DNA from: Nitrospirota bacterium
Lineage (GTDB): Bacteria; Nitrospirota; Thermodesulfovibrionia; Thermodesulfovibrionales; SM23-35
DNA: 64,000 nt
NCBI GenBank assembly: GCA_013388455.1
Contig: JACAFF010000005.1
Span: forward strand, 62,001 to 126,000
Reading direction: 5' to 3'
In this document: in pieces, positions 1 through 64,000 of the stretch
Layout of the letters: every line of letters starts with the position of its first letter
Position numbering within the stretch: position 1 is the stretch's first letter
Position numbers and translations under genes: made by a program
The notes under the pieces: model-generated
Databases searched by the model: none
What the model was told of the DNA's origin: nothing
The model's input: the letters and a program-made list of their open reading frames with translations, nothing else

Positions 1-7
1 ACCTCCT
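1..7 (-). promoter_or_regulatory. Ribosome binding site of a gene just left of the window
   Basis: On the minus strand the first seven bases read AGGAGGT, a near-perfect Shine-Dalgarno sequence directly after the lnt stop codon at 8-10. A minus-strand gene probably starts a few bases beyond the left edge and is co-transcribed with lnt. The gene itself is not visible. Confidence 0.5.
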
Positions 8-1570
8 TTATAATTTAAATTTTTTATATTTGCTTGATACATTTGACAATAATAATACTGACAGTATAATGCATATATAAATGAAAAGATCTCCATATTT
101 AGAATAAAAACTTATTGTAGAATCAGTTTTTAGATTTTCTGTTAAAAATGTTTTTTGAAAAAGAGCCGTTTTAGATAATATTCTTCCATTGCTATCTATA
201 AAACCTGAAATCCCTGTATTTGCAGCCCTGATTATAGGTTTTCTGTTCTCTATTGCGCGAAAAGTTGCCATGCTAAAATGCTGAAATGGTCCGGTAGTCC
301 TCCCAAACCAAGCGTCATTTGTTATATTCACTATAAAATCTCCTCCATGTAAAAAAAACTTTCTGACAAGACCAGGAAAAATAACCTCGTAACAAATAAT
401 GGTTGAAAAATCTCCAAAAGGGGTTTCGGCTTTAATATACCTTTCACCTTGCACATAATCCCCAATACCAACAACAAGTTTATTAATAAAAAAAAGGATT
501 TTTTGTAGTGGTATATATTCCCCAAAAGGCACTAAATGTATTTTATCATATATATAAGTTACCTTTCCATATGGATCAAGCATTACAGCGCTGTTTGAAA
601 ATAGATATTGTTCATTATTTTTTTCTTTAACCAGTATACTTCCAAAAAGAAGATAAGTATTTAATTGTTTATGAAAATCAATAAGTTCAGAAGAATATTC
701 TTTATCTTCTTCGAATATAAAAGGTAAAGCAGTCTCTGGCCATATTATGATTGAGGGAGAGGCAAGCGATGCCCTGATTGATAGTTCCTTATATGTCTCT
801 ATAACCTTATTTTGATAATAAGAGTCCCATTTTTTATCCTGTTCTATATTTCCTTGAATTATACTCGCCTTAAAAAATTTGCCCTGTCTCTCTTCATTTA
901 ATCTCATATACCCATAAATAAATACTGAAATTGTTACCAAGCAGAGGATAGCAAATCCGATTACCGAATATGAAAGAGGAAAAAGAGGCACGTCTTTCAA
1001 GCGGTTCTTAAGTAGAAAAATATCAGCAAATGCACCATTAACGGACAGAATAAGGAACGATACTCCATATATACCAGTTATATCAGCTATCTGAATGGCA
1101 GTTAGAAACTTATATTGGCTGTATCCAATGCTTGACCATGGAAAGCCTGTAAATATATAAGAACGCAGAAATTCTAATACCGTCCAGAATAAAGGCGCAA
1201 TTAATAAAGCTGGTAGTTTTGTATGATTGATGCTGATTGAAAAAAGTATTGCAAAAATGCCTGTATATAGGCAGAGATAGGCACAGAGTAATATAACGAT
1301 CATAATGCTTATCAGAAAAGGAATATTACCATAGTGATTTATTGAATGATATATCCAGTAAAGTGTTCCGAAGAAATATGGAAGACCAAAAACAAAACCT
1401 GCTATAAAAGATTCCCTTGGATTCTTTTTGTATAGTGATAGTAAAAAAGGTACTATGGCTATCCATGCAAGGTAAAATATATCAAAAAAAGGGAAACAGA
1501 ATATGAGGATTGTCCCTGAAAGAAAAGCAGGTATATAATTTTTTAAAAACAATTTCATTTTTAAAAACAC
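8..1570 (-). CDS. lnt: Apolipoprotein N-acyltransferase
   Basis: Inner-membrane enzyme that adds the third acyl chain to the N-terminal cysteine of lipoproteins before export to the outer membrane. The first ~220 residues are a run of hydrophobic segments. The rest is a nitrilase-type domain with the expected triad: Glu279 in WPETALP, Lys343 in YDKIHLVPFGEY and Cys393 in ICYEVIFPG, followed by NDAWFG and the GxSGxID end motif. Length 520 aa is normal. The start is uncertain: GTG at 1570 lies 5 bp after a TATATT -10-like hexamer, while an in-frame ATG at 1558 is the conservative alternative. It is divergent from the RDD-mre operon. Several lipoproteins in this window would be its substrates. 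Confidence 0.95.
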   Translation of the reverse strand: MFLKMKLFLKNYIPAFLSGTILIFCFPFFDIFYLAWIAIVPFLLSLYKKNPRESFIAGFVFGLPYFFGTLYWIYHSINHYGNIPFLISIMIVILLCAYLCLYTGIFAILFSISINHTKLPALLIAPLFWTVLEFLRSYIFTGFPWSSIGYSQYKFLTAIQIADITGIYGVSFLILSVNGAFADIFLLKNRLKDVPLFPLSYSVIGFAILCLVTISVFIYGYMRLNEERQGKFFKASIIQGNIEQDKKWDSYYQNKVIETYKELSIRASLASPSIIIWPETALPFIFEEDKEYSSELIDFHKQLNTYLLFGSILVKEKNNEQYLFSNSAVMLDPYGKVTYIYDKIHLVPFGEYIPLQKILFFINKLVVGIGDYVQGERYIKAETPFGDFSTIICYEVIFPGLVRKFFLHGGDFIVNITNDAWFGRTTGPFQHFSMATFRAIENRKPIIRAANTGISGFIDSNGRILSKTALFQKTFLTENLKTDSTISFYSKYGDLFIYICIILSVLLLSNVSSKYKKFKL

Positions 1571-1688
1571 TCTGTAATATATATTTCAAAATCCAGTATC
1601 TATTTTACTTCATTTAAAAATAAACTGTATAAAATTGAATAAATAGCTACATAAGCTTTTCAAAAAATCTTTGAATCGTTCAAATACC

Positions 1689-1718
1689 TTGAAAAACTGA
1701 CAAATTTTCTGTTAAGAT
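1689..1718 (+). promoter_or_regulatory. Candidate promoter of the RDD-mreBCD-mrdA operon
   Basis: TTGAAA at 1689-1694 and TAAGAT at 1713-1718 are separated by 18 bp. The -10 element ends only 5 bp before the ATG at 1724, so the transcript would start at or next to the start codon. No convincing Shine-Dalgarno site is present. Read by eye; not tested. Confidence 0.35.
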
Positions 1719-1723
1719 GTTAG

Positions 1724-3185
<1,462 letters not shown>

Positions 3186-3186
<1 letters not shown>

Positions 3187-3968
3187 TGCCTAAGAAAAGG
3201 CTTCTGCTTTTTCTTTTTATTGTTATAACACTGGGTCTCATGACCTATGAGAGTAATGTAGCTCATTTCCTGCCTTTAAAATTCCTTAATAATACATTGA
3301 ACAATTTTCTATACGTGAAAGATTCTATAACAAATTTTATTGCTTCTCCTTTTAAGAAGATGTTTATAAGAGAAGAAGAGAATAGACGGCTTAAGGAAGA
3401 AATTTCAAGATTGCTTAAGGAGCGAGAGAGATATCAGGATGCATTACAAGAGAATAAACAACTGAGGGAAATACTTACCATCAAAGGAAGAGAGCAGAAA
3501 TATATTACTGCCGCATGTGTTATTGGTAAGAGTGTTGATCAATGGTCTAACATCCTGATCCTTGATAAAGGAAGTTTAGATATGGTCAAAAAAGATATGA
3601 TAGTTATTACAGAGAAAGGATTAGCAGGAAAAATTACAGAGGTTTATGAATCCTATTCAAGTCTGTTATTGCTCACTGATATTAATTTCTCTGCTGCATC
3701 CCGTCTACAGGAAAACAGAACTGAGGGTATCATTTCAGGCACTGGATTCAAAACATGCAAATTGAAATATATCCCGGCTGAAGAAGAGATTAAAGAAGGA
3801 GATATTGTAAAAACCTCAGGACTTGATGACTTTTATCCTCCTGGGATTCCTATTGGTTTTGTATCTAAAGTTAATAAAAAAGAAACTGATATTTTCCAGG
3901 ATATAGAAGTTATTCCATTTGTTGACAGCACAAAGATTGAGTTCGTTGCAATAGTAACAAAGGAATGA
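3186..3968 (+). CDS. mreC: Rod shape-determining protein MreC
   Basis: Periplasmic scaffold of the elongasome that links MreB filaments to PBP2/RodA. It has one N-terminal membrane anchor (about residues 4-22), a coiled coil rich in Glu/Arg/Lys (about 55-95), then the paired beta-barrel MreC domain with ACVIGKS and VITEKGLAGKI motifs. 260 aa is within the normal range. The start shares one base with the mreB stop, and the end overlaps mreD by 4 bp. Confidence 0.95.
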
Positions 3969-4420
3969 AATACCTTCTCTGGACATTGGCTATTATTATT
4001 ACTTTCATTATACAGGGCACAGTCTCGTTATTCCATATTACACCTAATTTTACTGCTGTTTTAGCATATTATGCTGGTGTTAAAAAGAAGGAGATTAAGG
4101 GTATGTTTATTGGTTCGTTGATTGGATTTGTTGAAGACAGTATTTCAGGATCTTTTCTCGGTCCAAATCTCCTAAGTAAAGGGATTATAGGATATCTCTC
4201 TTCTTTTATTTCACATAGAATTTTTATCTGGACACCTCTTTTAGGTGTTATAAGTATTTCAGCGATGACCCTAACAGACAGCCTTGTTGTTTTTCTATCA
4301 AAAAGCATCTTTGATAAAGCACCAGTAAATATCAGCAATGCGATTTTTATAATTTTTATTCAATCAATTATAAATGCGGCATTTGGGGCTTTTATTAAAC
4401 CGAAACACGGTGAGATATGA
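3965..4420 (+). CDS. mreD: Rod shape-determining protein MreD
   Basis: Short (151 aa) hydrophobic inner-membrane protein with about five predicted membrane segments, in the canonical position between mreC and the PBP2 gene. MreD sequences diverge quickly, so the call rests on size, hydrophobicity, a short GFVEDSISGSFLGPNLLSK stretch typical of the family, and gene order. It overlaps both neighbours by 4 bp (ATGA). Confidence 0.9.
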   Translation: MKYLLWTLAIIITFIIQGTVSLFHITPNFTAVLAYYAGVKKKEIKGMFIGSLIGFVEDSISGSFLGPNLLSKGIIGYLSSFISHRIFIWTPLLGVISISAMTLTDSLVVFLSKSIFDKAPVNISNAIFIIFIQSIINAAFGAFIKPKHGEI

Positions 4421-6180
4421 GAAACGAAGAAGACTTTAAAAAAATTATAAAAATAGGCTATATCGTTATCGCAGCTTTTGCACTCATTATAATCAGGCTA
4501 TGGCAGTTGCAAGTTTTGCAGGGTGACGAATACCTGAAGTTATCTGAAGCTAACCGATTGAGGATTATAAATATACATGCACCGAGGGGAATTATTTTTG
4601 ACAGAAATGGAATACCACTTGTACGAAATACTCCTTTTTTTTCTGTTTCAGTAATACCGAATGAATTTCATAGCTGTAATATCGAAAGTCTGTCTAAATT
4701 AATTAAGGTTTCATCTGAAGAAATACAAAAAAAGCTGAAAGCAAAAGAAATAAGCCCTTTTACATCCGTTAAACTTAAAGAAGGGCTCTCATTTCAGGAA
4801 GTAGCATTTATTGAAGCAAGGCGATCTGATTTTCCTGGTTTGATTATTGAGATCGAGATTAGCAGAGAATATCTTTACGCAGATATAGGGTCGCACCTGA
4901 TCGGATATCTTGGTAAAATCAGCTCAGAACAAACAAGAGAACCTTCATTTAAAAATATACCGCCTGATAGTTTTATTGGACAATGGGGGATCGAAAAACT
5001 TTATGATGAAACACTCAGGGGAAAAAACGGGAAACGTGTTATTGAGATAGATGCACTTGGGAATGAAATTAGATTATTGCAGGAAATTCCTCCAGTGAAA
5101 GGGAAAGATATTTCAATAAGTATTGATATAAATCTTCAAAAAGAAGCGGAACAAGCTTTTGGTAATAGGGCAGGAGCTCTTGTAGCGATTTTACCAAATA
5201 CAGGGGAGATACTCGGCCTTGTGAGCAAACCGTCATTTGATCCCAATCTTTTTGTAAAAGGAATAGACTATAATAATTGGCTTACTCTCATAAAAGACAA
5301 AAAAAAGCCTTTAATAAACAGAGCATTGCAGAGTCAATATCCACCTGGTTCAACATTTAAGATTATAACTGCGATAGCAGGTCTCGAAGAGGGAGTGATT
5401 ACACCTGATACAAAAATAAATTGTAAGGGAGGTATACAGTACGGGAAATGGCGTTTTGGTTGTTGGCAGAAGAGAGGTCACGGCGTAGTTTCTTTTCATA
5501 GAGCACTTGTAGAATCATGTGATGTCTATTTCTATGAGGTAGGGCAGCGTCTTGGAATTGATAAGATATACAAATATGCAATAAGCTTTGGTCTGGGTAG
5601 TAAAACCGGCATCGAGCTTGGGATTGAACGTGAAGGTTTAATCCCTAATACAGAATGGAAGCTTAAAGAAAAAAACCTGCCGTGGTTTTTAGGTGAAACA
5701 TTTATTTCAGCCATAGGGCAAGGATATGTTGCAGCAACTCCTATTCAAATGGCTTCTTTAATAGGTTCTGTTGCAAATGAGGGGAATCTTTATAAGCCTA
5801 TACTCTTGAAAGACGCAAAGCCTATTTTATTAAGAAAAATAACCTTAAAACCTGAGACGATCAAGACGTTAAAGAGAGCACTCATGGGTGTGGTTAACGA
5901 TAATGGTGGAACAGGATGGGCAGCACGATCACAGATAGCAAATATAAGCGGGAAGACAGGAACAGCTCAGGTTGTTGCAATGAGAAGAGGAATGAGATAT
6001 GCTGGAGAAGCGTTTAGAGATCACGCATGGTTTGTAGCCTACGCACCAGATGAAAGACCGGAAATAGCTCTTGCGGTATTAGTAGAGCACGGTGGACATG
6101 GTGGTGGTGCAGCTGCACCAATTGCAAAAAGGGCAATAGAAGTTTACCTGAAGGAGAAAAATAATTTAAACAAGAATTAA
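4417..6180 (+). CDS. mrdA: Penicillin-binding protein 2 (elongasome transpeptidase)
   Basis: Class B PBP that cross-links peptidoglycan during cell elongation, partnered with the RodA glycosyltransferase. One N-terminal membrane helix (about 11-28) is followed by the PBP dimer domain (RAPRG-like HAPRGIIFDRNG at about 55) and the transpeptidase domain with S312-T-F-K315, S367-C-D and K513-T-G. 587 aa is usual. It is the last gene of the mre operon. rodA is not adjacent but lies 1.6 kb downstream after a lysE-like gene and cysM. Confidence 0.96.
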   Translation: MRNEEDFKKIIKIGYIVIAAFALIIIRLWQLQVLQGDEYLKLSEANRLRIINIHAPRGIIFDRNGIPLVRNTPFFSVSVIPNEFHSCNIESLSKLIKVSSEEIQKKLKAKEISPFTSVKLKEGLSFQEVAFIEARRSDFPGLIIEIEISREYLYADIGSHLIGYLGKISSEQTREPSFKNIPPDSFIGQWGIEKLYDETLRGKNGKRVIEIDALGNEIRLLQEIPPVKGKDISISIDINLQKEAEQAFGNRAGALVAILPNTGEILGLVSKPSFDPNLFVKGIDYNNWLTLIKDKKKPLINRALQSQYPPGSTFKIITAIAGLEEGVITPDTKINCKGGIQYGKWRFGCWQKRGHGVVSFHRALVESCDVYFYEVGQRLGIDKIYKYAISFGLGSKTGIELGIEREGLIPNTEWKLKEKNLPWFLGETFISAIGQGYVAATPIQMASLIGSVANEGNLYKPILLKDAKPILLRKITLKPETIKTLKRALMGVVNDNGGTGWAARSQIANISGKTGTAQVVAMRRGMRYAGEAFRDHAWFVAYAPDERPEIALAVLVEHGGHGGGAAAPIAKRAIEVYLKEKNNLNKN

Positions 6181-6193
6181 TAATAATTTTTAA

Positions 6194-6829
6194 TCATACA
6201 ATATCGAAAAATATCAGTGCTTCTCGGATAAAAATTATTGCAAAAAAGAATAAAATCAATCCAAGAAATCTAAGTATATGAATATACAATGTACTATTCA
6301 GAAAGATTTTTGACCTGCTTATTAATATTACAATGACTATTTTAGAGCCAATTAGAAGAAGATAAAAACCTGAAATAAACATGCATGCAGACAGAATATT
6401 TATATTTAATGCCTTAATAATGATCGGGGTGCCAATGGTCATCCAGAAAAGATATGGATGTGGGTTCAGAATATTTGTAATTACACCTTTTCTCAAAGAT
6501 TTGGACTTAATTTTGGGTAACTCTAAAGATAGACCTTTTACCTTAAAAACTTCATAAGCGAGATAGAAAAGAAAAAAAGCACCTGCGAGAGATATTATTC
6601 CTAAAATAAGTTTCGAAGCATAAATTTTTATAAGAAAAACAAGTGAAACAAAGATTACTGGAAAATCCGTAAGAAGAGGGACACAGGCAATTTTAAAGCC
6701 CTCTTTTTTATTGTGTTTGAGTGTTTCAGAGATAACTAATGTTAGTAGGGGTCCTGGTGAAATTCCTGCTACTAAGCCAAAAACAGCACCAGAAATGAAG
6801 AAAGACATGGATTCAATAATCACATTCAT
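6194..6829 (-). CDS. LysE/RhtB family amino-acid exporter
   Basis: Six-helix inner-membrane exporter of the LysE family (211 aa). The N-terminal signature GLVAGISPGPLLTLVISETLKH is the family's conserved first helix and loop. Helices follow at about 40-60, 65-90, 110-130, 140-165 and 180-205. The substrate cannot be told from sequence; the divergent cysM gene makes a cysteine or related metabolite a reasonable guess only. It converges with mrdA with a 13-bp gap. Confidence 0.85.
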   Translation of the reverse strand: MNVIIESMSFFISGAVFGLVAGISPGPLLTLVISETLKHNKKEGFKIACVPLLTDFPVIFVSLVFLIKIYASKLILGIISLAGAFFLFYLAYEVFKVKGLSLELPKIKSKSLRKGVITNILNPHPYLFWMTIGTPIIIKALNINILSACMFISGFYLLLIGSKIVIVILISRSKIFLNSTLYIHILRFLGLILFFFAIIFIREALIFFDIV

Positions 6830-6862
6830 ACTTTAACATAATTATGTAAGAGCCATAAAAAC

Positions 6863-6893
6863 TTGACCATTTAACATCATTTTCATTTATAAT
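6863..6893 (+). promoter_or_regulatory. Candidate cysM promoter
   Basis: TTGACC at 6863-6868 and a perfect TATAAT at 6888-6893, spacer 19 bp. The -10 element overlaps the upstream in-frame ATG (6892), so that ATG cannot be in the transcript. The next ATG at 6901 falls at the expected transcription start, giving a leaderless message. Confidence 0.45.
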
Positions 6894-6900
6894 GAAAATA

Positions 6901-7809
6901 ATGAGTATAATTCAATGCATTGGAAATACACCTATTGCAAGTATTGATAGCATAAATCCTAACCCTAAGGTTAAACTTTATGCAAAGCTCGAGGGAAATA
7001 ATCCTGGCGGGTCTGTTAAAGACAGAATCGCTCTTTATATGTTAGAAACAGCAGAAAAAGAAGGAAGACTGACAAGAGATCAAATCGTGCTCGAGGCAAC
7101 TTCCGGAAATACAGGCATAGGGCTTGCTATGGTTGCATCAGCAAAGAAATATCGCGTGAAGCTTACTATGCCTGCATGTGTAAGCATTGAAAGGAGGAGA
7201 ATTCTTGAGGCATTCGGAGCGGAACTTATTCTAAGTCCACCCGATGAGGGGACAGATGGTGCAATAAGGTTGGCTCATAGTATACTCTCAGAAGAACCTG
7301 ATAAATATTTTATGCCAAATCAATTTGATAATCTTGCAAATATACTTGCACATTATGAAACAACGGGCAAGGAAATATGGGAGCAGACAAACGGTAAGAT
7401 CACACACTTTGTTGCTGGTATGGGAACAACAGGAACACTTATGGGTGTCAGTAAGAGATTGAAGGAATACAACAAGGATATAAAAGTCATTGGCGTTGAG
7501 CCTGTTCAACACCACAGGATACAGGGACTAAAAAACATGAAAGAATCGATCGTCCCTAAGATTTTCGATCCCTCAAGACTTGATGAACATTATTTTGTGA
7601 ATGATGACGAGGCATTCGATACTACACGCATGCTGGCAGTAAAAGAGGGGATTTTTGCAGGGATGTCGAGTGGAGCTGCAGTTCATATCGCACTGAGGAA
7701 ATCAAGTGAACTCAAAGAAGGGACTATAGTGGTTATTCTGCCTGACAGAGGAGACAGATATCTTTCTACTGCCTTATTCACTTCAGTATGTGCCAAATGT
7801 CCTCCATAA
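6901..7809 (+). CDS. cysM: Cysteine synthase (CysM-like, PLP-dependent)
   Basis: Condenses O-acetylserine with a sulfur donor to make cysteine. The PLP lysine is in GGSVKDR (Lys40 from this start), the substrate loop TSGNTGIGLA follows, and the phosphate cup GMGTTGTLMG and SSGAAV are intact. About 302 aa matches CysM rather than longer cystathionine synthases. The ATG at 6901 is chosen because it aligns with family N-termini (MS..Q.IGNTP) and because the ATG at 6892 lies inside the -10 box. CysM and CysK are hard to separate by eye. The short gap to rodA suggests co-transcription. Confidence 0.88.
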   Translation: MSIIQCIGNTPIASIDSINPNPKVKLYAKLEGNNPGGSVKDRIALYMLETAEKEGRLTRDQIVLEATSGNTGIGLAMVASAKKYRVKLTMPACVSIERRRILEAFGAELILSPPDEGTDGAIRLAHSILSEEPDKYFMPNQFDNLANILAHYETTGKEIWEQTNGKITHFVAGMGTTGTLMGVSKRLKEYNKDIKVIGVEPVQHHRIQGLKNMKESIVPKIFDPSRLDEHYFVNDDEAFDTTRMLAVKEGIFAGMSSGAAVHIALRKSSELKEGTIVVILPDRGDRYLSTALFTSVCAKCPP

Positions 7810-7819
7810 TTCTTTAGTA

Positions 7820-8941
7820 ATGTTTCGAATAGACCGAAGACTTATCCAAAATTTTGACTGGGTTACTTTTACTATTACATTAATAATAGTTTTCGTTGGA
7901 ATAATGACTATTTACAGTGCGACCCGCCCTTTGTCAGAAGAAGAATATTCAGGTTTTTATATAAAACAGATAATATGGCTGATAATAAGTGTTATTGCAA
8001 TGTTTTTTATTGTAAGCTTTGACTATATCTGGCTTGGCAGATTTTCTATGCCTCTTTATGTTATCGGGATTATCCTACTATTAATCGTATTTATAATGGG
8101 TAATATCGGGATGGGTGCTAAAAGATGGATAAGTCTTGGACCACTCTCTTTCCAGCCTTCTGAAATTTATAAAATTCTATTCGTCGTGATGCTTTCTAAT
8201 TATTTAAGTCAGATAAAAGGTTCTGTAGAAGCTAAAACTCTTTTTCGTATATTCTTTTTTATCACTTTTATTCCTATTATACTCCTCATAAAACAGCCAG
8301 ATCTCGGAACCACTCTTATAATTATGGCAATTTTTACAGCGGTTATACTTGCAAAAGGTATTTCGAAAAAGATTGCGATATTGTTAATTATCATCGGTTT
8401 AATATCCTTGCCTTTTCTCGGAAATATATTATGGGGGGGGTTGAAGGATTACCAGAAGAACAGGATAGTTGCTTTTATTGAACCTGAAGTAGATCGGACA
8501 GGGATTGGTTATCATCTGAATCAGTCAAAAATTACAATTGGTTCAGGTAAGTTTTTAGGAAAGGGTTTTTTACATGGAACTCAAGGACCTTTCAGATTTT
8601 TACCTGAAAAACATACGGATTTTATTTTTGCAGTTTTTGCAGAAGAATGGGGTTTTTTAGGAAGCACAGCACTTCTTATGCTTTATCTTATTTTGATATT
8701 GCGCGGACTTGATACTGCAAGGAAAGCAAGAGACGAGTTCGGCAGGCTTCTCGCAACAGGAATTACTTTTATGTTTTTATTTTATTTTTTTGTTAATATT
8801 GGGATGACATTGGGGTTAATGCCTGTTGTTGGCATCCCGTTGCCATTTATGAGCTATGGGGGTACAGCTCTTCTATCAAATTTTATCGGTATAGGAATTT
8901 TAATAAACATAAGGACACGAAGGTTCGAACTCTTTCATTAG
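7820..8941 (+). CDS. rodA: Peptidoglycan glycosyltransferase RodA
   Basis: SEDS-family polytopic membrane glycosyltransferase that polymerises lipid II with PBP2. Ten hydrophobic segments are visible. Family motifs include AKRWISLGPLSFQPSEIYK, PEKHTDFIFAVFAEEWGF and the C-terminal GMTLGLMPVVGIPLPFMSYGG (split across helices 9-10). The ATG at 7820, just after the cysM stop, gives 373 aa, the usual length. A GTG at 7790 inside cysM would add 10 non-conserved residues and is not preferred. Confidence 0.95.
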   Translation: MFRIDRRLIQNFDWVTFTITLIIVFVGIMTIYSATRPLSEEEYSGFYIKQIIWLIISVIAMFFIVSFDYIWLGRFSMPLYVIGIILLLIVFIMGNIGMGAKRWISLGPLSFQPSEIYKILFVVMLSNYLSQIKGSVEAKTLFRIFFFITFIPIILLIKQPDLGTTLIIMAIFTAVILAKGISKKIAILLIIIGLISLPFLGNILWGGLKDYQKNRIVAFIEPEVDRTGIGYHLNQSKITIGSGKFLGKGFLHGTQGPFRFLPEKHTDFIFAVFAEEWGFLGSTALLMLYLILILRGLDTARKARDEFGRLLATGITFMFLFYFFVNIGMTLGLMPVVGIPLPFMSYGGTALLSNFIGIGILINIRTRRFELFH

Positions 8942-9023
8942 CAGTATTATATCTGTTATAATTTTCTGTTTATATTACTACATACTGCATAATACCTCTT
9001 ACAGATTACTTTCTTTCTTGATG

Positions 9024-9100
9024 GGCGGTGTAGCTCAGTTGGTTAGAGCATGCGGCTCATATCCGCAGTGTCCGGGGTTCAAATCCCTGCACCGCCACCA
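9024..9100 (+). tRNA. tRNA-Met (CAT), probably elongator
   Basis: 77-nt cloverleaf: acceptor GGCGGTG/CACCGCC, D-arm GCTC...GAGC, anticodon stem TGCGG/CCGCA around loop CTCATAT with anticodon CAT at 9058-9060, T-loop GTTCAAAT, encoded CCA. The first acceptor pair is G-C, so it is not an initiator. A lysidine-modified tRNA-Ile2 also carries CAT and cannot be wholly excluded, but the anticodon-arm sequence resembles bacterial elongator tRNA-Met. Confidence 0.93.
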
Positions 9101-9101
9101 A

Positions 9102-9126
9102 AAAGAAGGTTTTGCTTCTTTGTTTT
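9102..9126 (+). terminator. Terminator after tRNA-Met
   Basis: AAAGAAG (9102-9108), loop GTTTTG, CTTCTTT (9115-9121), then GTTTT. A 7-bp stem with a T-rich tail directly after the tRNA CCA end. The stem is AT-rich, so strength is uncertain. Confidence 0.5.
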
Positions 9127-9208
9127 CGCAAGTTGCCATTGTTAATGATATGCTAATATTGAGGTGGTATATAAGAAAATTCCAAGAGAGTATAATATTA
9201 TTTAACCC

Positions 9209-10525
9209 ATGTGTCGAGTTATTGAGCAGTTATTCTTACACAATTGGCGTCATATTATATTTCTATTGATATCAATCTTATCCCTCAATGGATGTGCTAC
9301 AATGAAAAGCATTCAGGAAGCACCGTTACCTTCTCCAATTTATTCGGATAATTATTTAGAACGAAATGAGTTTTCGATTGAACAAGGAGATGATGTCATT
9401 GGCCGTTTGGCAGTTATAAGGCTTGAAGAGGGTGATACACTGCCTGATATTGCAAGACACTTCAGCCTTGGAATAAATGCTATTACTGCAGCAAATCCAG
9501 GCATAGATATATGGGTGCCTGAAGCCGGAGAGAAGATCATTTTGCCACTAAGTTTTATTTTGCCTGATGTTCCAAGAAAAGGTATTGTGATCAACTTAGC
9601 CACAATGAGGCTTTTTCAATTTAAAGGTAATAATAAGTCATTAGCAGTATCGACTTATCCTGTTGGCATCGGAACTGAAGAGCGACCCACACCCTTAGGT
9701 AAAATGCATGTGGAGCGTAAGGTTATACAGCCGACGTGGTATGTGCCTGCCTCAATAGCTGAAGATCATCGAAAAAAAGGCGATCCTCTTCCCTCTGAAG
9801 TTCCACCTGGACCTAAGAATCCTCTGGGAGAGTACGCTCTATATTTAAGTAAACCGACTTATTTGATCCATGGCACTAATAAACCGTCCAGCATTGGTCT
9901 TAGGGCAACTAACGGCTGTATAAGACTATATCCGGAAGACATAAAAAGGCTATTCGAAAGCACCCCTATTAAGACACCTGTACATATCGTTAACCAGCCA
10001 TATCTCTTAGGCCAACGTAATGGAGTAGTTTATATGGAAGTTCATGTGCCCTTTGAAAAATCAAATGCTGAAGAGTTAAAAAAGATATACAGGAAATTGA
10101 GAAATATTGAAAAGGAATCTGGGCGTCCGATTGACTGGAGCAAAGTTGAGCAAGTAATAGCCGAAGCTCGGGGAATTCCTGTCCCCATTTTCAAGATCCA
10201 TCAAGGAAGTGAAAAAGGATTTCAAGAAACTATAGAAGTCAAGCATCCTGATAAATTGTATGGTAAACCAGAGATACCAGAACTTAAAACAGACGCATGG
10301 TATGTTTTAGCTGCTAAGATGTCTGACAAGATTGATGCTATGAGGATTGCAGCTATTATCAACCATCAGGGCCCTCAAATACCTGCAAGGGTATTATCAA
10401 CGAGTGACAGCTATCGTGTAATTACTGGCCCGTTCGATGATATCAGTGAGGCAAAAGATGTAGTCAAACGCTTGAAAGTTGATTTGGAAATTGATGGCAT
10501 CTTGGTTGAACCTATCAAGGAGTGA
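9209..10525 (+). CDS. L,D-transpeptidase lipoprotein with LysM and SPOR-like domains
   Basis: Cell-wall enzyme of the YkuD family (ErfK/YbiS/YcfS/YnhG type) that makes or uses 3-linked peptides and can attach a lipoprotein to peptidoglycan. The lipoprotein signal ends at LNGC (Cys29). A LysM module lies at about 72-112, the YkuD domain at about 125-265 with catalytic His221 (HGTN) and Cys237 (TNGCIRL), and the last ~75 residues (from AWYVLAAKM) look like a SPOR peptidoglycan-binding domain. A TATAAT at 9191-9196 sits 12 bp before the ATG and there is no Shine-Dalgarno site, so the leader is very short. It lies 65 bp upstream of the Lpp-like gene. Confidence 0.88.
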   Translation: MCRVIEQLFLHNWRHIIFLLISILSLNGCATMKSIQEAPLPSPIYSDNYLERNEFSIEQGDDVIGRLAVIRLEEGDTLPDIARHFSLGINAITAANPGIDIWVPEAGEKIILPLSFILPDVPRKGIVINLATMRLFQFKGNNKSLAVSTYPVGIGTEERPTPLGKMHVERKVIQPTWYVPASIAEDHRKKGDPLPSEVPPGPKNPLGEYALYLSKPTYLIHGTNKPSSIGLRATNGCIRLYPEDIKRLFESTPIKTPVHIVNQPYLLGQRNGVVYMEVHVPFEKSNAEELKKIYRKLRNIEKESGRPIDWSKVEQVIAEARGIPVPIFKIHQGSEKGFQETIEVKHPDKLYGKPEIPELKTDAWYVLAAKMSDKIDAMRIAAIINHQGPQIPARVLSTSDSYRVITGPFDDISEAKDVVKRLKVDLEIDGILVEPIKE

Positions 10526-10548
10526 TAGATAATTGCCATAGTCAACCC

Positions 10549-10586
10549 TGCTATAATAAGATAAACTTAGCAGAAAGGAGGTGATT
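10549..10586 (+). promoter_or_regulatory. Extended -10 promoter and strong RBS of the Lpp-like gene
   Basis: TGCTATAAT at 10549-10557 is an extended -10 element; no good -35 is seen at 16-18 bp. It is followed by AAAGGAGGTGAT (about 10575-10585), one of the best Shine-Dalgarno sites in the window, ending 5 bp before the ATG at 10591. The pair suggests high expression, as expected for an abundant structural lipoprotein. Confidence 0.5.
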
Positions 10587-10590
10587 AAAG

Positions 10591-10935
10591 ATGAAGAAGA
10601 GTCTATTGATGTTCTCAATAATGATTATTATTGCTATTGCTGTAGTGGGTTGTGCAACAAAAGGTGACCTTGCACGGGTAGAGTCACAGGAAAAGCTGAT
10701 TGATGCTAAAGCTGATCAGGCAGTTCAGGATGCGCAGGCTGCCAAGACTGCAGCCGATGCCGCAACGTTAAAGGCAAATGAAGCTGCAGCCCGCGTAGAA
10801 GAAGCCATAAGGAGGGCAGAGGAAAGAGAAAGAATCGCAGAGGAAAAAGAGAGGATTGCAGAGGAGAAGGCTAAGATCGCTGAAGAAAAGGCAAAACAGG
10901 CTGAAGCCGTTTTCCAAAAATCAATGAAGAAATAA
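10591..10935 (+). CDS. Small Lpp/OprI-like coiled-coil outer-membrane lipoprotein
   Basis: 114 aa. The signal peptide ends in a lipobox with Cys21 (VVGC). The mature part is one long helix rich in Ala/Glu/Lys: an alanine-rich stretch (about 45-75), then four heptads of the type ERIAEEK / AKIAEEK. It ends in Lys-Lys, as Braun lipoprotein ends in the Lys used for covalent attachment to peptidoglycan. Members of the Lpp/OprI group form trimeric alanine-zipper coils between outer membrane and wall. Its position between two YkuD L,D-transpeptidases supports the same role, which remains inference. It is about twice the mature length of E. coli Lpp. Confidence 0.82.
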   Translation: MKKSLLMFSIMIIIAIAVVGCATKGDLARVESQEKLIDAKADQAVQDAQAAKTAADAATLKANEAAARVEEAIRRAEERERIAEEKERIAEEKAKIAEEKAKQAEAVFQKSMKK

Positions 10936-10978
10936 AGCAATCTTATGAGATTTTAATTCTATCTTTATCGGTATAGAA

Positions 10979-11015
10979 AGGAAGTGGAAGGGTTTTGAAG
11001 ACACTGCCACTTCCT
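10979..11015 (+). terminator. Inverted repeat, possible terminator of the Lpp-like gene
   Basis: AGGAAGTGG (10979-10987) and CCACTTCCT (11007-11015) form a perfect 9-bp stem with a 19-nt loop, 43 bp after the lipoprotein stop. No clear T-run follows, so it may act as an mRNA 3' stabiliser instead. Confidence 0.35.
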
Positions 11016-11097
11016 GTATTTCCATAAGTTTAATATACTATATAATTCGGATATATATGAGTGAGAAGAATTGTTTTGCAATCATTAAAAAATATTA

Positions 11098-12087
11098 TTG
11101 AAAAACGTGAAGGCTTATTTGAACAAAAAGCAAAGTAGATTAAGTGAGCCTCTTTACTTTTTTATTATCTGCATCATAATAACACCAATTCTCATGTGCG
11201 GATGTAGTCATTCCAGAGAAATCTTCAAAGAAGCGAATGATTTTTTTAACCAGGGGAACTACAAAGCAGCTTTGAGCAAATATGAGCAGATTATTGAAAA
11301 ATATCCTTCGGTTGAAGACAGAGTTCTTTTCGAAATGGGTATTATTTATGCTTACCCACGAAATGAACAAAAAGATTACCAGAAATCTCTGGAATGTTTT
11401 CAGAAAATAATAAAGGATTACCCGACAAGTGAATATAAGCGTGACAGTGAGATGATGATATTTCAAATCCATAATGTCACAATTAAGGATAAAACAATTG
11501 TTACACTGAAAAAACAGATTGAGACGTTCCAGCAAGAAGTTAAAAACAAAGAAAATGAAATTACTATACTGCAGGACAAGATTAGAGCACTTGAACAAGA
11601 AGTTAAAAGCAAAGAGGATGAGATTACTAAATTGCAAAAAGAGGTTTTTATACTAAAGAAAGGACAGGCAGACAAGGTTCTGATAGAAAAGAAAGAACGG
11701 CGATTGACGTTGTTATCAAAGGGAAAGGTAATAAAAACATACAGAATATCAATTGGAGGAAACCCGGTAGGTCCAAAAGAAAGGCAAGGTGATAACAAGA
11801 CCCCAGAGGGGACCTACATTATCGATTCAAGAAACAGAGACAGTCATTATCACCTGTCTCTTCATATTTCCTATCCAAATGAGAAAGACAAAAAGCGAGC
11901 AAAAGAACTTGGTGTTTCTCCTGGCGGAGACATAATGATCCATGGCATCAAGAATGGTTTCTCGTGGGTTGGTGATTTTCACACAAGAATTGACTGGACA
12001 AATGGGTGTATTGCAGTTACGGACGAAGAAATAGAGGAAATTGACAAGTTAGTGCCGAATGGTACGATTGTTGAGATAAGGCCATAG
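11098..12087 (+). CDS. L,D-transpeptidase lipoprotein with TPR and coiled coil
   Basis: Second YkuD-family protein of this locus, of different architecture. The lipoprotein signal ends at MCGC (Cys36). A tetratricopeptide-like region covers about 40-120 (EANDFFNQGNYKAALSKYE...), a repeated coiled coil about 133-190 contains two related copies of EVKxKExEITxLQ, and the YkuD domain runs from about 195 to the end with His282 (MIHGIKNG) and Cys304 (TNGCIAV). The start codon is TTG at 11098; a GTG three codons later is an alternative. No Shine-Dalgarno site is evident. The extended coil could let it span the periplasm to reach the wall. Confidence 0.85.
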   Translation: MKNVKAYLNKKQSRLSEPLYFFIICIIITPILMCGCSHSREIFKEANDFFNQGNYKAALSKYEQIIEKYPSVEDRVLFEMGIIYAYPRNEQKDYQKSLECFQKIIKDYPTSEYKRDSEMMIFQIHNVTIKDKTIVTLKKQIETFQQEVKNKENEITILQDKIRALEQEVKSKEDEITKLQKEVFILKKGQADKVLIEKKERRLTLLSKGKVIKTYRISIGGNPVGPKERQGDNKTPEGTYIIDSRNRDSHYHLSLHISYPNEKDKKRAKELGVSPGGDIMIHGIKNGFSWVGDFHTRIDWTNGCIAVTDEEIEEIDKLVPNGTIVEIRP

Positions 12088-12143
12088 AAAGTCATACAAT
12101 ATTCTCTAAGTAAGAAGAGGTAAACTTGTCAGTTTTGTTCTGT

Positions 12144-12494
12144 TGGTGGAGGCGGCGGGAATTGAACCCGCGTCCGAAAGTACTACTCTCAGGCTTCTAC
12201 ATGTTTATCCTGCTTTTTCAATCTCGGATGATGAACCGCCAGCAGAAAGGCTTTTCACCATCCCATCTCTTTAAATCTTGCCTTAAGATAAAGAGAAGTC
12301 TCTTAAGGCCAGCCTGCTTTATGACACTGACACCTGAAACACAGACAATTTCAGGGCAGCGTGCTGCTTAGTTATTTAAGCAGCAAGTGCCAGTTCGTTA
12401 TTGGCGTTTGTGTTTGTTTCCGCCTTTTTACGTGGTGACGGAGCCACGACATGCAACCTGATCCTCGTAACCCCCGTCGAGCCCTTTCGCCCCC
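12144..12494 (-). ncRNA. ssrA: Transfer-messenger RNA
   Basis: One-piece tmRNA of 351 nt. The ends pair as a tRNA acceptor: GGGGGCG at the 5' end with CGCCTCC plus ACCA at 12144-12154. The T-arm GGGTTCAATTCCC and the 5' GGGCTCGAC segment are recognisable. The tag reading frame (12423 down to 12376) reads AETNTNANNELALAA then TAA, with the ALAA end recognised by ClpXP-type proteases. It lies 18 bp downstream of smpB on the same strand. Two apparent ORFs crossing this stretch are not genes. Confidence 0.97.
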
Positions 12495-12512
12495 TTTCTC
12501 TTTTATATATTA

Positions 12513-12956
12513 TCACCTATTTTTCATCCTTTTTTCTATCTCTCTTTTTGCTTCCCTCTCCTTAATCGTTTCCCTTTTCTCAAAAAGTCTCTTGCCTTTT
12601 GCAAGCCCAATCTCTATCTTAGCAAATGAATCTGTAAAATAGAGCTTTAGAGGCACCAGAGTGTATCCTTTTATAAGTGTCTTCCCTGCAAGACTATTTA
12701 TCTGTTTCTTATGAAGCAGGAGTTTTCTTGTTCGTAGAGGGTCATGGTTCATAATATTACCATGACTGTAAGGACTTATATGGCAGTTAATAAGAAAGGC
12801 TTCGCCGTTTTTTATGAGTACATAACTGTCTCTAAGATTTGCCCTTCCTTCCCTGAGAGATTTTACTTCTGTTCCCAATAAAGATATGCCAGCCTCTATG
12901 GTCTCCTCAATATGATAATCATGATAAGCCTTCCTGTTCTGACATACAATCTTCAT
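12513..12956 (-). CDS. smpB: SsrA-binding protein SmpB
   Basis: Partner of tmRNA in rescuing stalled ribosomes. 147 aa with the family landmarks [26 protein letters not shown], the [11 protein letters not shown] loop and the basic C-terminal tail ([23 protein letters not shown]). The tail mimics the mRNA path in the ribosome. It is directly upstream of ssrA, a common arrangement, and 28 bp downstream of ugd. There is no Shine-Dalgarno site; a TAAAAT -10-like hexamer ends 6 bp before the ATG, as at other first genes here, although read-through from ugd is also possible. Confidence 0.97.
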
Positions 12957-12984
12957 GAATTGATTTTAACATTTTCAGAACCAT

Positions 12985-14334
12985 TTAAACCCTTCCAACT
13001 GAATAGTATTCAAATCCCTTATCTTTTACCCTCTGAGGTTCATATATATTACGCAGGTCAAAGAAAAAAGGTCCTCTCATTAGATTTTTTATTCTCTCAA
13101 GGTCCAGATTTCGGAACTGATTCCATTCTGTAACAATAATAAGTGCAATTGCACCTTTTATTGCATCATATGGATCCTTACAGAATTTAATATTTTTATG
13201 GTTTAAAATAGAATATTCAGCATTTTTGTTTTGTAGTTTTCTGTCTTTTATTCTCTTATCATTGTCTTTTACTACAGGATCATAAACCCTTATGTAAGCA
13301 TCTTCTTTTATCAGTTCCTTGAGTATATACAGGGAAGGAGCATCTCGAATATCATCAGTATTCGGCTTAAATGAAAGGCCAAGTATAGCAATAGTTTTAC
13401 CTTTCAAGTCTGTCATTGCTTCTTTTATCTTTTTTACCATGTGTTGCCTCTGTTCTTCATTAACTCTGACTACAGCATCAACGATATTCAACTTTACATT
13501 ATGCTCTTCAGCCATTCTAAGAAGTGCATTGGTATCCTTTGGAAGACAGGAGCCGCCGTATCCAGGTCCAGGGTGAAGGAATTTTGGACCGATCCTCTGG
13601 TCAAGACCCATTCCTTTTGCTACCATATGAACGTCTGCACCTACCTTTTCACATAGCTTTGCAATCTCATTTATAAAAGAAATTTTTGTTGCGAGAAAAG
13701 AATTCGAAGCATACTTTATTAACTCTGCTGTTTCAATATTTGTTATAACAAACGGTGTTTCTATTAGATATAGTGGTTTATATAGATCCCTCATGATTGC
13801 GATAGCTTGCTGACTTTTCGCACCTATTACAACTCTGTTAGGTCTCATGAAATCTTCTATTGCAGAGCCTTCCCGTAAAAACTCAGGATTTGAAACAATA
13901 TCAAAGTCTGTCTTCTCTTTAAGATTATTAGATATTATCTCCTGTAATTTTTTTCCTGTTCCTACAGGTACAGTGCTCTTAGTTACTATGACTTTATAAC
14001 CATTCATATTTTTTGCGATTTCATGTGCTACCTCTTCAACATATTTTAAATCAGCTGACCCGTCACCTCTTCTTGGGGTTCCAACAGCTATAAAGATTAC
14101 AAGAGAAGATTCTACAGCCTTGGCTATCTTGGTTGTAAATTCAAGTCTTCCTTGCTGCACATTTCTCTTGACAAGCTCTTCAAGTCCTGGTTCATAGAAT
14201 GGGATTAAACCTTTCTTTAACGAGTGTATTTTCTTCTCATCCTTATCAATACAGGTAACAAAAAGACCAAATTCAGCAAAACATGCACCTGTTACAAGTC
14301 CGACATATCCAGTTCCGACAATGGCAATATGCAT
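12985..14334 (-). CDS. ugd: UDP-glucose 6-dehydrogenase
   Basis: Oxidises UDP-glucose to UDP-glucuronate for surface polysaccharides. The N-terminal Rossmann motif GTGYVGLVTGA, the catalytic cysteine in GGSCLPKD (Cys263) and the C-terminal GLSFKPNTDDIRDAPS are intact. The ATG at 14334 is chosen because GGGAGGAATT precedes it at ideal spacing and it begins with the conserved MHIAIVGTGYVG. The longer frame from 14409 only adds unrelated residues. 449 aa is normal. It lies beside the ArnT-like gene in the polysaccharide locus. Confidence 0.95.
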   Translation of the reverse strand: MHIAIVGTGYVGLVTGACFAEFGLFVTCIDKDEKKIHSLKKGLIPFYEPGLEELVKRNVQQGRLEFTTKIAKAVESSLVIFIAVGTPRRGDGSADLKYVEEVAHEIAKNMNGYKVIVTKSTVPVGTGKKLQEIISNNLKEKTDFDIVSNPEFLREGSAIEDFMRPNRVVIGAKSQQAIAIMRDLYKPLYLIETPFVITNIETAELIKYASNSFLATKISFINEIAKLCEKVGADVHMVAKGMGLDQRIGPKFLHPGPGYGGSCLPKDTNALLRMAEEHNVKLNIVDAVVRVNEEQRQHMVKKIKEAMTDLKGKTIAILGLSFKPNTDDIRDAPSLYILKELIKEDAYIRVYDPVVKDNDKRIKDRKLQNKNAEYSILNHKNIKFCKDPYDAIKGAIALIIVTEWNQFRNLDLERIKNLMRGPFFFDLRNIYEPQRVKDKGFEYYSVGRV

Positions 14335-14422
14335 AATTCCTCCCAAATGCTTGGTATTAAGAAAATTAAATACATTGAAATTATAGAATGTTATACTAAA
14401 TGTGTTCAATAAAGTTCTGAAT

Positions 14423-15880
14423 CTATTTTTTTATTCCGATTAAAAGAACATCGTATTTATCCCTTTTTAGTTCTACCCAGTGCACATTTTCTTGTGGCAG
14501 CTTTTTTACTGATCTTTTTGAGGTAATTAATACTACAGGTTTATTCCCCTCTTTTACCCATCTCATGAATGTCTCATTGTCCCAGTGCACGTATGAATCA
14601 GCGAGATAAAAATATAAAGCGCATCTGTGTTCCTGACCACGTGGCCGGATAGACCATTCAATAAACTGGATATCTGCAGATTTATTTCCTTCCGCTGTTC
14701 TAATGAAAGAGAATGCATCTGTATAATCCCTCAAGTCACTCTTACTTAGTCTCTCTGCAAGGTTTATAACCTGATATTTTTCAGAAGTTGTCACAACAGG
14801 AGTTATCCAGAAAAATATAAAAACAGGTATAACTCCATATATTGTAACCCCTTTGGCTATTTTCTTTATTTTTTCGAAATGAACAATCCCCATAGCTGTA
14901 ACAAAAGAGAAGAAAGGTGTTACAAGTGTCAGATATCTGTCAGACTTTCCTTCAGAAAGCTGAAGGGGTAAAAAAAATAGCATTATTGCTATAAAGATAA
15001 ACAAATATTGTTCAATCCTTAGCTTCCTCAGAAGCAAGAAGAAGCCAATTAGAAAAAATATTAAATAAGGCTGATAATACATCACGAACTCTTTCAGATA
15101 CATAAGTTTATCTTTGCTCACATCCGTACCTTCGGTTATTCTATTTAATGTTTGTTCTTGAATCAGGTAAAAAATATACCCTGGATGTAATTTTTCGAAA
15201 TAGATAAACCACGGCAAAGACAGAATAATACCGATAAGACATCCGTAATAAAAGTGTTTCCACCTGAGCCATTGATATATTTTCTTTGTTACAATGCCAT
15301 AAAAAAGGAAAAGCAGAGAGGGGAAGAGTGCAAAAAAAATCTTACTCATGATACCTATAGCAAAGGAAATTCCCAGAAGATAAGGACCTGTTCTGTTCCT
15401 TTCCTGTATTAGAATCAATGCAAGCCAGCCGAGTAAAAACGAAAAAACGAGTAGGCTTTCAGGTCTGTTTGTTGCAAAATTTCTGATAATCCATCTTGTC
15501 GTCTCAAATGTAAAAGCTGAAAAAAATGCAAGATCATAATCTTTGAAGAATCTGTAAACAATCCAGTAAAGTAACAGGACATTTATTGTTGCAAAAATAA
15601 GAGAAGGTAACTTAGCAGCATATACAGAAAACCCTAATGTCTTAAAAGATAATGCAACCAGCCAGAAATATAATGGGGGTTTATTCAAATAGGGTTGTCC
15701 ATCCAGCATTGGAGAAAACCAGTTGTTGTGTTCAACCATATCCTTGGCAATGCACGCATATGTCAATGGATCGCTTCTCAGATCGCCTGTCCAGGGTCTG
15801 ACCCAAAGAGTGCACAGAACCCACAGAAAGAGGACAATTATCCTCAGTATGTGAGAATCTTCTTTAATAGTTTTAATCAT
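14423..15880 (-). CDS. ArnT/PMT-type glycosyltransferase (polyprenyl-phosphate sugar donor)
   Basis: Polytopic inner-membrane glycosyltransferase of the GT-C fold (485 aa). The first periplasmic loop carries the acidic motif after helix 1 (WTGDLRSDPLTYA...) and the GQPYLNKPPLYFW motif shared by ArnT and its relatives, which transfer a sugar from a polyprenyl phosphate to lipid A or glycans. About ten to twelve membrane helices follow, with a soluble C-terminal domain (from about 390). The acceptor and sugar are unknown. Because it is beside ugd, an aminoarabinose-like or uronic-acid-derived donor is possible but unproven: no ArnA/B/C/D genes are in the window. Confidence 0.8.
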   Translation of the reverse strand: MIKTIKEDSHILRIIVLFLWVLCTLWVRPWTGDLRSDPLTYACIAKDMVEHNNWFSPMLDGQPYLNKPPLYFWLVALSFKTLGFSVYAAKLPSLIFATINVLLLYWIVYRFFKDYDLAFFSAFTFETTRWIIRNFATNRPESLLVFSFLLGWLALILIQERNRTGPYLLGISFAIGIMSKIFFALFPSLLFLFYGIVTKKIYQWLRWKHFYYGCLIGIILSLPWFIYFEKLHPGYIFYLIQEQTLNRITEGTDVSKDKLMYLKEFVMYYQPYLIFFLIGFFLLLRKLRIEQYLFIFIAIMLFFLPLQLSEGKSDRYLTLVTPFFSFVTAMGIVHFEKIKKIAKGVTIYGVIPVFIFFWITPVVTTSEKYQVINLAERLSKSDLRDYTDAFSFIRTAEGNKSADIQFIEWSIRPRGQEHRCALYFYLADSYVHWDNETFMRWVKEGNKPVVLITSKRSVKKLPQENVHWVELKRDKYDVLLIGIKK

Positions 15881-15888
15881 TCTAAAAA

Positions 15889-15916
15889 GATATACTTAAT
15901 TAATAAGAATTCTCAA
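15889..15916 (-). promoter_or_regulatory. Candidate promoter of the ArnT-like gene
   Basis: On the minus strand TTGAGA (15916-15911) and TATATC (15894-15889) are separated by 16 bp. The -10 ends 8 bp before the ATG at 15880, so any 5' leader would be only a couple of bases. No Shine-Dalgarno site. Confidence 0.35.
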
Positions 15917-16042
15917 GTAAAATAGCAAAAATTACATGGGGAGTTAGGTTTGTATATATGGTTAAACCATAAATACTATTATTTTATGATAAAATGATTG
16001 GGTTAGTAATCAGGAGATTCTATATAAAATCCATATTTTAAA

Positions 16043-17134
16043 GTGAATATACTTTTTGTTAATCATTCATCTTCACTTACGGGAGCAACTATTAGCTGTT
16101 ATCATTTAATGATGGGGCTTAAGAATGATTTTGTGCCAGTATTTGCTACCAGAGAATATGGCCCGATTATAGAAAATTTAAACAAATCAGGTATAAATAC
16201 TTATATCATAGAAAAAAAGGGATTTCTCGGTTTCCATTATATCCTGAGCTTTCTTAAGATTCTGAAAAAACATAATGTTACACTTATTCATCTAAATACA
16301 CTCACACCATTTTGCAAGTATGCAGCCATTGCAGGTTATTTGTGTAGAATCCCTATCGTATGGGTGGTTAGAGAAAATCCCCTTATTTCAAGGAGTAGAA
16401 GGCTCAGATTCTGGTTGACATCCCTTGCATCTAAAATTATTTTTGTCGATAGAGATACGAAGGAGAAGCTCTTTCAAAATAGCAGGCATAATGTAGATGT
16501 AATATATAATGGGGTTGATATCAATGTATTTAAGCCTGCTGAGAGTAATTTTTTATTCGAAAAGTTTAATATAGAATCTGACAAACAATTAATAGGTTAT
16601 ATAGGTCTTATCACAAAGCGAAAAGGGATTGAATATCTAATCAGGGCATTTGGTCTTATTAAAGAAAAAACTGACAATATTAAATTAATAATTATAGGTG
16701 AGTATAAAAAAAGTGATGAATCATATTTTGAAGAAATCAAGACTATTATAAAAGAACTTTCCTTAGAGAATGAGGTATATTTTACAGGTCTTCTAACAGA
16801 TGTAAGGGATGCACTTTGCAGCCTTGATCTGGTTATTCTGCCATCTCTTGAAGAGAGATGCAGCAGAAGTTTACTGGAGTCTCTTGCATGTGCTAAAGCA
16901 GTAATTGCCACAAAGGTTGGTGGAAATCCGGAAATTGTAGAAGATGGAGTAAATGGTATTCTTGTGGAACCTGAGAATGAAAAACAGATTGCTCAAGCTA
17001 TCATAAAATTAATCAGTAATCATGAGTTGAGGCGGAAAATGGGTGAAAATGGACGTTTAAAAGCTGTAGATAAATTTAATATGGAGAAACATATTCAAAA
17101 AATGAAAAATGTTTTTCTTGAGGTTCTTAGTTAA
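16043..17134 (+). CDS. GT4-family glycosyltransferase
   Basis: Cytoplasmic or membrane-associated GT-B glycosyltransferase (363 aa) building a surface glycan from nucleotide sugars. The N-terminal domain starts MNILFVNHSSSLTGATIS. The C-terminal domain carries GLITKRKGIEYLIRAF and the E-x7-E-type donor motif in EERCSRSLLESLACAKAVIATKVGGNPEIV. The start is GTG at 16043; no Shine-Dalgarno site is close. It is first in a run of six plus-strand glycan genes (16.0-22.5 kb). Donor and acceptor are not predictable. Confidence 0.85.
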   Translation: MNILFVNHSSSLTGATISCYHLMMGLKNDFVPVFATREYGPIIENLNKSGINTYIIEKKGFLGFHYILSFLKILKKHNVTLIHLNTLTPFCKYAAIAGYLCRIPIVWVVRENPLISRSRRLRFWLTSLASKIIFVDRDTKEKLFQNSRHNVDVIYNGVDINVFKPAESNFLFEKFNIESDKQLIGYIGLITKRKGIEYLIRAFGLIKEKTDNIKLIIIGEYKKSDESYFEEIKTIIKELSLENEVYFTGLLTDVRDALCSLDLVILPSLEERCSRSLLESLACAKAVIATKVGGNPEIVEDGVNGILVEPENEKQIAQAIIKLISNHELRRKMGENGRLKAVDKFNMEKHIQKMKNVFLEVLS

Positions 17135-17136
17135 TT

Positions 17137-18270
17137 ATGGAACCGCTAAAGATTCTTCATGTTATTCCTAAACTGACTATCGGGGGAGTTGAAAATCAGC
17201 TTCTGATGGTCCTGAAAAATTATAATAAAAATATTTATTTCCCAATCGTCTGTTGTCTTTCAGACAAGGGTGATCTTGGTGCTGAAATCGAATCTTATGG
17301 AGTCAAACTCATCTGTCTTAACAAGCTAAAACACACATTCGACTGGACTATCATAAGGGATATCTATAAATTAATAAAACAGAATTCCATAAAAATAATT
17401 CGCACACATCAGTATCACGCAAATTTATATGGAAGGATTGCAGGGCTTCTGGCGAAGGTTCCCTGTATAGTAGCCTCAGTACACAATGTATATACTATTG
17501 ATAAAAAAATACATAGAAGAATTATAAATCATTTTCTGGCACGCTATACTGACAGGATAGTGGCTGTTTCAAAGGCAGTTATGCATGATATCCTCATATA
17601 TGATCGTATCTCTCATGACAAGTTATGTGTAATTTACAATGGAATTGAAATGAGAAGTTTTATAAATATACATGGCAATATCAGGGATGAACTCAGAATT
17701 CCTAAAAATATACCTTTAATAGGTACTGTTGGAAGGCTCACACCACAGAAAGGCCATAAATTTCTACTTGATGCTATCAAAAAATTAAAATTCAAATTTC
17801 CCGAAATAAAACTTTTAATTGTTGGAGATGGTCCGTTGAAAAATGAACTTAAGAAATACGTGCAAACACTTAATATTGATGACAAAGTTATTTTTTTAGG
17901 CTTACGAAGGGATATCCCGAATTTTCTTTCATCAATAGATATTTTTGTGCTGCCTTCATTGTGGGAGGGTTTGAGCAATGCATTAATTGAAGCAATGGCG
18001 TCAGGAAAACCTGTAATCGTTACTGATATCTCACCAATAAAAGAGATAATTAATTCTGAAGAATTAGGGGTACTTATACCTCCTGAGAATAGTGACGCCA
18101 TTGCTGATGCTCTGGAACTCTTACTAAAAAACAAGACTCGTTCAGAAGCATCTGGCAATGCTGCAAAAGAAAAAGCATTCTCATCATTTACGATTGAAAA
18201 TACGATACAACAGTATACATCCTTATTTGAAAATATTCTCAAAAGCAAAAATGTATTGAACAATAGCTAA
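17137..18270 (+). CDS. GT4-family glycosyltransferase
   Basis: Second GT-B glycosyltransferase of the operon (377 aa), starting 2 bp after the first. N-terminal KILHVIPKLTIGGVENQLLM is the usual glycine-rich acceptor-side start. The C-terminal domain has GTVGRLTPQKGHKFLLDA and SLWEGLSNALIEAMASGKPVIV with the donor-binding Glu residues. Similar proteins transfer hexoses or N-acetylhexosamines in LPS or exopolysaccharide synthesis. Confidence 0.85.
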   Translation: MEPLKILHVIPKLTIGGVENQLLMVLKNYNKNIYFPIVCCLSDKGDLGAEIESYGVKLICLNKLKHTFDWTIIRDIYKLIKQNSIKIIRTHQYHANLYGRIAGLLAKVPCIVASVHNVYTIDKKIHRRIINHFLARYTDRIVAVSKAVMHDILIYDRISHDKLCVIYNGIEMRSFINIHGNIRDELRIPKNIPLIGTVGRLTPQKGHKFLLDAIKKLKFKFPEIKLLIVGDGPLKNELKKYVQTLNIDDKVIFLGLRRDIPNFLSSIDIFVLPSLWEGLSNALIEAMASGKPVIVTDISPIKEIINSEELGVLIPPENSDAIADALELLLKNKTRSEASGNAAKEKAFSSFTIENTIQQYTSLFENILKSKNVLNNS

Positions 18271-18276
18271 TTTAAA

Positions 18277-19092
18277 ATGATTGTGAACTGGAACATAACG
18301 GATGAATTGAAGGAATACAAAAATGCAGATATCATATTTCTCTCTATAGGGAAAAGTGGAAGGACATGGCTGAGGGTAATGATCAATAAATACCTCTCTT
18401 TACATTATAATTTACCTTTTGGATTAAATGATTTTAGTATGCTGAACAGTGATATTCCATCTATAAGTTATAGTCACGAAGCATGGATGCATTTCAGTGA
18501 GGCAACGTGGTTGCAGAGAGCTGCTGGAAAATACATAATACCGGATAAGATCCTGTCAAAAAAAAGAATTATATTGCATGCACGTGATCCCAGGGATGTG
18601 GTTGTTTCACTTTACTATCATAAGACAAAAAGGGCGAGAAAAAGGGTGCAATGTTCAATGAATGAATTTATAAAACATAGAAAGTTTGGCATTAATAATA
18701 TTATCTTTGTAATGAACTTATGGCACAGGAGATTGAAAAATCATCCAGCTTGCTTGTTAACGCATTATGAGGATTTCAAACGGAATCCATTATCTGAATT
18801 GATCCGGCTGATGGAATTCATCGGTATAAAAAATATTGACATACAGAAGATAGAAGAAGCTGTTACTTTTGGAGACTTTACGAATATGAAAAGAATGGAA
18901 GCTCAGGGAGAATTTGGGGTTTCGATCCTTCGTCCAGTTGATGTATCCGACCCTGATTCTTTCAAGGTAAGAAAAGGAGAAGTTGGAGGATATAAGCAAT
19001 ATTTCCAGGAAGCTGATCTTAAATATCTTGATAATGCTCTTAATAGACTTGATGATTATTACATGTATAAAGATAAAGATAATAAATCATAA
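18277..19092 (+). CDS. Sulfotransferase domain protein
   Basis: 271-aa member of the PAPS-dependent sulfotransferase superfamily. The 5'-phosphosulfate-binding loop is FLSIGKSGRTWLRV (residues 21-34) and the 3'-phosphate-binding motif is HARDPRDVVVSLYYHK (Arg103 onward). THYEDFKRNP and RKGEVGGYKQYF, typical of the carbohydrate sulfotransferase group, follow. It would add a sulfate group to a hydroxyl of a sugar or lipid acceptor. It is embedded between glycosyltransferases and a second sulfotransferase, so the surface glycan is the likely substrate (inference). Confidence 0.85.
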   Translation: MIVNWNITDELKEYKNADIIFLSIGKSGRTWLRVMINKYLSLHYNLPFGLNDFSMLNSDIPSISYSHEAWMHFSEATWLQRAAGKYIIPDKILSKKRIILHARDPRDVVVSLYYHKTKRARKRVQCSMNEFIKHRKFGINNIIFVMNLWHRRLKNHPACLLTHYEDFKRNPLSELIRLMEFIGIKNIDIQKIEEAVTFGDFTNMKRMEAQGEFGVSILRPVDVSDPDSFKVRKGEVGGYKQYFQEADLKYLDNALNRLDDYYMYKDKDNKS

Positions 19093-19106
19093 GATTTCTA
19101 ACAGAT

Positions 19107-20105
19107 GTGGATAATAAAAATACTTTTTTAAAAAATAAAAAAGAAGACCATACGATGATGCCTGTATTTATCGGTGGATGCGGGCGTAGCGGGACAACAC
19201 TTATGGGTGCCATACTCGGGACTCATACTGAGTGCATATGTACTCCTGAGTCACAGTTCAAGGTTGATATGTACCATTTTGTTAAGCAATCCAGAAATCC
19301 TGATTTTATGGATGTATTGAACAGAATAACAAAACTCCGTCGTTTCAGGTTCTGGGGTTTTGATATTGATCAGAAATCATTCCAATCTGAAAATATTTCG
19401 ACATATTCCGAACTGCTTTTATGGATTGTAAAGAGATATGCGGAAAAGGCTGGGAAGAGGAATCCAAGAATCTGGGTTGACCACACACCTGCAAATATCA
19501 GACATTCAAAGATAATTTTTGAACTCTTTCCTGATGCAAGACTTATACATCTCGTAAGGGATGGAAGAGCGGTTGCTGCATCAATGATTCCTCTGGATTG
19601 GGGCCCAAATACAATTGATAATGCTGCAAAATTCTGGAAGAAAAAAATACTTCTTGGTCTTGAAGCAGAGAGTAAATGGCAAGAAAAAGTTATTCGTGTG
19701 AGATATGAAGATTTTATTCATGATACTGAAAAAATTCTGAAATACATCTGTTCTTTTCTTAATATTGACTTTCAACCTGCAATGATTAAAGGAACGGATT
19801 TCAGGGTTCCAATTTACTCATCACAGCAACATGCCCTGATTGGTAAAGAACCGGATATAAGACGTGTCAATGCTTGGGAAAGAACATTAAAACCCCGCCA
19901 GATAGAAATTTTTGAGAGTATAAGCGGTGAGATACTGAAAACACTTGGGTATTCTTTGAAATATGGAGATAATGCACAAAAGATGACATATTTCGAAAAA
20001 ATACAATCAGTTCTATATGAAATTTATAGAAAGAATATTATCAATAAATTTGCTCACTGGATAAGAATAAAAAAAGGTCTGGGGAGGCAAAAAATATATT
20101 TGTGA
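19107..20105 (+). CDS. Sulfotransferase family protein
   Basis: 332-aa protein of the second, longer bacterial sulfotransferase group. The PAPS loop FIGGCGRSGTTLMG (about 21-34) and the 3'-phosphate motif LIHLVRDGRAVAASM are clear; VRYEDFIHDTE follows. The reading frame opens with GTG at 19107, but in-frame ATGs at 19155/19158 lie just before the conserved fold and may be the real start. Only distantly related to the preceding gene, so the two probably modify different positions or acceptors. It overlaps the next gene by 4 bp. Confidence 0.82.
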   Translation: MDNKNTFLKNKKEDHTMMPVFIGGCGRSGTTLMGAILGTHTECICTPESQFKVDMYHFVKQSRNPDFMDVLNRITKLRRFRFWGFDIDQKSFQSENISTYSELLLWIVKRYAEKAGKRNPRIWVDHTPANIRHSKIIFELFPDARLIHLVRDGRAVAASMIPLDWGPNTIDNAAKFWKKKILLGLEAESKWQEKVIRVRYEDFIHDTEKILKYICSFLNIDFQPAMIKGTDFRVPIYSSQQHALIGKEPDIRRVNAWERTLKPRQIEIFESISGEILKTLGYSLKYGDNAQKMTYFEKIQSVLYEIYRKNIINKFAHWIRIKKGLGRQKIYL

Positions 20106-21313
20106 ACAGAAGATATGAAATTATAGAAAACATAATAGAGATAGGAGCATATCTTTTATTTATTTTTTTATTTTTGAGTAAAGGAGAAGGTGTCAGGAAT
20201 GTTCTTCTATTTTTAAACTTCTTTCTATGGCTTATAACAATCAAATACAGAAAAAATTTAAGCAATCTATACAGTCCTGTTGCCCTGTTATTCTGGGGCT
20301 ACATGATAAGTATTCTTATTTCGATCTTTGTTTCGATCGATAGAAATTATTCATTAACAGAACTTGATGATGACTTTTTGAAATCGCTTTTATTTTTCCC
20401 TGTCATCTCAACAGTGCTCTCTGACGAAAAAAGATTAAAGAGATTTTTATTTATTTCATTTTTTACATTAATCCTGATTGTTTCAGTTGGTTTTTATAGC
20501 TACTTGAAATATGACCTGCCATGTATGATGGCAAAAACATCCCTTAAGTATGCCCTGCATAACAGATTTGCAAGAGATTTAAACACGCTCCTGCCTTTTT
20601 CCTTTGTGCTTCTTCTGATTGCAAGAAAGACAGCCACAAAGATATTTATAATCATCATGATATTTGCAACAATCTTTGCAATTATCATGAGTGCATCAAG
20701 AGGAGGCGCTGCAGCTTTTATAATCACAATTTTAATCTGGTTATTATATAGTTTACATAAAAAGCTTTTTCGATTAAAGCCTTTCTTAGCAGGTATAGCA
20801 CTTTCTTTTATAGTTTTGGGTATCATTTCCTATTTTTATATTCCTGATGTGCAGAAGCGTATTCAGCAAACAAAGTATGATGTATTTACCATAAATAAGA
20901 GATTGAACGCATGGGCACCACTTTTAGAAGCAGTAAAAGATCGTCCTATTTTCGGATGGGGATATGGAATCGAAATCTTCAGAACGGATAAACCTTTCGA
21001 ACAGACACCCTACAAAGTATCTCCATATAAAAATGACCCTGATGTGAGAGACCCCCACAATGCCTTCTTGGGCACGCTTTTTCACCAGGGAATTGTTGGA
21101 TTTATTTTATATCTTACTATGCTTGTTCTTGCGATTAAAACGTTCTGGGGTAATGGAATCAGTAATGAAGGTCTGAATAGTTATATCCTTATTTCCTGTG
21201 TCAGTATTTTGGTAGGGACTTATGTTATACACGCATTATTAGAGGTGTTAAAATTCAGATACCTTGCCCTTATCATAGGAATCGGTATCGCAACACAGAA
21301 TGTGAAAAAGTAA
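20102..21313 (+). CDS. O-antigen ligase/polymerase-like membrane protein
   Basis: Polytopic inner-membrane protein (403 aa, about eleven hydrophobic segments) of the Wzy_C/WaaL family. Family marks are SASRGGAAAF in a mid-protein helix and, in the large periplasmic loop, DRPIFGWGYG and the His-containing DPHNAFLGTLFHQGIVG. WaaL ligates undecaprenyl-linked glycan to the lipid A core, while Wzy polymerises repeat units; the two cannot be separated here. It starts with GTG overlapping the sulfotransferase stop. Confidence 0.83.
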   Translation: MNRRYEIIENIIEIGAYLLFIFLFLSKGEGVRNVLLFLNFFLWLITIKYRKNLSNLYSPVALLFWGYMISILISIFVSIDRNYSLTELDDDFLKSLLFFPVISTVLSDEKRLKRFLFISFFTLILIVSVGFYSYLKYDLPCMMAKTSLKYALHNRFARDLNTLLPFSFVLLLIARKTATKIFIIIMIFATIFAIIMSASRGGAAAFIITILIWLLYSLHKKLFRLKPFLAGIALSFIVLGIISYFYIPDVQKRIQQTKYDVFTINKRLNAWAPLLEAVKDRPIFGWGYGIEIFRTDKPFEQTPYKVSPYKNDPDVRDPHNAFLGTLFHQGIVGFILYLTMLVLAIKTFWGNGISNEGLNSYILISCVSILVGTYVIHALLEVLKFRYLALIIGIGIATQNVKK

Positions 21314-21329
21314 GCTTCTATCTCATATT

Positions 21330-22463
21330 ATGAAAATTGCAATAGTAAGAAAAAAGTATATTTTTCATGGAGGGTCAGAGAGCTTTTCAGATTTTATGAT
21401 AAGAGAACTATCTGAACAGGGACACGAAATACATATTTTTACGCTCAAGTGGGAAATATCAGAAAGATTGAATAATGTCTTTATTCATAAAATACCTGCA
21501 TTAACATTTAATTCTTTTTTTAGAGATTTCACATTTGCTATATCTTCCTTTTTCTCTTTAAAACTCAAGAGAAAAGAGATTGATATTATTCAAAGCCATG
21601 ACAAAACTCTTTATCAAGATATCTATCGTGCAGGTGATGGCTGTCATATCGAATGGTTAAAACAACGCTGGAAGAGGACAGGTATAACAGGGAAGTTCTC
21701 GATTATTCTTAATCCATATCACTGGCTTATTCTGATATTGGAAAGAATAATCTTTCAAGGCCGAAGGTATAAAAAGATTATAGCAATATCAGAACTCGTG
21801 AAAAAGAATATCCTTACTCATTACCATATCCCTGAAAGTGACATAGAGGTAATTTATAATGGTGTTGATCTTATAAGGTTTCACCCCCAAAATAGAGATT
21901 TTTTTCGTCAAGAAATCAGAGAGAAGCATGGTATATCGGAAAGTGACTTTGTGATATTATTTGTTGGTTCAGGTTTTGAGAGAAAAGGACTCAGGTTTCT
22001 TTTAAAAGCTGTTGAGATTATTCCAGAACGAGTTACTGTTCTTATAGCGGGTAGAGGATCTGAAAAAATATATAATTTAAAAGAGAAAAAACAAAATATT
22101 ATTTTTTGTGGTCCTCAAAAAGATATTCACAAATATTATGCTGCTGCTGATATATTTGTTTTCCCGACTATCTATGAGCCTTTTGGGAATGTGCACCTTG
22201 AGGCACTTGCATCAGGACTACCTGTTATTACAACAAATCAAAGCGGTGCTGCTGAGATAATTGAAAACAATGTTCATGGTTTTGTCATTCCTTCTCCTGA
22301 GGATTTCATAGCTATCGCAGAAAGAATAATATTTCTTATAAAAAATCCTGAACAGCGGGAATCCATAGGTTTTAATGCAAGGAAACAGGCTGAGGAATAC
22401 TCTTATGAAAGATTCATGAATAAAATTTTAAAATTATATGAAAATCTTGCTGAAGAGAAATAA
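21330..22463 (+). CDS. GT4-family glycosyltransferase (WaaG-like)
   Basis: GT-B glycosyltransferase of 377 aa. The N-terminal VRKKYIFHGGSESFSDFMI resembles the start of LPS core glucosyltransferase WaaG (RFaG). The C-terminal domain has FVGSGFERKGLRFLLKA and YEPFGNVHLEALASGLPVITTNQSGAAEII. Together with the ligase and MsbA genes it points to LPS core assembly. It is the last plus-strand gene of the glycan operon and converges with the GT2 gene. Confidence 0.83.
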   Translation: MKIAIVRKKYIFHGGSESFSDFMIRELSEQGHEIHIFTLKWEISERLNNVFIHKIPALTFNSFFRDFTFAISSFFSLKLKRKEIDIIQSHDKTLYQDIYRAGDGCHIEWLKQRWKRTGITGKFSIILNPYHWLILILERIIFQGRRYKKIIAISELVKKNILTHYHIPESDIEVIYNGVDLIRFHPQNRDFFRQEIREKHGISESDFVILFVGSGFERKGLRFLLKAVEIIPERVTVLIAGRGSEKIYNLKEKKQNIIFCGPQKDIHKYYAAADIFVFPTIYEPFGNVHLEALASGLPVITTNQSGAAEIIENNVHGFVIPSPEDFIAIAERIIFLIKNPEQRESIGFNARKQAEEYSYERFMNKILKLYENLAEEK

Positions 22464-22484
22464 AAATTTCGCGCAGAGTCTGTA

Positions 22485-23249
22485 TTACTGTATTTGGGTA
22501 TTATTTTGATGTGACATTTCCCAGAGCCTAAGATATTTAAGAAAAGTATACTGGCTGTATAAAATGGCGAGTATTAATCCTTGTTTGCCATCGAGGAATC
22601 CGAATTTTAGAAAAAACATTTTTAAAAAAGTTGCTACAGGATGTGTAATCAGGTTAAATAAACAAGGTTTAATGTTTTTCTTCTGAAGCTCTTCAGCAGA
22701 AAGGGTTGAATATATATCCATCTTTTTGAGATAATCTGAAATCGTTCTGTATGAATAATGTTCTATATGATTTCTTAAATATCCAATCTTTCCCTCAACA
22801 ATGACTTTTTCATGAACTTTTCGCTCTTGTATTGTTGCTTTTTCCTTTAGAAAAAGTCTGAGGGTATAATCAGGCCACCAACCTCCATGTTTTATCCATT
22901 TCCCAAGAAAAATATTTTTTCTTGGCACATAAAATCCACTATAAGTGTTTCCATTTTTTATAATTCCCTGAATCTCATCCCATAGGGCAGTGGTAAATCG
23001 CTCGTCAGAATCAAGAATAAAAACCCACTGTCTTTCAGCAAATTCAATTGCCATTTGTTTCTGCTTTGCATACCCCTGCCATTCTTGCTGGTATATCTTA
23101 TTCGTATATTCTCTGCATATCTCGACGGTCCTGTCTTTACTGAATGCATCAACAATTATAATTTCAGTCCCATTTCTTATACTCTCAAGTGCTGCTCTAA
23201 TATTTTTCTCTTCATTTTTTGTAATTATTGCAACAGAAATCGGCAGCAT
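22485..23249 (-). CDS. GT2-family glycosyltransferase (WaaE/KdtX-like)
   Basis: GT-A glycosyltransferase of 254 aa. PISVAIITKNEEKNI begins the nucleotide-binding fold, and the metal-binding Asp residues are in IIVDAFSKDRT and FILDSDERFT. QEWQGYAKQKQMAIE and KWIKHGGWWPDYTLRLF match the LPS core beta-1,4-glucosyltransferase WaaE/KdtX group. A GAGGAAATAG Shine-Dalgarno site precedes the ATG. It lies 22 bp downstream of msbA on the same strand. Confidence 0.85.
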   Translation of the reverse strand: MLPISVAIITKNEEKNIRAALESIRNGTEIIIVDAFSKDRTVEICREYTNKIYQQEWQGYAKQKQMAIEFAERQWVFILDSDERFTTALWDEIQGIIKNGNTYSGFYVPRKNIFLGKWIKHGGWWPDYTLRLFLKEKATIQERKVHEKVIVEGKIGYLRNHIEHYSYRTISDYLKKMDIYSTLSAEELQKKNIKPCLFNLITHPVATFLKMFFLKFGFLDGKQGLILAILYSQYTFLKYLRLWEMSHQNNTQIQ

Positions 23250-23271
23250 TCTATTTCCTCAGGTTTGAATA

Positions 23272-24981
23272 TTATAAAAAAGCATTATAGAGTTCACGGT
23301 ATGCCTGGTTTTTTATAATGAGTTCTTCATGTTTTCCGGTATCGGTTATCTCTCCGTTTTCTATAATAAGAATCCGGTCTGCATTCTTAATGGTTGACAA
23401 TCTATGCGCTACAACGATTGTTGTTCTTCCTTTCATCAGTTGATCGAGTGCCTTCTGGACTAATGCCTCTGATACTGAATCCAGAGAAGAAGTTGCTTCA
23501 TCAAGTATGAGTATCGGAGGATTTTTAAGTATTGCTCTTGCTATTGCTATTCGCTGCCTCTGCCCACCTGAAAGTCTTACACCTCTATCTCCGATAAAAG
23601 TATTATATTTTTCTGGCAATTCCTGTATGAATTCATCTGCATATGCCATTCTGGCTGCTTCAAAGATATCTTTATCCGAGACATCTTTTTTCCCGAATGC
23701 AATATTTTCTCTAACAGTATCATTGAAGAGAATGACATCCTGACTGACTATTCCTATTAGTTCTCGGAGAGAATGTGTTTCTATATCGCATACATCTATG
23801 TCATCTATTGTCAGTTTGCCATGTGAAGGAAGATAAAATTTAGGAATCAGGTCAACGAGTGTTGTTTTACCAACCCCACTGCGTCCAACAATAGCGATGA
23901 CTTCCCCTGATTTAATCTTTAGGTTTACGTCCTGCAAAACCGGAATAGTATTGCCTGGAAATGTAAAGGAAACATGTTCAAATGTGATCGATTTCTGAAA
24001 CGCTTCTATTTTTATATGACCTGTCTCTTCCTGTTTTACATTCATAAGGGTATCTATTCTTTCTATCGATGCCCTTGTCTCCTGCAAAATACCATATGCT
24101 TCGCCTATCCTTTTTACAGGTGGAAACATCATATATATAGCAACGAGGATTGATGCAAAACTCCCCGCAGATATAATATCTTTCATCACAAGAGACCCGC
24201 CATACCATAAAACAATTGCAACTGCGAGTCCTGTCATGACATCAATAATGAGTTTGGTAAACTCCTTCAGCCGTATTACTCTGAGGTGCTCTCTGTAATA
24301 TTTCTGATTTTCGTTCCTGAATTTTTCATCTGTAAACTTTTCACGATTGAAAATTTTAATTATCCTGTTTCCAAAGATACTCTCGCCTATTCGATGAGTT
24401 AAAACAGAAAGCTTTTTCTGTGCCTCTTTTCTTTTTCTCTTAACTCCTTTCCCTAATTTTCTTGTGCTGTATGCTATAAAAGGTAAAAGCATCAGACTCA
24501 ACAAAGCAAGATCCCATCTTCGATAGAGTGCGACACCAACAAGAAAAATAACTGTTGGCACCTCGACAATAAAGGTTTTTATAACATCTGCAATCAATCG
24601 GCTCAATGCATCTACATCATTAATAATTCTTGAGATAATAACCCCAGAAGATTCTCTATTAAAATAACCAATTGGCAGATAAAGAACATGATTGTAGAGT
24701 TTATTCCTTGTTTCTCTAACAAGTTTCATCCCTGCTGACCTCATCAGATAATTCTGTCCAAAACTTAAAATGCCCCTTATTGTAAATAGCAGAAAAATTC
24801 CAACAGGCATGAATATTAAATACTGATATTTTTTTGCAACCAGTATTTCATCAAGAGCAGGTTTTACAGCCCATGCTATTGCACCTGTTATAGCAGATAC
24901 CAGGATGCTCAGAATAATTCCTGCAAATATTCTTGGCCAGTAGGGTTTCGTAATATCAATTATCTTTTTTATGGTATGCAT
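23272..24981 (-). CDS. msbA: Lipid A export ABC transporter MsbA
   Basis: Homodimeric ABC exporter that flips lipid A-core across the inner membrane. Six membrane helices occupy about residues 15-310. The nucleotide-binding domain has Walker A GRSGVGKTT, Q-loop SQDVILF, signature LSGGQRQRIAIARA and Walker B ILILDEATSSLD. 569 aa is standard for MsbA-type half-transporters. Context (lnt, hldA and LPS genes in the same window) supports lipid A over other substrates. The DUF3108 gene is directly upstream and the GT2 gene downstream. Confidence 0.9.
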   Translation of the reverse strand: MHTIKKIIDITKPYWPRIFAGIILSILVSAITGAIAWAVKPALDEILVAKKYQYLIFMPVGIFLLFTIRGILSFGQNYLMRSAGMKLVRETRNKLYNHVLYLPIGYFNRESSGVIISRIINDVDALSRLIADVIKTFIVEVPTVIFLVGVALYRRWDLALLSLMLLPFIAYSTRKLGKGVKRKRKEAQKKLSVLTHRIGESIFGNRIIKIFNREKFTDEKFRNENQKYYREHLRVIRLKEFTKLIIDVMTGLAVAIVLWYGGSLVMKDIISAGSFASILVAIYMMFPPVKRIGEAYGILQETRASIERIDTLMNVKQEETGHIKIEAFQKSITFEHVSFTFPGNTIPVLQDVNLKIKSGEVIAIVGRSGVGKTTLVDLIPKFYLPSHGKLTIDDIDVCDIETHSLRELIGIVSQDVILFNDTVRENIAFGKKDVSDKDIFEAARMAYADEFIQELPEKYNTFIGDRGVRLSGGQRQRIAIARAILKNPPILILDEATSSLDSVSEALVQKALDQLMKGRTTIVVAHRLSTIKNADRILIIENGEITDTGKHEELIIKNQAYRELYNAFL

Positions 24982-25033
24982 AGCTTTTCATAGTATAAAC
25001 GATTGTTAAGGGAGAAAAAAGCGTACTGGATTT

Positions 25034-25816
25034 TCAATAATAACCTGAAACGAGGGTAGCTGTAATATGTCCTACTGCTACTTTTGATTGCAACTTAACA
25101 GGAATATGTTTCTCATCATCAGTAAGCCAGATGAATATTTCACCTTTACTATAAAATATTCCTTCCGATTTCATTAATGGTTTAATCACAATTGTATTAA
25201 AGGTTCCCAGAGGGATAGAGACCTTTTCTTTACGTAAAGCCTGAACCTCTACATTCCATACCTTCTTACTGTCGAACATCGAGATAAAAGTGGATTCACC
25301 AACAACAAGTTGGCGTGTTCTTAGATAAAAAAAACTTGATATAGGGTCAAAAACAGACGAAGGTAGAGTGAACTCCTTCTTTTCATTCTTAAGATAATCT
25401 ATATATAGTGCTTTGCTGTTTGAGTGGTCAAAAATAACCTCTTTGTCTCTCCTGTGCCTTCCTTCACGTAGTTTGACTCTATATTTTTCAGGGTGTGTTA
25501 TTGTGGCAGAAGAGGCATGTCCCGTAAGAATGCTTTCTATCCTGTCATCTACAGTATAAAATACGGATACCCAATTGGCAGATTGTGCAGTAGATATAAT
25601 TTTCAACCTGTTTTCGTAAGGTACAATTTCAAGTGTTGCAGTGCCTGCTTTTATCCCTGCCCATGTTAAATCATAGACAAACCTTTCAGGGACTCTGAAA
25701 GAAGCTCCGTGAGTAGTAGATTCAAGTAAAATAAATAGCGTTGAAATTATAGCGAATCCACAGAAAAGAATAAGAATGCAAGTATATAAAAATATTTTAT
25801 ATTTTTTTAGTTTCAT
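25034..25816 (-). CDS. DUF3108 domain protein
   Basis: 260-aa exported or membrane-anchored protein with one N-terminal hydrophobic segment (about 8-31) and a beta-rich periplasmic domain of the DUF3108 family. Recognisable parts are VYDLTWAGIKAGTATLEI near the start, a central DPISSFFYLRTRQL and the C-terminal EIFIWLTDDEKHIPVKLQSKVAVGHITATL. The function of the family is not established. Position immediately upstream of msbA suggests an envelope role. It is divergent from hisA with a 49-bp gap. Confidence 0.75.
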   Translation of the reverse strand: MKLKKYKIFLYTCILILFCGFAIISTLFILLESTTHGASFRVPERFVYDLTWAGIKAGTATLEIVPYENRLKIISTAQSANWVSVFYTVDDRIESILTGHASSATITHPEKYRVKLREGRHRRDKEVIFDHSNSKALYIDYLKNEKKEFTLPSSVFDPISSFFYLRTRQLVVGESTFISMFDSKKVWNVEVQALRKEKVSIPLGTFNTIVIKPLMKSEGIFYSKGEIFIWLTDDEKHIPVKLQSKVAVGHITATLVSGYY

Positions 25817-25865
25817 TTTTTTAACCTTTCCAAGTTTTAGTCTTTATCATATGTTATATTACTTT

Positions 25866-26597
25866 ATGATAGTAATTCCAGCCATTGATTTAAAAAACGG
25901 AAAATGTGTAAGACTTTTACAGGGCAAAAAAGACAAAGTTACAATATATTCTGATAATCCTTCAAAGACAGCATTGAAATGGGAATCTTATGGAGCGAAA
26001 CTCCTCCATATTGTAGACCTTGATGGAGCATTTACAGGAAGCCAGAAAAACTTAGATGCTATTATAGCAATAAGACGTTCAGTTAGAATCCCGATACAGG
26101 TTGGTGGTGGTATCAGGAGAATTGGGGACGTCATTAATCTATTCTCAGTAGGGATTGAAAGGATAATTCTTGGTACTGCAGCAATAGAAGATACAGAGTT
26201 TCTTACAGAATGCTGCCGCAAATATCCGGGAAGAATACTTGTCGGAATTGATGCAAAAGATGGAATGGTCGCTATCAAAGGATGGGAAGAAGTTACATCA
26301 ATTCGTGCAAAAGATTTAGCAAGAAGGCTTGAGCTTCTTGGAGTAACTGGTATTATATATACAGATATTAACAGAGATGGAATGCTTACAGGACCAAACA
26401 TTGAAGCTACACGAGAAATGGTTAAAAGCATCGCAATTCCAGTAATCGCATCTGGTGGTGTAGCATCAATAGAGGACATAAAAAAATTACTTGAGATAAA
26501 GAATCTCTGGGGTGTTATAACAGGCAAAGCACTTTATTCAAACACTCTGAGCCTCAAAGAAGCAATTCAATTAACAGAGAGGTACGATGTTAGCTAA
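25866..26597 (+). CDS. hisA: HisA: ProFAR isomerase (histidine synthesis)
   Basis: (Beta/alpha)8-barrel enzyme of histidine synthesis that isomerises ProFAR to PRFAR, the substrate of HisF. The N-terminal [17 protein letters not shown] includes the catalytic Asp; GGGIRR and [12 protein letters not shown] (second Asp) are intact. The start is ATG at 25866 (243 aa, standard length); the frame extends 90 bp upstream but that part is not conserved and lies in the promoter region. TATATT at 25855-25860 ends 5 bp before this ATG. It overlaps hisF by 11 bp. Confidence 0.95.
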
Positions 26598-27465
26598 ACG
26601 TATCATACCATGCCTTGATGTAAAAGATGGCAGGGTGGTAAAGGGAGTAAGTTTCGTAAATCTACGTGACGCTGGCGACCCTGTTTTGAATGCAAAGTTT
26701 TATGATGAACAGGGTGCAGATGAGCTTATTTTTCTTGATATTACAGCATCTCACGAAAAAAGAAATATAATTTTAAACGTTGTTATGAAGACTGCAGAAG
26801 ATGTATTCATGCCTCTTACTGTCGGTGGAGGGATTAAAACCATTGATGATATAAGGGATTTACTTAATGCTGGATGTGATAAGGTCTCAATCAATACAAC
26901 TGCTGTTAAAGATCCATATTTTATAAGCAGGGCTGCTGAGAAATTTGGTAGTCAGTGTATAGTGATAGCAATTGATGCAAAACGGGTTAACATTGATATG
27001 TCCAGTGCAACGGTCGAACCGTGGTTTGATGACCCATCTTTAAAAGAAGTCTGTCTGAATATAATTCCTCCCTCAGCAAGCGACACAGAGGGATTAAGAG
27101 CTGTTGAGAACAATTTAGTATGGGCTATCTCAACACATGGTGGTAGGCAGATGAAGCTTATTGATGCAGTGAAATGGGCAAAAAAAGTTGAAGAACTTGG
27201 AGCAGGTGAGATTATGCTTACCAGCATGGATAAGGATGGAACAAAGGATGGCTATGATATTGAGCTTACACGGACTATCTCGGAGGCAGTAACGATTCCT
27301 GTTATAGCTTCTGGTGGAGCCGGCACACTTGAACATCTCTATGAAGCTCTTTCAGAAGGTAAGGCTGATGCAGTCCTTGCAGCATCAATATTCCATTACA
27401 GGGAATATAGCATCGTGGATGCAAAAGAGTATTTGAAATCTAAGGGAGTGCCTGTAAGGCTGTAA
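26587..27465 (+). CDS. hisF: Imidazole glycerol phosphate synthase cyclase subunit HisF, with insertion
   Basis: Cyclase subunit that turns PRFAR plus ammonia from HisH into imidazole glycerol phosphate. Conserved [34 protein letters not shown] (catalytic Asp), [14 protein letters not shown] and IASGGAG are all present. At 292 aa it is about 35-40 residues longer than usual. The extra segment sits right after IDAKRV and before THGGRQ, a loop on the catalytic face of the barrel. The reading frame and flanks are intact, so this is a real insertion, not a frameshift. hisH is not in the window. Confidence 0.93.
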
Positions 27466-27479
27466 ATAGAAAAAATTTT

Positions 27480-28481
27480 TTATTTTATCCTATAATTTTC
27501 AAGAGTATCTCTATCTGCCGGCTTTACAATCATTTCATATTTGATCCCGTTTTTGAAAATACTTACCGCAACTTCAGGCATATTCTTTGCGTCAGAGTAA
27601 CGTGCACAGAGTGAAGCAGAGATTTTGAGGTTATTATCATTAATTTCTCCTGTTAACAAAGTTGATGGGCTACCAAAGCCTTCTGCTTTTAACAAACTGT
27701 CCCCTTCGATCATAAGTGACTCAATGATCTCGTTTTCAATCTTATTTCTTCCCACGATAATTTTTGCAGAGGATGATATCCTGAAGTGTCTGCCAACTTT
27801 TAGAAGTTCAAAATCCCTGATGGTTGGCGAAGGATTATACTTCAGTAGATCAACAATTTTATATGAAAAGATTGGATCTGTCAGAAGACAACCGCCTGCG
27901 GGTGCAGGATAATACTTTAGTCCTAATTCTTCAGCAAGGGCGATCTGAGGTTTTCTCGGCCTGCCTCTGAAGTCATAAAGTTTTTCCCTGTTAATTAATC
28001 CCTGCTCTTCAGGAAATGTAATATTGAGGAGCTTTGCACTAAGCGGTCTTAAAACATATCCTGAAAGCCCAGCCTTTTTGTCAATATGATAGAGTATCTC
28101 TTTTCTCTGACTCATTGGTCGTTGCCCTAAAACTTCACCTGTCACGATAAAAGTAGCACCCATTTCACTCATTAAATCTTTTGCCTGCCTGAGCATAAGA
28201 ATTCTGCAATCAATACATGGATTCATATTTTTCCCATAACCATGCTTAGGATTCATAATGATATCTATAAATCTGTTTCCAAGATAATCCAATTTCAGGG
28301 TAAAACCAAACTGCTCAGCAAGAGAGGAGAATTCTTTTTTTCTGAAGATATTCGAATGATTATCATGTTCGAACCCCGTGATGAATTGCACAGCTACCAC
28401 CTCAACTTCTTGCTTGAGAACCGCAAGAATTGCGAGTGTGCTATCAAGTCCGCCTGAAAACAATGCTATTGCTTTAGACAT
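27480..28481 (-). CDS. PP-loop ATP pyrophosphatase, probable tRNA/sulfur-transfer enzyme
   Basis: 333 aa. N-terminal adenine nucleotide alpha-hydrolase fold with the PP-loop SGGLDS (residues 9-14), as in ThiI, MnmA and related tRNA thiolases. Cysteine motifs NPCIDCR and, later, AGGCLLTDP could carry sulfur or bind a cluster. The C-terminal part (about 225-330) resembles the RNA-binding-like domain found in similar proteins often annotated as ThiI-like. The exact tRNA or substrate is not known. It is a monocistronic-looking minus-strand gene preceded by a palindromic repeat. Confidence 0.7.
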   Translation of the reverse strand: MSKAIALFSGGLDSTLAILAVLKQEVEVVAVQFITGFEHDNHSNIFRKKEFSSLAEQFGFTLKLDYLGNRFIDIIMNPKHGYGKNMNPCIDCRILMLRQAKDLMSEMGATFIVTGEVLGQRPMSQRKEILYHIDKKAGLSGYVLRPLSAKLLNITFPEEQGLINREKLYDFRGRPRKPQIALAEELGLKYYPAPAGGCLLTDPIFSYKIVDLLKYNPSPTIRDFELLKVGRHFRISSSAKIIVGRNKIENEIIESLMIEGDSLLKAEGFGSPSTLLTGEINDNNLKISASLCARYSDAKNMPEVAVSIFKNGIKYEMIVKPADRDTLENYRIK

Positions 28482-28523
28482 ATTAATTTAATTTTAATAA
28501 CCATAATACAGGGATAAGAGGCC

Positions 28524-28599
28524 GTCATTGCGAGTTAAACGAAGCAATCTCACCTCTTATAGTAAGATTGCCACGCACCTTTCAGGTGCTCGCAATGAC
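28524..28599. repeat. Nested palindromic CATTGCGAG element
   Basis: 76-bp element between hldA and the PP-loop gene. The ends GTCATTGCGAG (28524-28534) and CTCGCAATGAC (28589-28599) are perfect 11-bp inverted repeats. Inside are GCAATCT (28544-28550) with AGATTGC (28565-28571), and the hairpin GCACCT-ttc-AGGTGC (28575-28589). It matches the type of dispersed repeat containing 'CATTGCGAG...GCAATCTC' seen in many environmental bacterial genomes. A non-autonomous mobile or REP-like origin is inferred. Confidence 0.75.
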
Positions 28600-28686
28600 A
28601 TAGTGGACAAGTCTTCTTGTCGTCTCATCGCTGGATCTGGGTTTATAATGCTTATTAAATTTTGATTATTGGTGTTTGAAACTTGG

Positions 28687-29649
28687 CTACATGCGTAACG
28701 ACTTACTTAATTGCTCAATTGTTGCAACTGCTGTGCCAACCTCACCTACAACTATACCTGCTGCATGATTTGCAATAATAGCTGCATCTTCTATTCTGGC
28801 TCCTGAAACAAGCGACAGAGTAAAAGCAGCAATAACAGTATCCCCTGCACCAGTTACATCATACACATTTCGCGCAACAGTAGGGATATGAACAATATTA
28901 TCTTTTTCAAAAAGACTCATGCCCTGTTCCCCGCGTGTGATCAAGACAGCATTGCAAGAGATCTTTTTCAATAATATTCTCCCTGCTTTTGTAAGTGTTT
29001 TTTCATCTTTTATTTCTATTCCTGAAGCATGAGAAGCTTCAGAGACATTTGGTGTTATTAATGAAACATTTCTATAACAGTGGAAATGACCCACCTTTGG
29101 ATCAACAGCCACAAAAATCTTTTTAGGCTTTGCATATTTTAGAATTTCTTTAACCAGTTCAGTTGATACTACCCCTTTTTTATAATCAGATATGATTACC
29201 GCATCATGTTCATATATTTCACGGCGAATTGATTCCAATAAACCTTTCAGCGTCTTTCCTTCAACTTTATTTTTATCTTCTCTGTCAAATCTGACAACCT
29301 GTTGATTATGGGCTATTACACGAGTCTTAACAGTAGTGGGTCTATTTGCAAATAGCACTCCTCTGTTGATTATTCCTTTTTCAGCGAGCATCTCCATCAT
29401 TACTTCACCTGCCCTATCTTTTCCAATAACGCCTATTAAAGTGGCTATTGCTCCGAGAGAAACAATGTTATGTGCAACATTTGTAGCACCTCCTAAAAGA
29501 AAATTCTCATGGCTGACCTCAACAACAGGAACAGGCGCTTCCGGGGAAATTCTATTCACCTTTCCCCAGATATAGCGATCGAGAATCAGATCTCCAATAA
29601 CGAGTATCTTTTTTGTCTTAATCTCGCTGAATATTTTGGTGTACTTCAT
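28687..29649 (-). CDS. hldA: D-glycero-beta-D-manno-heptose-7-phosphate kinase
   Basis: PfkB/ribokinase-family kinase (320 aa) that phosphorylates heptose-7-phosphate in ADP-heptose synthesis for the LPS inner core. Visible are ILVIGDLILDRYIWGKVNRISPEAPVP at the start, GGATNVAHN and the anion-hole/catalytic VTGAGDTV. The nucleotidyltransferase half present in fused HldE is absent, so a separate HldC-type enzyme is expected elsewhere. AAGGAAG lies 8-13 bp upstream of the ATG, and an 18-bp palindrome sits 23 bp upstream. Confidence 0.92.
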   Translation of the reverse strand: MKYTKIFSEIKTKKILVIGDLILDRYIWGKVNRISPEAPVPVVEVSHENFLLGGATNVAHNIVSLGAIATLIGVIGKDRAGEVMMEMLAEKGIINRGVLFANRPTTVKTRVIAHNQQVVRFDREDKNKVEGKTLKGLLESIRREIYEHDAVIISDYKKGVVSTELVKEILKYAKPKKIFVAVDPKVGHFHCYRNVSLITPNVSEASHASGIEIKDEKTLTKAGRILLKKISCNAVLITRGEQGMSLFEKDNIVHIPTVARNVYDVTGAGDTVIAAFTLSLVSGARIEDAAIIANHAAGIVVGEVGTAVATIEQLSKSLRM

Positions 29650-29672
29650 GAAAAATCCACTTCCTTAACCCT

Positions 29673-29690
29673 AATAATGCATGCATTATT
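29673..29690. promoter_or_regulatory. 18-bp perfect palindrome upstream of hldA
   Basis: AATAATGCATGCATTATT is perfectly self-complementary and lies 23 bp before the hldA start codon. Its size and position suit a dimeric repressor operator. No regulator in the window can be assigned to it. Confidence 0.4.
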
Positions 29691-29829
29691 TTATTTAACA
29701 TAGATCGATAACTTAAAACATTGAATTTATTTTATATAGGCTTTGATGTCCATACGCCTTTTTATAAAATAAGGTTAATAGAATTGAATATTTAAATATA
29801 TTTTAACAGGAAGAGCTTTCGTTGCTCAA

Positions 29830-29865
29830 TAAAAAAGCGGGTCTCATAAAAGACCCGCTTTTTTT
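29830..29865 (-). terminator. Rho-independent terminator of the porin gene
   Basis: AGCGGGTCT (29836-29844), loop CATAAA, AGACCCGCT (29851-29859): a 9-bp GC-rich stem flanked by an A-run (29831-29836) and a T-run (29859-29865). It can therefore terminate in both directions. It lies 18 bp after the porin stop codon and before the hldA promoter region. The rest of the 29650-29883 gap is AT-rich with no other gene seen. Confidence 0.88.
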
Positions 29866-29883
29866 GCTTCAGTATATTATTTA

Positions 29884-31254
29884 TTAAAATGAGAGTGCCA
29901 GTCCATGAATTAACTGTGTTACTTGTTCTTCGTCAACACCAAAAGCATCATGGTAGAACTCGCCTGAATCGAAATACCCTGCTTCTACAAAATAGCTGAG
30001 GTTCTTTGCAAGTTTGTAATTAAGCTTTGCATCAACTTCCCATCCAACAGTGCTGTCAACGTCATCACCAACTGTATCTTCCCATGCTCCGGTCTCTGTT
30101 GCCCAGAGGTAGTAACCATCGAGTGATAAGCTGAGGTCCTTCATTGGTGATACATCAACCCCGAGGTTGATGTATGTAGTGTTTGCAATACTGGTGTTTC
30201 TTGCATTACCACCTGATTCTGTTGTCATTACTGCATTCCATGAGGCTGTACGAACTGTGCGCTCATAAATCTGTGTATAATGCACAAGCCTTGCTGTTGG
30301 TCCATAGTCAGGGCCCTGAAGGGTCTGGAATTCTTCACAGTCGTTATCGTCGGCATCATCATCACCGCTACCCATAGCAAAAGCTCCTCTAATAGTCACA
30401 GGATCAATTGTATATCCTAATTTTGCAAAGATTGCCCATCCTTTTGGGTCTACATCACTGCCAGAAAAATTATAATTTTCTATTTCACCGAACTGATAGT
30501 CAAGTTCTGTTGCAAAGGATAGTCCTGCAACTTTACCATTTGCGTGAAGACCTACATTATGGAAGTCGAGTGAATCCAAATTATTTACGGCCGATGTTGA
30601 AGGACAATTGCCATCACTATGAGCCCATAAATAATTAATACCGAATGTGATATCTTGGCTAAGTTTGTATGTGCCGATCAAAACATATCCATCAAGGTCG
30701 TCAAAATGATTGTAAATATCACCTTCATTTAGCTTTGTTACACCTGCTGCCAGATGAAGTTCTTTAACAGGGTCAATCCACACCAGAAGTGCATCATTTC
30801 CGAATCTTTCATTATTCAAGAATATTTTCTCTCCAAGCGAGATTGGCATATGACCAATCTTTAATCCTGCTGGAACACCAAACAAGCCTGAACCAATGTA
30901 TTGTATCCATGCCTGTCTTATGCGGAGATGTGTATCTGGTTTAGTATCGTAATTACCCCAGTACCAGAGTCCGCTATTTCTGCTGGTTCCAGAAGCTGTT
31001 TCAATCTCAACCATACCACGCACGTTGTCATCAACTTTTGCATCAACAGTAAGGTTTACATTTGAATGCCAGAATGCCTCAGAATCTGTATCAACTGGCA
31101 TAAAGTCATTGGCTGGATCAGCATTCTTAATATACCAGCCTTTTGTAATTATCTTTCCGCCAAGTGTTATTTCTGGTGCATCCATGGCATAGGCGGCAAT
31201 TGAAAAACATAAAACAAAAATTATGGCTGAAAGTATCGCCAAATATTTTTTCAC
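29884..31254 (-). CDS. Outer-membrane beta-barrel porin
   Basis: 456-aa exported protein. The signal peptide (MKKYLAILSAIIFVLCFSIAAYA, cleaved after about residue 23) is followed by alternating-hydrophobicity beta strands and ends LIHGLALSF, with the C-terminal Phe that BAM recognises. The sequence is rich in Asp, Gly and aromatic residues at strand ends. It resembles large single-barrel porins of environmental diderms; substrate unknown. The start is GTG at 31254 with AAGGAGGG 8 bp upstream. Two tandem promoters, a ~180-nt structured leader and a strong terminator suggest an abundant, regulated protein. Confidence 0.82.
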   Translation of the reverse strand: MKKYLAILSAIIFVLCFSIAAYAMDAPEITLGGKIITKGWYIKNADPANDFMPVDTDSEAFWHSNVNLTVDAKVDDNVRGMVEIETASGTSRNSGLWYWGNYDTKPDTHLRIRQAWIQYIGSGLFGVPAGLKIGHMPISLGEKIFLNNERFGNDALLVWIDPVKELHLAAGVTKLNEGDIYNHFDDLDGYVLIGTYKLSQDITFGINYLWAHSDGNCPSTSAVNNLDSLDFHNVGLHANGKVAGLSFATELDYQFGEIENYNFSGSDVDPKGWAIFAKLGYTIDPVTIRGAFAMGSGDDDADDNDCEEFQTLQGPDYGPTARLVHYTQIYERTVRTASWNAVMTTESGGNARNTSIANTTYINLGVDVSPMKDLSLSLDGYYLWATETGAWEDTVGDDVDSTVGWEVDAKLNYKLAKNLSYFVEAGYFDSGEFYHDAFGVDEEQVTQLIHGLALSF

Positions 31255-31293
31255 TTGCTAACCCTCCTTGTTACAAAGTTTTTACAAAATTTC

Positions 31294-31323
31294 TTAATCT
31301 GACCGCCAATGACGGTCCTCCAT
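31294..31323 (-). other. Possible 9-codon leader ORF overlapping hairpin 2 of the porin leader
   Basis: ATG at 31323 to TAA at 31294 encodes MEDRHWRSD. It contains the whole hairpin at 31301-31317 and shares ME..HWR with the other leader ORF. A perfect AGGAGGTGAT lies 27 nt upstream, too far for normal initiation. It may be a by-product of a duplicated RNA element. Confidence 0.25.
31301..31317 (-). promoter_or_regulatory. Porin leader hairpin 2
   Basis: In the minus-strand RNA GACCGUC-AUU-GGCGGUC folds as a 7-bp stem with one U-G wobble and an AUU loop. In the plus strand the wobble would be a C-A mismatch, so the structure fits the porin transcript. It lies about 50 nt upstream of the GTG start. 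Confidence 0.5.
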
Positions 31324-31343
31324 GATTCTATATTTTTAAATTC

Positions 31344-31397
31344 TTAATTTATCACCTCCTCTTCAATAAGTATTAGCCTCCAATGGAGACCTTCCAT
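31344..31397 (-). other. Possible 17-codon leader ORF overlapping hairpin 1 of the porin leader
   Basis: ATG at 31397 to TAA at 31344 encodes MEGLHWRLILIEEEVIN. The ME..HWR start matches the downstream mini-ORF, with synonymous differences (GAA/GAG, AGG/CGG). An AAGGAGAT sequence lies about 19 nt upstream. Its last codons contain AGGAGGTGAT, a perfect Shine-Dalgarno sequence without a close start codon. Expression is unproven. Confidence 0.3.
31376..31390 (-). promoter_or_regulatory. Porin leader hairpin 1
   Basis: In the minus-strand RNA GUCUCC-AUU-GGAGGC folds as a 6-bp stem (one U-G wobble) with an AUU loop. Loop and closing pairs are the same as in hairpin 2 (C-AUU-GG), while outer stem pairs differ but still pair. 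Confidence 0.5.
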
Positions 31398-31437
31398 TTA
31401 AACAAATACTCTCAATATCTCCTTAAAATATGACAAC

Positions 31438-31467
31438 TTTATATCATTAGTTAATCAATTTTGTCAA
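31438..31467 (-). promoter_or_regulatory. Porin promoter, proximal copy
   Basis: Minus-strand TTGACA (31467-31462), 18-bp spacer, TATAAA (31443-31438). Predicted transcription start near 31431 gives a leader of about 177 nt. The block is an imperfect copy of the distal promoter, both containing TTTATATCATT and TTTTGTCAAG on the plus strand. Confidence 0.62.
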
Positions 31468-31483
31468 GAATTTTTCTGCAAAA

Positions 31484-31512
31484 TTTATATCATTCTTAAC
31501 TATTTTTGTCAA
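31484..31512 (-). promoter_or_regulatory. Porin promoter, distal copy
   Basis: Minus-strand TTGACA (31512-31507), 17-bp spacer, TATAAA (31489-31484). Consensus -35 and near-consensus -10 at ideal spacing. It lies 45-46 bp upstream of the proximal copy, consistent with a tandem duplication. Confidence 0.65.
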
Positions 31513-31732
31513 GCTGAAGAATTAATTAAAGCAAAAACAAGGCCAATTATAAGAAAATTTTAAATATATCAAAATTGTTATAAAAATTAATCTTGAAAAA
31601 GAACCGAACCATTTTATTCAATATTTATAGCGTTATTTTATGTTGTTTTTTTACTACATTAGTGTAGATTATATGTTGCAATTATATAGTTTACTTTAGC
31701 TCTAAAATTAATGAAATGTGATACAATGTTGA

Positions 31733-32929
31733 ATGCCTGATTTAATAAAAATCTTTCTCATTTTCCTGCTGATAGTATTCTTACTGAAAAAAAAACTTAA
31801 CATAGGTTTTGTCATGCTCATTGCTGCATCTGCTTTATTTATGCTTTATCAGATGTCTCTGAGTTTTATAGGGGAAACATGTAAAGATACAGTCATGAAT
31901 CCGGTGACAATTAAACTCGTCCTTGCCTTATCTTTTATCAGAGTTTTTGAGATGATATTACGTGAACATGCCATACTTAATGAGATGATGAACTCTGTGA
32001 AGGCACTCATCCGGAACAAAAAACTCGTAATAATATCAATGCCTTTGCTTATAGGTATTATCCCTTCTGTAGGAGGTGCATATTTTTCAGCACCAATGGT
32101 AGCAGAAACTACAAAAGACTTAAATATAAGCCCGGAAGAAAAAGGTTTTATCAATTACTGGTACAGACATCCTTGGGAATTTATATTGCCTTTATATCCA
32201 GGAATTCTCCTTGCTTCTGCTCTATCAAAAATAGAACTTCATAATCTTATTTCAGTGAATATTACTTTTGCGATACTTATTTTAATAACAGGCTTTTTCT
32301 TAAGCATGCGAAATATCAAAGGAAATATAGATATAGATATCGAAAAGAACCTTTCAAAGAAAGGTCTATGGAGTTTTGTGCCGATTCTCAGCGTGCTTCT
32401 CCTTGTAGCGGTATTGCATATAGAATTGCATTATGCATTATCTGCTGTAGTCATATTTTTACTCGTTTTCTTTAAATATAAACTTAAATATGTCATCAAG
32501 GCATTGAAACATGGTTTTTCTCCTGATGTAATAATATTAATACTTGGTGTCATGCTTTTCAAAGAGGCAATGGAAAGTTCAGGTGCAGTAAAAAACCTTA
32601 GTGAATTCTTTATTAAGGAGGGAATTCCTCTATTCCCTATTCTTTTCATCCTGCCATTTATTACCGGACTGTTAACAGGAATTACAGTTGGCTTTGTGGG
32701 AAGCACTTTCCCTTTTATAGCAAGCCTTACTGGAAGTTATTCAACAGGGATAATATCGTTCGCATTTGCTTCTGGTTTCATAGGGGTTCTTCTGTCGCCT
32801 GTCCATGTTTGTCTAATACTGACGAGGGAATATTTCAAGGCTGACTTATGGGGAATGTATAAAAAGATATTGCCAGGCTGTTTAATTATTTTCTGTGCAG
32901 CAATTATTAAATATCTATTATTGAAATAA
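31733..32929 (+). CDS. DUF401 family membrane transporter-like protein
   Basis: 398-aa polytopic inner-membrane protein (about ten to eleven helices) of the DUF401 family, which belongs with ion-transporter-like permeases. Characteristic are GIIPSVGGAYFSAPMVAETTKDLNIS, the WYRHPWEF motif at the end of a loop and a C-terminal VGFVGSTFPFIASL helix hairpin. The substrate is unknown; the HPWEF-type motif recalls anion/citrate-type carriers only loosely. No Shine-Dalgarno site; TACAAT ends 5 bp before the ATG. Confidence 0.78.
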   Translation: MPDLIKIFLIFLLIVFLLKKKLNIGFVMLIAASALFMLYQMSLSFIGETCKDTVMNPVTIKLVLALSFIRVFEMILREHAILNEMMNSVKALIRNKKLVIISMPLLIGIIPSVGGAYFSAPMVAETTKDLNISPEEKGFINYWYRHPWEFILPLYPGILLASALSKIELHNLISVNITFAILILITGFFLSMRNIKGNIDIDIEKNLSKKGLWSFVPILSVLLLVAVLHIELHYALSAVVIFLLVFFKYKLKYVIKALKHGFSPDVIILILGVMLFKEAMESSGAVKNLSEFFIKEGIPLFPILFILPFITGLLTGITVGFVGSTFPFIASLTGSYSTGIISFAFASGFIGVLLSPVHVCLILTREYFKADLWGMYKKILPGCLIIFCAAIIKYLLLK

Positions 32930-32934
32930 AATTA

Positions 32935-34380
32935 TTATCCTTTTATCACCCCGATTGGTTTCAATCTTGCAACTTTCTTTGAAATACCTGCTTTATGAAC
33001 AACATCTACAACATTCGATATATCTTTATATGCATCAGACATTTCCTCTGCAAGGGTTTCACGTCCTGCAGATCTGACAACTATTCCTTTGTCTTCCATT
33101 TCTCTTTTTATAGAACGCCCCTTTGCTTTCTTGATAGCTTGATGTCTGGATAGCAATCTGCCAGAACCATGACATGTAGAGCCAAAAGTTTCTTTCATGG
33201 ATTTTTCAGTCCCAAGAAGTACAAATGATACCCTTCCCATATCTCCCGGAATCAATACAGGCTGACCGATTGGTCTATAAATTATAGGGAGTTCGGGATG
33301 CTGAGGTGGGAATGCCCTTGTTGCGCCTTTTCGATGTACTATTAGCTTCAAATTTTTTCCATTAACTTCATGCTCTTCGATTTTAGCTATATTGTGTGCA
33401 ACGTCGTAAATAAGGCTCATGCCAAGATTTTTGGGAGAGATACCGAATACTTTTAAAAATGTCTCGCGTGTCCAATGCATAATACACTGTCTATTAGCCC
33501 ATGCATAGTTTGCTGCTGCACGCATAGCAGAAAGATATTCCTGTGCCTCTTTGGTGTTATATGGTGCACATGCAAGTTCTTTATCAGGCAGTGCGATCTT
33601 ATATTTATTTGCAGCCCTTTCCATTACTTCGAGGAAATCACTACAGACCTGATGCCCGAATCCACGCGAACCAGTATGAATCATTACTGTAATCTGGTCT
33701 TTGAAGAGACCCATAATGTTTGCTGCTTTTTCATCGTAGATTTCATCAACATATTGAACTTCAAGAAAATGGTTGCCGGAACCGAGAGTCCCCTGTTGTG
33801 ACCTTCCTCGCTCATATGCCTTATTGCTTATTATAGACGGGTCTGCACCTTCCATGCAGCCACCTGACTCTGTTTTTTCAAGATCATCTTTATCACCAAA
33901 GCCTTGTTCTACAGTCCATCGTGCCCCTTTTATTAATATTTGTTTCTCATCTTCAGGGTTAAGGCGTATTTTTCCTTTTGACCCTACTCCTGTTGGTATC
34001 TCATTGTATAGGATATTAACTAAGTCATGTATTTTAGGAATAACCTCGTTTTTCATCAGATTGCTTTTCAAAAGACGAACACCACAGTTTATGTCATATC
34101 CTACACCACCAGGGGAAACGATCCCTTCCTTTAAATCAAATGCAGCTACGCCTCCAATAGCAAATCCATATCCTGTATGCACATCAGGCATGGCCATAGA
34201 TGAGCGAATAATTCCTGGTAATGTCGCTACATTCGCTACCTGATCTATTGACTGAAATTCCAGTTCATTTTCTAAAATTTTATCAACATAGATTATTCCA
34301 TTAACACGCATTCCTTCTTTATAATCAACTGGAATTTCTATTTTTGTATCATCAATTCTTCTGATTTTGTCGCTTAACAT
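32935..34380 (-). CDS. rtcB: RNA-splicing ligase RtcB
   Basis: GTP- and Mn-dependent ligase that joins RNA 2',3'-cyclic phosphate (or 3'-phosphate) ends to 5'-hydroxyl ends. 481 aa. Metal-binding Cys99 lies in GGVGYDINCGVR, HTGSRGFGH follows, and the guanylylated nucleophile is His404 in STCHGSGRLLSR, in good agreement with the numbering known for the archaeal enzyme. The archease cofactor gene is 37 bp upstream and a PpiC-like lipoprotein gene precedes that, all on the same strand. Confidence 0.97.
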   Translation of the reverse strand: MLSDKIRRIDDTKIEIPVDYKEGMRVNGIIYVDKILENELEFQSIDQVANVATLPGIIRSSMAMPDVHTGYGFAIGGVAAFDLKEGIVSPGGVGYDINCGVRLLKSNLMKNEVIPKIHDLVNILYNEIPTGVGSKGKIRLNPEDEKQILIKGARWTVEQGFGDKDDLEKTESGGCMEGADPSIISNKAYERGRSQQGTLGSGNHFLEVQYVDEIYDEKAANIMGLFKDQITVMIHTGSRGFGHQVCSDFLEVMERAANKYKIALPDKELACAPYNTKEAQEYLSAMRAAANYAWANRQCIMHWTRETFLKVFGISPKNLGMSLIYDVAHNIAKIEEHEVNGKNLKLIVHRKGATRAFPPQHPELPIIYRPIGQPVLIPGDMGRVSFVLLGTEKSMKETFGSTCHGSGRLLSRHQAIKKAKGRSIKREMEDKGIVVRSAGRETLAEEMSDAYKDISNVVDVVHKAGISKKVARLKPIGVIKG

Positions 34381-34417
34381 TAGTTATTATCTGCCTTTAA
34401 TTTGGAAAATATTATTC

Positions 34418-34846
34418 CTATATATCAAATATAACATCAATCTCCCAGAAATTGTTTCTTTTTTCGATTCTCAGTCTGTGATATGTTGCTGCCTTAATAA
34501 GTAGTTTTCTTTCATGGCGCTCAGGGTCAATTTCCTCACCAGAGATTTTAGCTTTAAGCTTGAATTCCTCTGTGTTGAAACTCGCTTCTTCAATGACAAT
34601 CTTTTTACCTATAAATCCATAAGCGTCAAAATAGAAAATTAGTTCATTCAGCCATGAAACGAGTAATGCATCGAGTGAATGTTTTTCTAATGAGATATTG
34701 ATAGTTTTCTTTTTTTCTATTGCATCAAGCTTTGTAATGAGACTATACATGCCAGAAGCAACATTAATAAATGCTTCTTTAAGGCTCTTACCAAAAGCCT
34801 TCAGACCTATGTCACCAGAAATATCGAGAACTTCAAATTGTTTCAT
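34418..34846 (-). CDS. Archease, RtcB activator
   Basis: 142-aa archease, a small acidic protein that speeds RtcB guanylylation and allows multiple turnover. It begins MKQFEVLDISGDIGLKAFGKSLKEAF (conserved DISGDIGL and AFG) and ends with the strand WEIDVIFDI bearing the metal-binding Asp. The family's E..H/KRRL-like segment (ATYHRLRIEKRNNFWE) is present. Directly upstream of rtcB, the classical pairing. Confidence 0.93.
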   Translation of the reverse strand: MKQFEVLDISGDIGLKAFGKSLKEAFINVASGMYSLITKLDAIEKKKTINISLEKHSLDALLVSWLNELIFYFDAYGFIGKKIVIEEASFNTEEFKLKAKISGEEIDPERHERKLLIKAATYHRLRIEKRNNFWEIDVIFDI

Positions 34847-34868
34847 TGATTCAGAGTCTCATCGCACA

Positions 34869-35804
34869 TTAATCCTTTTTCTTTTTTGTTGTCTGTTCAT
34901 CTGGTTTTCCTTCTGGTCCTTGTTTTTCCGGCACCTCTTTTTTCTGTTCTGTTTCACCTGAGATTTGATTAAGTGCATCTTTATTTATCTCAACTTTATA
35001 GTTCTTTTTCAGGTTTTCGATATATGTATCAAAAGCCTCTTTCTGTTTTGCTGCAGAGAGGCGCTGAAAGATAAGGTTTTTAACTCGTTCAAATTCAACT
35101 GGCTTGCCCATCTTCTTATCGATTACTTCGATAATATGGAATCCGAACTTTGTCTTTACAGGTTGGCTGATTTCCCCAGTTTTTAATCTTGCAGCAGCTT
35201 CCTCAAATTCAGGAACAAGCTGCCCAGGAGAAAAATACCCGAGGTCTCCTCCATTCTTTGCAGTGCCGGTATCAATTGAAGTGGTCTGTGCAATCTTTGC
35301 AAAGTCCTCTCCTTTTTTAATCCTCTCAAGTATCTTCTTCGCTTCATCTTCTGTTTTTACGAGAATATGCCTTGCTCTTATCTGACTTATTTGTGCAAAT
35401 TCATTTTTATTTTTTTCATAGTAATCTTTAACATCCTGATCAGTAATCTCTGCCTTTGCATCTATCTCTTTTTCAAGTAAAAGGCTTATTAAGGTAATCT
35501 TTTTAAAATCCTCGACTTTTTTCTTAAATTCTTCATTCTTATCAAATCCTTTCTTTAAAGCCTCCTGATAAAGAAGTTCTTTCTTGATGATTTCATCAAG
35601 AAACCTCTCTTTTCCATTAGCACCCTCAAAAAGTTTTTGAGCAAACTCAGGAATGCTCTTAAGCTCTCTATCCAGATCAGCCTGTGTTATTTTTACATTA
35701 CCAACCTTCGCAAGATAAGGACCTTTTTTTTCTTCCTTCTGTGCGCAGGACAAAAAAGCATAAAATAGAAAAACCGACATCATGACTACGAAAAATTTTT
35801 TCAT
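34869..35804 (-). CDS. PpiC/SurA-type peptidyl-prolyl isomerase lipoprotein
   Basis: Periplasmic parvulin chaperone, 311 aa. A lipoprotein signal ends at LSC (Cys20). A SurA_N-like helical region (VGNVKITQADLDREL onward) precedes the parvulin domain at about 155-245 (IRARHILVKTEDEAKKILERIKKGEDFA, GGDLGYFSPGQLVPEF, KTKFGFHIIEV). The C-terminus is a Lys/Glu/Pro-rich low-complexity tail. The ATG at 35804 follows GGAGGAGG at good spacing; the in-frame TTG at 35819 lies in that site and is not the start. It helps outer-membrane proteins fold; the link to RtcB-archease is only by operon. Confidence 0.88.
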   Translation of the reverse strand: MKKFFVVMMSVFLFYAFLSCAQKEEKKGPYLAKVGNVKITQADLDRELKSIPEFAQKLFEGANGKERFLDEIIKKELLYQEALKKGFDKNEEFKKKVEDFKKITLISLLLEKEIDAKAEITDQDVKDYYEKNKNEFAQISQIRARHILVKTEDEAKKILERIKKGEDFAKIAQTTSIDTGTAKNGGDLGYFSPGQLVPEFEEAAARLKTGEISQPVKTKFGFHIIEVIDKKMGKPVEFERVKNLIFQRLSAAKQKEAFDTYIENLKKNYKVEINKDALNQISGETEQKKEVPEKQGPEGKPDEQTTKKKKD

Positions 35805-35856
35805 TGTTTCCTCCTCCAACTGAGATTTTACTTTTATAGCATAAGAGGGTTTCTTT

Positions 35857-35885
35857 TTGACACATAAAAATTTTTATGATAGAGT
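35857..35885 (+). promoter_or_regulatory. Candidate hemL promoter
   Basis: Consensus TTGACA (35857-35862), 17-bp spacer, TAGAGT (35880-35885). Predicted start near 35892 would leave a leader of about 13 nt, without a Shine-Dalgarno site. Confidence 0.5.
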
Positions 35886-35904
35886 AACATAGTTTTTTCA
35901 TGAT

Positions 35905-37191
35905 ATGAGTATAGAAAATTCAAAAAAGTTATTTCAAAAAGCTTGTAGATTCATACCAGGAGGAGTTAATAGTCCAGTTCGGGCTTTTAAAGCTGTCGGT
36001 GGTAATCCCTTATTTATTAATAAGGCGAAAGGCTCTAAGATTTTCGATGTAGATGGCAATGTATATATTGATTATGTTCTTTCCTGGGGACCTCTAATAC
36101 TTGGGCATGCACATCCAAAAGTTGTAACTGCACTTAAAAAAGCTATTGAAAATGGGACAAGTTACGGAGCGCCTACAGCACTCGAAGTTCAGCTTGCAGA
36201 GCTTATTTTAAAAGCCTATCCATCAATGGATAAAGTAAGAATGGTTAATTCCGGCACAGAGGCTACTATGAGCGCTATAAGGGTTGCGCGTGGATTTACA
36301 GGAAGAGATAAGATTATAAAATTTGAAGGAGCTTATCATGGCCATGCTGATTGTCTCCTTGTTAAAGCTGGTTCTGGAGCAACTACCTTTGGCGTCCCTG
36401 ACAGCCCTGGTGTACCAAAATCCTATGCAAGAGACACTATAACACTTCCATTTAATGATTTAATATCATTAAAACACACAATAAGAAACAATTGGAGATC
36501 TATAGCATGTATAATTGTAGAGCCAGTTGCAGGAAATATAGGCTGTGTTTTACCAAAAAAGGGCTTTCTTGAATCATTAAGAAAACTTTCTGAACAGTAC
36601 GGTATTGTTTTAATATTTGATGAAGTAATGACAGGCTTCAGGGTTTCCTATGGAGGTGCGCAGGCATATTATGGTATAAGTCCAGATATGACTTGTCTTG
36701 GCAAAGTTATTGGTGGTGGTCTTCCCGTAGGTGCTTATGGAGGGAAAAAAGATATAATGTCTATGGTATCACCTGAAGGGCCAGTTTATCAGGCTGGGAC
36801 ATTATCAGGTAATCCAATTGCTATGACAGCAGGGATAGAAACTCTCAAGATCCTTTCAAGAAAAGATGTTTATGAGAAACTCGAAAAGACTGCCGAGAAT
36901 CTTGAAAAAGGTCTTGTTGATGCTTCGAGGGCTGCTGGTATAAAGACACAGTTTTACAGGGCTGGGACAATGTTCTGCAATTATTTTACCAATAAAGATG
37001 TTATTGATTACAAGACTGCAAAGACATCTGATACAGTTCTATTTTCGAAATTCTTTTCGGGCATGTTACAGAGGGGAATTTATATAGCGCCTTCTCAGTT
37101 TGAAGCAGGGTTTCTATCATTAGCACATACAGAAAATGACATCGAGAAAACAATAAAGGCAGCTTACGAGACTTTTTTAGAGATCAAATAA
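35905..37191 (+). CDS. hemL: Glutamate-1-semialdehyde 2,1-aminomutase
   Basis: PLP enzyme forming 5-aminolevulinate in the C5 pathway of tetrapyrrole synthesis. 428 aa. The start [18 protein letters not shown] is diagnostic, as are [40 protein letters not shown] and the PLP lysine Lys267 in [17 protein letters not shown]. The other haem genes are not in the window. Confidence 0.97.
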
Positions 37192-37244
37192 TCATTTCCA
37201 AACATTTATCACTCTGATATGTTAAAATTTAAAAAAGGATTTTT

Positions 37245-37493
37245 ATGCTTGATAAAACAATCCTCAATCAGCTTTTCAGAGCAAGCACAGTCGGTCTTTA
37301 TTTCGTATTTTCTACAGTTGTTGGCGGAATGATGGGATACGGACTTGATTATCTGATGGAGAGATGGTTTAATTTTAAAACATATCCATGGCTTCTTTGT
37401 ATTTTCACTCTTTTTGGAATTATTGCTGGTTATAGAGAATTAGCAAGATTGGCAAAAAAATCTGGGAATGAATCTGATAAAAAGAATTTATAA
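37245..37493 (+). CDS. AtpZ/AtpI-type ATP synthase accessory protein
   Basis: 82-aa protein with two membrane helices (about 14-36 and 45-64) separated by a short loop, of the F0F1-ATPase gene-1 family. The glycine-rich first helix (GLYFVFSTVVGGMMGYGLD) and the ELARLAKK tail are typical. These proteins assist assembly or ion supply of the ATP synthase. It overlaps the next gene by 26 bp. Confidence 0.78.
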   Translation: MLDKTILNQLFRASTVGLYFVFSTVVGGMMGYGLDYLMERWFNFKTYPWLLCIFTLFGIIAGYRELARLAKKSGNESDKKNL

Positions 37494-37827
37494 GCAGGGG
37501 ATTATCATCCTGTTACCCCTTGCTATTGTTTCTGCAATTATAGAATGGAAAAAGCTTCCAATAAGCATACTTATCGGTGGTTTACTCGGTTTTGCGAATC
37601 TAAAAGGTCTTTCATGGGGACTGGAAAAATTCTTTGGACCGTATAAACCAAGCGGGAAGATTATTTTTCTCAGTATTGTCAGACTGTTTATCCTTACCTG
37701 TATTCTTATAATACTTGCTGTGCTCAAACTTATTAATCTACTCGGAATACTTATAGGCTTTACTGTGATTTTTATCCTGATACTCAAAGAAGGCTTGCTA
37801 TCTGCAAAAGAAGATTCTTCAAAGTAG
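37468..37827 (+). CDS. ATP synthase subunit I-like protein
   Basis: 119-aa protein with four membrane helices, matching the ATP synthase I chain family (AtpI) that aids c-ring assembly. It starts inside the preceding gene. In most genomes atpB and atpE follow, but here a convergent tRNA-Phe gene comes next, so the pair is detached from the core atp operon. Confidence 0.7.
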   Translation: MNLIKRIYKQGIIILLPLAIVSAIIEWKKLPISILIGGLLGFANLKGLSWGLEKFFGPYKPSGKIIFLSIVRLFILTCILIILAVLKLINLLGILIGFTVIFILILKEGLLSAKEDSSK

Positions 37828-37831
37828 ATTA

Positions 37832-37907
37832 TGGTGGGCAGTCGCAGAATCGAACTGCGGACACGAGGCTTTTCAGGCCTCTGCTCTACCGACTGAGCTA
37901 ACTGCCC
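37832..37907 (-). tRNA. tRNA-Phe (GAA)
   Basis: 76-nt cloverleaf on the minus strand: acceptor GGGCAGT/ACTGCCC, D-arm GCTC...GAGC, anticodon stem GAGGC/GCCTC with loop CTGAAAA (anticodon GAA, plus positions 37872-37874), T-arm GCAGTTCGATTCTGC, encoded CCA at 37832-37834. Confidence 0.97.
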
Positions 37908-37916
37908 ACGTTTTTT

Positions 37917-37946
37917 AAGTTACAATTTTAAGTTTTATACTGTCAA
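37917..37946 (-). promoter_or_regulatory. Promoter of tRNA-Phe
   Basis: Minus-strand TTGACA (37946-37941), 18-bp spacer, TAACTT (37922-37917). The -10 ends 10 bp before the tRNA 5' end (37907), so the primary transcript would have only about 3 extra bases. Confidence 0.55.
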
Positions 37947-38091
37947 GTTAAACCCAAATGATGCAGATATATGTTCAATGAATAAAAATATTCGTGAAAT
38001 CATCTGTTAAAGGTGTACTTAAAGCAATTTCCAGAGGAATTTCTGATAATGCTCTGGTAAAATAGAGGAACTTTTAAGGAGAATAGAATTT

Positions 38092-39393
38092 ATGATAGCA
38101 AGATATACACGTCCGGAAATGGGGAAATTATGGAAAATCGAGACCAAATATCAGAAATGGCTCGATGTTGAGATTGCTGTCTGTGAGGCATGGGCAGAAA
38201 TTGGTGATATCCCTTTAGATGCATTGAAAGTCATAAAGAAAAAGGCAACTTTTGATATCAAAGAAATTGATGATATAGAAAAGGTTGTGAAGCATGATGT
38301 GATAGCATTTCTCACTTCAGTAGCGCATCATATTGGGCCCGAGTCGAGATTTATTCATAAAGGATTAACATCATCTGATATCCTCGATACAGCATTGGCA
38401 TTACAGATGAAAACTGCTGCTGATATTATTACTACTGATATCAAAGAGTTGATGGAAATACTTAAAAAACAGGCTTATAAATATAAAGAAATTCCGATGA
38501 TAGGTAGAAGTCATGGTGTTCATGCCGAACCAATAACCTTCGGCCTAAAGTGTGCACTCTGGTATGAAGATATGAAAAGAAACCTCTTGAGGATGAAACA
38601 TGCCAGAGATATTATAAGTATTGGTAAATTATCAGGTGCTGTTGGCACATTCTCCAATATTCCGCCTGAAGTCGAAGAAAAAGTTTGCAAGAAGCTTGGC
38701 CTTAAACCCGAACCTGTTGCAACACAGGTAGTTCAGAGAGACAGACATGCTGAATATCTTACTACACTTGCTTTGATAGCAGCTTCTATAGAAAAAATAG
38801 CGGTTGAAATAAGACATCTTCAAAGAACAGAGGTTCTCGAGGCAGAAGAACCTTTTATGGCAGGACAAAAGGGTTCCTCTGCTATGCCACACAAGAGGAA
38901 TCCTGTTGGATGTGAAAATCTTACAGGTCTTGCACGAATTATAAGGACAAATGCCCTTGCAAGTCTTGAGAATATTGCTTTGTGGCATGAAAGAGACATA
39001 TCACACTCTTCTGTTGAACGAATAATCATTCCTGATAGCACAATACTCGTTGATTACATGCTCGATAGATTAAAAGGAATTGTTGAAAAACTCCGTGTTT
39101 ATCCAAAGAGAATGAGATATAACCTGGAGAAGAGCTATGGGCTATATAACTCACAGCGTGTTATGCTTGCACTTATTGATAAGGGTCTTAAACGTGAGGA
39201 TGCATACGAGATTGTTCAAAAAAAAGCAATGTTGAGCTGGAAAAAGGGCATTGCTTTCAAGAAATTGCTATTAAAAGATAAGGAGATTAAGAAATATCTT
39301 ACAACAAAAGATATTGATAAAATTTTCGATCTTAAATATTACCTTAAATATGTAGATTATATTTTTAAGAGGGTGTTTGGAATGGGCTATTGA
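38092..39393 (+). CDS. purB: Adenylosuccinate lyase
   Basis: Fumarase-superfamily enzyme acting twice in purine synthesis, cleaving SAICAR and adenylosuccinate to release fumarate. 433 aa. Family marks are the start MIARYTRPEMGKLWKIETKYQKWLDVE, KHDVIAFLT, HKGLTSSDILDTA, GRSHGVHAEP (catalytic His) and the signature GSSAMPHKRNP. AAGGAGA lies about 10 bp before the ATG. Confidence 0.97.
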   Translation: MIARYTRPEMGKLWKIETKYQKWLDVEIAVCEAWAEIGDIPLDALKVIKKKATFDIKEIDDIEKVVKHDVIAFLTSVAHHIGPESRFIHKGLTSSDILDTALALQMKTAADIITTDIKELMEILKKQAYKYKEIPMIGRSHGVHAEPITFGLKCALWYEDMKRNLLRMKHARDIISIGKLSGAVGTFSNIPPEVEEKVCKKLGLKPEPVATQVVQRDRHAEYLTTLALIAASIEKIAVEIRHLQRTEVLEAEEPFMAGQKGSSAMPHKRNPVGCENLTGLARIIRTNALASLENIALWHERDISHSSVERIIIPDSTILVDYMLDRLKGIVEKLRVYPKRMRYNLEKSYGLYNSQRVMLALIDKGLKREDAYEIVQKKAMLSWKKGIAFKKLLLKDKEIKKYLTTKDIDKIFDLKYYLKYVDYIFKRVFGMGY

Positions 39394-40232
39394 ATTTTCA
39401 TTAATTTTATTGCATCGGACATTTTTGCAACCCTTGCCATCTCTTTGACATCATGCACACGGATAATATTTGCACCATTCATGATTGAAATTGCTACCGC
39501 TGCAGCAGTTCCCTCAAGTCTTTCTCCAGGTGGTGCATCTCCAAGAATCTTTCCGATGAATGCCTTTCTTGATGGGCCGATAAGTATAGGTTTTTTTAAA
39601 ACAGTAAATTCCTGAAGATTATGTATTATTTCCAGATTGTGCTCAAATGTCTTCCCAAAGCCGATACCTGGGTCGATGATTATCTTATCTTCTGAAATGC
39701 CTGCTTTGATTGCTATATCTATACTATTCTTCAAGTAAGTTATGATCTCTGACAATAAATCTTCATATACAGTATCTTTCTGCATATCTTTAGGTTTGCC
39801 CTTGATATGCATAATTACCACAGGGACTTTATATTGAGCTACAACAGATTTCATGAGCGGATCAAACCTTAAACCGCTTATATCATTTACCATAGAAGCA
39901 CCTGCATCAAGAGCCCTTTTTGCGACTTCAGACTTGTATGTATCAATTGATATCGGAATATTGCTTTCTTTGATAAGCACTTCAATCAGAGGTATTGTTC
40001 TTTGCAATTCCTCTTCCAATGGAACTGGATCAGAGCCTGGCCTTGTAGATTCACCGCCGATATCAATTATATCAGCACCTTCTTTGACCATCTGTAAAGC
40101 CCTTTTGATAGCAGAGCTTTTATCAAAGAATTGTCCGCCATCTGAAAAGGAGTCAGGAGTTACGTTCAGTATTCCCATAATATAAGTTTTCTGAGAGAAG
40201 TCAAAAGAATAATCTGCCCAAGTGAGTTTCAT
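39387..40232 (-). CDS. folP: Dihydropteroate synthase
   Basis: TIM-barrel enzyme condensing pterin pyrophosphate with p-aminobenzoate in folate synthesis. 281 aa from ATG 40232; the TTG one codon upstream is not needed. Motifs: MGILNVTPDSFSDGG, DIGGESTRPGS, VNDISGLRFD, IIDPGIGFGKT and GPSRKAFIG. It converges with purB, the last 7 bp overlapping. The fmdB-like gene lies 19 bp upstream on the same strand. Confidence 0.96.
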   Translation of the reverse strand: MKLTWADYSFDFSQKTYIMGILNVTPDSFSDGGQFFDKSSAIKRALQMVKEGADIIDIGGESTRPGSDPVPLEEELQRTIPLIEVLIKESNIPISIDTYKSEVAKRALDAGASMVNDISGLRFDPLMKSVVAQYKVPVVIMHIKGKPKDMQKDTVYEDLLSEIITYLKNSIDIAIKAGISEDKIIIDPGIGFGKTFEHNLEIIHNLQEFTVLKKPILIGPSRKAFIGKILGDAPPGERLEGTAAAVAISIMNGANIIRVHDVKEMARVAKMSDAIKLMKIQ

Positions 40233-40250
40233 CAAAGGTCCCTTAAAAGA

Positions 40251-40739
40251 TTATAAATAGTATAGAGTTTCATCGCGCTCAACAGGCTTTTTTCTTAATT
40301 TATGGAGCGTTTTTTGCGAAAGTTTAAAAGGTTCTTCCTCATTCAATATATCACCCATATCCTGTTCTATTTTGTCAGGGTCTTCACCAGCTTCCATTCG
40401 TCTCAATGCCTCTTCCATCCCAGAGCCTAAGTTCAGCCCTGATATATCACATAGCTTCCTCATGAGCTTAGCAGCTTGTTTGGGATTGTCTTCTTTAAGG
40501 GTATTAGCCTCCCTCTCTATCATTGACATGGCATTTTCCAGCTTTGATTCATTTAGCTCGGGTATACATGAATTGTCTTTTTCTTTTGCCCCTCGCATGA
40601 CAGCAAACTTAGATATAACACGCTCTATAGGGCCTCTGCTACACTTGGGGCAGAAAGGTCTTTTTTCTGTATTTACGCGTCTTGAGAAGAAATTGAAAAT
40701 AGTATTGCACTCAGAACAATAGAATTCATAAATAGGCAT
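40251..40739 (-). CDS. FmdB-family zinc-ribbon protein
   Basis: 162-aa protein whose first ~45 residues are an FmdB-type zinc ribbon with Cys8, Cys11, Cys30 and Cys33 (MPIYEFYCSEC...FCPKC). The remainder is an acidic helical region (ALRRMEAGEDPDKIEQDMGD) seen in longer FmdB proteins. The family is proposed to be regulatory; its role is not established. A GGCGGAGG Shine-Dalgarno site precedes the ATG. Confidence 0.82.
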   Translation of the reverse strand: MPIYEFYCSECNTIFNFFSRRVNTEKRPFCPKCSRGPIERVISKFAVMRGAKEKDNSCIPELNESKLENAMSMIEREANTLKEDNPKQAAKLMRKLCDISGLNLGSGMEEALRRMEAGEDPDKIEQDMGDILNEEEPFKLSQKTLHKLRKKPVERDETLYYL

Positions 40740-40808
40740 GACAAACCTCCGCCATAAAAACTAACTAATAAAATAAAAACACAGGTGGTTAAATTCTCTC
40801 AAGTCTAT

Positions 40809-41627
40809 CTATACTAGTAAAATCTCCAGAAGCCTATCAAGCTCCTCGAGGGAATAATATTCTATCTCTATCTTTCCCTTCTTCCCCCTGTTGATTATTC
40901 TGACCTTCGTCCCGAGACTCTTTATCAATTTTTCTTCCAGTGAGGCGATCTGCGGATCTATTGATAAACGTTTCCTTTTCGGCTTTACTATTGTTTTGGA
41001 TAACTTCTCAGCCTCTCGGACACTCAGCCCTTTCCTGACAATCTTTCTCGCTGCCTCTATCTGTGTATTCTTGCTATCGATTGTCAACAATGCCTTTGCA
41101 TGTCCTATGCTTAAAGCACCATCATAGACAAGATATTTGACCTCATCAGGTAACTTTAAAAGTCTCAGATAATTTGCTATTGTTGCCCTGTCTTTGCCAA
41201 CCCTTTGGGAAAGTTCCTCCTGAGTAAGTTGAAAATCTGTTAGCAATTTATTAAAAGCTTCAGCAGTCTCCATGGGGTTTAAATCCTCACGCTGGATATT
41301 TTCAATAAGTGCTATTTCGAGTGAATCTCTGGAGGCAAAATTTTTTATCAGGGCAGGAATCTTTTTTAAACCTGCAAGAGATGCAGCACGCCACCTTCGT
41401 TCTCCTGTAATCAATCGGAATGTGCCATCGCCCACCCGAGTAACAATAATAGGCTGTAAAACCCCCTTTTCATTTATTGATGCAGCAAGTTCTTTGAGTG
41501 ATTCATCTTTGAATGTCTTTCTCGGCTGTTGTTCACCAGGGAAAATACGTTCAATATCGATATACGAGACCTCTTCCCCTTTTTCGGGTATCAATGCCTC
41601 AATGCCCTTACCTAATGCCGTTTTCAC
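40809..41627 (-). CDS. parB: Chromosome partitioning protein ParB
   Basis: CTP-dependent DNA clamp that loads at parS sites, 272 aa. The N-terminal domain contains [15 protein letters not shown] and [18 protein letters not shown] helix-turn-helix ([26 protein letters not shown]) lies at about 132-160, and a C-terminal dimer domain follows. The N-terminus shows KGIEALIP. It overlaps parA by 20 bp. I found no obvious parS consensus nearby. Confidence 0.96.
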
Positions 41628-42378
41628 TAAGAACCTCCTTTGCGAGGGCTAAATAAGTCTGTGCTCCTTTTGACTTAATATCATACAGAATTGCTGGCTT
41701 CCCGTGACTAGGGGCTTCTCCGAGTGTTACATTTCTCGGAATTACGGTATTATAAACTTTATCACCAAAATGTTTTCTTACTTCTTCAGCTACTTCGTGT
41801 GACAGATTATTTCTTGCATCAAACATAGTCAGCAAAATTCCCTCAATCTCAAGATCAGGATTAAAGGATGCCCTTACACGCCGCAAAGTGTTTATTAAAA
41901 GCCCCAATCCTTCAAGTGCATAATATTCGCACTGGACAGGTATTATTAATGAGTCGGCAGCAACAAGTGCATTTAAAGTAAGGATTCCCAATGAAGGAGG
42001 GCAATCAATCAATATATAACGATATTTTTCTTTAATTTTAGTTATTTCAGATGACAAAATACTTTCACGCCTTTCTTTCCCAACTAGCTCGACCTCAACA
42101 CCTAATAAATCTATTGTAGATGGAAGTATATTGAGATGTTCTATTTGAGTTGAATTTATAGCATCAAGAATTCTGCATTTTCCAGCATATACATCATATA
42201 GACTTTTCTCGATGGTCTCCCTTGAAATCCCCAGCCCTGTTGTAGAATTTCCCTGTGGGTCAGTATCAATAATAAGTATATCTTTTTCAGCAAGAGCAAG
42301 GGATGCAGCGAGATTTATTGCAGTAGTAGTTTTTCCTACCCCTCCTTTTTGATTAGCTATGGCAATGACCTTTCCCAT
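41608..42378 (-). CDS. parA: Chromosome partitioning ATPase ParA (Soj)
   Basis: 256-aa deviant Walker ATPase that positions ParB-parS complexes. Deviant Walker A is KGGVGKTTT (residues 11-19), preceded by IAIANQ; Walker A' DTDPQGNST and Walker [10 protein letters not shown] follow. It is chromosomal Soj-type by length. No gidA/gidB (rsmG) gene is adjacent, so the usual origin-side context is not visible here. Confidence 0.96.
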
Positions 42379-42505
42379 TGGTCTACTTGGAATAAATTTA
42401 AGTTATTATAGCAATCAAAGTTATTCAAAATAAATACTTGAAGAAATAATATATGACATGGCTGTTTAAAATAACTTTGCTTTCTTCTGGATTGAAACAT
42501 CTATT

Positions 42506-42533
42506 TTTAACAAATATGTATTTATGATATAAT
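42506..42533 (+). promoter_or_regulatory. Candidate promoter of the MBL-fold gene
   Basis: TTTAAC (42506-42511), 16-bp spacer, perfect TATAAT (42528-42533). Predicted start about 42540, so both possible translation starts (42557 and 42641) are in the transcript. Confidence 0.4.
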
Positions 42534-42640
42534 TCACTACGACTAAGAAAACGGAAATGTTTGTTCTGGGAGTTATTTTCACCCTTATTTTCAATATTCT
42601 GCCATATTCGAGCAGGGCAGAAATTAGGGAGGTAAAAACA

Positions 42641-43255
42641 ATGACAAAAGATATACACTGGCTTGGGCATGATACTTTCAAGATTACCGGGGAAAAAGTC
42701 ATTTATACAGACCCTTTTAAAGTTAAAAAGAGAGACATAGCGGACATCATTCTTATAACCCATGAACATTTTGACCACTGTTCTCCTGAAGATGTTGCAA
42801 AGCTTCAAGGCCCCAACACATTTATTGTAACAACTGCAGACTGTGCTAAGAAGTTGTCAGGGAAGATAAAAATAGTCAAACCTGGCGATAAGATAACAGT
42901 AGAAGGTGTTGATATCGAGGTAGTCCCCGCTTACAACACGAATAAAAAATTTCATACAAAAGATAAAGGCTGGGTTGGATATATTTTTACTTCAAAAGGA
43001 CAGAGGATTTATATAGCCGGAGATACTGACTATATCCCTGAAATGAAGACTATTAAAGCAGATATAGCTCTTCTTCCTGTGTCAGGAACTTATGTTATGA
43101 CTGCTGAAGAGGCTGTTAAGGCTGCCCTTGACATAAAGCCGAAAGTGGCGATACCAATGCATTATGATTCGATTGTAGGCACAAAGGATGATGCTAAGAA
43201 ATTTGCTAACGGCCTTAAAGGCAAGATAGAGGTAATAATTCTTCAGGAAGAATAG
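42641..43255 (+). CDS. Metallo-beta-lactamase-fold hydrolase (UPF0173/UlaG-like)
   Basis: MBL-fold metal-dependent hydrolase of about 204 aa. The metal-binding motif is THEHFDHCSPED, with AGDTDYIPEMK and PMHYDS supplying later ligands; WLGHDTFKI is the usual start of this subfamily. The ATG at 42641 has an excellent GGGAGGT site. An in-frame ATG at 42557 would add a hydrophobic N-terminus ending PYSSRA that could be a weak signal peptide, though it lacks basic residues. Substrate unknown. Confidence 0.82.
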   Translation: MTKDIHWLGHDTFKITGEKVIYTDPFKVKKRDIADIILITHEHFDHCSPEDVAKLQGPNTFIVTTADCAKKLSGKIKIVKPGDKITVEGVDIEVVPAYNTNKKFHTKDKGWVGYIFTSKGQRIYIAGDTDYIPEMKTIKADIALLPVSGTYVMTAEEAVKAALDIKPKVAIPMHYDSIVGTKDDAKKFANGLKGKIEVIILQEE

Positions 43256-43295
43256 CACTTCTTAAGTGCTTACCACTTTATTAAATTCATCTCGT

Positions 43296-44129
43296 ATGGA
43301 TAAAAATGGAATTGTTTCTGAGTTATACGATATATCAATAAAAAAGCTCAGATCAATGATCAAAGGCTGCATTGGCAAAAAAATTCTATTTTATCAGACA
43401 GTCGACTCAACAAACACTTTAGCAGCAGACTTGGCAGATAATGCTGAAGAAGGGACTGTGATTATTGCTGATAGCCAGAAAAAGGGAAAAGGTAGGCTTG
43501 GCAGGTTATGGGTATCACCTTCAAAAAGTAATATTTACATGAGTATTATTCTGAAACCACGTTTAGATACTCAGGATGCAACACTATTGACCCTTATGTC
43601 TGCTGTAGCATGTGCAAAAGCACTCAAAAATCTCACAGGTCTTAAAGTTTTTATAAAATGGCCAAATGACCTTATGATCTCTAATAAAAAAGTAGGAGGG
43701 ATTCTCACAGAGATAAAAATAGAAAAAGGAAAAATTCTAAATGCAATTGTAGGGATTGGAATAAATATTAATATAGATATGAAAGAATTTCCTCTAAATT
43801 TAAGAAAAATAGCCACTTCATTAAAATATGAAACTGGCCGTGCATATTCAAGGACAGATATAATTGCCGGGGTTTTAAATGAAATTGATACATGGTATCA
43901 GGTCCTTCAAGAAGCTGGTGGTATGCCGATTCTCTCCGAATGGAAACAGTTCTCTTTTTTCTTAGGAACAGAAGTTATTGTTACTGTTAACAAAAAGATT
44001 TTAAAGGGGATTGCTGAATCTATAGATGAGAAAGGAAGGTTGCTTTTAAGGCTCGAATCAGGACAGTTGAAGAGAATAAGTTCTGGAGATTTGACAATTT
44101 TAAGATTTGATGATAAATCATTCAATTGA
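43296..44129 (+). CDS. birA: Biotin-protein ligase
   Basis: Activates biotin to biotinyl-AMP and attaches it to carboxylase subunits. About 277 aa. The core has QTVDSTNTLAADLA, the biotinyl-AMP-binding KGKGRLGRLWVSPSKSNIY and KWPNDLMISNKKVGGILTEI; a C-terminal SH3-like domain follows. There is no N-terminal helix-turn-helix of the E. coli repressor type: only ~30 residues precede the catalytic domain. ATG 43296 is preferred over GTG 43266, though neither has a good ribosome site. Confidence 0.92.
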   Translation: MDKNGIVSELYDISIKKLRSMIKGCIGKKILFYQTVDSTNTLAADLADNAEEGTVIIADSQKKGKGRLGRLWVSPSKSNIYMSIILKPRLDTQDATLLTLMSAVACAKALKNLTGLKVFIKWPNDLMISNKKVGGILTEIKIEKGKILNAIVGIGININIDMKEFPLNLRKIATSLKYETGRAYSRTDIIAGVLNEIDTWYQVLQEAGGMPILSEWKQFSFFLGTEVIVTVNKKILKGIAESIDEKGRLLLRLESGQLKRISSGDLTILRFDDKSFN

Positions 44130-44281
44130 TAATTACTATTTTTATTATAAATATTTTCTATTTTTATAGATCTAAATCCATAACTAAAATATTAATATAG
44201 AAGTAAAAAGTCTATATTTTCAGTATTCTTTATTTAGTGGTTTCAGCATTCTAACATTTAATCCTCATGGAGAATTTTAAG

Positions 44282-45052
44282 ATGGTATTGCTTGCCATAG
44301 ATATTGGTAACTCCTCGATAAATATAGGTTTTTTTGTAGATTCCGAACTTTTTATAAAGCAGATAAATACCTGGCCAATAATGAATGCCAGAGAATATAG
44401 CTCAATAATAAATAAAGTGATGAATGAAAAAAATATAGACAAAAGACCCGAAGGCGTTATAATATCTTCTGTTGTTCCAGAGCATACCGGGGTCATGGGA
44501 AGAACCCTTATGGACTTACTTTCAATGGAACCATTAATAGTGAGTGATAAAATTAAAACAGGTCTAACATTCAATATACGGAATCCTGAAAAGCTTGGTT
44601 CAGACAGGATTGCAAATGCTGTTGCAGCATACGAAACCTGTCATTGTGCTGTTGCTGTTGTTGATTTTGGTACAGCAACAACGATCAGTGTTGTCGGGAA
44701 TAATGCTGTTTTTCTTGGAGGTGCTATATTGCCTGGGATCAGATTAATGAATGAATCTCTTAGTAAAGGAACCGCTCAATTATCTGAAGTTTCCCTGATA
44801 GAACAATCTATTTCAGCACTGGGGAGTGATACTGATAAATGTATTCAATCAGGAATTTTCTTTGGCACAGCAGGTGCTGTGGACAGGATTTTGAATGAGA
44901 TAGAAAAAGAAATTGGTTCAAAGCTTAAAATTATCCTGACAGGAGGGTATAGCAATATTCTTGCTAAATTTTTTAAAAAAGATGCTTATTTAATGCCTCA
45001 TCTTACCCTCCAGGGTTTAAGGATTATATATTTAAGAAACAAATATGCATGA
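44282..45052 (+). CDS. coaX: Type III pantothenate kinase
   Basis: First step of coenzyme A synthesis, by an ASKHA-fold kinase. 256 aa. Motifs LLAIDIGNSSINIG, GSDRIANAVAA, VVDFGTATTI and the GGAILPGI segment match type III enzymes. ATG 44282 is chosen since GGAG lies 9-10 bp before it; the ATG at 44267 is part of that site. It is next to birA, a common arrangement, and overlaps the GalT-like gene by 8 bp. The 137-bp gap upstream is AT-rich with nothing recognisable. Confidence 0.95.
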   Translation: MVLLAIDIGNSSINIGFFVDSELFIKQINTWPIMNAREYSSIINKVMNEKNIDKRPEGVIISSVVPEHTGVMGRTLMDLLSMEPLIVSDKIKTGLTFNIRNPEKLGSDRIANAVAAYETCHCAVAVVDFGTATTISVVGNNAVFLGGAILPGIRLMNESLSKGTAQLSEVSLIEQSISALGSDTDKCIQSGIFFGTAGAVDRILNEIEKEIGSKLKIILTGGYSNILAKFFKKDAYLMPHLTLQGLRIIYLRNKYA

Positions 45053-46064
45053 ACTCAGAAGAGATATCCTGCTAGGGAGATGGGTAGCTGTTCTTTCTGA
45101 ATCAAAAGCTCCAGGAGATTATAATTTTACTCCTGCCAGCAAACATGAAGAAAATCAAAGATGTCTTCTCTGTCCTGATAGGGAGCGTGAAACACCGGCA
45201 GAGATTACATCTATTCGAATACCAGGAACATCTCCAAATACTTCTGGCTGGTGGGTAAGGGTTCTACCAAGTTTTAAACCATTATTTCAGATAGAGGGTG
45301 ACTTAGGGAGGAAAGGTGTAGGCATTTACGATAGGATGAACAGTATTGGTGCTAATGAGATTTTTGTTGAATCTCCTGAACATACCCTGAGACCTGAAGA
45401 TATGGGTCCTGAGCAAATGAAAAGAGTTATTACACTTTATAGAGACAGAATAGCAGACCTTGAAAAAGATCCAAGAATGAGATACATACTGATTTATAAG
45501 AACTCAGGTAAGGAAGCAGGGGAAGTTTTTTCACACCCAGTATCTTATTTAATGGCAACCCCTGTTATACCAAAGACTGTAAAAGATGAACTCGATAATG
45601 CAAAACAATATTTTGCATATAAAGAAAGATGTATATTCTGTGATATCATCAGGGAAGAATTGCGGGTCGGAGAAAGAGTAATTCTTGAGAATCGGAGTTT
45701 CTTAGCCTTTTGTCCTTATGCTGCCCAATTCCCTTTTGAATCCTGGATAATTCCCAAAAGACATAGTTGTTCGTTCCAGGAAATATCGCATGAAGAGATA
45801 GAAGATATGGCAGTTATGCTGACAAGTATACTGAAAAAATTAAGAAAAGTATTTAATGAACCACCGTTTAACTATTTTATTCATACTGCTCCCAATATGG
45901 TGCCAAGAAGAAATCACTGGCATACACTTGGAGAGGATTATCACTGGCATTTGGAAATAATACCCCGCATTTTGCGAACAAGTGGTTTTGAATGGGGTTC
46001 AGGATTCTATATTCTGGCTACATCACCAGAAGAGTCGGCAAAATATCTAAGGGAGGCTGAATGA
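45045..46064 (+). CDS. Galactose-1-phosphate uridylyltransferase-like protein with altered active site
   Basis: 339-aa protein of the GalT/HIT superfamily. Zinc-type cysteines in RCLLCPDRE, the IYKNSGKEAG segment, a second CIFCDI pair and the C-terminal YHWHLEIIPR all match the family and its length. At the catalytic site, where relatives typically read HPHSQ, this protein reads HPVSY: the nucleophilic second His is Val and the Gln is Tyr. The reading frame is clean. It may be a non-catalytic relative or use another mechanism, so the standard GalT activity should not be assumed. It overlaps coaX and uspA. Confidence 0.78.
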   Translation: MHELRRDILLGRWVAVLSESKAPGDYNFTPASKHEENQRCLLCPDRERETPAEITSIRIPGTSPNTSGWWVRVLPSFKPLFQIEGDLGRKGVGIYDRMNSIGANEIFVESPEHTLRPEDMGPEQMKRVITLYRDRIADLEKDPRMRYILIYKNSGKEAGEVFSHPVSYLMATPVIPKTVKDELDNAKQYFAYKERCIFCDIIREELRVGERVILENRSFLAFCPYAAQFPFESWIIPKRHSCSFQEISHEEIEDMAVMLTSILKKLRKVFNEPPFNYFIHTAPNMVPRRNHWHTLGEDYHWHLEIIPRILRTSGFEWGSGFYILATSPEESAKYLREAE

Positions 46065-46516
46065 TAGAAATAAAAAGTATCCTTTTCCCTACAGACTTTT
46101 CTGAATGTTCAAGCCAGGCTTTGCTGTATGCTGTTGATATAGCTAAACGCTACGGATCAAGGGTTTACATACTTCATGTGGTTTACGATATATCTAAAGC
46201 AGTAGACCAGTATGTCTCTCCACTCGCTGTAGAAGAGATGTATAAAGATATTACCCTGAGGGCAAAAGAGGAGATTGAAAAATTTAGCTATGACGGACTG
46301 ACAAGCCTTACTGACATTGAAAGAATAGTTATAACAGGAATCCCACATGAAGAAATAATACATTTTGTTAATAAACATAACATTGATCTCATTGTCATGG
46401 GCACTCATGGAAGAAAAGGTATTGACAGAATACTCTTTGGTAGTACTGCTGCAAATGTTGTCAGGTTTGCGCCATGCCCTGTCCTTACAGTGAGGGTACC
46501 TAAACACAGGGAGTAA
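46061..46516 (+). CDS. Universal stress protein (UspA family)
   Basis: Single-domain Usp of 151 aa. It begins IKSILFPTDFSECSSQAL, and the ATP-binding signature GTHGRKGIDRILFGSTAANVV has the G-x2-G-x9-G(S) pattern, so it is of the nucleotide-binding type. It overlaps the GalT-like gene by 4 bp and precedes the JAB gene by 5 bp. Confidence 0.92.
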   Translation: MIEIKSILFPTDFSECSSQALLYAVDIAKRYGSRVYILHVVYDISKAVDQYVSPLAVEEMYKDITLRAKEEIEKFSYDGLTSLTDIERIVITGIPHEEIIHFVNKHNIDLIVMGTHGRKGIDRILFGSTAANVVRFAPCPVLTVRVPKHRE

Positions 46517-46521
46517 GAATT

Positions 46522-47028
46522 ATGCGTGTTTATATCTCAGAAAATGCATTTATTGACCTTTTACTCAGTTCTGCTGAGGTCTTTAAAAAGGAATGTCTTG
46601 GCTTTCTCCTCGGTTATAAGCTTGAAGATAGATTTATCATTGAACATGCTTTCAGTGCACAAACAGCAAACAGAAAACACAGGGGAGTAATATATAATCG
46701 AAAAAATCATAAGAAAATAGAACCTATTATTGCACGATTTAATAAGCTTCAACGAATTGGCGATTTCCATTCGCATACACAATTTGGTTCCACAAAAGGA
46801 TTACCAATACCAAGTGAAGTAGATATTAAAAGCATGTCACCTGGTCACATCTACTTAATAATTGCCATTAATAATAATGAAAAGACTCTCCAATGGGGTG
46901 AAAACAGGGATGGAACTATTTCTGGTTCTATTTCTGATTTCTTCTTTAAAATATCAGCGCATTATCTTAATGGTGAAAATACTGTAAAAAGGGCAAAAAT
47001 TCATTGTCCTTTTCCCCCTGGTTTCTAA
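46522..47028 (+). CDS. JAB/MPN-domain metalloprotease-like protein
   Basis: 168-aa protein with a JAMM-type zinc site: Glu in KKECLGFLLGY, then GDFHSHTQFG...PSEVDIKSM giving His-x-His and the later Ser-x2-Asp. The spacing between the second His and Ser is 12 residues, longer than the usual 7-8, due to a Gly/Thr/Lys insertion. Bacterial JAB proteins often process ubiquitin-like sulfur carriers; no ThiS/MoaD or E1-like gene is adjacent, so the substrate is open. It is between uspA and an FAD reductase in one operon. Confidence 0.78.
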   Translation: MRVYISENAFIDLLLSSAEVFKKECLGFLLGYKLEDRFIIEHAFSAQTANRKHRGVIYNRKNHKKIEPIIARFNKLQRIGDFHSHTQFGSTKGLPIPSEVDIKSMSPGHIYLIIAINNNEKTLQWGENRDGTISGSISDFFFKISAHYLNGENTVKRAKIHCPFPPGF

Positions 47029-47035
47029 GAAAAGT

Positions 47036-48127
47036 ATGGTCTTCAAAACAAAGGTGCTTGTTGTTGGTGGAGGTCCTGCAGGAGCTACTACAGCAAAGGT
47101 TCTATCTGAAAATGGATTAGAAGTCATTTTACTCGAAAAGAATTTCTCTTTCCAAAAACCTTGCGGTGGAGGTATGCCAGCAATTGCATTCAATGAATTC
47201 AATATCCCGGAGACAGCAATAAAGAAAAAGGTGGGGAAAATAAAGATTGTCTCCCCAAAAGGTGAAACTCTTGAAATTTCTCTGGGAGGTGAAAACCTTG
47301 CTATAGTTAAAAGAGGTGAATTTGACAATATCCTGCGGAAACAGGCAGAAAAATATGGAGCACGCGTTATAGAAGGAGAATTTATTTCACTTAAAGAAGA
47401 AAACCCTTACAGATCTGAAATAACAATAGGAGGGGTTCAATATCAGATTGAATCAGAATATTTGATAGCAGCAGATGGAATCAATTCAAAGGTAAGAAGA
47501 TCAACCGGAATGAAACCGCCCTTATGTATGTATGCAATAGTTGAACACATAAAGGGATTACAGACTGAAAATTGTGAGTTCTGGTTTAGCGCCTCTCATG
47601 CTCCTAATTTTTATTCCTGGATATTTCCTGCTGCTGATGGAATATCTTTAGGGACTGGCTGTTTAGAACAAAAAAAGATTAAAGTTTTTTTCGAAAGATT
47701 TAAGGAACGAACTGGTATTAAATATAAAGGCTCTGAAATGATATACAGAATACCTATCTGGAAAGGTGATGTATACAATGTTGGTAAAGTTTTGTTTGTT
47801 GGCGATTCAGCCGGCCAGGTATTACCGCTAACTTACGAAGGTATATATTATGCAATGAAATCAGGTGAGCTTGCTGCCAGAGCAATTATAGAGGGTAGGG
47901 TTGAAAATTATAAGAAAATATGGAAATCTAAATTCTATAAGAGATTTGTTCTTATGGACAGGTTAAAATCATACTTTCTCAAAGACGATGCTTCAGCAGA
48001 AAGAATGTTTAAAATACATAAAGATGCCAAAATACAGAAGGCATCCTTAAAACTCTGGATTAATAAGGATTCAAGCAAAAGAAGCCTTCTGAGTTATATC
48101 AATCTTTTTGGAAAATTTTTGAGTTGA
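47036..48127 (+). CDS. Geranylgeranyl reductase-family FAD oxidoreductase
   Basis: 363-aa flavoprotein. The N-terminal Rossmann motif is VLVVGGGPAGATTAKVL; CGGGMP, a typical cysteine-containing substrate loop of geranylgeranyl reductases, is at about 42; LIAADGINSKVRR and FVGDSAGQVLPLTYEGIYYAMKSG complete the FAD-binding site. It could reduce isoprenoid chains (quinones or lipids). It overlaps the next gene by 4 bp. Confidence 0.85.
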   Translation: MVFKTKVLVVGGGPAGATTAKVLSENGLEVILLEKNFSFQKPCGGGMPAIAFNEFNIPETAIKKKVGKIKIVSPKGETLEISLGGENLAIVKRGEFDNILRKQAEKYGARVIEGEFISLKEENPYRSEITIGGVQYQIESEYLIAADGINSKVRRSTGMKPPLCMYAIVEHIKGLQTENCEFWFSASHAPNFYSWIFPAADGISLGTGCLEQKKIKVFFERFKERTGIKYKGSEMIYRIPIWKGDVYNVGKVLFVGDSAGQVLPLTYEGIYYAMKSGELAARAIIEGRVENYKKIWKSKFYKRFVLMDRLKSYFLKDDASAERMFKIHKDAKIQKASLKLWINKDSSKRSLLSYINLFGKFLS

Positions 48128-48873
48128 GTTTAAAAAGATTCTTTGCTTATTCATTTGCTCTCCATTCTCTAATCATACTTGCCATAATCTTTTACATTCC
48201 TACAACAAAAACAAAAAAATTGCCGGAAGAATTCTTCACGAGGCTTGTGTCTCCGGATGAACTTTTAACATACACACCAATTATTCCTGTAACACCAGAA
48301 AAAAAGTCCCATCGTTTTCAACAACCTGCTCCTGAAATTCTAAAACCGATTACAAAAATGGTAGGGCCTTCTGAAACACCTTATTCTTTAAAAAAGGAAA
48401 AACCTGCTGATAGCTTAGACCAATCTCAAACGGTTAAAGAACATTCAAGACCACTAAGCAAGGAAAAACTCTTTGATAAGAATATCATCGGAGATATTGC
48501 AAAGAGAGATACAAAAAAAGAAGAAATGGAAAATACTAAGAAAACCTTTACCTTTGATACAAAAGAATATAAATTCCTACTCTACAATAAAAAATTAAAA
48601 GAAAGAATTGAAAGCATATGGGTCTATCCTCCAGATGCTGCAGCTAAAGGAATATATGGAGATCTTCTAATAAAATTCAGCATCAAAAAAAATGGTGGGT
48701 TAGAATCAATAGAAATCATAAGGACATCAGGACATAAAAACCTTGATGATGCTGCTTTAAAAGCGCTAAAAGATGGAGCACCATATTGGCCATTACCTGA
48801 TGACTGGGGAATAGAAACCTATACAATAGTAGGTCATTTTATTTATACTATTTACGGATATTTTATCCGTTAA
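48124..48873 (+). CDS. TonB-family energy transducer
   Basis: 249-aa protein: one N-terminal membrane helix (about 6-25), a long Pro/Lys/Glu-rich periplasmic linker (about 30-150) and a C-terminal TonB-like domain (LKERIESIWVYPPDAAAKGIYGDLLIKFSI, DDAALKALKDGAPYWPLP). No ExbB/ExbD genes are nearby. It starts with TTG overlapping the preceding gene. It could couple the inner-membrane potential to an outer-membrane transporter elsewhere, or have a structural role. Confidence 0.8.
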   Translation: MSLKRFFAYSFALHSLIILAIIFYIPTTKTKKLPEEFFTRLVSPDELLTYTPIIPVTPEKKSHRFQQPAPEILKPITKMVGPSETPYSLKKEKPADSLDQSQTVKEHSRPLSKEKLFDKNIIGDIAKRDTKKEEMENTKKTFTFDTKEYKFLLYNKKLKERIESIWVYPPDAAAKGIYGDLLIKFSIKKNGGLESIEIIRTSGHKNLDDAALKALKDGAPYWPLPDDWGIETYTIVGHFIYTIYGYFIR

Positions 48874-48979
48874 CCTGAAAAATAAAGATATAGCGCAAAA
48901 ATTTATTTAACTCTTCACAACATCTGCATTATATTTTAAACGCATTTTTCGGGTTAATTTTTTATTTATTTATATATTA

Positions 48980-49201
48980 ATGAAACCGAGATTATATCTG
49001 AAAGTTGGTGATATCGTCACACACCTGCGTTACAGTGTGTGGGGTGATGGTGAAGTTATCGAAGAAAAACATTCTTCTCTGCCTGGTGGAATTTGTATTG
49101 TTAAGGTGCTGTTTCAGGATGGAATCGAAAGAACTTTTATTAATGACCTCGATCATGAGTGTTGTTGTTATTATGCTGGTCTGAGAATCACAAGATTTTA
49201 A
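48980..49201 (+). CDS. DUF3553-like small protein
   Basis: 73-aa protein resembling DUF3553, an SH3-like beta domain: YLKVGDIVTHLRYSVWGDGEVIEE then VKVLFQDGIERTF. Three cysteines (ECCCYY) lie near the C-terminus. Similar domains occur in RNA polymerase or helicase-associated proteins. Function unknown. No Shine-Dalgarno site; upstream sequence is nearly pure A/T. Confidence 0.6.
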   Translation: MKPRLYLKVGDIVTHLRYSVWGDGEVIEEKHSSLPGGICIVKVLFQDGIERTFINDLDHECCCYYAGLRITRF

Positions 49202-49249
49202 GAATAAGGTTAAGTATTTAACGTAACACATCATTTTAATTTAATTTTC

Positions 49250-49278
49250 TTGACAAATTTCTCCACTAATGGTTAAAT
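49250..49278 (+). promoter_or_regulatory. Candidate promoter of the REC-HD-GYP gene
   Basis: Consensus TTGACA (49250-49255), exact 17-bp spacer, TTAAAT (49273-49278). The -10 ends 7 bp before the ATG at 49286, so transcription would start on or next to the A of the start codon. Confidence 0.5.
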
Positions 49279-49285
49279 TTTTTTA

Positions 49286-50290
49286 ATGAGTTCTTTTACT
49301 TGTCTTATTGAAAAGGAGAGACCATCTATCCTGGTAGTGGATGATGTTTCATCCAATCTTGAACTTCTTGAAGCTATCTTCATAAAAGAAGGATTCAAAG
49401 TTTACACAGCACTCGGTGCTTCTGAAGCTATAGAAATATTTATAAATCAAGGGATTGACATTGCAGTGCTCGATGTTATGATGCCAGGGATAGATGGTTT
49501 CGAACTATGTAGCAGACTTAAAAATATTTCTGGTAAAAGATTTTTCCCCATTATATTATTAACAGCTCTTTCTGATAAGAAAAGCCGGATAAAAGGTATT
49601 GAATCAGGCGCAGATGATTTTATCAGTAAACCTTTTGATACAACAGAACTTGTAATAAAGATAAAATCTTTATTGAAATTAAAGAGCCTCCAGGAAGAAC
49701 TTGACCACTCAGAGAATATTATTTTGACTCTTGCTGTTGCTATGGAAGCAAGAGATCCTTATACACAGGGGCATTCAACAAGAGTCAGTAAACTCTCAGT
49801 TGAATTTGTTTCATTTCTTGGATTTCCCGAAAAAGACAAAGAGCTTATTAAAAAAGCTGGTATACTTCATGATATAGGCAAGATCTGCTTGAGTGAATCT
49901 CTACTACGTAAACCTGGTCCTTTATCTGTAGAAGAGGTTGAAGCCATAAAAAGACATACAATTTTAGGTGAAGAGCTTTGCAGACCTCTTGTTTCAATGA
50001 AAAAAATACTACCGGCAATAAGACATCATCATGAGAGATGGGATGGAAAAGGTTTTCCTGATAGACTTGCTGGACAGGAAATACCCTTAATGGCGAGGAT
50101 ATTATCAATTGTTGATACCTTTGATGCCATGGTCTCTGTACGACCATATCGTGGCAGGAAATCACCAAAAGCAGCCCTGCAGACAATAAAAGATGAAAAA
50201 CATCTTGGACAATGGGACACAGAACTTCTTAAGTATTTTTTTGAAATGATGGATTCCTTGATTGAAAAAGGATATAGATTCGATGGTTAA
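49286..50290 (+). CDS. Response regulator with HD-GYP domain
   Basis: 334-aa c-di-GMP phosphodiesterase-type response regulator. The REC domain (about 12-130) has the phosphoacceptor Asp in [10 protein letters not shown] and the switch Lys in ISKPFDT. The HD-GYP domain (about 145-330) has LHDIGKI, the RHTILGEEL segment, [13 protein letters not shown] and the [11 protein letters not shown] end, all metal and catalytic residues present. It overlaps the large hybrid kinase gene downstream by 8 bp, which may be its partner. Confidence 0.9.
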
Positions 50291-53200
50291 ATTAGCAATA
50301 ATAGGAGGTAATATAGGGGCAAGCGCCTTAATTTCGCTAATTCGTGGTGAACCTAACGCAGAAATCGTAGGAATATACGAAAAGAATAAGGAGTCACCAG
50401 GTGTAATTCTTGCCAACAAATGGGACATTCCCGTATTTGATGATATCAAATCCATTTTATCCATAAATCCTGAAATAGTCATTAATATATCGGGAGATGT
50501 TAAACTCAGCAAAGAAATACGTGAACTTTCCGGGTACAAAATAGAGGTAATTGAAGGGGTTGGAGCACGTCTTATCTGGGAGATCATAGAGAAACAGAAA
50601 AAAGCACGAATCGAGATTCAAAAAACGATAGAGAATCTTAATGCGGTTACCAACCTGATTTCAAGGTTAGGTTTATCTGATAATAATTATTTTTTCCTTC
50701 AAAAAATCCTTGACAATGCCCTACAGTTAATAGAAGCACCGGCAGGAAGCATAGTCCTGTATCAAAATGGCACAATAAATTTAATTGCATCAAAAGGACT
50801 CAGCAAAAAGTTTAATGAAATTAAATCATGGACTGTATTGCCAGGAGGTCTGACGGATGAGATTTTAAGAAATAAAAAACCTGTATCTATTTATGATACC
50901 TTGAAAGATGATTTCACGAAAAATAATCCTGCATTGATTAGCGAAAAGATACGAGCAGTGTATGCATGTCCTATTATACTGAGGGAAAAAGTCATTGGCA
51001 TAATCTATATAGATGATTTCAAACCCAGACGATTCACTGACAGACAACAATCTATTCTAAATATCTTAGCTGGCCTTGCTGGCGTTTCTGTTGATAAAAA
51101 TAGCATGGTGCAGGATTTGCAGAAGGCTGTCACTGAGAGAACGAAGGAACTGGAAGAACTAAAAGGTAATCTTGAGAAAAAGGTAATTGATCGAACCGAA
51201 GAACTTGAAAAAATCAACAAACAGCTTGAATATGCAAATCAGATTAAGAGCAGATTTATAGCAAACATGAGCCATGAACTAAGGACGCCGTTAAATTCAA
51301 TTCTCGGATTTTCAGATGTAATTCTCGATAGAACATTTGGAGAACTTACTGAAACACAGGAACGTTATATAAAAAATATTCATATGTCCGGGAAACATCT
51401 TCTTGAACTCATAAATAATATCCTCGATATCTCCAAAATAGAAGCTGGCAAATGTGAAATGATATATGAGACTTTTCCAGTTGATGAAGTGCTTTACGAG
51501 GTTATTAATATTATGAATCCACTTGCAGAAAACAAATTTATAGAAATAACGCTATCAATTGGTGAAGACATTAATACAATAACAGCTGATAGAGTAAAAT
51601 TGAAACAAATCCTCTATAATCTTATTTCGAATGCGATTAAATTCACACCTGAGGGAGGTATGATCAGTGTATCTGTAACGAAAGAACAGAATACAAATGG
51701 ACGCATACAGGGTGCACCTGCTGCTCTCGAGTTCATAAGGTTTTCAGTAAAGGATACAGGTATTGGGATAAGCCCTGAAGATAGAGAAAAGATCTTCGAT
51801 GAGTTCGGACAGGCAAATTCAACATTCGCTAAGAAACTCGGCGGCGTGGGACTTGGACTTGCGCTCACGAAAAAACTTGTTGAACTACATGGAGGCACCA
51901 TCAGTGTTGAAAGCAGACTTGGTGAAGGCAGTAATTTCAGCTTTATCATTCCTATTACATCTCCTGTTGCGTCAATAGATATACAACCTGTCGAAGCAAT
52001 AAACCTGAACTTCCCATGGATGAAACAAGAAGCACCACTTATCCTTATTGTTGAAGATGATTTCTCAACCTCAGAACTCTTAACCCTGCACCTCACTCAG
52101 GCAGGATATAAAATAGCACATGCGTTCGACGGCGAAGAAGCGATTGAGAAGGCAAGAAAATTACAGCCTTTTGCTATAACACTGGATGTACTGTTACCTA
52201 AAAAAGACGGATGGGAGGTCTTACAGGAACTTAAAAGTGACCCACTAACTTCAGATATTCCAGTAATAATTCATTCTATTGTTGATAATAAAGACCTCGC
52301 TTTTGCACTTGGTGCAACAGATTACCTTATAAAACCTTTAGATAAAGACGTCCTTATTTCGAAGCTTGAGGAGATAAACGTTTCTAAAGGCAAAAAGGTC
52401 CTTCCTCTTTCTGTTCTCATTATAGAATCAGAAGACGAAGTAACAAACTATATTAAAGAAGTTTTTGAGCCTCAAGGCTTTTTAATTTATACAGCATCAA
52501 ATGGCAAAAGAGGCGTTGAGTTGGCTACAGCATTAAGACCTGCGGTTATACTCCTTGATTTCAGTCTGCCTGACAAATTAAGTTTCGATGTTGTTAATGA
52601 AATAAAAGAAAATCCTTCTACTAAGGATATCCCTATATTTATACTAACTGAGAGGGATATATCTGTCGAGGACAGAATTTCACTTGTTGGAAAGATAGAG
52701 AGGATTGTTCAGAAATATGCCTTTGATACAAAAGAACTTGTAGGACACATAAAAGAACTTGAGATACTCTATCCGAGAAGGGCTGGCCTGATAGACGGCT
52801 TGACTGGAGTATTCAGCCACAGATATTTCCAAATAAGGCTTGCACAGGAAGTGGAAAGAGCAACGAGATATAAATTACCTTTGAACCTGCTTATTCTCGA
52901 TCTCGATTTCTTTGACCATTATGTGAAAAAATATGGAGAGTATTATAGCAATCTTGCACTTAAAAAGGTGGCTGAACTTCTTAGAAAAAATATAAGGGGT
53001 TCTGATGTTGTCGTCCGCTATGGTGCAGATTCTTTTGCAATTATACTTCCCAACACAGTTGTTTCAGCAGCTCTTTCCATGGGCAACAGATTTAATGCCA
53101 TTATAAAAAATTACCCCTTTGTTTTTGAAGATTCACAACCCAAAGGACATCTAACAGCAAGTATTGGTATTACTTTTATCGATGGGCAGACAACTGAAGA

Positions 53201-53312
53201 ACTAATTTTAAATGCCGAAAAAGCCCTTGCACGCGCTTTTAATAAAGGCGGAGACAGGGTCGAGGTGTATTCTAAAGAGCAGGATGAAAAAGAAAAGGTC
53301 GAGCAATACTGA
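50283..53312 (+). CDS. Rossmann-GAF-histidine kinase-REC-REC-GGDEF hybrid
   Basis: About 1009 aa. Order: N-terminal Rossmann-like NAD(P)-binding segment (1-120; [17 protein letters not shown]), GAF (about 140-280), coiled coil, HisKA with His331 (MSHELRTP), HATPase_c ([15 protein letters not shown]), REC1 with Asp635, REC2 with Asp759 and a C-terminal GGDEF domain (about 810-985). The GGDEF signature is GADSF (914-918), so cyclase activity is doubtful. ATG 50283 is preferred (AAGGAT 9 bp upstream) over 50262. It overlaps the HD-GYP regulator gene. The Rossmann domain fused to a kinase is unusual. Confidence 0.85.
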
Positions 53313-53799
53313 TGTTTACTACGATAAATTTGAAAGCCCTGTAGGTACACTTTATCTTATTTTTAATGGAAAAAATCTCATAGGCATTGAATTCCAGAAA
53401 CCCAAACAATCAATGAGAAAATCTAATGCCCCATATCAAATAAAAAAAGAGCTTAAGGAATATTTTTGCCAGGGCAATGAAGAATTTACACAGAGGATAA
53501 CTTTTTTAACCGGTTCAGAGTTTGATCGAAAGGTATGGCTCGCTCTAAAAAACATTCCCTATGGAGAAACGAGAACCTACAAATGGCTTGCTGAAAAGAT
53601 AGGAAAACCAACCGCATCACGTGCAGTTGGTCAGTCTTTAAGCAGAAATCCCCTCCCTATAATTCTTCCCTGCCACCGTATAATAGAATCTGACGGTTCA
53701 ATAGGCGGGTATTCAGCAGGAGTTGATATAAAAAGGAGATTGCTGGATATTGAGTATTATGTGAAGCTTGCCAAAATGGAGAGTAGTGCTGATGGATGA
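53284..53799 (+). CDS. ogt: Methylated-DNA-protein-cysteine methyltransferase
   Basis: Suicidal repair protein removing O6-alkyl groups from guanine. 171 aa from ATG 53284, which overlaps the end of the kinase gene. The acceptor Cys130 is in [18 protein letters not shown] and GGYSAG complete the active-site and recognition regions. The N-terminal domain lacks the Ada-type zinc site. The longer frame inside the kinase gene is not used. It starts a run of tightly packed genes with cutA. Confidence 0.94.
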
Positions 53800-54106
53800 A
53801 CTTCTTATCTTCATAACTGCTTCAAATCAGGATGAAGCTGTGAAAATTGCGAAAGAGCTAATCGGAAATAAACTTGCAGGTTGTGTGAATATTATAAAAG
53901 ATATTCGCTCTATTTACAGGTGGGAGGGGAAAATTCAGGACGATTCTGAAGTATTGATGATAGCAAAGACTCAAAAGCATATTTTTGATTCACTCGTTAA
54001 AAAGGTTAAAGAACTTCATAGTTATACAGTTCCAGAGATCATTGCGATTCCAATTATTGCAGGGTCTGAGGATTATCTGAAGTGGTTAAAGGATGTAACT
54101 GACTAA
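53792..54106 (+). CDS. cutA: CutA-family divalent cation tolerance protein
   Basis: Small trimeric CutA1-type protein, 104 aa. Conserved are VFITASNQDEAVKIAKELI-like start (here IFITASNQDEA), LAGCVNI, SIYRWEGKI and PEIIAIPI. Physiological role of the family is still debated (metal tolerance or signalling). ATG 53792 overlaps the ogt stop by 8 bp. Confidence 0.92.
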   Translation: MDELLIFITASNQDEAVKIAKELIGNKLAGCVNIIKDIRSIYRWEGKIQDDSEVLMIAKTQKHIFDSLVKKVKELHSYTVPEIIAIPIIAGSEDYLKWLKDVTD

Positions 54107-54115
54107 TAAATTTAT

Positions 54116-54907
54116 ATGAAAGCTGGCTTTTTTCAATTTGATCCTGTATTTGGTAAAAAAGATAAAAATATACAAAAGGTTTTTTTATTTACAAAAGATG
54201 CTGACATTGATCTTCTTGTTCTCCCAGAGTTTTTTGCAACAGGATACCAGTTTATTTCAAAAGATGAGGTTGCAGAGCTTTCAGAGAATATACCTGATGG
54301 TGTAACAACAGAAAGCCTTTTACAACTTTCACATCAAAAAGGATTTTATATTATTGCAGGACTACCTGAAAAAAAAGGAGATAAATTTTTTAACAGTGCA
54401 ATTTTTACAGGGCCAGATGGGTTTATAGGGGTTTATCGTAAAACACATCTCTTTTTTGAAGAAAAACTCTTTTTTGAACCTGGGGATACCGGCTTTAAGG
54501 TATGGGATACGGAGATAGGAAGAATCGGCATAATGATCTGTTTTGACTGGTTTTTCCCTGAATCAATGAGAACCCTTGCAATTATAGGCGCGGATATAGT
54601 AGCACACCCCTCGAATCTTATTTTACCATTTTGTCCGACTGCCATGCCTATCAGATGTCTTGAAAACAGAGTCTATTCAATTACCTCAAACAGGATCGGT
54701 ATAGAAAGCAGGAAAAGTGGACAGACACTTAAATTCATCGGGCAGAGCCTTATTGTTACACCGGAAGGAAAAATTCTTGTCAAAGCATCAGAAAATCAGG
54801 AAGTCTTATTAAGTGCAGAAATTGACCATAAGCTGGCAAGAGATAAGGCACTGAATCCTTTCAACAATCTATTTGAAGACAGAAGACCCAAATTATATAA
54901 AAATTGA
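54116..54907 (+). CDS. Carbon-nitrogen hydrolase (nitrilase superfamily)
   Basis: 263-aa amidase of the nitrilase superfamily with the Glu38 (LPEFFATGY), Lys109 (YRKTHLF) and Cys142 (MICFDWFFPE) triad. The overall pattern is closest to omega-amidase/NIT2-like or ureidopropionase-like enzymes; substrate not determined. It starts 9 bp after cutA. Confidence 0.87.
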   Translation: MKAGFFQFDPVFGKKDKNIQKVFLFTKDADIDLLVLPEFFATGYQFISKDEVAELSENIPDGVTTESLLQLSHQKGFYIIAGLPEKKGDKFFNSAIFTGPDGFIGVYRKTHLFFEEKLFFEPGDTGFKVWDTEIGRIGIMICFDWFFPESMRTLAIIGADIVAHPSNLILPFCPTAMPIRCLENRVYSITSNRIGIESRKSGQTLKFIGQSLIVTPEGKILVKASENQEVLLSAEIDHKLARDKALNPFNNLFEDRRPKLYKN

Positions 54908-54939
54908 TCTTCTTCTGAAAGAGTTTCGAACAGCCTGAA

Positions 54940-55650
54940 ATGAAAGGATTTAAATACTATAACGGCCAGAAATCATTCAGTTGGCCAAAAAATATTCAAG
55001 AAGCTAAAAATATACAGATAGCACTTAGAGATAAAGTAAAAATTACTCCCTTAAGAAAAAAGCCTGAATTCGTTGCAGGAGTTGACGCAGCTTTTATTAA
55101 TGATATGGTTATCGGTGTTGCCTGTGTTTTTAAATTCCCACAGCTTCTTCCAGTTGAAGATAAATTCATAATTGATAAGTTGATATTTCCTTATATCCCG
55201 GGGTTTCTTTCATTCAGAGAAGGACCCGCGATTATAGATGTTCTTAAAAGTCTAAAGACACAGCCTGATGTAGTAATCTTTGATGGTCAGGGAATTGCAC
55301 ACCCTAAAGGTCTGGGTATTGCATCCCATATTGGAGTTCTTCTTGATATGCCTTCTGTAGGATGTGCAAAGTCTAAATTAATTGGTTACTATAAAGAACC
55401 AGGGCAGACAAAGGGCGATTTATCTCTTCTGATGTTCAAAGGAGAGATTAAAGGAGCAGTCCTCAGAACGAGAGATAATGTAAACCCTGTATTTGTCTCT
55501 CCTGGGCACAGAGTTGATTTAAATACATCAATTAAAATAGTTCTCGAATGCACAGGAGAATTTAGGATACCTGAACCTTTGAGAAGAGCGGATATTTTAT
55601 CGAAAAGAATTAAAAATGAGAGGGGACTAAGGGGGGATATATCGAGTTAA
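54940..55650 (+). CDS. nfi: Endonuclease V
   Basis: Cuts DNA or RNA near deoxyinosine/inosine. 236 aa. The first acidic residue is in FVAGVDAAF, and the diagnostic FDGQGIAHPKGLGIASHIG loop, GCAKSKL and SPGHRVDL motifs are present. Metal-binding Asp/Glu residues look intact. Next to another repair gene (ogt) about 1 kb upstream. Confidence 0.95.
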   Translation: MKGFKYYNGQKSFSWPKNIQEAKNIQIALRDKVKITPLRKKPEFVAGVDAAFINDMVIGVACVFKFPQLLPVEDKFIIDKLIFPYIPGFLSFREGPAIIDVLKSLKTQPDVVIFDGQGIAHPKGLGIASHIGVLLDMPSVGCAKSKLIGYYKEPGQTKGDLSLLMFKGEIKGAVLRTRDNVNPVFVSPGHRVDLNTSIKIVLECTGEFRIPEPLRRADILSKRIKNERGLRGDISS

Positions 55651-55660
55651 ATAATTTGTT

Positions 55661-56002
55661 TCAGCATGTCAAATGTAATGCTGCCACTACTTTTCTATTC
55701 TTTTGTAGCTTATTGAACAATTCAACCGCCTTTGTCGTTCGTTCGATATATACTTTAATGCCTTTTGATTCGAGGTATGATATTGTTTCTTCCGGGACTA
55801 CCATAACTCCTGAATAACCTGTACCAATTATAAGCACTTCAGGTCTTGAATTGACTACCTCTGTTAGATCAGCAATCTGAAGCTTGTGGCCTTCCTTCCT
55901 CCACCATGATGAATCGACCTTATCCGGATAGATAATTACATCTGACTTATACTGTCTACCATCAATCGTTATTTTGCCAAATGAATAATTTTCGATATTC
56001 AT
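55661..56002 (-). CDS. Mth938/NDUFAF3-like protein
   Basis: 113-aa Mth938-domain protein (former DUF498). Motifs: SFGKITIDGRQYKSDVIIYP, SWWRKEGHKLQ, LIIGTGYSGVM and a C-terminal TTKAVELFN. The family is widespread but of unclear function in bacteria. ATG 56002 has AAGGA 6 bp upstream; the long in-frame extension to 56182 is AT-rich and not conserved. Confidence 0.85.
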   Translation of the reverse strand: MNIENYSFGKITIDGRQYKSDVIIYPDKVDSSWWRKEGHKLQIADLTEVVNSRPEVLIIGTGYSGVMVVPEETISYLESKGIKVYIERTTKAVELFNKLQKNRKVVAALHLTC

Positions 56003-56173
56003 ATTTTTCCTTATATTATAAACAATAACAGCCTGATATAGCTTGTATTTGTAATTTTTTATAATTTTATTTATAGTATTTTTAATAAATAATGCCTTTA
56101 TATTATTTAAACTAATATCCATGATTGAAGCTGAAAAAAAGGAAGATTTAACAGTAAAACTCTGGAGGCAAAA

Positions 56174-56869
56174 ATGAAACACGGGGGAAAAATCTTATCT
56201 GTATTTGTATTTATAACCCTCTTTGCGCTGATGTCCTGCGCAACAACGACTTTAACATCAGTATGGAGAGACCCGGCTTATCAGGGTGAACAAATAAGAA
56301 AAGTCCTTGTTATCGGAGTTTCGGACAAGCCAGCAATAAAGAGACTTTTTGAAGATGAATTTGTCAGACAATTACAAGCAAAAGGGGTCGAAGGGATTTC
56401 AAGCTATACCATTCTTCCATCTGAGGGCCCTCAGGATAAAGATATTATCCAGGCAAAAGTTAAAGAATTAAATATAGATGGAATTATAATTACAAGACTC
56501 ATAGATAAAAAGAGAGTTGAAACATATTATCCACCAGAAAGAATATCTTCTCCACCACCGCCTCTACCTCCACCATATCCATCCGATGATAATACAACTG
56601 ATTATTATTACTATCCGCCTGTATATTACTACGATTGGTATAGATATTATCATGATTGTTATGACTGTATATCAACACCTGGCTATAAGGTTGAAGATGA
56701 AATAGTTGTTCTTGAAACAAATCTTTATAATGCTAAGAATGATAAACTAATCTGGTCAGCGCTATCTGATACATTCATCGATACATTTGACAGAGGCCTT
56801 GACAGAAAACTAATAAAATCATTTATCTCTGTGATCCTGAAGAAGCTCTCTGATGACATGATTCTTTAA
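56174..56869 (+). CDS. DUF4136-like lipoprotein
   Basis: 231-aa lipoprotein; signal ends MSC (Cys22). The mature part resembles DUF4136/GlnB-like envelope lipoproteins (SVWRDPAYQGEQIRKVLVIGVSDKPAIKRLFEDEF). A low-complexity central insert (about 125-165) is rich in Pro and Tyr. GGAGG precedes the ATG. Role unknown. Likely outer-membrane or periplasmic. Confidence 0.7.
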   Translation: MKHGGKILSVFVFITLFALMSCATTTLTSVWRDPAYQGEQIRKVLVIGVSDKPAIKRLFEDEFVRQLQAKGVEGISSYTILPSEGPQDKDIIQAKVKELNIDGIIITRLIDKKRVETYYPPERISSPPPPLPPPYPSDDNTTDYYYYPPVYYYDWYRYYHDCYDCISTPGYKVEDEIVVLETNLYNAKNDKLIWSALSDTFIDTFDRGLDRKLIKSFISVILKKLSDDMIL

Positions 56870-56894
56870 TTGTTCTAATATACATTTATATTTT

Positions 56895-56992
56895 GGGAGT
56901 GTATAGGGTTCTGGTGTCCCTCCTGGACTTCAAATCCAGTGTTGCCTGTTACAAACGGGCAGGGTGGGTTCGATTCCCACACGCTCCCGCCA
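56895..56992 (+). tRNA. selC: Selenocysteine tRNA (TCA)
   Basis: 98-nt tRNA-Sec: 8-bp acceptor GGGAGTGT/ACGCTCCC, D-stem AGGG/CCCT, anticodon stem CTGGA/TCCAG with loop CTTCAAA and anticodon TCA at 56930-56932, long variable arm TTGCCTGTTACAAACGGGCA, T-arm GGGTTCGATTCCC, encoded CCA after discriminator G. Extended acceptor and long extra arm are diagnostic. selA lies about 6 kb downstream on the other strand. Confidence 0.97.
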
Positions 56993-57043
56993 TTAGATAG
57001 TCATCACATGAATCTCTTTTTTGCAATATCTGTATTTTTTCTT

Positions 57044-59491
57044 TTATTTTTTCAGAATTTTTAGAAATGCCTTGACTACCTCAGGATCAAATTGGGTGCC
57101 ACTACAACGTTCCAACTCTAAGATAGCATATTCTTTTGATGGGGCAGGCCTGTATGGTCTTTCAGATGTCATAGAGTCATAGGAATCAGCCACACAAATA
57201 ATCTTTGATAGCAAAGGGATTTCATCACCATGAAGCCCATCAGGGTATCCTTTACCGTCCAGTCTTTCATGATGATATTTAATTACAGGTAATAAATTCT
57301 TAAGTTGTGTTATAGGCTTGAGTATTTCAGCTCCTTTTGAGGGATGCATTCTGATAAGTGCAAATTCTTCATCAGTCAGTCTCCCGGGCTTATCAAGAAT
57401 AATATCATATGTTCCTATCTTACCTATATCATGAAGAAGTGCAGCTATCCTAAGATTCTCAATATCCTTTCTATGAATTCCCATCTCTCTGGCTATTGCT
57501 AAAGCATATTTTGTAACACGTTCAGAATGACCCTTAGTCCAGGGACTTTTTGCATCTATTGCGTTTACAAAGGCATGAATAAGACCGTTATAAATTTGCT
57601 GAAGTTCTTTATACGAAAAATCGATTTCTTTAAGCATATTCAGGAATGCATCTCGGCTTTGTATAAGTTTCTTTTCTTTATTTTTCAGTTCTGATATATC
57701 AATCAGGGAGAGTATATATAAATGTGGTGTAATTTCCGAATATTTAATTGGCGTGCTTTGAACCAGCAGGTGTTTATTTGATCTTTGATCATAGTATTCA
57801 AATGTTTTTGTTTGTATATCATTCTCTAAGATAATGCTTTTCAAAAAATCTCCAAGCTCATTATTTTCGGGAAATAACTCATAACACTTTTTCCCGATTA
57901 TATCTTTAAAAGGCATATTGAAAAGAGAAGAAGCATTAATATTTGTCCTTATAACAGATAAGTCGTTATCAAGTAGCAATATACTATATGGCATTGCATC
58001 AAAAGTAGCCCTCCACTCTTCTGCTGCATATTTTAGTTTTTGTTCAAATGCCTTTTTTTCGCTGTTGTCTCTAACGGCAGTTCTACTCTTCAAGAATTTA
58101 CCATTATCATCATATATGGCAGTCGCATTGATTATGACAGGGATTAATGTCCCGTCCTTTTTTTTGTAATGGTAGTCAATATTTTCTATAAAACCTTTCT
58201 CTTTCAGAAGAGGAAATGTTCTTTGAAATATTTGCTTGCCTTCAACTGTGAGAAGGTCTTTTATGTTCATTTTACCTACAACCTCTTCTCTATCATAACC
58301 GAGAATTTTTAACCATGTTTCATTTACTTCAAGAATAGTTCCATCAGGTCCTAATGAATGATACCCATCTGGTGCATTCTGGTAAAGATCAATATATTTT
58401 TTCTCGCTTTCTTCAAGTTTTTTCTGCATAATTTTTTGATTTGTAATATCTTCATAAAGCACAACAATACCTTTTTCTTGCATTTCTTTACCAATCACAG
58501 AGGTGCTTACCATACATAAAATATCTTTTCCATCTTTTCTACGGCAAGGAAATTCACTACTAAAAATTCTTTGTTTTTCCAGAACTGGATAGAACTTTTT
58601 CCCGATTTCCTCAAACTCATCATCATTTCTATATAATACCTTTGTTTTTTTACCGATTAATTCTTCTGGTTGCCAGCCAAATACTTTTTCCACTGCTTTA
58701 TTCGCAAAAAATATTTTTCGTTCTTTCAGCCCTATAACTGCGTGTGGAATAGCATCCAGTATTGATGCCTCGATTTCTTCTAAGTTCCGAATTGCTTCTT
58801 CAGATGCTTTTAGTTGTTTAATCGCTCTATCGATTTCTTCAATCATGTGGTTTGTTACATTCTTAACCGCTTCAAGAATCTCTACTTGAGATTGTCCGGT
58901 TACTCTTGATTTTAAATCTCCTTTTGAAACCCTGTGCATTACATCGAAAAGCTCTGTAATACCAATGACAATTTCATGAGATTGTTCAACTATTTCTCCA
59001 ATGTTCTCTGCTGTAATATTTATTAGATGCTTAAGAATGGAAATCAGTTCAAGATTTGATGCCTCAGAGATTCTTACTGCTGGATCTCCTTTTGCAATCT
59101 TTTTCAATGCTTCAAAAACTTCTGACAAACCTATTGCTAATTCTAAACTGATGTTCTCCAGTTCCATTTCTCTCTTATTCTCTTTCTTATTAATAATTTC
59201 TCTAAAATTTTTTAACTGTTTATTAAAAACCTTACAGCTTTCTCTGATTGCTGCTGAATCCATATTTTTCTTGAAAACCTTACAATCTACACACATCTCC
59301 ATCTTTTCAATAAATTTCCCCTGGATTTCATTTCGGCACAATGTTCCTGTAAAAAGCCAGCATTTGAGATTTTTTGATTTGTAGGCAGGGCATTCTTTCT
59401 CTGTGCATTTATAGAATTCCCAGCATTTTATCTTTTTAATTTTTTCCTGCTGAATTTTTTTGTTTTTAATTGCCTTTTTAGATGTCTTCAT
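57044..59491 (-). CDS. Two-CW/HAMP/PAS sensor with HD-GYP output
   Basis: 815-aa soluble sensor. N-terminal cysteine cluster of the two-CW type (CWEFYKC...CPAYKSKNLKCW...CRNE...CVDC, about 23-73) could bind a metal or Fe-S cluster. Two HAMP-like units without membrane helices (about 120-230), then three to four PAS domains (about 240-600), and a C-terminal HD-GYP domain (about 640-810) with LHDIGKIGTYD and YHHERLDGKGYPDG, so predicted c-di-GMP phosphodiesterase. It is the last gene of a four-gene operon and overlaps the upstream REC gene by 4 bp. Confidence 0.86.
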   Translation of the reverse strand: MKTSKKAIKNKKIQQEKIKKIKCWEFYKCTEKECPAYKSKNLKCWLFTGTLCRNEIQGKFIEKMEMCVDCKVFKKNMDSAAIRESCKVFNKQLKNFREIINKKENKREMELENISLELAIGLSEVFEALKKIAKGDPAVRISEASNLELISILKHLINITAENIGEIVEQSHEIVIGITELFDVMHRVSKGDLKSRVTGQSQVEILEAVKNVTNHMIEEIDRAIKQLKASEEAIRNLEEIEASILDAIPHAVIGLKERKIFFANKAVEKVFGWQPEELIGKKTKVLYRNDDEFEEIGKKFYPVLEKQRIFSSEFPCRRKDGKDILCMVSTSVIGKEMQEKGIVVLYEDITNQKIMQKKLEESEKKYIDLYQNAPDGYHSLGPDGTILEVNETWLKILGYDREEVVGKMNIKDLLTVEGKQIFQRTFPLLKEKGFIENIDYHYKKKDGTLIPVIINATAIYDDNGKFLKSRTAVRDNSEKKAFEQKLKYAAEEWRATFDAMPYSILLLDNDLSVIRTNINASSLFNMPFKDIIGKKCYELFPENNELGDFLKSIILENDIQTKTFEYYDQRSNKHLLVQSTPIKYSEITPHLYILSLIDISELKNKEKKLIQSRDAFLNMLKEIDFSYKELQQIYNGLIHAFVNAIDAKSPWTKGHSERVTKYALAIAREMGIHRKDIENLRIAALLHDIGKIGTYDIILDKPGRLTDEEFALIRMHPSKGAEILKPITQLKNLLPVIKYHHERLDGKGYPDGLHGDEIPLLSKIICVADSYDSMTSERPYRPAPSKEYAILELERCSGTQFDPEVVKAFLKILKK

Positions 59492-59874
59492 GAAGATAAA
59501 AACTTTTTGATAATAGGGACGAGTTCAGAATACATTCTGTTTTTGGCAACATAAGCACTTGCTCCTGCAGCTAATGCTTCAGTTTTATAGTCAATGAAAT
59601 CATACATTGAAAGAATAACAATGTTGGTATCCGGCAGCATCTCTTTTATCTGTCTGGTCGCTTCTATCCCGCTCATCTGGGGCAATTTAATATCCATTAA
59701 AACAATACCTGGTTTATGTTCTTTCACCAGATTCAATGCATCTTCGCCTGAGCCTGCTTCTAAGAAATCAAGTTCAGGGAAAAATGTGCTTAACCACTTT
59801 TGTAATGATTCACGTAACGCATCGTGATCTTCAACTATCAATAGTAAATCTTTAATCAAAGTTTTATTTTTCAT
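59488..59874 (-). CDS. Single-domain response regulator
   Basis: 128-aa REC domain without output: acidic pair in LLIVEDHDALRE, phosphoacceptor Asp in IVLMDIKLPQMSG, Ser/Tyr switch region VILSMYD and Lys in AYVAKNR. It resembles NarL-type REC domains. It overlaps the HK gene upstream and the HD-GYP gene downstream by 4 bp each (ATGA), so translation is coupled. Confidence 0.9.
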   Translation of the reverse strand: MKNKTLIKDLLLIVEDHDALRESLQKWLSTFFPELDFLEAGSGEDALNLVKEHKPGIVLMDIKLPQMSGIEATRQIKEMLPDTNIVILSMYDFIDYKTEALAAGASAYVAKNRMYSELVPIIKKFLSS

Positions 59875-61667
59875 TTTTTTATCTCTACGATTAGTGTTGT
59901 ACCATCTCCTTGCTTAGTCTTAATCTGGAAATTGCCTCCTATAGCCTGAACCCTTTCTTTCATTGTGATAATACCCCATTTAGGTTCCTTTGATTGCCTG
60001 ACAGCGTTTGGGTCAAAACCAACTCCATTATCGGCGATAATGAGCTGTTCTATACCATCTGTCTCCTGCAATTTAATTGTTACACTGTCTGCTCTGGAAT
60101 GCTTTGCTATATTAGTGAGCGCTTCCTGTGCAATGCGAAATAGTATAGTTTCGATGTTTTTTGCAAGTCGTTGATCGAATTCTTCTCCTGTTACTTCTAC
60201 TCTTATGCCTGTCCGTTTTGAAAATTGTTCACTATACCAACGTAATCCTGCCAGGAGACCATAATCATCGATTAGTGACGGCCTTAGATTTGACATTATA
60301 TCCCGTATCTGTTCGTTTGTCTGATTTAACAAAGCAAGTGAATCATCAATCCGTGACAGAATTTCCGCATTCTCTTTATTGCCTAATAATGATTTAATAA
60401 TATTTAGATTTATACCTAATACTGTGAGATTCTGTCCTATCTGATCGTGTAATTCACTTGCCAGTGCTTGCTTTTCAGCTTCTTCAACTTCACTGAGTCG
60501 TATAGAAAGAGACCGTAACTGCATATAGGAATTTTTCAGTTTTTCCTCAGCCAGTTTACGCTCGGTTATATCACTCAAAAAGTTTAGCGTTGCCGGTCTT
60601 CCTTCCCATATAATCAATACAGCACTTATCTCAAGCCATTTAGTATTTCCGTTCTTGTCAATAATCCTGAAAGGATAGACTTCAGGAATCTTCTCTCCTT
60701 TGAGTCTTTTAAGATGATTGTTCAATACCATCTCTTTATCATCAGGATGAATAAAATCTATGAACGGTCTGGACATAAGTTCCTGCTCTGAAAATCCCAT
60801 GATTTTTATTGCTTTTGGATTAACAAACTTAAGCATATTGTCCTGAGCAACGACTATTATCTCATTAGCATTTTCAATGAGTAATCTATACTTTTCTTCT
60901 GACAGCTTGAGCGATTCCTCTATCTTCTTCCTGTCTGTAATATCATGACCTACTGCTTGGTATTCGATAATCCTGCTATGCTCATCGAATAATGCACGAT
61001 TTGTCCATCTTTGCCAGCGGATTTCTCCATTAGGTGCTATAACGCGGTGTTCGATTGTTATGACAGAATTATCCTTGTTGAGAGAATATATCTGTTTCTT
61101 TACAAATTCATGATCTTCTACCGGGATAAAAGGCATAAAACTGTGTCCGATAAGTTCCTCATGTTTTTTCCCGAAATAACGGCAGATAGCTTCATTCACA
61201 TATGTTACCGTTCCATCGGGAAGAAAACGACAGATTAGCTCTACCTGATCCTCAACAATTGAGCGATATCTTTTTTCTCTGACTCGTAAAAAGCGAACTT
61301 CCAATGCACGAGATATAACCGGTATTAGTATTTTCCATTCCACAGGTTTCATGATGTAATCGAATGCACCTGTCTTCATTGCTTCTACAGCAGTCTTGAC
61401 CGTCCCTTTTCCAGTTATTACAATTCCAACGAGCAAAGGGTCTATTTCAAAAGCAGCTTTAAGAAAATCTATACCGGTCATTTCAGGCATGATGAGGTCA
61501 GTCAGAAGCAGGTCAAATTCGTGTGCTTTTAATGCTTCAAGGGCTTCTTTGACTGATGAAAATGCTGATACCTTGTATCCTGATTTTATCAAGAATTCAT
61601 TCAAAGGGTTAAGAACTTCGGGTTCATCATCAACAATTAAAATCCGTCCTTTTTTCATATCAGTCAT
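59871..61667 (-). CDS. REC-PAS-PAS histidine kinase (NarX-type HisKA_3)
   Basis: 598-aa soluble hybrid. REC domain (about 6-120; DLLLTDLIMPEMTG), a PAS pair (about 130-380), HisKA_3 with ELHDQIGQNL, and HATPase_c with ALTNIAKHSRA and IADNGVGFDP. This kinase class normally phosphorylates NarL-type response regulators, and the co-operonic REC protein fits. No membrane helix, so the signal is cytoplasmic. Confidence 0.89.
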   Translation of the reverse strand: MTDMKKGRILIVDDEPEVLNPLNEFLIKSGYKVSAFSSVKEALEALKAHEFDLLLTDLIMPEMTGIDFLKAAFEIDPLLVGIVITGKGTVKTAVEAMKTGAFDYIMKPVEWKILIPVISRALEVRFLRVREKRYRSIVEDQVELICRFLPDGTVTYVNEAICRYFGKKHEELIGHSFMPFIPVEDHEFVKKQIYSLNKDNSVITIEHRVIAPNGEIRWQRWTNRALFDEHSRIIEYQAVGHDITDRKKIEESLKLSEEKYRLLIENANEIIVVAQDNMLKFVNPKAIKIMGFSEQELMSRPFIDFIHPDDKEMVLNNHLKRLKGEKIPEVYPFRIIDKNGNTKWLEISAVLIIWEGRPATLNFLSDITERKLAEEKLKNSYMQLRSLSIRLSEVEEAEKQALASELHDQIGQNLTVLGINLNIIKSLLGNKENAEILSRIDDSLALLNQTNEQIRDIMSNLRPSLIDDYGLLAGLRWYSEQFSKRTGIRVEVTGEEFDQRLAKNIETILFRIAQEALTNIAKHSRADSVTIKLQETDGIEQLIIADNGVGFDPNAVRQSKEPKWGIITMKERVQAIGGNFQIKTKQGDGTTLIVEIKK

Positions 61668-61686
61668 ATCAAAAATAACCTCAAAA

Positions 61687-62595
61687 TTATTTTTTATATT
61701 TTTCTAATTCCTCTTTCAGTCTCTCTATCTCTTCCTTCAATTCTATCATCCTCAATTCCCTTCCTATAGCCATCTCATAAAAATCTTCAAGTTCTTTCAC
61801 TCTTCTCTTCAGTTCGTCTTCCATTTTCTTTCTCTCTGTGATATCTATAAGTGATGCTAAGGTCTGCTTTGTCTCGGGAATCAGAGTTGCATTTACATAG
61901 ACATCTCGGATATTACCATGCTTGTCAATTATCTTTGTTTCATAAGACCTTGGTGCAAGATCACTTTTTATTCTCCTTAAACGATGATATTCCATTAATC
62001 TGTCAATATCCTCTTTTACCACAATCTCTGTCCAGGACTTCTTACCTTCCAGTTCATCTTTTTTATATCCAAATATCTTTTCAACTTCTATGTTAGATAG
62101 TGCTATTCTTGTATCTTCATTTATAATTACCATTGCTGTTCCTGTATTTTCAAAAATAGTACGATATAGGTTTTCAGACTCTTTCAGCGCTTTTATTGTT
62201 TGTCTTCGTTCCTCTCGTATCTTTGCTTCTTTTAATTCTCTTTTTATAGCAGGAACAAGACGGGAAAGATCATTTTTCAGGACAAAATCATGTGCCCCGG
62301 CTTTCATAGCCTCTATTGCCATCTCTTCGCTAATAGCCCCTGATACAAGAATAAAAGGTATATCAATTCCTTTCTCCTTCACAAGGGTTAAGGCATTTAA
62401 CCCATTGAAATTCGGCATCTGATAATCAGATAGAATAATATCCCAGGACTGTGCATCAAGTGCATTTGACATTGCTTCAAGAGTATAAACTCTCTTATAT
62501 AAGGTATCATAGCCTCCGTTTTTCAATTCATGTAGAATTAGCAGGCCATCCTCTTCTGAATCTTCAACTATTAATACATTAAGCGGTATCCCCAT
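61687..62595 (-). CDS. REC-PAS signalling protein
   Basis: 302 aa. REC domain (about 4-125; LIVEDSEEDG, phosphoacceptor Asp in ILSDYQMPNFNG) followed by one PAS domain (about 140-255) and a C-terminal coiled coil (EDELKRRVKELEDFYEMAIGR...). No kinase or output domain is left, and the frame ends cleanly. It is the first gene of the four-gene signalling operon, with a GGAGG ribosome site before ATG 62595. Confidence 0.85.
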   Translation of the reverse strand: MGIPLNVLIVEDSEEDGLLILHELKNGGYDTLYKRVYTLEAMSNALDAQSWDIILSDYQMPNFNGLNALTLVKEKGIDIPFILVSGAISEEMAIEAMKAGAHDFVLKNDLSRLVPAIKRELKEAKIREERRQTIKALKESENLYRTIFENTGTAMVIINEDTRIALSNIEVEKIFGYKKDELEGKKSWTEIVVKEDIDRLMEYHRLRRIKSDLAPRSYETKIIDKHGNIRDVYVNATLIPETKQTLASLIDITERKKMEDELKRRVKELEDFYEMAIGRELRMIELKEEIERLKEELEKYKK

Positions 62596-62670
62596 ATTAT
62601 AACCTCCTAAATTCTATCCGTAAAATTAATTATATCTGAATCAATTATGAAATCAAGAGAAAAGTAAATG

Positions 62671-62700
62671 CCATTCCGAGCGGAGCGAGGAATTTTATCG
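62671..62700. repeat. Partial dispersed repeat (CATTCCGAG type)
   Basis: The stretch at 62671-62700 contains CATTCCGAGCGGAGCGAG followed by GAATTTTATCGC. It is imperfectly palindromic (ATTCC...GGAAT) and belongs to the same kind of dispersed element as the CATTGCGAG copy at 28.5 kb, although only one half is present. It lies between selA and the REC-PAS gene. Confidence 0.6.
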
Positions 62701-62720
62701 CTTGATTTAGGTTATTGGAG

Positions 62721-64000
62721 TTATTCTGATAGGACAGTCTTAATTCCCTTAACAAGAAAAGGGATTTCTTTATCCTGTATTGTCCTTGCATCAAGTATCA
62801 GTATGTCTTCCCTGATGCGAGCAATGATAGGAGGATTTCCTTTTCTAAGTCTCTCTTCAAGCTCATTCACAGATATTTCTAATTCTAAAGGTTTTATGGC
62901 AACTGCATATGTTGGGAAATCCTTCTCAGGAAGTGAACCACCCCCAGCTCTCGATGTATCTGCTATGACACTTATTTTAGCTTTATTTATTTCTTTCTTC
63001 AGCTTTTTTGCAATTTTATTAGCCCTTGCTTTTATCTGTTCAGGCTTCTGAAGCAACATCCTGAGAGTCGGGATATTCTTTATAGCTTTTTCTTCATCAA
63101 CATAGCCCATTAGTGTTGCTTCAAACCCGGCAAGGGTTAACTTATCTATACGAACAGCTCTTGTTATAGGGTTTTTCTGGATCTCTTCAATATATTTTTT
63201 TCTTCCAACAATAACACCACCCTGAGGCCCGCCGAGAAGCTTATCTCCACTGAATGTTGTCAAATCAACACCTGACTTTATAATGTCTTTTACTGCAGGT
63301 TCATCGTATATTCCATAATTTCTTAAATCAAGAATACATCCACTGCCGAGGTCGAACATAACCGGAATATGATATCTTTGACCAAGTCCTACAAGATCTT
63401 CAATTGGCACTTCACCCGAAAACCCGATTATTCTGTAATTAGATTTATGCACTTTAAGAATAAGTGCAGTGTTTTCATTTATAGCTTTTTCATAGTCAGA
63501 AAGATGTGTTTTATTTGTAGTTCCGACTTCATGCAGTGTCGCACCACTTGATTTCATTACATCAGGTATCCTGAACGAGCCACCTATCTCTACAAGTTCT
63601 CCACGTGATACGATGACCTCTTTACCTTTTGCAATGGTATTAAGACAGAGCATAACTGCCGCAGCGTTATTGTTAACTACAAGCGCATCCTCAGCTCCAG
63701 TGACCTCTTTAAGAATTCTTTTAACATGGGTGTATCTCTTTCCTCTTTTACCTTCTTCAATATCGTATTCAAGGTTTGAATAGCTCTCTGAAACAATTCT
63801 GATATTTTCGAGTGCACTTCGAGAGAGGAGTGAACGGCCAAGGTTTGTGTGAATCACCACACCGGTTGCGTTGATAAGGGGGATAAGACTAAATGAAGAA
63901 AGTCTTTTAACAATGACCTCTATATCAGCGGTTAACATTTCTTCTGAGAGATCAACAGGTTCTCCCTTAAGGATTTTTTTTCTTCTTATATCAATTGCCT
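62721..64000 (-). CDS. selA: L-seryl-tRNA(Sec) selenium transferase (partial, runs off the right edge)
   Basis: PLP enzyme converting Ser-tRNA(Sec) to Sec-tRNA(Sec) with selenophosphate. The frame stays open from the ATG at 63938 to the window end, and the 20 extra codons (AIDIRRKKILKGEP...) match the N-terminal region of SelA, so the 5' end is outside. Visible are LINATGVVIHTNLGRSLLS, VNNNAAAVMLCLN, GDKLLGGPQGGVIVG with the PLP lysine and RAVRIDKLTLAG. About 426 aa are in the window of the usual ~460. It pairs functionally with the tRNA-Sec at 56.9 kb. Confidence 0.95.
   Translation of the reverse strand, partial: AIDIRRKKILKGEPVDLSEEMLTADIEVIVKRLSSFSLIPLINATGVVIHTNLGRSLLSRSALENIRIVSESYSNLEYDIEEGKRGKRYTHVKRILKEVTGAEDALVVNNNAAAVMLCLNTIAKGKEVIVSRGELVEIGGSFRIPDVMKSSGATLHEVGTTNKTHLSDYEKAINENTALILKVHKSNYRIIGFSGEVPIEDLVGLGQRYHIPVMFDLGSGCILDLRNYGIYDEPAVKDIIKSGVDLTTFSGDKLLGGPQGGVIVGRKKYIEEIQKNPITRAVRIDKLTLAGFEATLMGYVDEEKAIKNIPTLRMLLQKPEQIKARANKIAKKLKKEINKAKISVIADTSRAGGGSLPEKDFPTYAVAIKPLELEISVNELEERLRKGNPPIIARIREDILILDARTIQDKEIPFLVKGIKTVLSE

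Follow-up and report, generated by a model that had tools for sequence, protein, structure and literature searches.

In the window, the 64,000-nt stretch of Nitrospirota DNA analyzed here, we found three forward-strand genes that encode a small lipoprotein between two YkuD-domain proteins. The first gene product, LDT1 (9209..10525, 438 aa), is predicted to be an LdtA/B/C/E-type L,D-transpeptidase anchored as a lipoprotein in the outer membrane; the second, Lpp (10591..10935, 114 aa, with a mature form of 94 aa from Cys21), is an Lpp/OprI-type alanine-zipper lipoprotein; and the third, LDT2 (11119..12087), is a predicted lipoprotein containing TPRs, a long helix and a DpaA-type YkuD domain. All three genes were confirmed at these coordinates and on this strand, in agreement with the original prediction of a 114-aa lipoprotein with a Lys-Lys C-terminus between two YkuD proteins. 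ARAGORN placed a tRNA-Met gene closely upstream of the cassette (9024..9100, forward strand) and tmRNA (ssrA) closely downstream (12144..12494, reverse strand), and the tmRNA is followed by smpB (12513-12956, reverse strand), an entry of the ORF list that was named by eye from its sequence.

The start of LDT1 (MCR...) and its lipobox cysteine, Cys29 (9293-9295), are kept in the orthologues. The protein consists of a LysM (aa 74-113, 9428-9547), a YkuD domain (aa 124-260, 9578-9988) and a C-terminal SPOR domain (aa 362-433, 10292-10507). In Pfam, YkuD (82.9 bits) and SPOR (38.5 bits) each exceed the cut-off while LysM, at 20.7 bits, falls 0.2 bits short of its cut-off of 20.9, and this is the YkuD protein to which LysM and SPOR had been assigned from the sequence. 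The alignment of 13 orthologues shows that C29, H221 (9869-9871), C237 (9917-9919) and R239 are invariant; the HGT...GC-x-R motif is present, with a transpeptidase-type GC-I-R active site. The BLAST scores of LDT1 against the E. coli enzymes are 178 bits for LdtB, 172 for LdtA, 163 for LdtE and 153 for LdtC, at 34-40% identity, and the scores to LdtB, LdtA and LdtE, the last of which makes 3-3 cross-links, are so nearly equal that sequence leaves the choice between Lpp attachment and 3-3 cross-linking undecided.

Lpp scores 62 bits on the NCBIfam model NF040598, 'Lpp/OprI family alanine-zipper lipoprotein', for which the cut-off is 43, and 39.8 bits on Pfam PF11839 (cut-off 23.1). Its lipid-bearing Cys21 (10651-10653) lies in a VVGC lipobox, and the last Lys of its Ser-Met-Lys-Lys C-terminus is encoded at 10930-10932.

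The listed ORF of LDT2 starts at TTG 11098, which is probably too early, because the orthologues begin with M(G/S)KKQSR, matching TTG 11119. Pfam finds TPR, a coiled coil and YkuD (68.5 bits), and the TPR and coiled coil expected for this second enzyme were both seen. The predicted lipid-bearing residue is Cys36 (11203-11205), a helix of ~75 residues is predicted at aa 114-188 (11437-11661), and the DpaA-type YkuD domain covers aa 193-327 (11674-12078). The catalytic residues are His282 (11941-11943) and Cys304 (12007-12009); like those of LDT1, they are at the positions originally given. The protein terminates ~25 residues past Cys304 and therefore has no extra C-terminal domain.

Conservation of the three-gene neighborhood

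The original prediction proposed a survey of the neighborhood across Nitrospirota and Desulfobacterota, and there we found the order LDT1, Lpp, LDT2 in 63 of 80 LDT1-anchored loci, the remainder being mostly permuted or interrupted by contig ends. In genome G008, LDT1 is at the end of one contig while Lpp and LDT2 are at the start of another. A search of one Desulfobacterota class with the Lpp model alone gave the trio in all 30 of the 30 best loci. The cassette loci were retrieved with an alignment query, a single-protein query having matched none, and for 'Deltaproteobacteria bacterium' records we did not rely on the NCBI phylum label, which gives Myxococcota. Cultured Geobacterales are among the bearers (Geobacter sp. 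OR-1, Geomobilimonas luticola and Oryzomonas japonica). The cassette is also found again in numerous bacteria from soil and groundwater.

We could not find a conserved fourth partner gene, the commonest neighbor cluster occurring in 8 of the 80 loci; since the flanking genes are not conserved, the three genes form the unit. The flanking tRNA-Met and tmRNA raised the possibility that the cassette is generally linked to tRNA genes, which we rejected because a tRNA occurs in few of 58 other loci. LDT1 and LDT2 are the only YkuD genes in this 99.4%-complete genome, LDT1 is its only Arg-type YkuD enzyme, and the cassette holds its single Lpp above the cut-off. Together with the order kept across two phyla, the presence of the sole two YkuD genes and the sole such Lpp at one locus indicates that the arrangement is beyond chance.

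The Lpp C-terminus was also conserved. Loss of the C-terminal Lys pair in orthologues had been named, along with an unconserved neighborhood, as an observation that would count against a tether, and we found the last Lys in 89 of 89 distinct homologues, always within an SMxK ending. A Dickeya Lpp with a C-terminal Lys-Lys is attached to peptidoglycan (review PMC12729407). The locus could also be read as a loose grouping of peptidoglycan genes, in which LDT1 would mainly make 3-3 cross-links and Lpp would be a free structural lipoprotein. In its favor, E. coli LdtE, which resembles LDT1 and is convergent with lpp, makes 3-3 cross-links and does not attach Lpp (PMC8263019). We give this reading little credence, in that the tight order is conserved without other neighbors, LDT1 and lpp overlap by 4 nt in about 17 of the 63 trios, the C-terminal Lys is invariant and the genome offers no Arg-type enzyme other than LDT1.

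The class of the second YkuD enzyme

Both YkuD proteins had been taken for L,D-transpeptidases. While the GC-I-R of LDT1 fits this designation, LDT2 carries Ala306 (12013-12015) two residues after Cys304, at the position of the transpeptidase Arg, and Ala (GC-I-A) occupies this position in 72 of 72 LDT2 homologues. DpaA, which cuts Lpp off peptidoglycan, belongs to a group of enzymes with Ala or Asn in place of this Arg (PMC8263019), and it is the best BLAST match of LDT2 among the E. coli YkuD proteins (63.5 bits; the next, LdtC, 28). DpaA Lys83, whose mutation abolishes activity (PMC10653827), corresponds to LDT2 Lys227 (11776-11778) and is kept in all 72 homologues, and DpaA Met133 corresponds to Met280 (11935-11937), kept in 71. 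Tyr109 of DpaA is kept in 64 of the 72 and is Phe in 6, but Lys130 and Tyr131 are not kept, being replaced by Gly (72/72) and Asp/Asn (71/72); DpaA Tyr131Ala retains 4% activity (PMC10653827). The best NCBIfam model, the equivalog LdtF_DpaA_YafK (NF040599), matches the YkuD part only, with 47 bits against a full-length cut-off of 365; LDT2 is therefore not filed as a DpaA orthologue.

Because of the GC-I-A motif, the relationship to DpaA and the retained Lys83 and Met133, LDT2 more likely acts as a hydrolase, either releasing Lpp or trimming the acceptor of Lpp, and as judged from its sequence it is probably not a second transpeptidase. A second L,D-transpeptidase that attaches Lpp or makes 3-3 cross-links would have the YkuD fold and the intact His and Cys of LDT2, and the structural alignment scores to true LD-transpeptidases are no lower than those to any other class; nevertheless, the uniform replacement of the Arg and the lack of a close relative among E. 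coli LdtA-E render such an activity very unlikely.

A more serious contender is an LD-carboxypeptidase of the Csd6/Pgp2/Bd1075 type, which would strip the D-Ala from the tetrapeptide that serves LDT1 as donor and so limit attachment instead of reversing it. These enzymes are YkuD proteins that, like LDT2, lack the transpeptidase Arg, and Lys83 is common to their class and DpaA (PMC10653827). They also gave the best fold-search matches: with a model of the LDT2 domain, in which the active-site loops are of low confidence, Foldseek placed Bd1075 (6e-8) and Pgp2 (4e-7) on top and DpaA 11th (1.2e-5). With VIA-align 2 the YkuD classes were tied at Z 12-15 and DpaA was absent among the matches listed. 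In both AlphaFold models the active-site loops have pLDDT under 60, and these structure comparisons (two AlphaFold models, Foldseek and VIA-align) did not separate DpaA, carboxypeptidase and transpeptidase. In contrast, a sequence search puts DpaA first (39.8 bits), ahead of Pgp2 (26) and Bd1075 (21.5), and, as judged by sequence alignment, the carboxypeptidase-specific Trp of the aromatic D-Ala pocket is replaced by the DpaA-like Met in 71 of 72 homologues. LDT2 further differs from Csd6, Pgp2 and Bd1075 in being a predicted lipoprotein with TPRs and a coil whose gene lies beside lpp, and the absence of an extra C-terminal domain also speaks against this class. We thus regard a carboxypeptidase as fairly unlikely, and the DpaA-like features (Ala at Cys+2, Lys83 and Met133) indicate that the cassette probably has its own attaching and detaching enzymes.

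Lengths of Lpp and of the LDT2 coil

The cassette Lpp precursors measure about 90-136 aa and their mature forms 69 to 108 residues, mostly in 7-residue steps; about 32 of 35 length changes are whole heptads. Inside lpp, Tandem Repeats Finder detected a 21-bp tandem repeat of 2.4 copies (10816..10865), which encodes whole heptads and is a plausible source of these shifts.

We observed that Lpp length co-varies with the LDT2 coil (independent-contrast r 0.63, n 89, permutation p <1e-4) but not with the TPR part of LDT2 (contrast r 0.04), as expected if Lpp and the coil must reach the same place. Were LDT2 an LD-carboxypeptidase, it would not be obvious why its coil should follow the length of Lpp. 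As a control, a tie between Lpp length and the LDT1 linker was rejected, its weak correlation among contrasts, 0.31, being lost once five of these were left out. The strict independent-pairs test of Lpp against the coil went in the same direction, about 4 to 0, with pairs too few for significance. The correlation suggests that Lpp and the LDT2 coil are matched rulers. In a bolder version, which we hold as tentative and rather doubtful, co-evolving lengths would place the active site of LDT2, in this view an outer-membrane-anchored release enzyme, exactly at the Lpp-wall junction, Lpp changing mostly by heptads, and the trio would move between phyla as a plug-in unit that sets the membrane-wall spacing.

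A probable tether cassette compared with known systems

We consider it probable that the three genes form a portable cassette for tethering the outer membrane to peptidoglycan, in which LDT1 attaches Lpp and LDT2 most likely detaches it. Lpp would be lipid-anchored in the outer membrane and span to the peptidoglycan as an Ala-zipper coiled coil, probably a trimer. With LysM and SPOR retaining it at the wall, LDT1 would join the side chain of the Lpp C-terminal Lys to meso-DAP, and the LDT2 lipoprotein may use its long coil to extend the DpaA-type YkuD domain, most likely cutting the Lpp-wall link and making attachment reversible during growth or stress. The earlier picture of a self-contained tether locus with lipoprotein enzymes is upheld by the conserved neighborhood and the C-terminal Lys, except for the role of LDT2 as a transpeptidase.

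The same three kinds of protein make up the Braun lipoprotein system of E. coli (Lpp, LdtA/B/C and DpaA): an Lpp with a C-terminal Lys, an Arg-type YkuD enzyme and a DpaA-related Ala-type YkuD enzyme. The E. coli enzymes are listed as soluble (PMC12729407) whereas those of the cassette are predicted lipoproteins, LDT1 having in addition a SPOR domain and LDT2 TPRs and a long coil, and the E. coli Lpp has a fixed length of 78 aa in contrast to the heptad-stepped precursors. The E. coli genes had been described as scattered, and ldtA, ldtB, ldtC and dpaA are indeed far from lpp, unlike the adjoining enzyme genes here, but ldtE lies 63 nt from lpp in convergent orientation. In this pair (b1677-b1678 in E. 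coli; a like pair is common in Nitrospirota), an LdtE-type YkuD gene directly adjoins lpp as in the cassette. However, the two genes are on opposite strands, the enzyme of about 300 aa has no SPOR, there is no DpaA-type gene at the locus and the Lpp ends mostly in ELQQKK instead of SMKK.

A long Lpp of 99 aa or more has been reported from Geobacter (PMC8824477), and the Geobacter Lpp found in our analysis are members of the cassette; the part of that source concerned with Geobacter Lpp deals with length and does not describe the linked enzymes, the heptad steps or the correlation with the LDT2 coil. We found no description of a linked LDT1-Lpp-LDT2 cassette in the open-licence literature, an absence that carries little weight. 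What is new is the same-strand trio, its detachment-type enzyme and the long, heptad-stepped Lpp; linkage of an Ldt gene to lpp and the single parts were already known.

Most of what is known about covalent attachment of the outer membrane to the wall comes from E. coli, in which the genes for the attaching and detaching enzymes lie away from lpp and Lpp varies hardly at all in length. With strap, fastener and probable unfastener in one cassette, the locus offers a small unit that could be reconstituted, and the natural length series of Lpp with its co-varying LDT2 coil makes the control of membrane-wall distance testable by natural variants. Its bearers include Geobacterales, in which the periplasm houses electron conduits.

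Gene content and conservation of the cassette

The locus contains three same-strand genes, an lpp gene between two genes for YkuD lipoproteins, which confirms the observation behind the original prediction of a self-contained wall-tether locus. LDT1 (9209–10525, + strand) encodes a lipoprotein of 438 aa that carries LysM-like, YkuD and SPOR domains. The product of lpp (10591–10935, +) passes the profile cut-off for the Lpp/OprI alanine-zipper family (62 bits against 43). LDT2 (11098/11119–12087, +) encodes a lipoprotein with TPRs, a ~75-residue helix and a C-terminal YkuD domain; its orthologues suggest a start at the TTG at 11119, not at 11098. Across the 2.1 Mb of the window genome, which is 99.4% complete, there are exactly two YkuD genes, both in the trio, and the single above-cut-off Lpp is the trio's own. 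The cassette is flanked by a tRNA-Met gene (9024–9100) and the tmRNA gene (12144–12494). Such genes are common insertion sites for mobile DNA; these flanks are no general feature of other cassettes. A selenocysteine tRNA gene lies elsewhere in the window (56895–56992).

When Lpp-family matches and their surroundings were inspected in 395 genomes of the phylum, ~41 of ~51 Lpp sites adjoined a YkuD gene, in two layouts. The window-type trio was found in ~15 genomes (one copy split across contigs, another truncated at the end of a contig). The commoner layout is a gene for a ~300-aa LdtE-like enzyme, without SPOR, convergent with an Lpp that ends mostly in ELQQKK; it was seen in genomes G003, G007, G010, G011, G014 and G017 (loci L098–L103) and many others of the phylum, and genomes G011 and G358 carry both pair and trio. 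The same convergent arrangement exists in E. coli MG1655, where ldtE lies 63 nt from lpp. The earlier description of the E. coli genes as scattered is correct only in part: it holds for ldtA, ldtB, ldtC, ldtD and dpaA, all away from lpp, but not for ldtE.

A scan of named genomes with an LDT1 alignment gave 124 relatives, the best 80 of which were inspected and fall in Nitrospirota and Desulfobacterota (Geobacter, Desulfuromonas, Syntrophus and others). Full trios are present at 63 of these 80 loci and permuted trios at at least six more; most of the other loci run into a contig edge or carry an Lpp that a strict lipobox filter did not pass. When the class of Geomobilimonas luticola was searched with Lpp alone, 41 of 146 genomes had an Lpp, and the best 30 loci were without exception trios. 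The tether interpretation depended on a conserved neighbourhood, which these counts bear out. The end of LDT1 and lpp share 4 nt in ~17 of the 63 trios, an indication of a single operon. Permuted trios, at loci L208 and L218 and at loci L184, L198, L202, L225, L232 and L235, have the orders LPP>LDT2>LDT1 and LDT2>LDT1>LPP.

Enzyme classes of LDT1 and LDT2

Each enzyme was compared with the six E. coli YkuD proteins. LDT1 is nearest to LdtB (178 bits), LdtA (172), LdtE (163) and LdtC (153); the best match to LDT2 is DpaA (63.5 bits, E 2e-15), and LdtC follows at 28 bits. DpaA cleaves Lpp off peptidoglycan, and the residue at +2 from the catalytic Cys is Arg in transpeptidases and Ala or Asn in DpaA-like proteins (PMC8263019). 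This residue is Arg239 in LDT1 and Ala306 in LDT2, with Ala in 72/72 LDT2 homologues. DpaA Lys83, whose mutation abolishes activity, corresponds to LDT2 Lys227 and is present in 72/72 homologues; Met occupies the DpaA Met133 position (Trp in carboxypeptidases) in 71/72, Gln86 is retained in 65/72 and Tyr is found at the Tyr109 position in 64/72, while Lys130 and Tyr131 are not conserved. By sequence, the best solved relative of LDT2 is DpaA (8ikr, 39.8 bits), followed by the carboxypeptidases Pgp2 and Bd1075; a fold search with the LDT2 model, whose active-site loops are weak, favours carboxypeptidases. LDT2 fails the NCBIfam cut-off as a DpaA orthologue. We infer that LDT2 is likely a hydrolase of the DpaA/carboxypeptidase class, and that it more probably releases Lpp, as an amidase, than acts as a carboxypeptidase. 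The idea of two L,D-transpeptidases is thus not upheld, since LDT2, with Ala306 in place of Arg and DpaA as its nearest relative, is probably a detaching (or trimming) enzyme.

Single-domain LDT2 relatives in the window genome's family (loci L039–L048; ~170–205 aa, without TPR and coil) share 51–58% identity with the LDT2 domain, and such a free-standing gene is often found in convergent-pair genomes, on another contig than the pair. At locus L133 (G269:C123:2000-10500), LDT1 converges on Lpp and has a possible TPR-less LDT2 domain head to head with it, which would be a third way of arranging these functions.

Lpp length and the LDT2 coil

The C-terminal Lys, on which the tether interpretation also depended, is conserved: each of the 89 distinct Lpp from trios has Ser-Met-x-Lys as its C-terminus. 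Their mature lengths occupy just two of seven residue classes (73, 80, 87, 94, 101 or 108 in 83/89; 69, 76, 83 or 90 in 6/89). Only 3 of ~35 length changes on the LDT1 tree break the seven-residue phase; at a chance of 1/7, at least 32 of 35 multiples of seven have a probability of ~4e-24, a rough figure from changes counted on one tree. The few phase-breaking Lpp come largely from permuted trios (L202, L208, L218, L232 and L235). A coiled coil must keep its heptad register, and the steps are therefore not mysterious; a 21-bp tandem repeat inside the window's lpp offers a simple route to them. Natural variation in length is itself unusual: in an earlier survey Lpp length was almost constant, with long forms in Geobacter (PMC8824477). 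In E. coli the periplasm becomes 3 nm wider when Lpp is lengthened by 14 residues and 4 nm wider with 21 (PMC5736177).

Lpp length correlates with that of the LDT2 coil, measured as the residue count from the TPRs to the YkuD domain (Spearman 0.74, n=89). With independent contrasts, computed on the LDT1 tree, r was 0.63 (permutation p <1e-4), and 0.45 without the five strongest contrasts; a strict independent-pairs test gave ~4 pairs for and 0 against, the same direction in a sample too small for significance. Lpp length showed no correlation with the TPR part of LDT2 (r 0.04) and no robust one with the LDT1 linker. We take the length match, with moderate confidence, as support for a site of LDT2 action at Lpp's wall end.

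Possible spread between phyla, and novelty

PBP2 of the window is 39–47% identical to that of cassette-bearing Desulfobacterota and 51–67% within its own phylum, while LDT1 is 64–72% identical to most Desulfobacterota copies and 66–80% within the phylum. A single Nitrospirota clade is rejected on the LDT1+LDT2 tree (AU p 0.026), and the cassette is patchy, in 3/20 genomes of the window genome's own family. Together with the absence of conservation among the genes flanking the trio, these data suggest, but do not prove, that the cassette moved between phyla.

Overall, the original prediction keeps its observation and its two conserved features, and loses its second transpeptidase and the unqualified E. 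coli statement. The cassette's parts are of known kinds. No description of the linked cassette, of its lipoprotein enzymes, of the heptad-stepped Lpp or of the coil match was found in the literature searched.

Follow-up and report, generated by a model that had tools for sequence, protein, structure and literature searches.

Shine–Dalgarno (SD) sequences that stabilise a messenger without serving a start codon are known from a handful of leaders, mostly in Gram-positive bacteria. In the aprE leader of Bacillus subtilis the ribosome site is the gene's own SD, and we know of no separate start-less SD in the ompA leader of Escherichia coli. The STAB-SD of Bacillus thuringiensis cry3A is a strong SD that lies in the 5′ untranslated region (UTR), far from the start codon, and does not initiate translation (PMC4113751). 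The E. coli ompA 5′ UTR belongs to the mRNA of an outer-membrane protein, which is protected by a hairpin and a strong SD; the start codon is not needed, and ompA transcripts with strong SDs and no start codon remain stable (PMC7509114). The aprE leader is reported to combine a 5′ stem-loop with ribosome binding, translation being unneeded (Hambraeus 2002, cited in PMC3997798 and PMC7509114). Last, the work on the tisB standby site describes a ribosome contact that lies some 100 nt upstream of the start, close to structured RNA (PMC7708055).

The leader considered here precedes a porin gene in a stretch of 64,000 nucleotides (the window) from a Nitrospirota bacterium of the order Thermodesulfovibrionales. 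On the minus strand of the window, it consists, from 5′ to 3′, of a hairpin (P1), an SD without start codon (SD1), a second hairpin (P2), a second SD (SD2) and the GTG of the porin (Table 1). Both hairpins, the start-less AGGAGGTGAT and two mini-ORFs were found just as a preliminary description of this DNA had given them. The porin also matches the NCBIfam family DESULF_POR1, with a score under that family's cut-off. Relatives of the porin were found in 54 of the 61 genomes searched; the same order of leader parts recurs in most of the 27 orthologous porin upstream regions that were read, and most of the leaders displayed start the porin with GTG or TTG.

Table 1. Features of the porin locus, in window coordinates.
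Feature	Positions	Strand	Basis
Sigma54-type −24/−12 promoter element, TGGCCTTGTTTTTGC (TGGC-N7-TTGC)	31531..31545	(−)	pattern count in orthologues
Distal sigma70-type promoter, CTTGACA...TATAAA (second tandem copy)	31484..31513	(−)	sequence pattern
Proximal sigma70-type promoter, CTTGACA...TATAAA	31438..31468	(−)	sequence pattern
Mini-ORF 1, MEGLHWRLILIEEEVIN, ATG at 31397	31344..31397	(−)	judged chance, unconserved
Hairpin P1, GGUCUCC-AUU-GGAGGCU	31375..31391	(−)	RNAalifold without structure guidance, alignment A1
SD1, extended SD without start codon, AGGAGGUGAU / AGGAGGTGAT	31351..31360	(−)	near-invariant in 50 porin leaders
Mini-ORF 2, MEDRHWRSD, ATG at 31323	31294..31323	(−)	judged chance, unconserved
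Hairpin P2, GACCGUC-AUU-GGCGGUC	31301..31317	(−)	RNAalifold without structure guidance, alignment A1
Weak hairpin UAAC-AAGGAGG-GUUA, SD2 in loop	31259..31273	(−)	sequence
SD2, functional SD of the porin, AAGGAGG	31263..31269	(−)	directly 5′ of GTG/TTG/ATG in orthologues
Porin gene, 456 aa, GTG start, signal peptide, beta-barrel	29884..31254	(−)	Pfam Alginate_exp, E 1.1e-17

Comparison of the leaders indicates that P1 and P2 are real, conserved RNA features. In an alignment of 12 orthologous porin leaders made without reference to structure (A1), the RNAalifold consensus contains no structure beyond P1 and P2, and double-sided changes occur in 8 of its 13 pairs. When the named structure is laid on A1, double-sided changes are seen in 10 of 14 pairs and 95.2% of the cells are paired, compared with 85.4% in shuffles (0 of 500 as high), and sliding the structure along the alignment leaves at most 50% paired. 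P1 has double-sided changes in 6 of its 7 pairs and 100% of its cells paired. In 60 leaders fitted to a covariance model, an alignment that leans to the model, all 14 pairs (including the 7 of P2) show double changes, and 92.8% of the cells pair (93.7% in P1). The 144 core cells in the P1 and P2 pairs comprise 129 Watson–Crick pairs, 15 G-U and no A-C; since the wobbles are always G-U and never A-C, the hairpins function at the RNA level and on the strand of the porin messenger, as had been proposed from the window's own wobbles.

The triloops are usually AUU or AUG in P1 and CUU, UUU or AUU in P2, and the 3′ end of P1 lies 13–17 nt from SD1 in most leaders. The idea that the two hairpins are a duplicated element holds only weakly: they have the triloop in common and each stands 5′ of an SD, but most relatives have unlike stems in the two. 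One relative does carry a genuine tandem duplication, a 67-nt repeat of 2.4 copies that holds a hairpin and a start-less SD (L011, 416-576). Regarding the weak hairpin around SD2, its 5′ arm is unconserved in the window's own porin family (A1), whereas stronger CUAACC..GGUUAG arms, or the variant CUACC..GGUAG, flank SD2 in other families (alignment A2).

SD1 is near-invariant (GGAGGUGAU) in 50 porin leaders and sits 69–159 nt 5′ of SD2. A start codon is found 4–12 nt past its core in 4 of these 50 leaders, compared with 32% of linker positions (binomial 5e-5, a value that ignores kinship among the leaders), and after SD2 in 50 of 50. In the window, no start codon follows SD1 at the spacing usual for an SD, which agrees with the definition of a STAB-SD as an SD-like element of the 5′ UTR that lacks such a codon. 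These counts show SD1 to be conserved and under selection not to initiate, and it does not have the appearance of a site at which translation starts. The sequence AGGAGGUGAU complements the usual bacterial anti-SD; a search of the genome assembly for the 16S rRNA gene, from which the organism's own anti-SD could be read, found none. In some of the folded leaders SD1 is predicted to pair, and its partner varies between U-rich sequence lying locally upstream and P1's 5′ arm.

Upstream of the leader, the promoters are conserved as well. Of 24 orthologous upstream regions, 19 have the pattern TGG(C/T)-N7-(T/C)TGC 5′ of SD1, and 22 of 27 have TTGACA-(15-19)-TAWAWH, each compared with 0.7% of shuffles, and the doubling of the sigma70-type promoter is also present in some orthologues. 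The porin may thus be under dual control, with a sigma54-type element upstream and sigma70-type promoters downstream; strong promoters such as these suit a highly expressed gene. Elsewhere, the window encodes an RtcB-type RNA ligase (32935-34846, minus strand), with an adjoining 142-aa ORF that is possibly an archease, a tRNA-Sec (56895-56992, plus strand) and a tmRNA (12144-12494, minus strand).

We built a covariance model of the porin leader (R1). In the window's own genome it matches the porin leader at 127 bits and no second strong copy. At E 0.01, R1 matches 97 of 176 genomes belonging to the order, and the matches inspected are mostly 5′ of the porin; on a 396-genome sample of the phylum, at E 1e-4, it matches 45 genomes of the order, plus 2 from elsewhere in the class. 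A few secondary matches, weak or with parts missing, were left uncounted: those at a glnA-like gene (L074), a TonB-type receptor (L087), an OmpA-like lipoprotein (L073) and a relative's hydrogenase (L089). A DNA-only pattern searched in 84,980 species gave 63 stretches. All 24 stretches from records titled as this phylum precede an exported porin-like start, and nearly all matches outside these 24 records fall inside coding sequence; one match, in a record titled only "uncultured bacterium" (L228), lies 5′ of a type IV pilin.

The architecture is not confined to porins, it recurs before other exported proteins, namely S-layer-like proteins and a type IV pilin. Copies with the same order of parts lie 5′ of exported proteins which we call S-layer-like from their signal peptides and composition, not from a family match (L070, L071, L072, L076 and L154-L157); two more copies of this class have an altered P2 (L152, L153). 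The stems of the class differ from those of the porin leaders (GCUAUC-AUU-GAUAGC and UUAGCC-NUU-GGCUAA). Another copy precedes a pilin (L078) and, outside the order, a leader-like architecture is found 5′ of an exported protein (L150) and of a multihaem-cytochrome-like protein (L151). An order-wide search with the pattern CATTG...GGAGGTGAT returned S-layer-like leaders together with many chance matches in coding sequence. In the window's own genome, GGAGGTGAT occurs 28 times, compared with 8 for the reversed control; start-less copies without the full hairpin set precede a pilin (L161), a small exported protein (L162) and a hydrogenase small subunit (L163). We note that upstream of this last gene, which is hydrogenase small-subunit-like (C39:44066), the start-less GGAGGTGAT is accompanied by a GGGAATA...TATTCCC hairpin, and that at another locus of the same genome (L094, C3:82637) the start-less GGAGGTGAT is followed by a sequence resembling the cobalamin-riboswitch type.

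Several functions can be considered for this leader. Each hairpin overlaps a tiny ORF with the residues ME..HWR, and the preliminary description raised the possibility of a leader-peptide attenuator, in which ribosomes translating these peptides would control the hairpins. The two in-frame ORFs do exist in the window, but no ME..HWR frame is found elsewhere among 51 porin leaders: these contain 11 CA(T/C)TGG sites, and an in-frame ATG lies upstream only at the window's two. In other words, the orthologous leaders, on which that proposal was staked, keep the hairpins and lack the frames, which, judging from these sequences, arose by chance out of the C-AUU-GG core. Neither mini-ORF ATG has an SD at normal spacing and no terminator lies 3′ of P2, which makes this attenuator barely credible. 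A Rho-independent attenuator was also rejected: P1 was flagged as one with the tail AATACTTATT, but most of the orthologous tails are not U-runs, and P2 has no U run. The GGA motifs near the hairpins had suggested a target of CsrA/RsmA. However, a search of the window's own genome, 99.4% complete, found no match to a CsrA gene, while the same search was positive in controls, and the loops of P1 and P2 are NUN, not GGA; a CsrA target is thus very unlikely. It is also very improbable that a transcription factor reads P1 and P2 as palindromes in DNA: both are indeed short inverted repeats with 3-nt spacers, but they are located downstream of the promoters, and the departures from Watson–Crick pairing in their cores are the G-U wobbles described above. 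Last, Rfam 15 gave no match at the gathering score on the window leader and none on the leaders in 12 related loci, with weak chance matches at most (E 0.7-4.4); a known riboswitch or Rfam leader was therefore rejected. The suggestion of a new structured element is borne out by the covariation, the strand-specific wobble, the conservation across the order and the absence of Rfam matches. Our search of the literature, mainly open-access, found no earlier description of such a leader; a prior report is possible.

The reading that we favour, at about even odds, is that the leader is a 5′ mRNA-stabilising or ribosome-docking element, which probably shields the messenger or keeps ribosomes loaded on it. 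A 30S subunit docked on SD1 would not initiate there but, with the help of both hairpins, would block or slow decay from the 5′ side, be it by the exonuclease RNase J or by 5′-end-dependent RNase E/G; the outcome would be long-lived mRNAs for abundant surface proteins. This stabilising role is supported by the covariation, the strand-specific wobble, the near-invariance of SD1, the depletion of start codons and the tight spacing between P1 and SD1, as well as by the order-wide R1 matches, the position of this phylum's DNA-only matches before exported porin-like starts, the recurrence before exported proteins, the strong promoters, the STAB-SD and ompA precedents and the presence of both RNase J (631 bits) and RNase E/G in the genome, which also encodes Hfq. 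Against it, two hairpins and a near-constant P1-SD1 spacing exceed what the Bacillus precedent requires, and the predicted accessibility of SD1 is not raised by its context (unpaired 0.39, compared with 0.40 with shuffled flanks), so that openness does not appear to be enforced.

Alternatively, SD1 may be a standby or loading site, from which the 30S subunit slides or passes to SD2, raising initiation at a weak GTG or TTG with little effect on decay. The presence of two strong SDs in one leader, the GTG or TTG starts of most leaders displayed and, in other families, the enclosure of SD2 in a small hairpin are consistent with this, but the distance between the two SDs is variable and a stable hairpin stands between them. 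Besides, known standby sites are of another kind; that of tisB likewise lies far upstream with structure nearby, but is a pseudoknot-dependent single-stranded region and not a perfect SD (PMC7708055). We regard standby as rather unlikely. We would say the same of a regulatory switch or trans target, by which a protein, an sRNA or a growth signal sets porin synthesis by acting on the triloops or on the 5′ arm of P1, which would pair exclusively either with its own 3′ arm or with SD1. The C-NUN-G triloops are mostly conserved, the predicted folds of several leaders offer SD1 the 5′ arm of P1 as an alternative partner, Hfq is encoded, and the architecture is common to a set of exported-protein genes; a switch would account better than a simple dock for the pairing of SD1, locally or with this arm, that is predicted in some leaders. 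Against it, the local P1 is strong and pairs nearly always, no ligand-like core is conserved, the P2 stems are mostly invariant within the porin class, and the stems of the porin and S-layer-like classes are wholly different.

If the leader is a stabilising or docking element, it would work like the STAB-SD of cry3A and the aprE and ompA leaders. With the STAB-SD of cry3A it shares a remote, non-initiating SD, an abundant protein and a genome encoding RNase J. It differs in that two covarying hairpins frame SD1, which stands before several exported-protein genes and is conserved across a Gram-negative order, and in that stabilisation is here what we infer. The likeness to ompA concerns the kind of protein and of protection, and no sequence or structural homology is claimed. 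The difference from aprE is that the present leader has a second, dedicated SD. Tentatively, and with the balance tilted against it, we propose an undescribed class of RNA leaders of the order's abundant exported-protein genes (porin, S-layer-like, type IV pilin), in which a dedicated non-initiating dock between two hairpins would set the life or the output of the mRNA, and where SD1 and P1 possibly compete for the 5′ arm of the latter. Such a leader would add a structured RNA absent from Rfam release 15, and its order-wide occurrence before outer-membrane and surface proteins, together with selection against start codons past SD1, would suggest that non-initiating docking is a strategy both used and maintained in Gram-negative bacteria.
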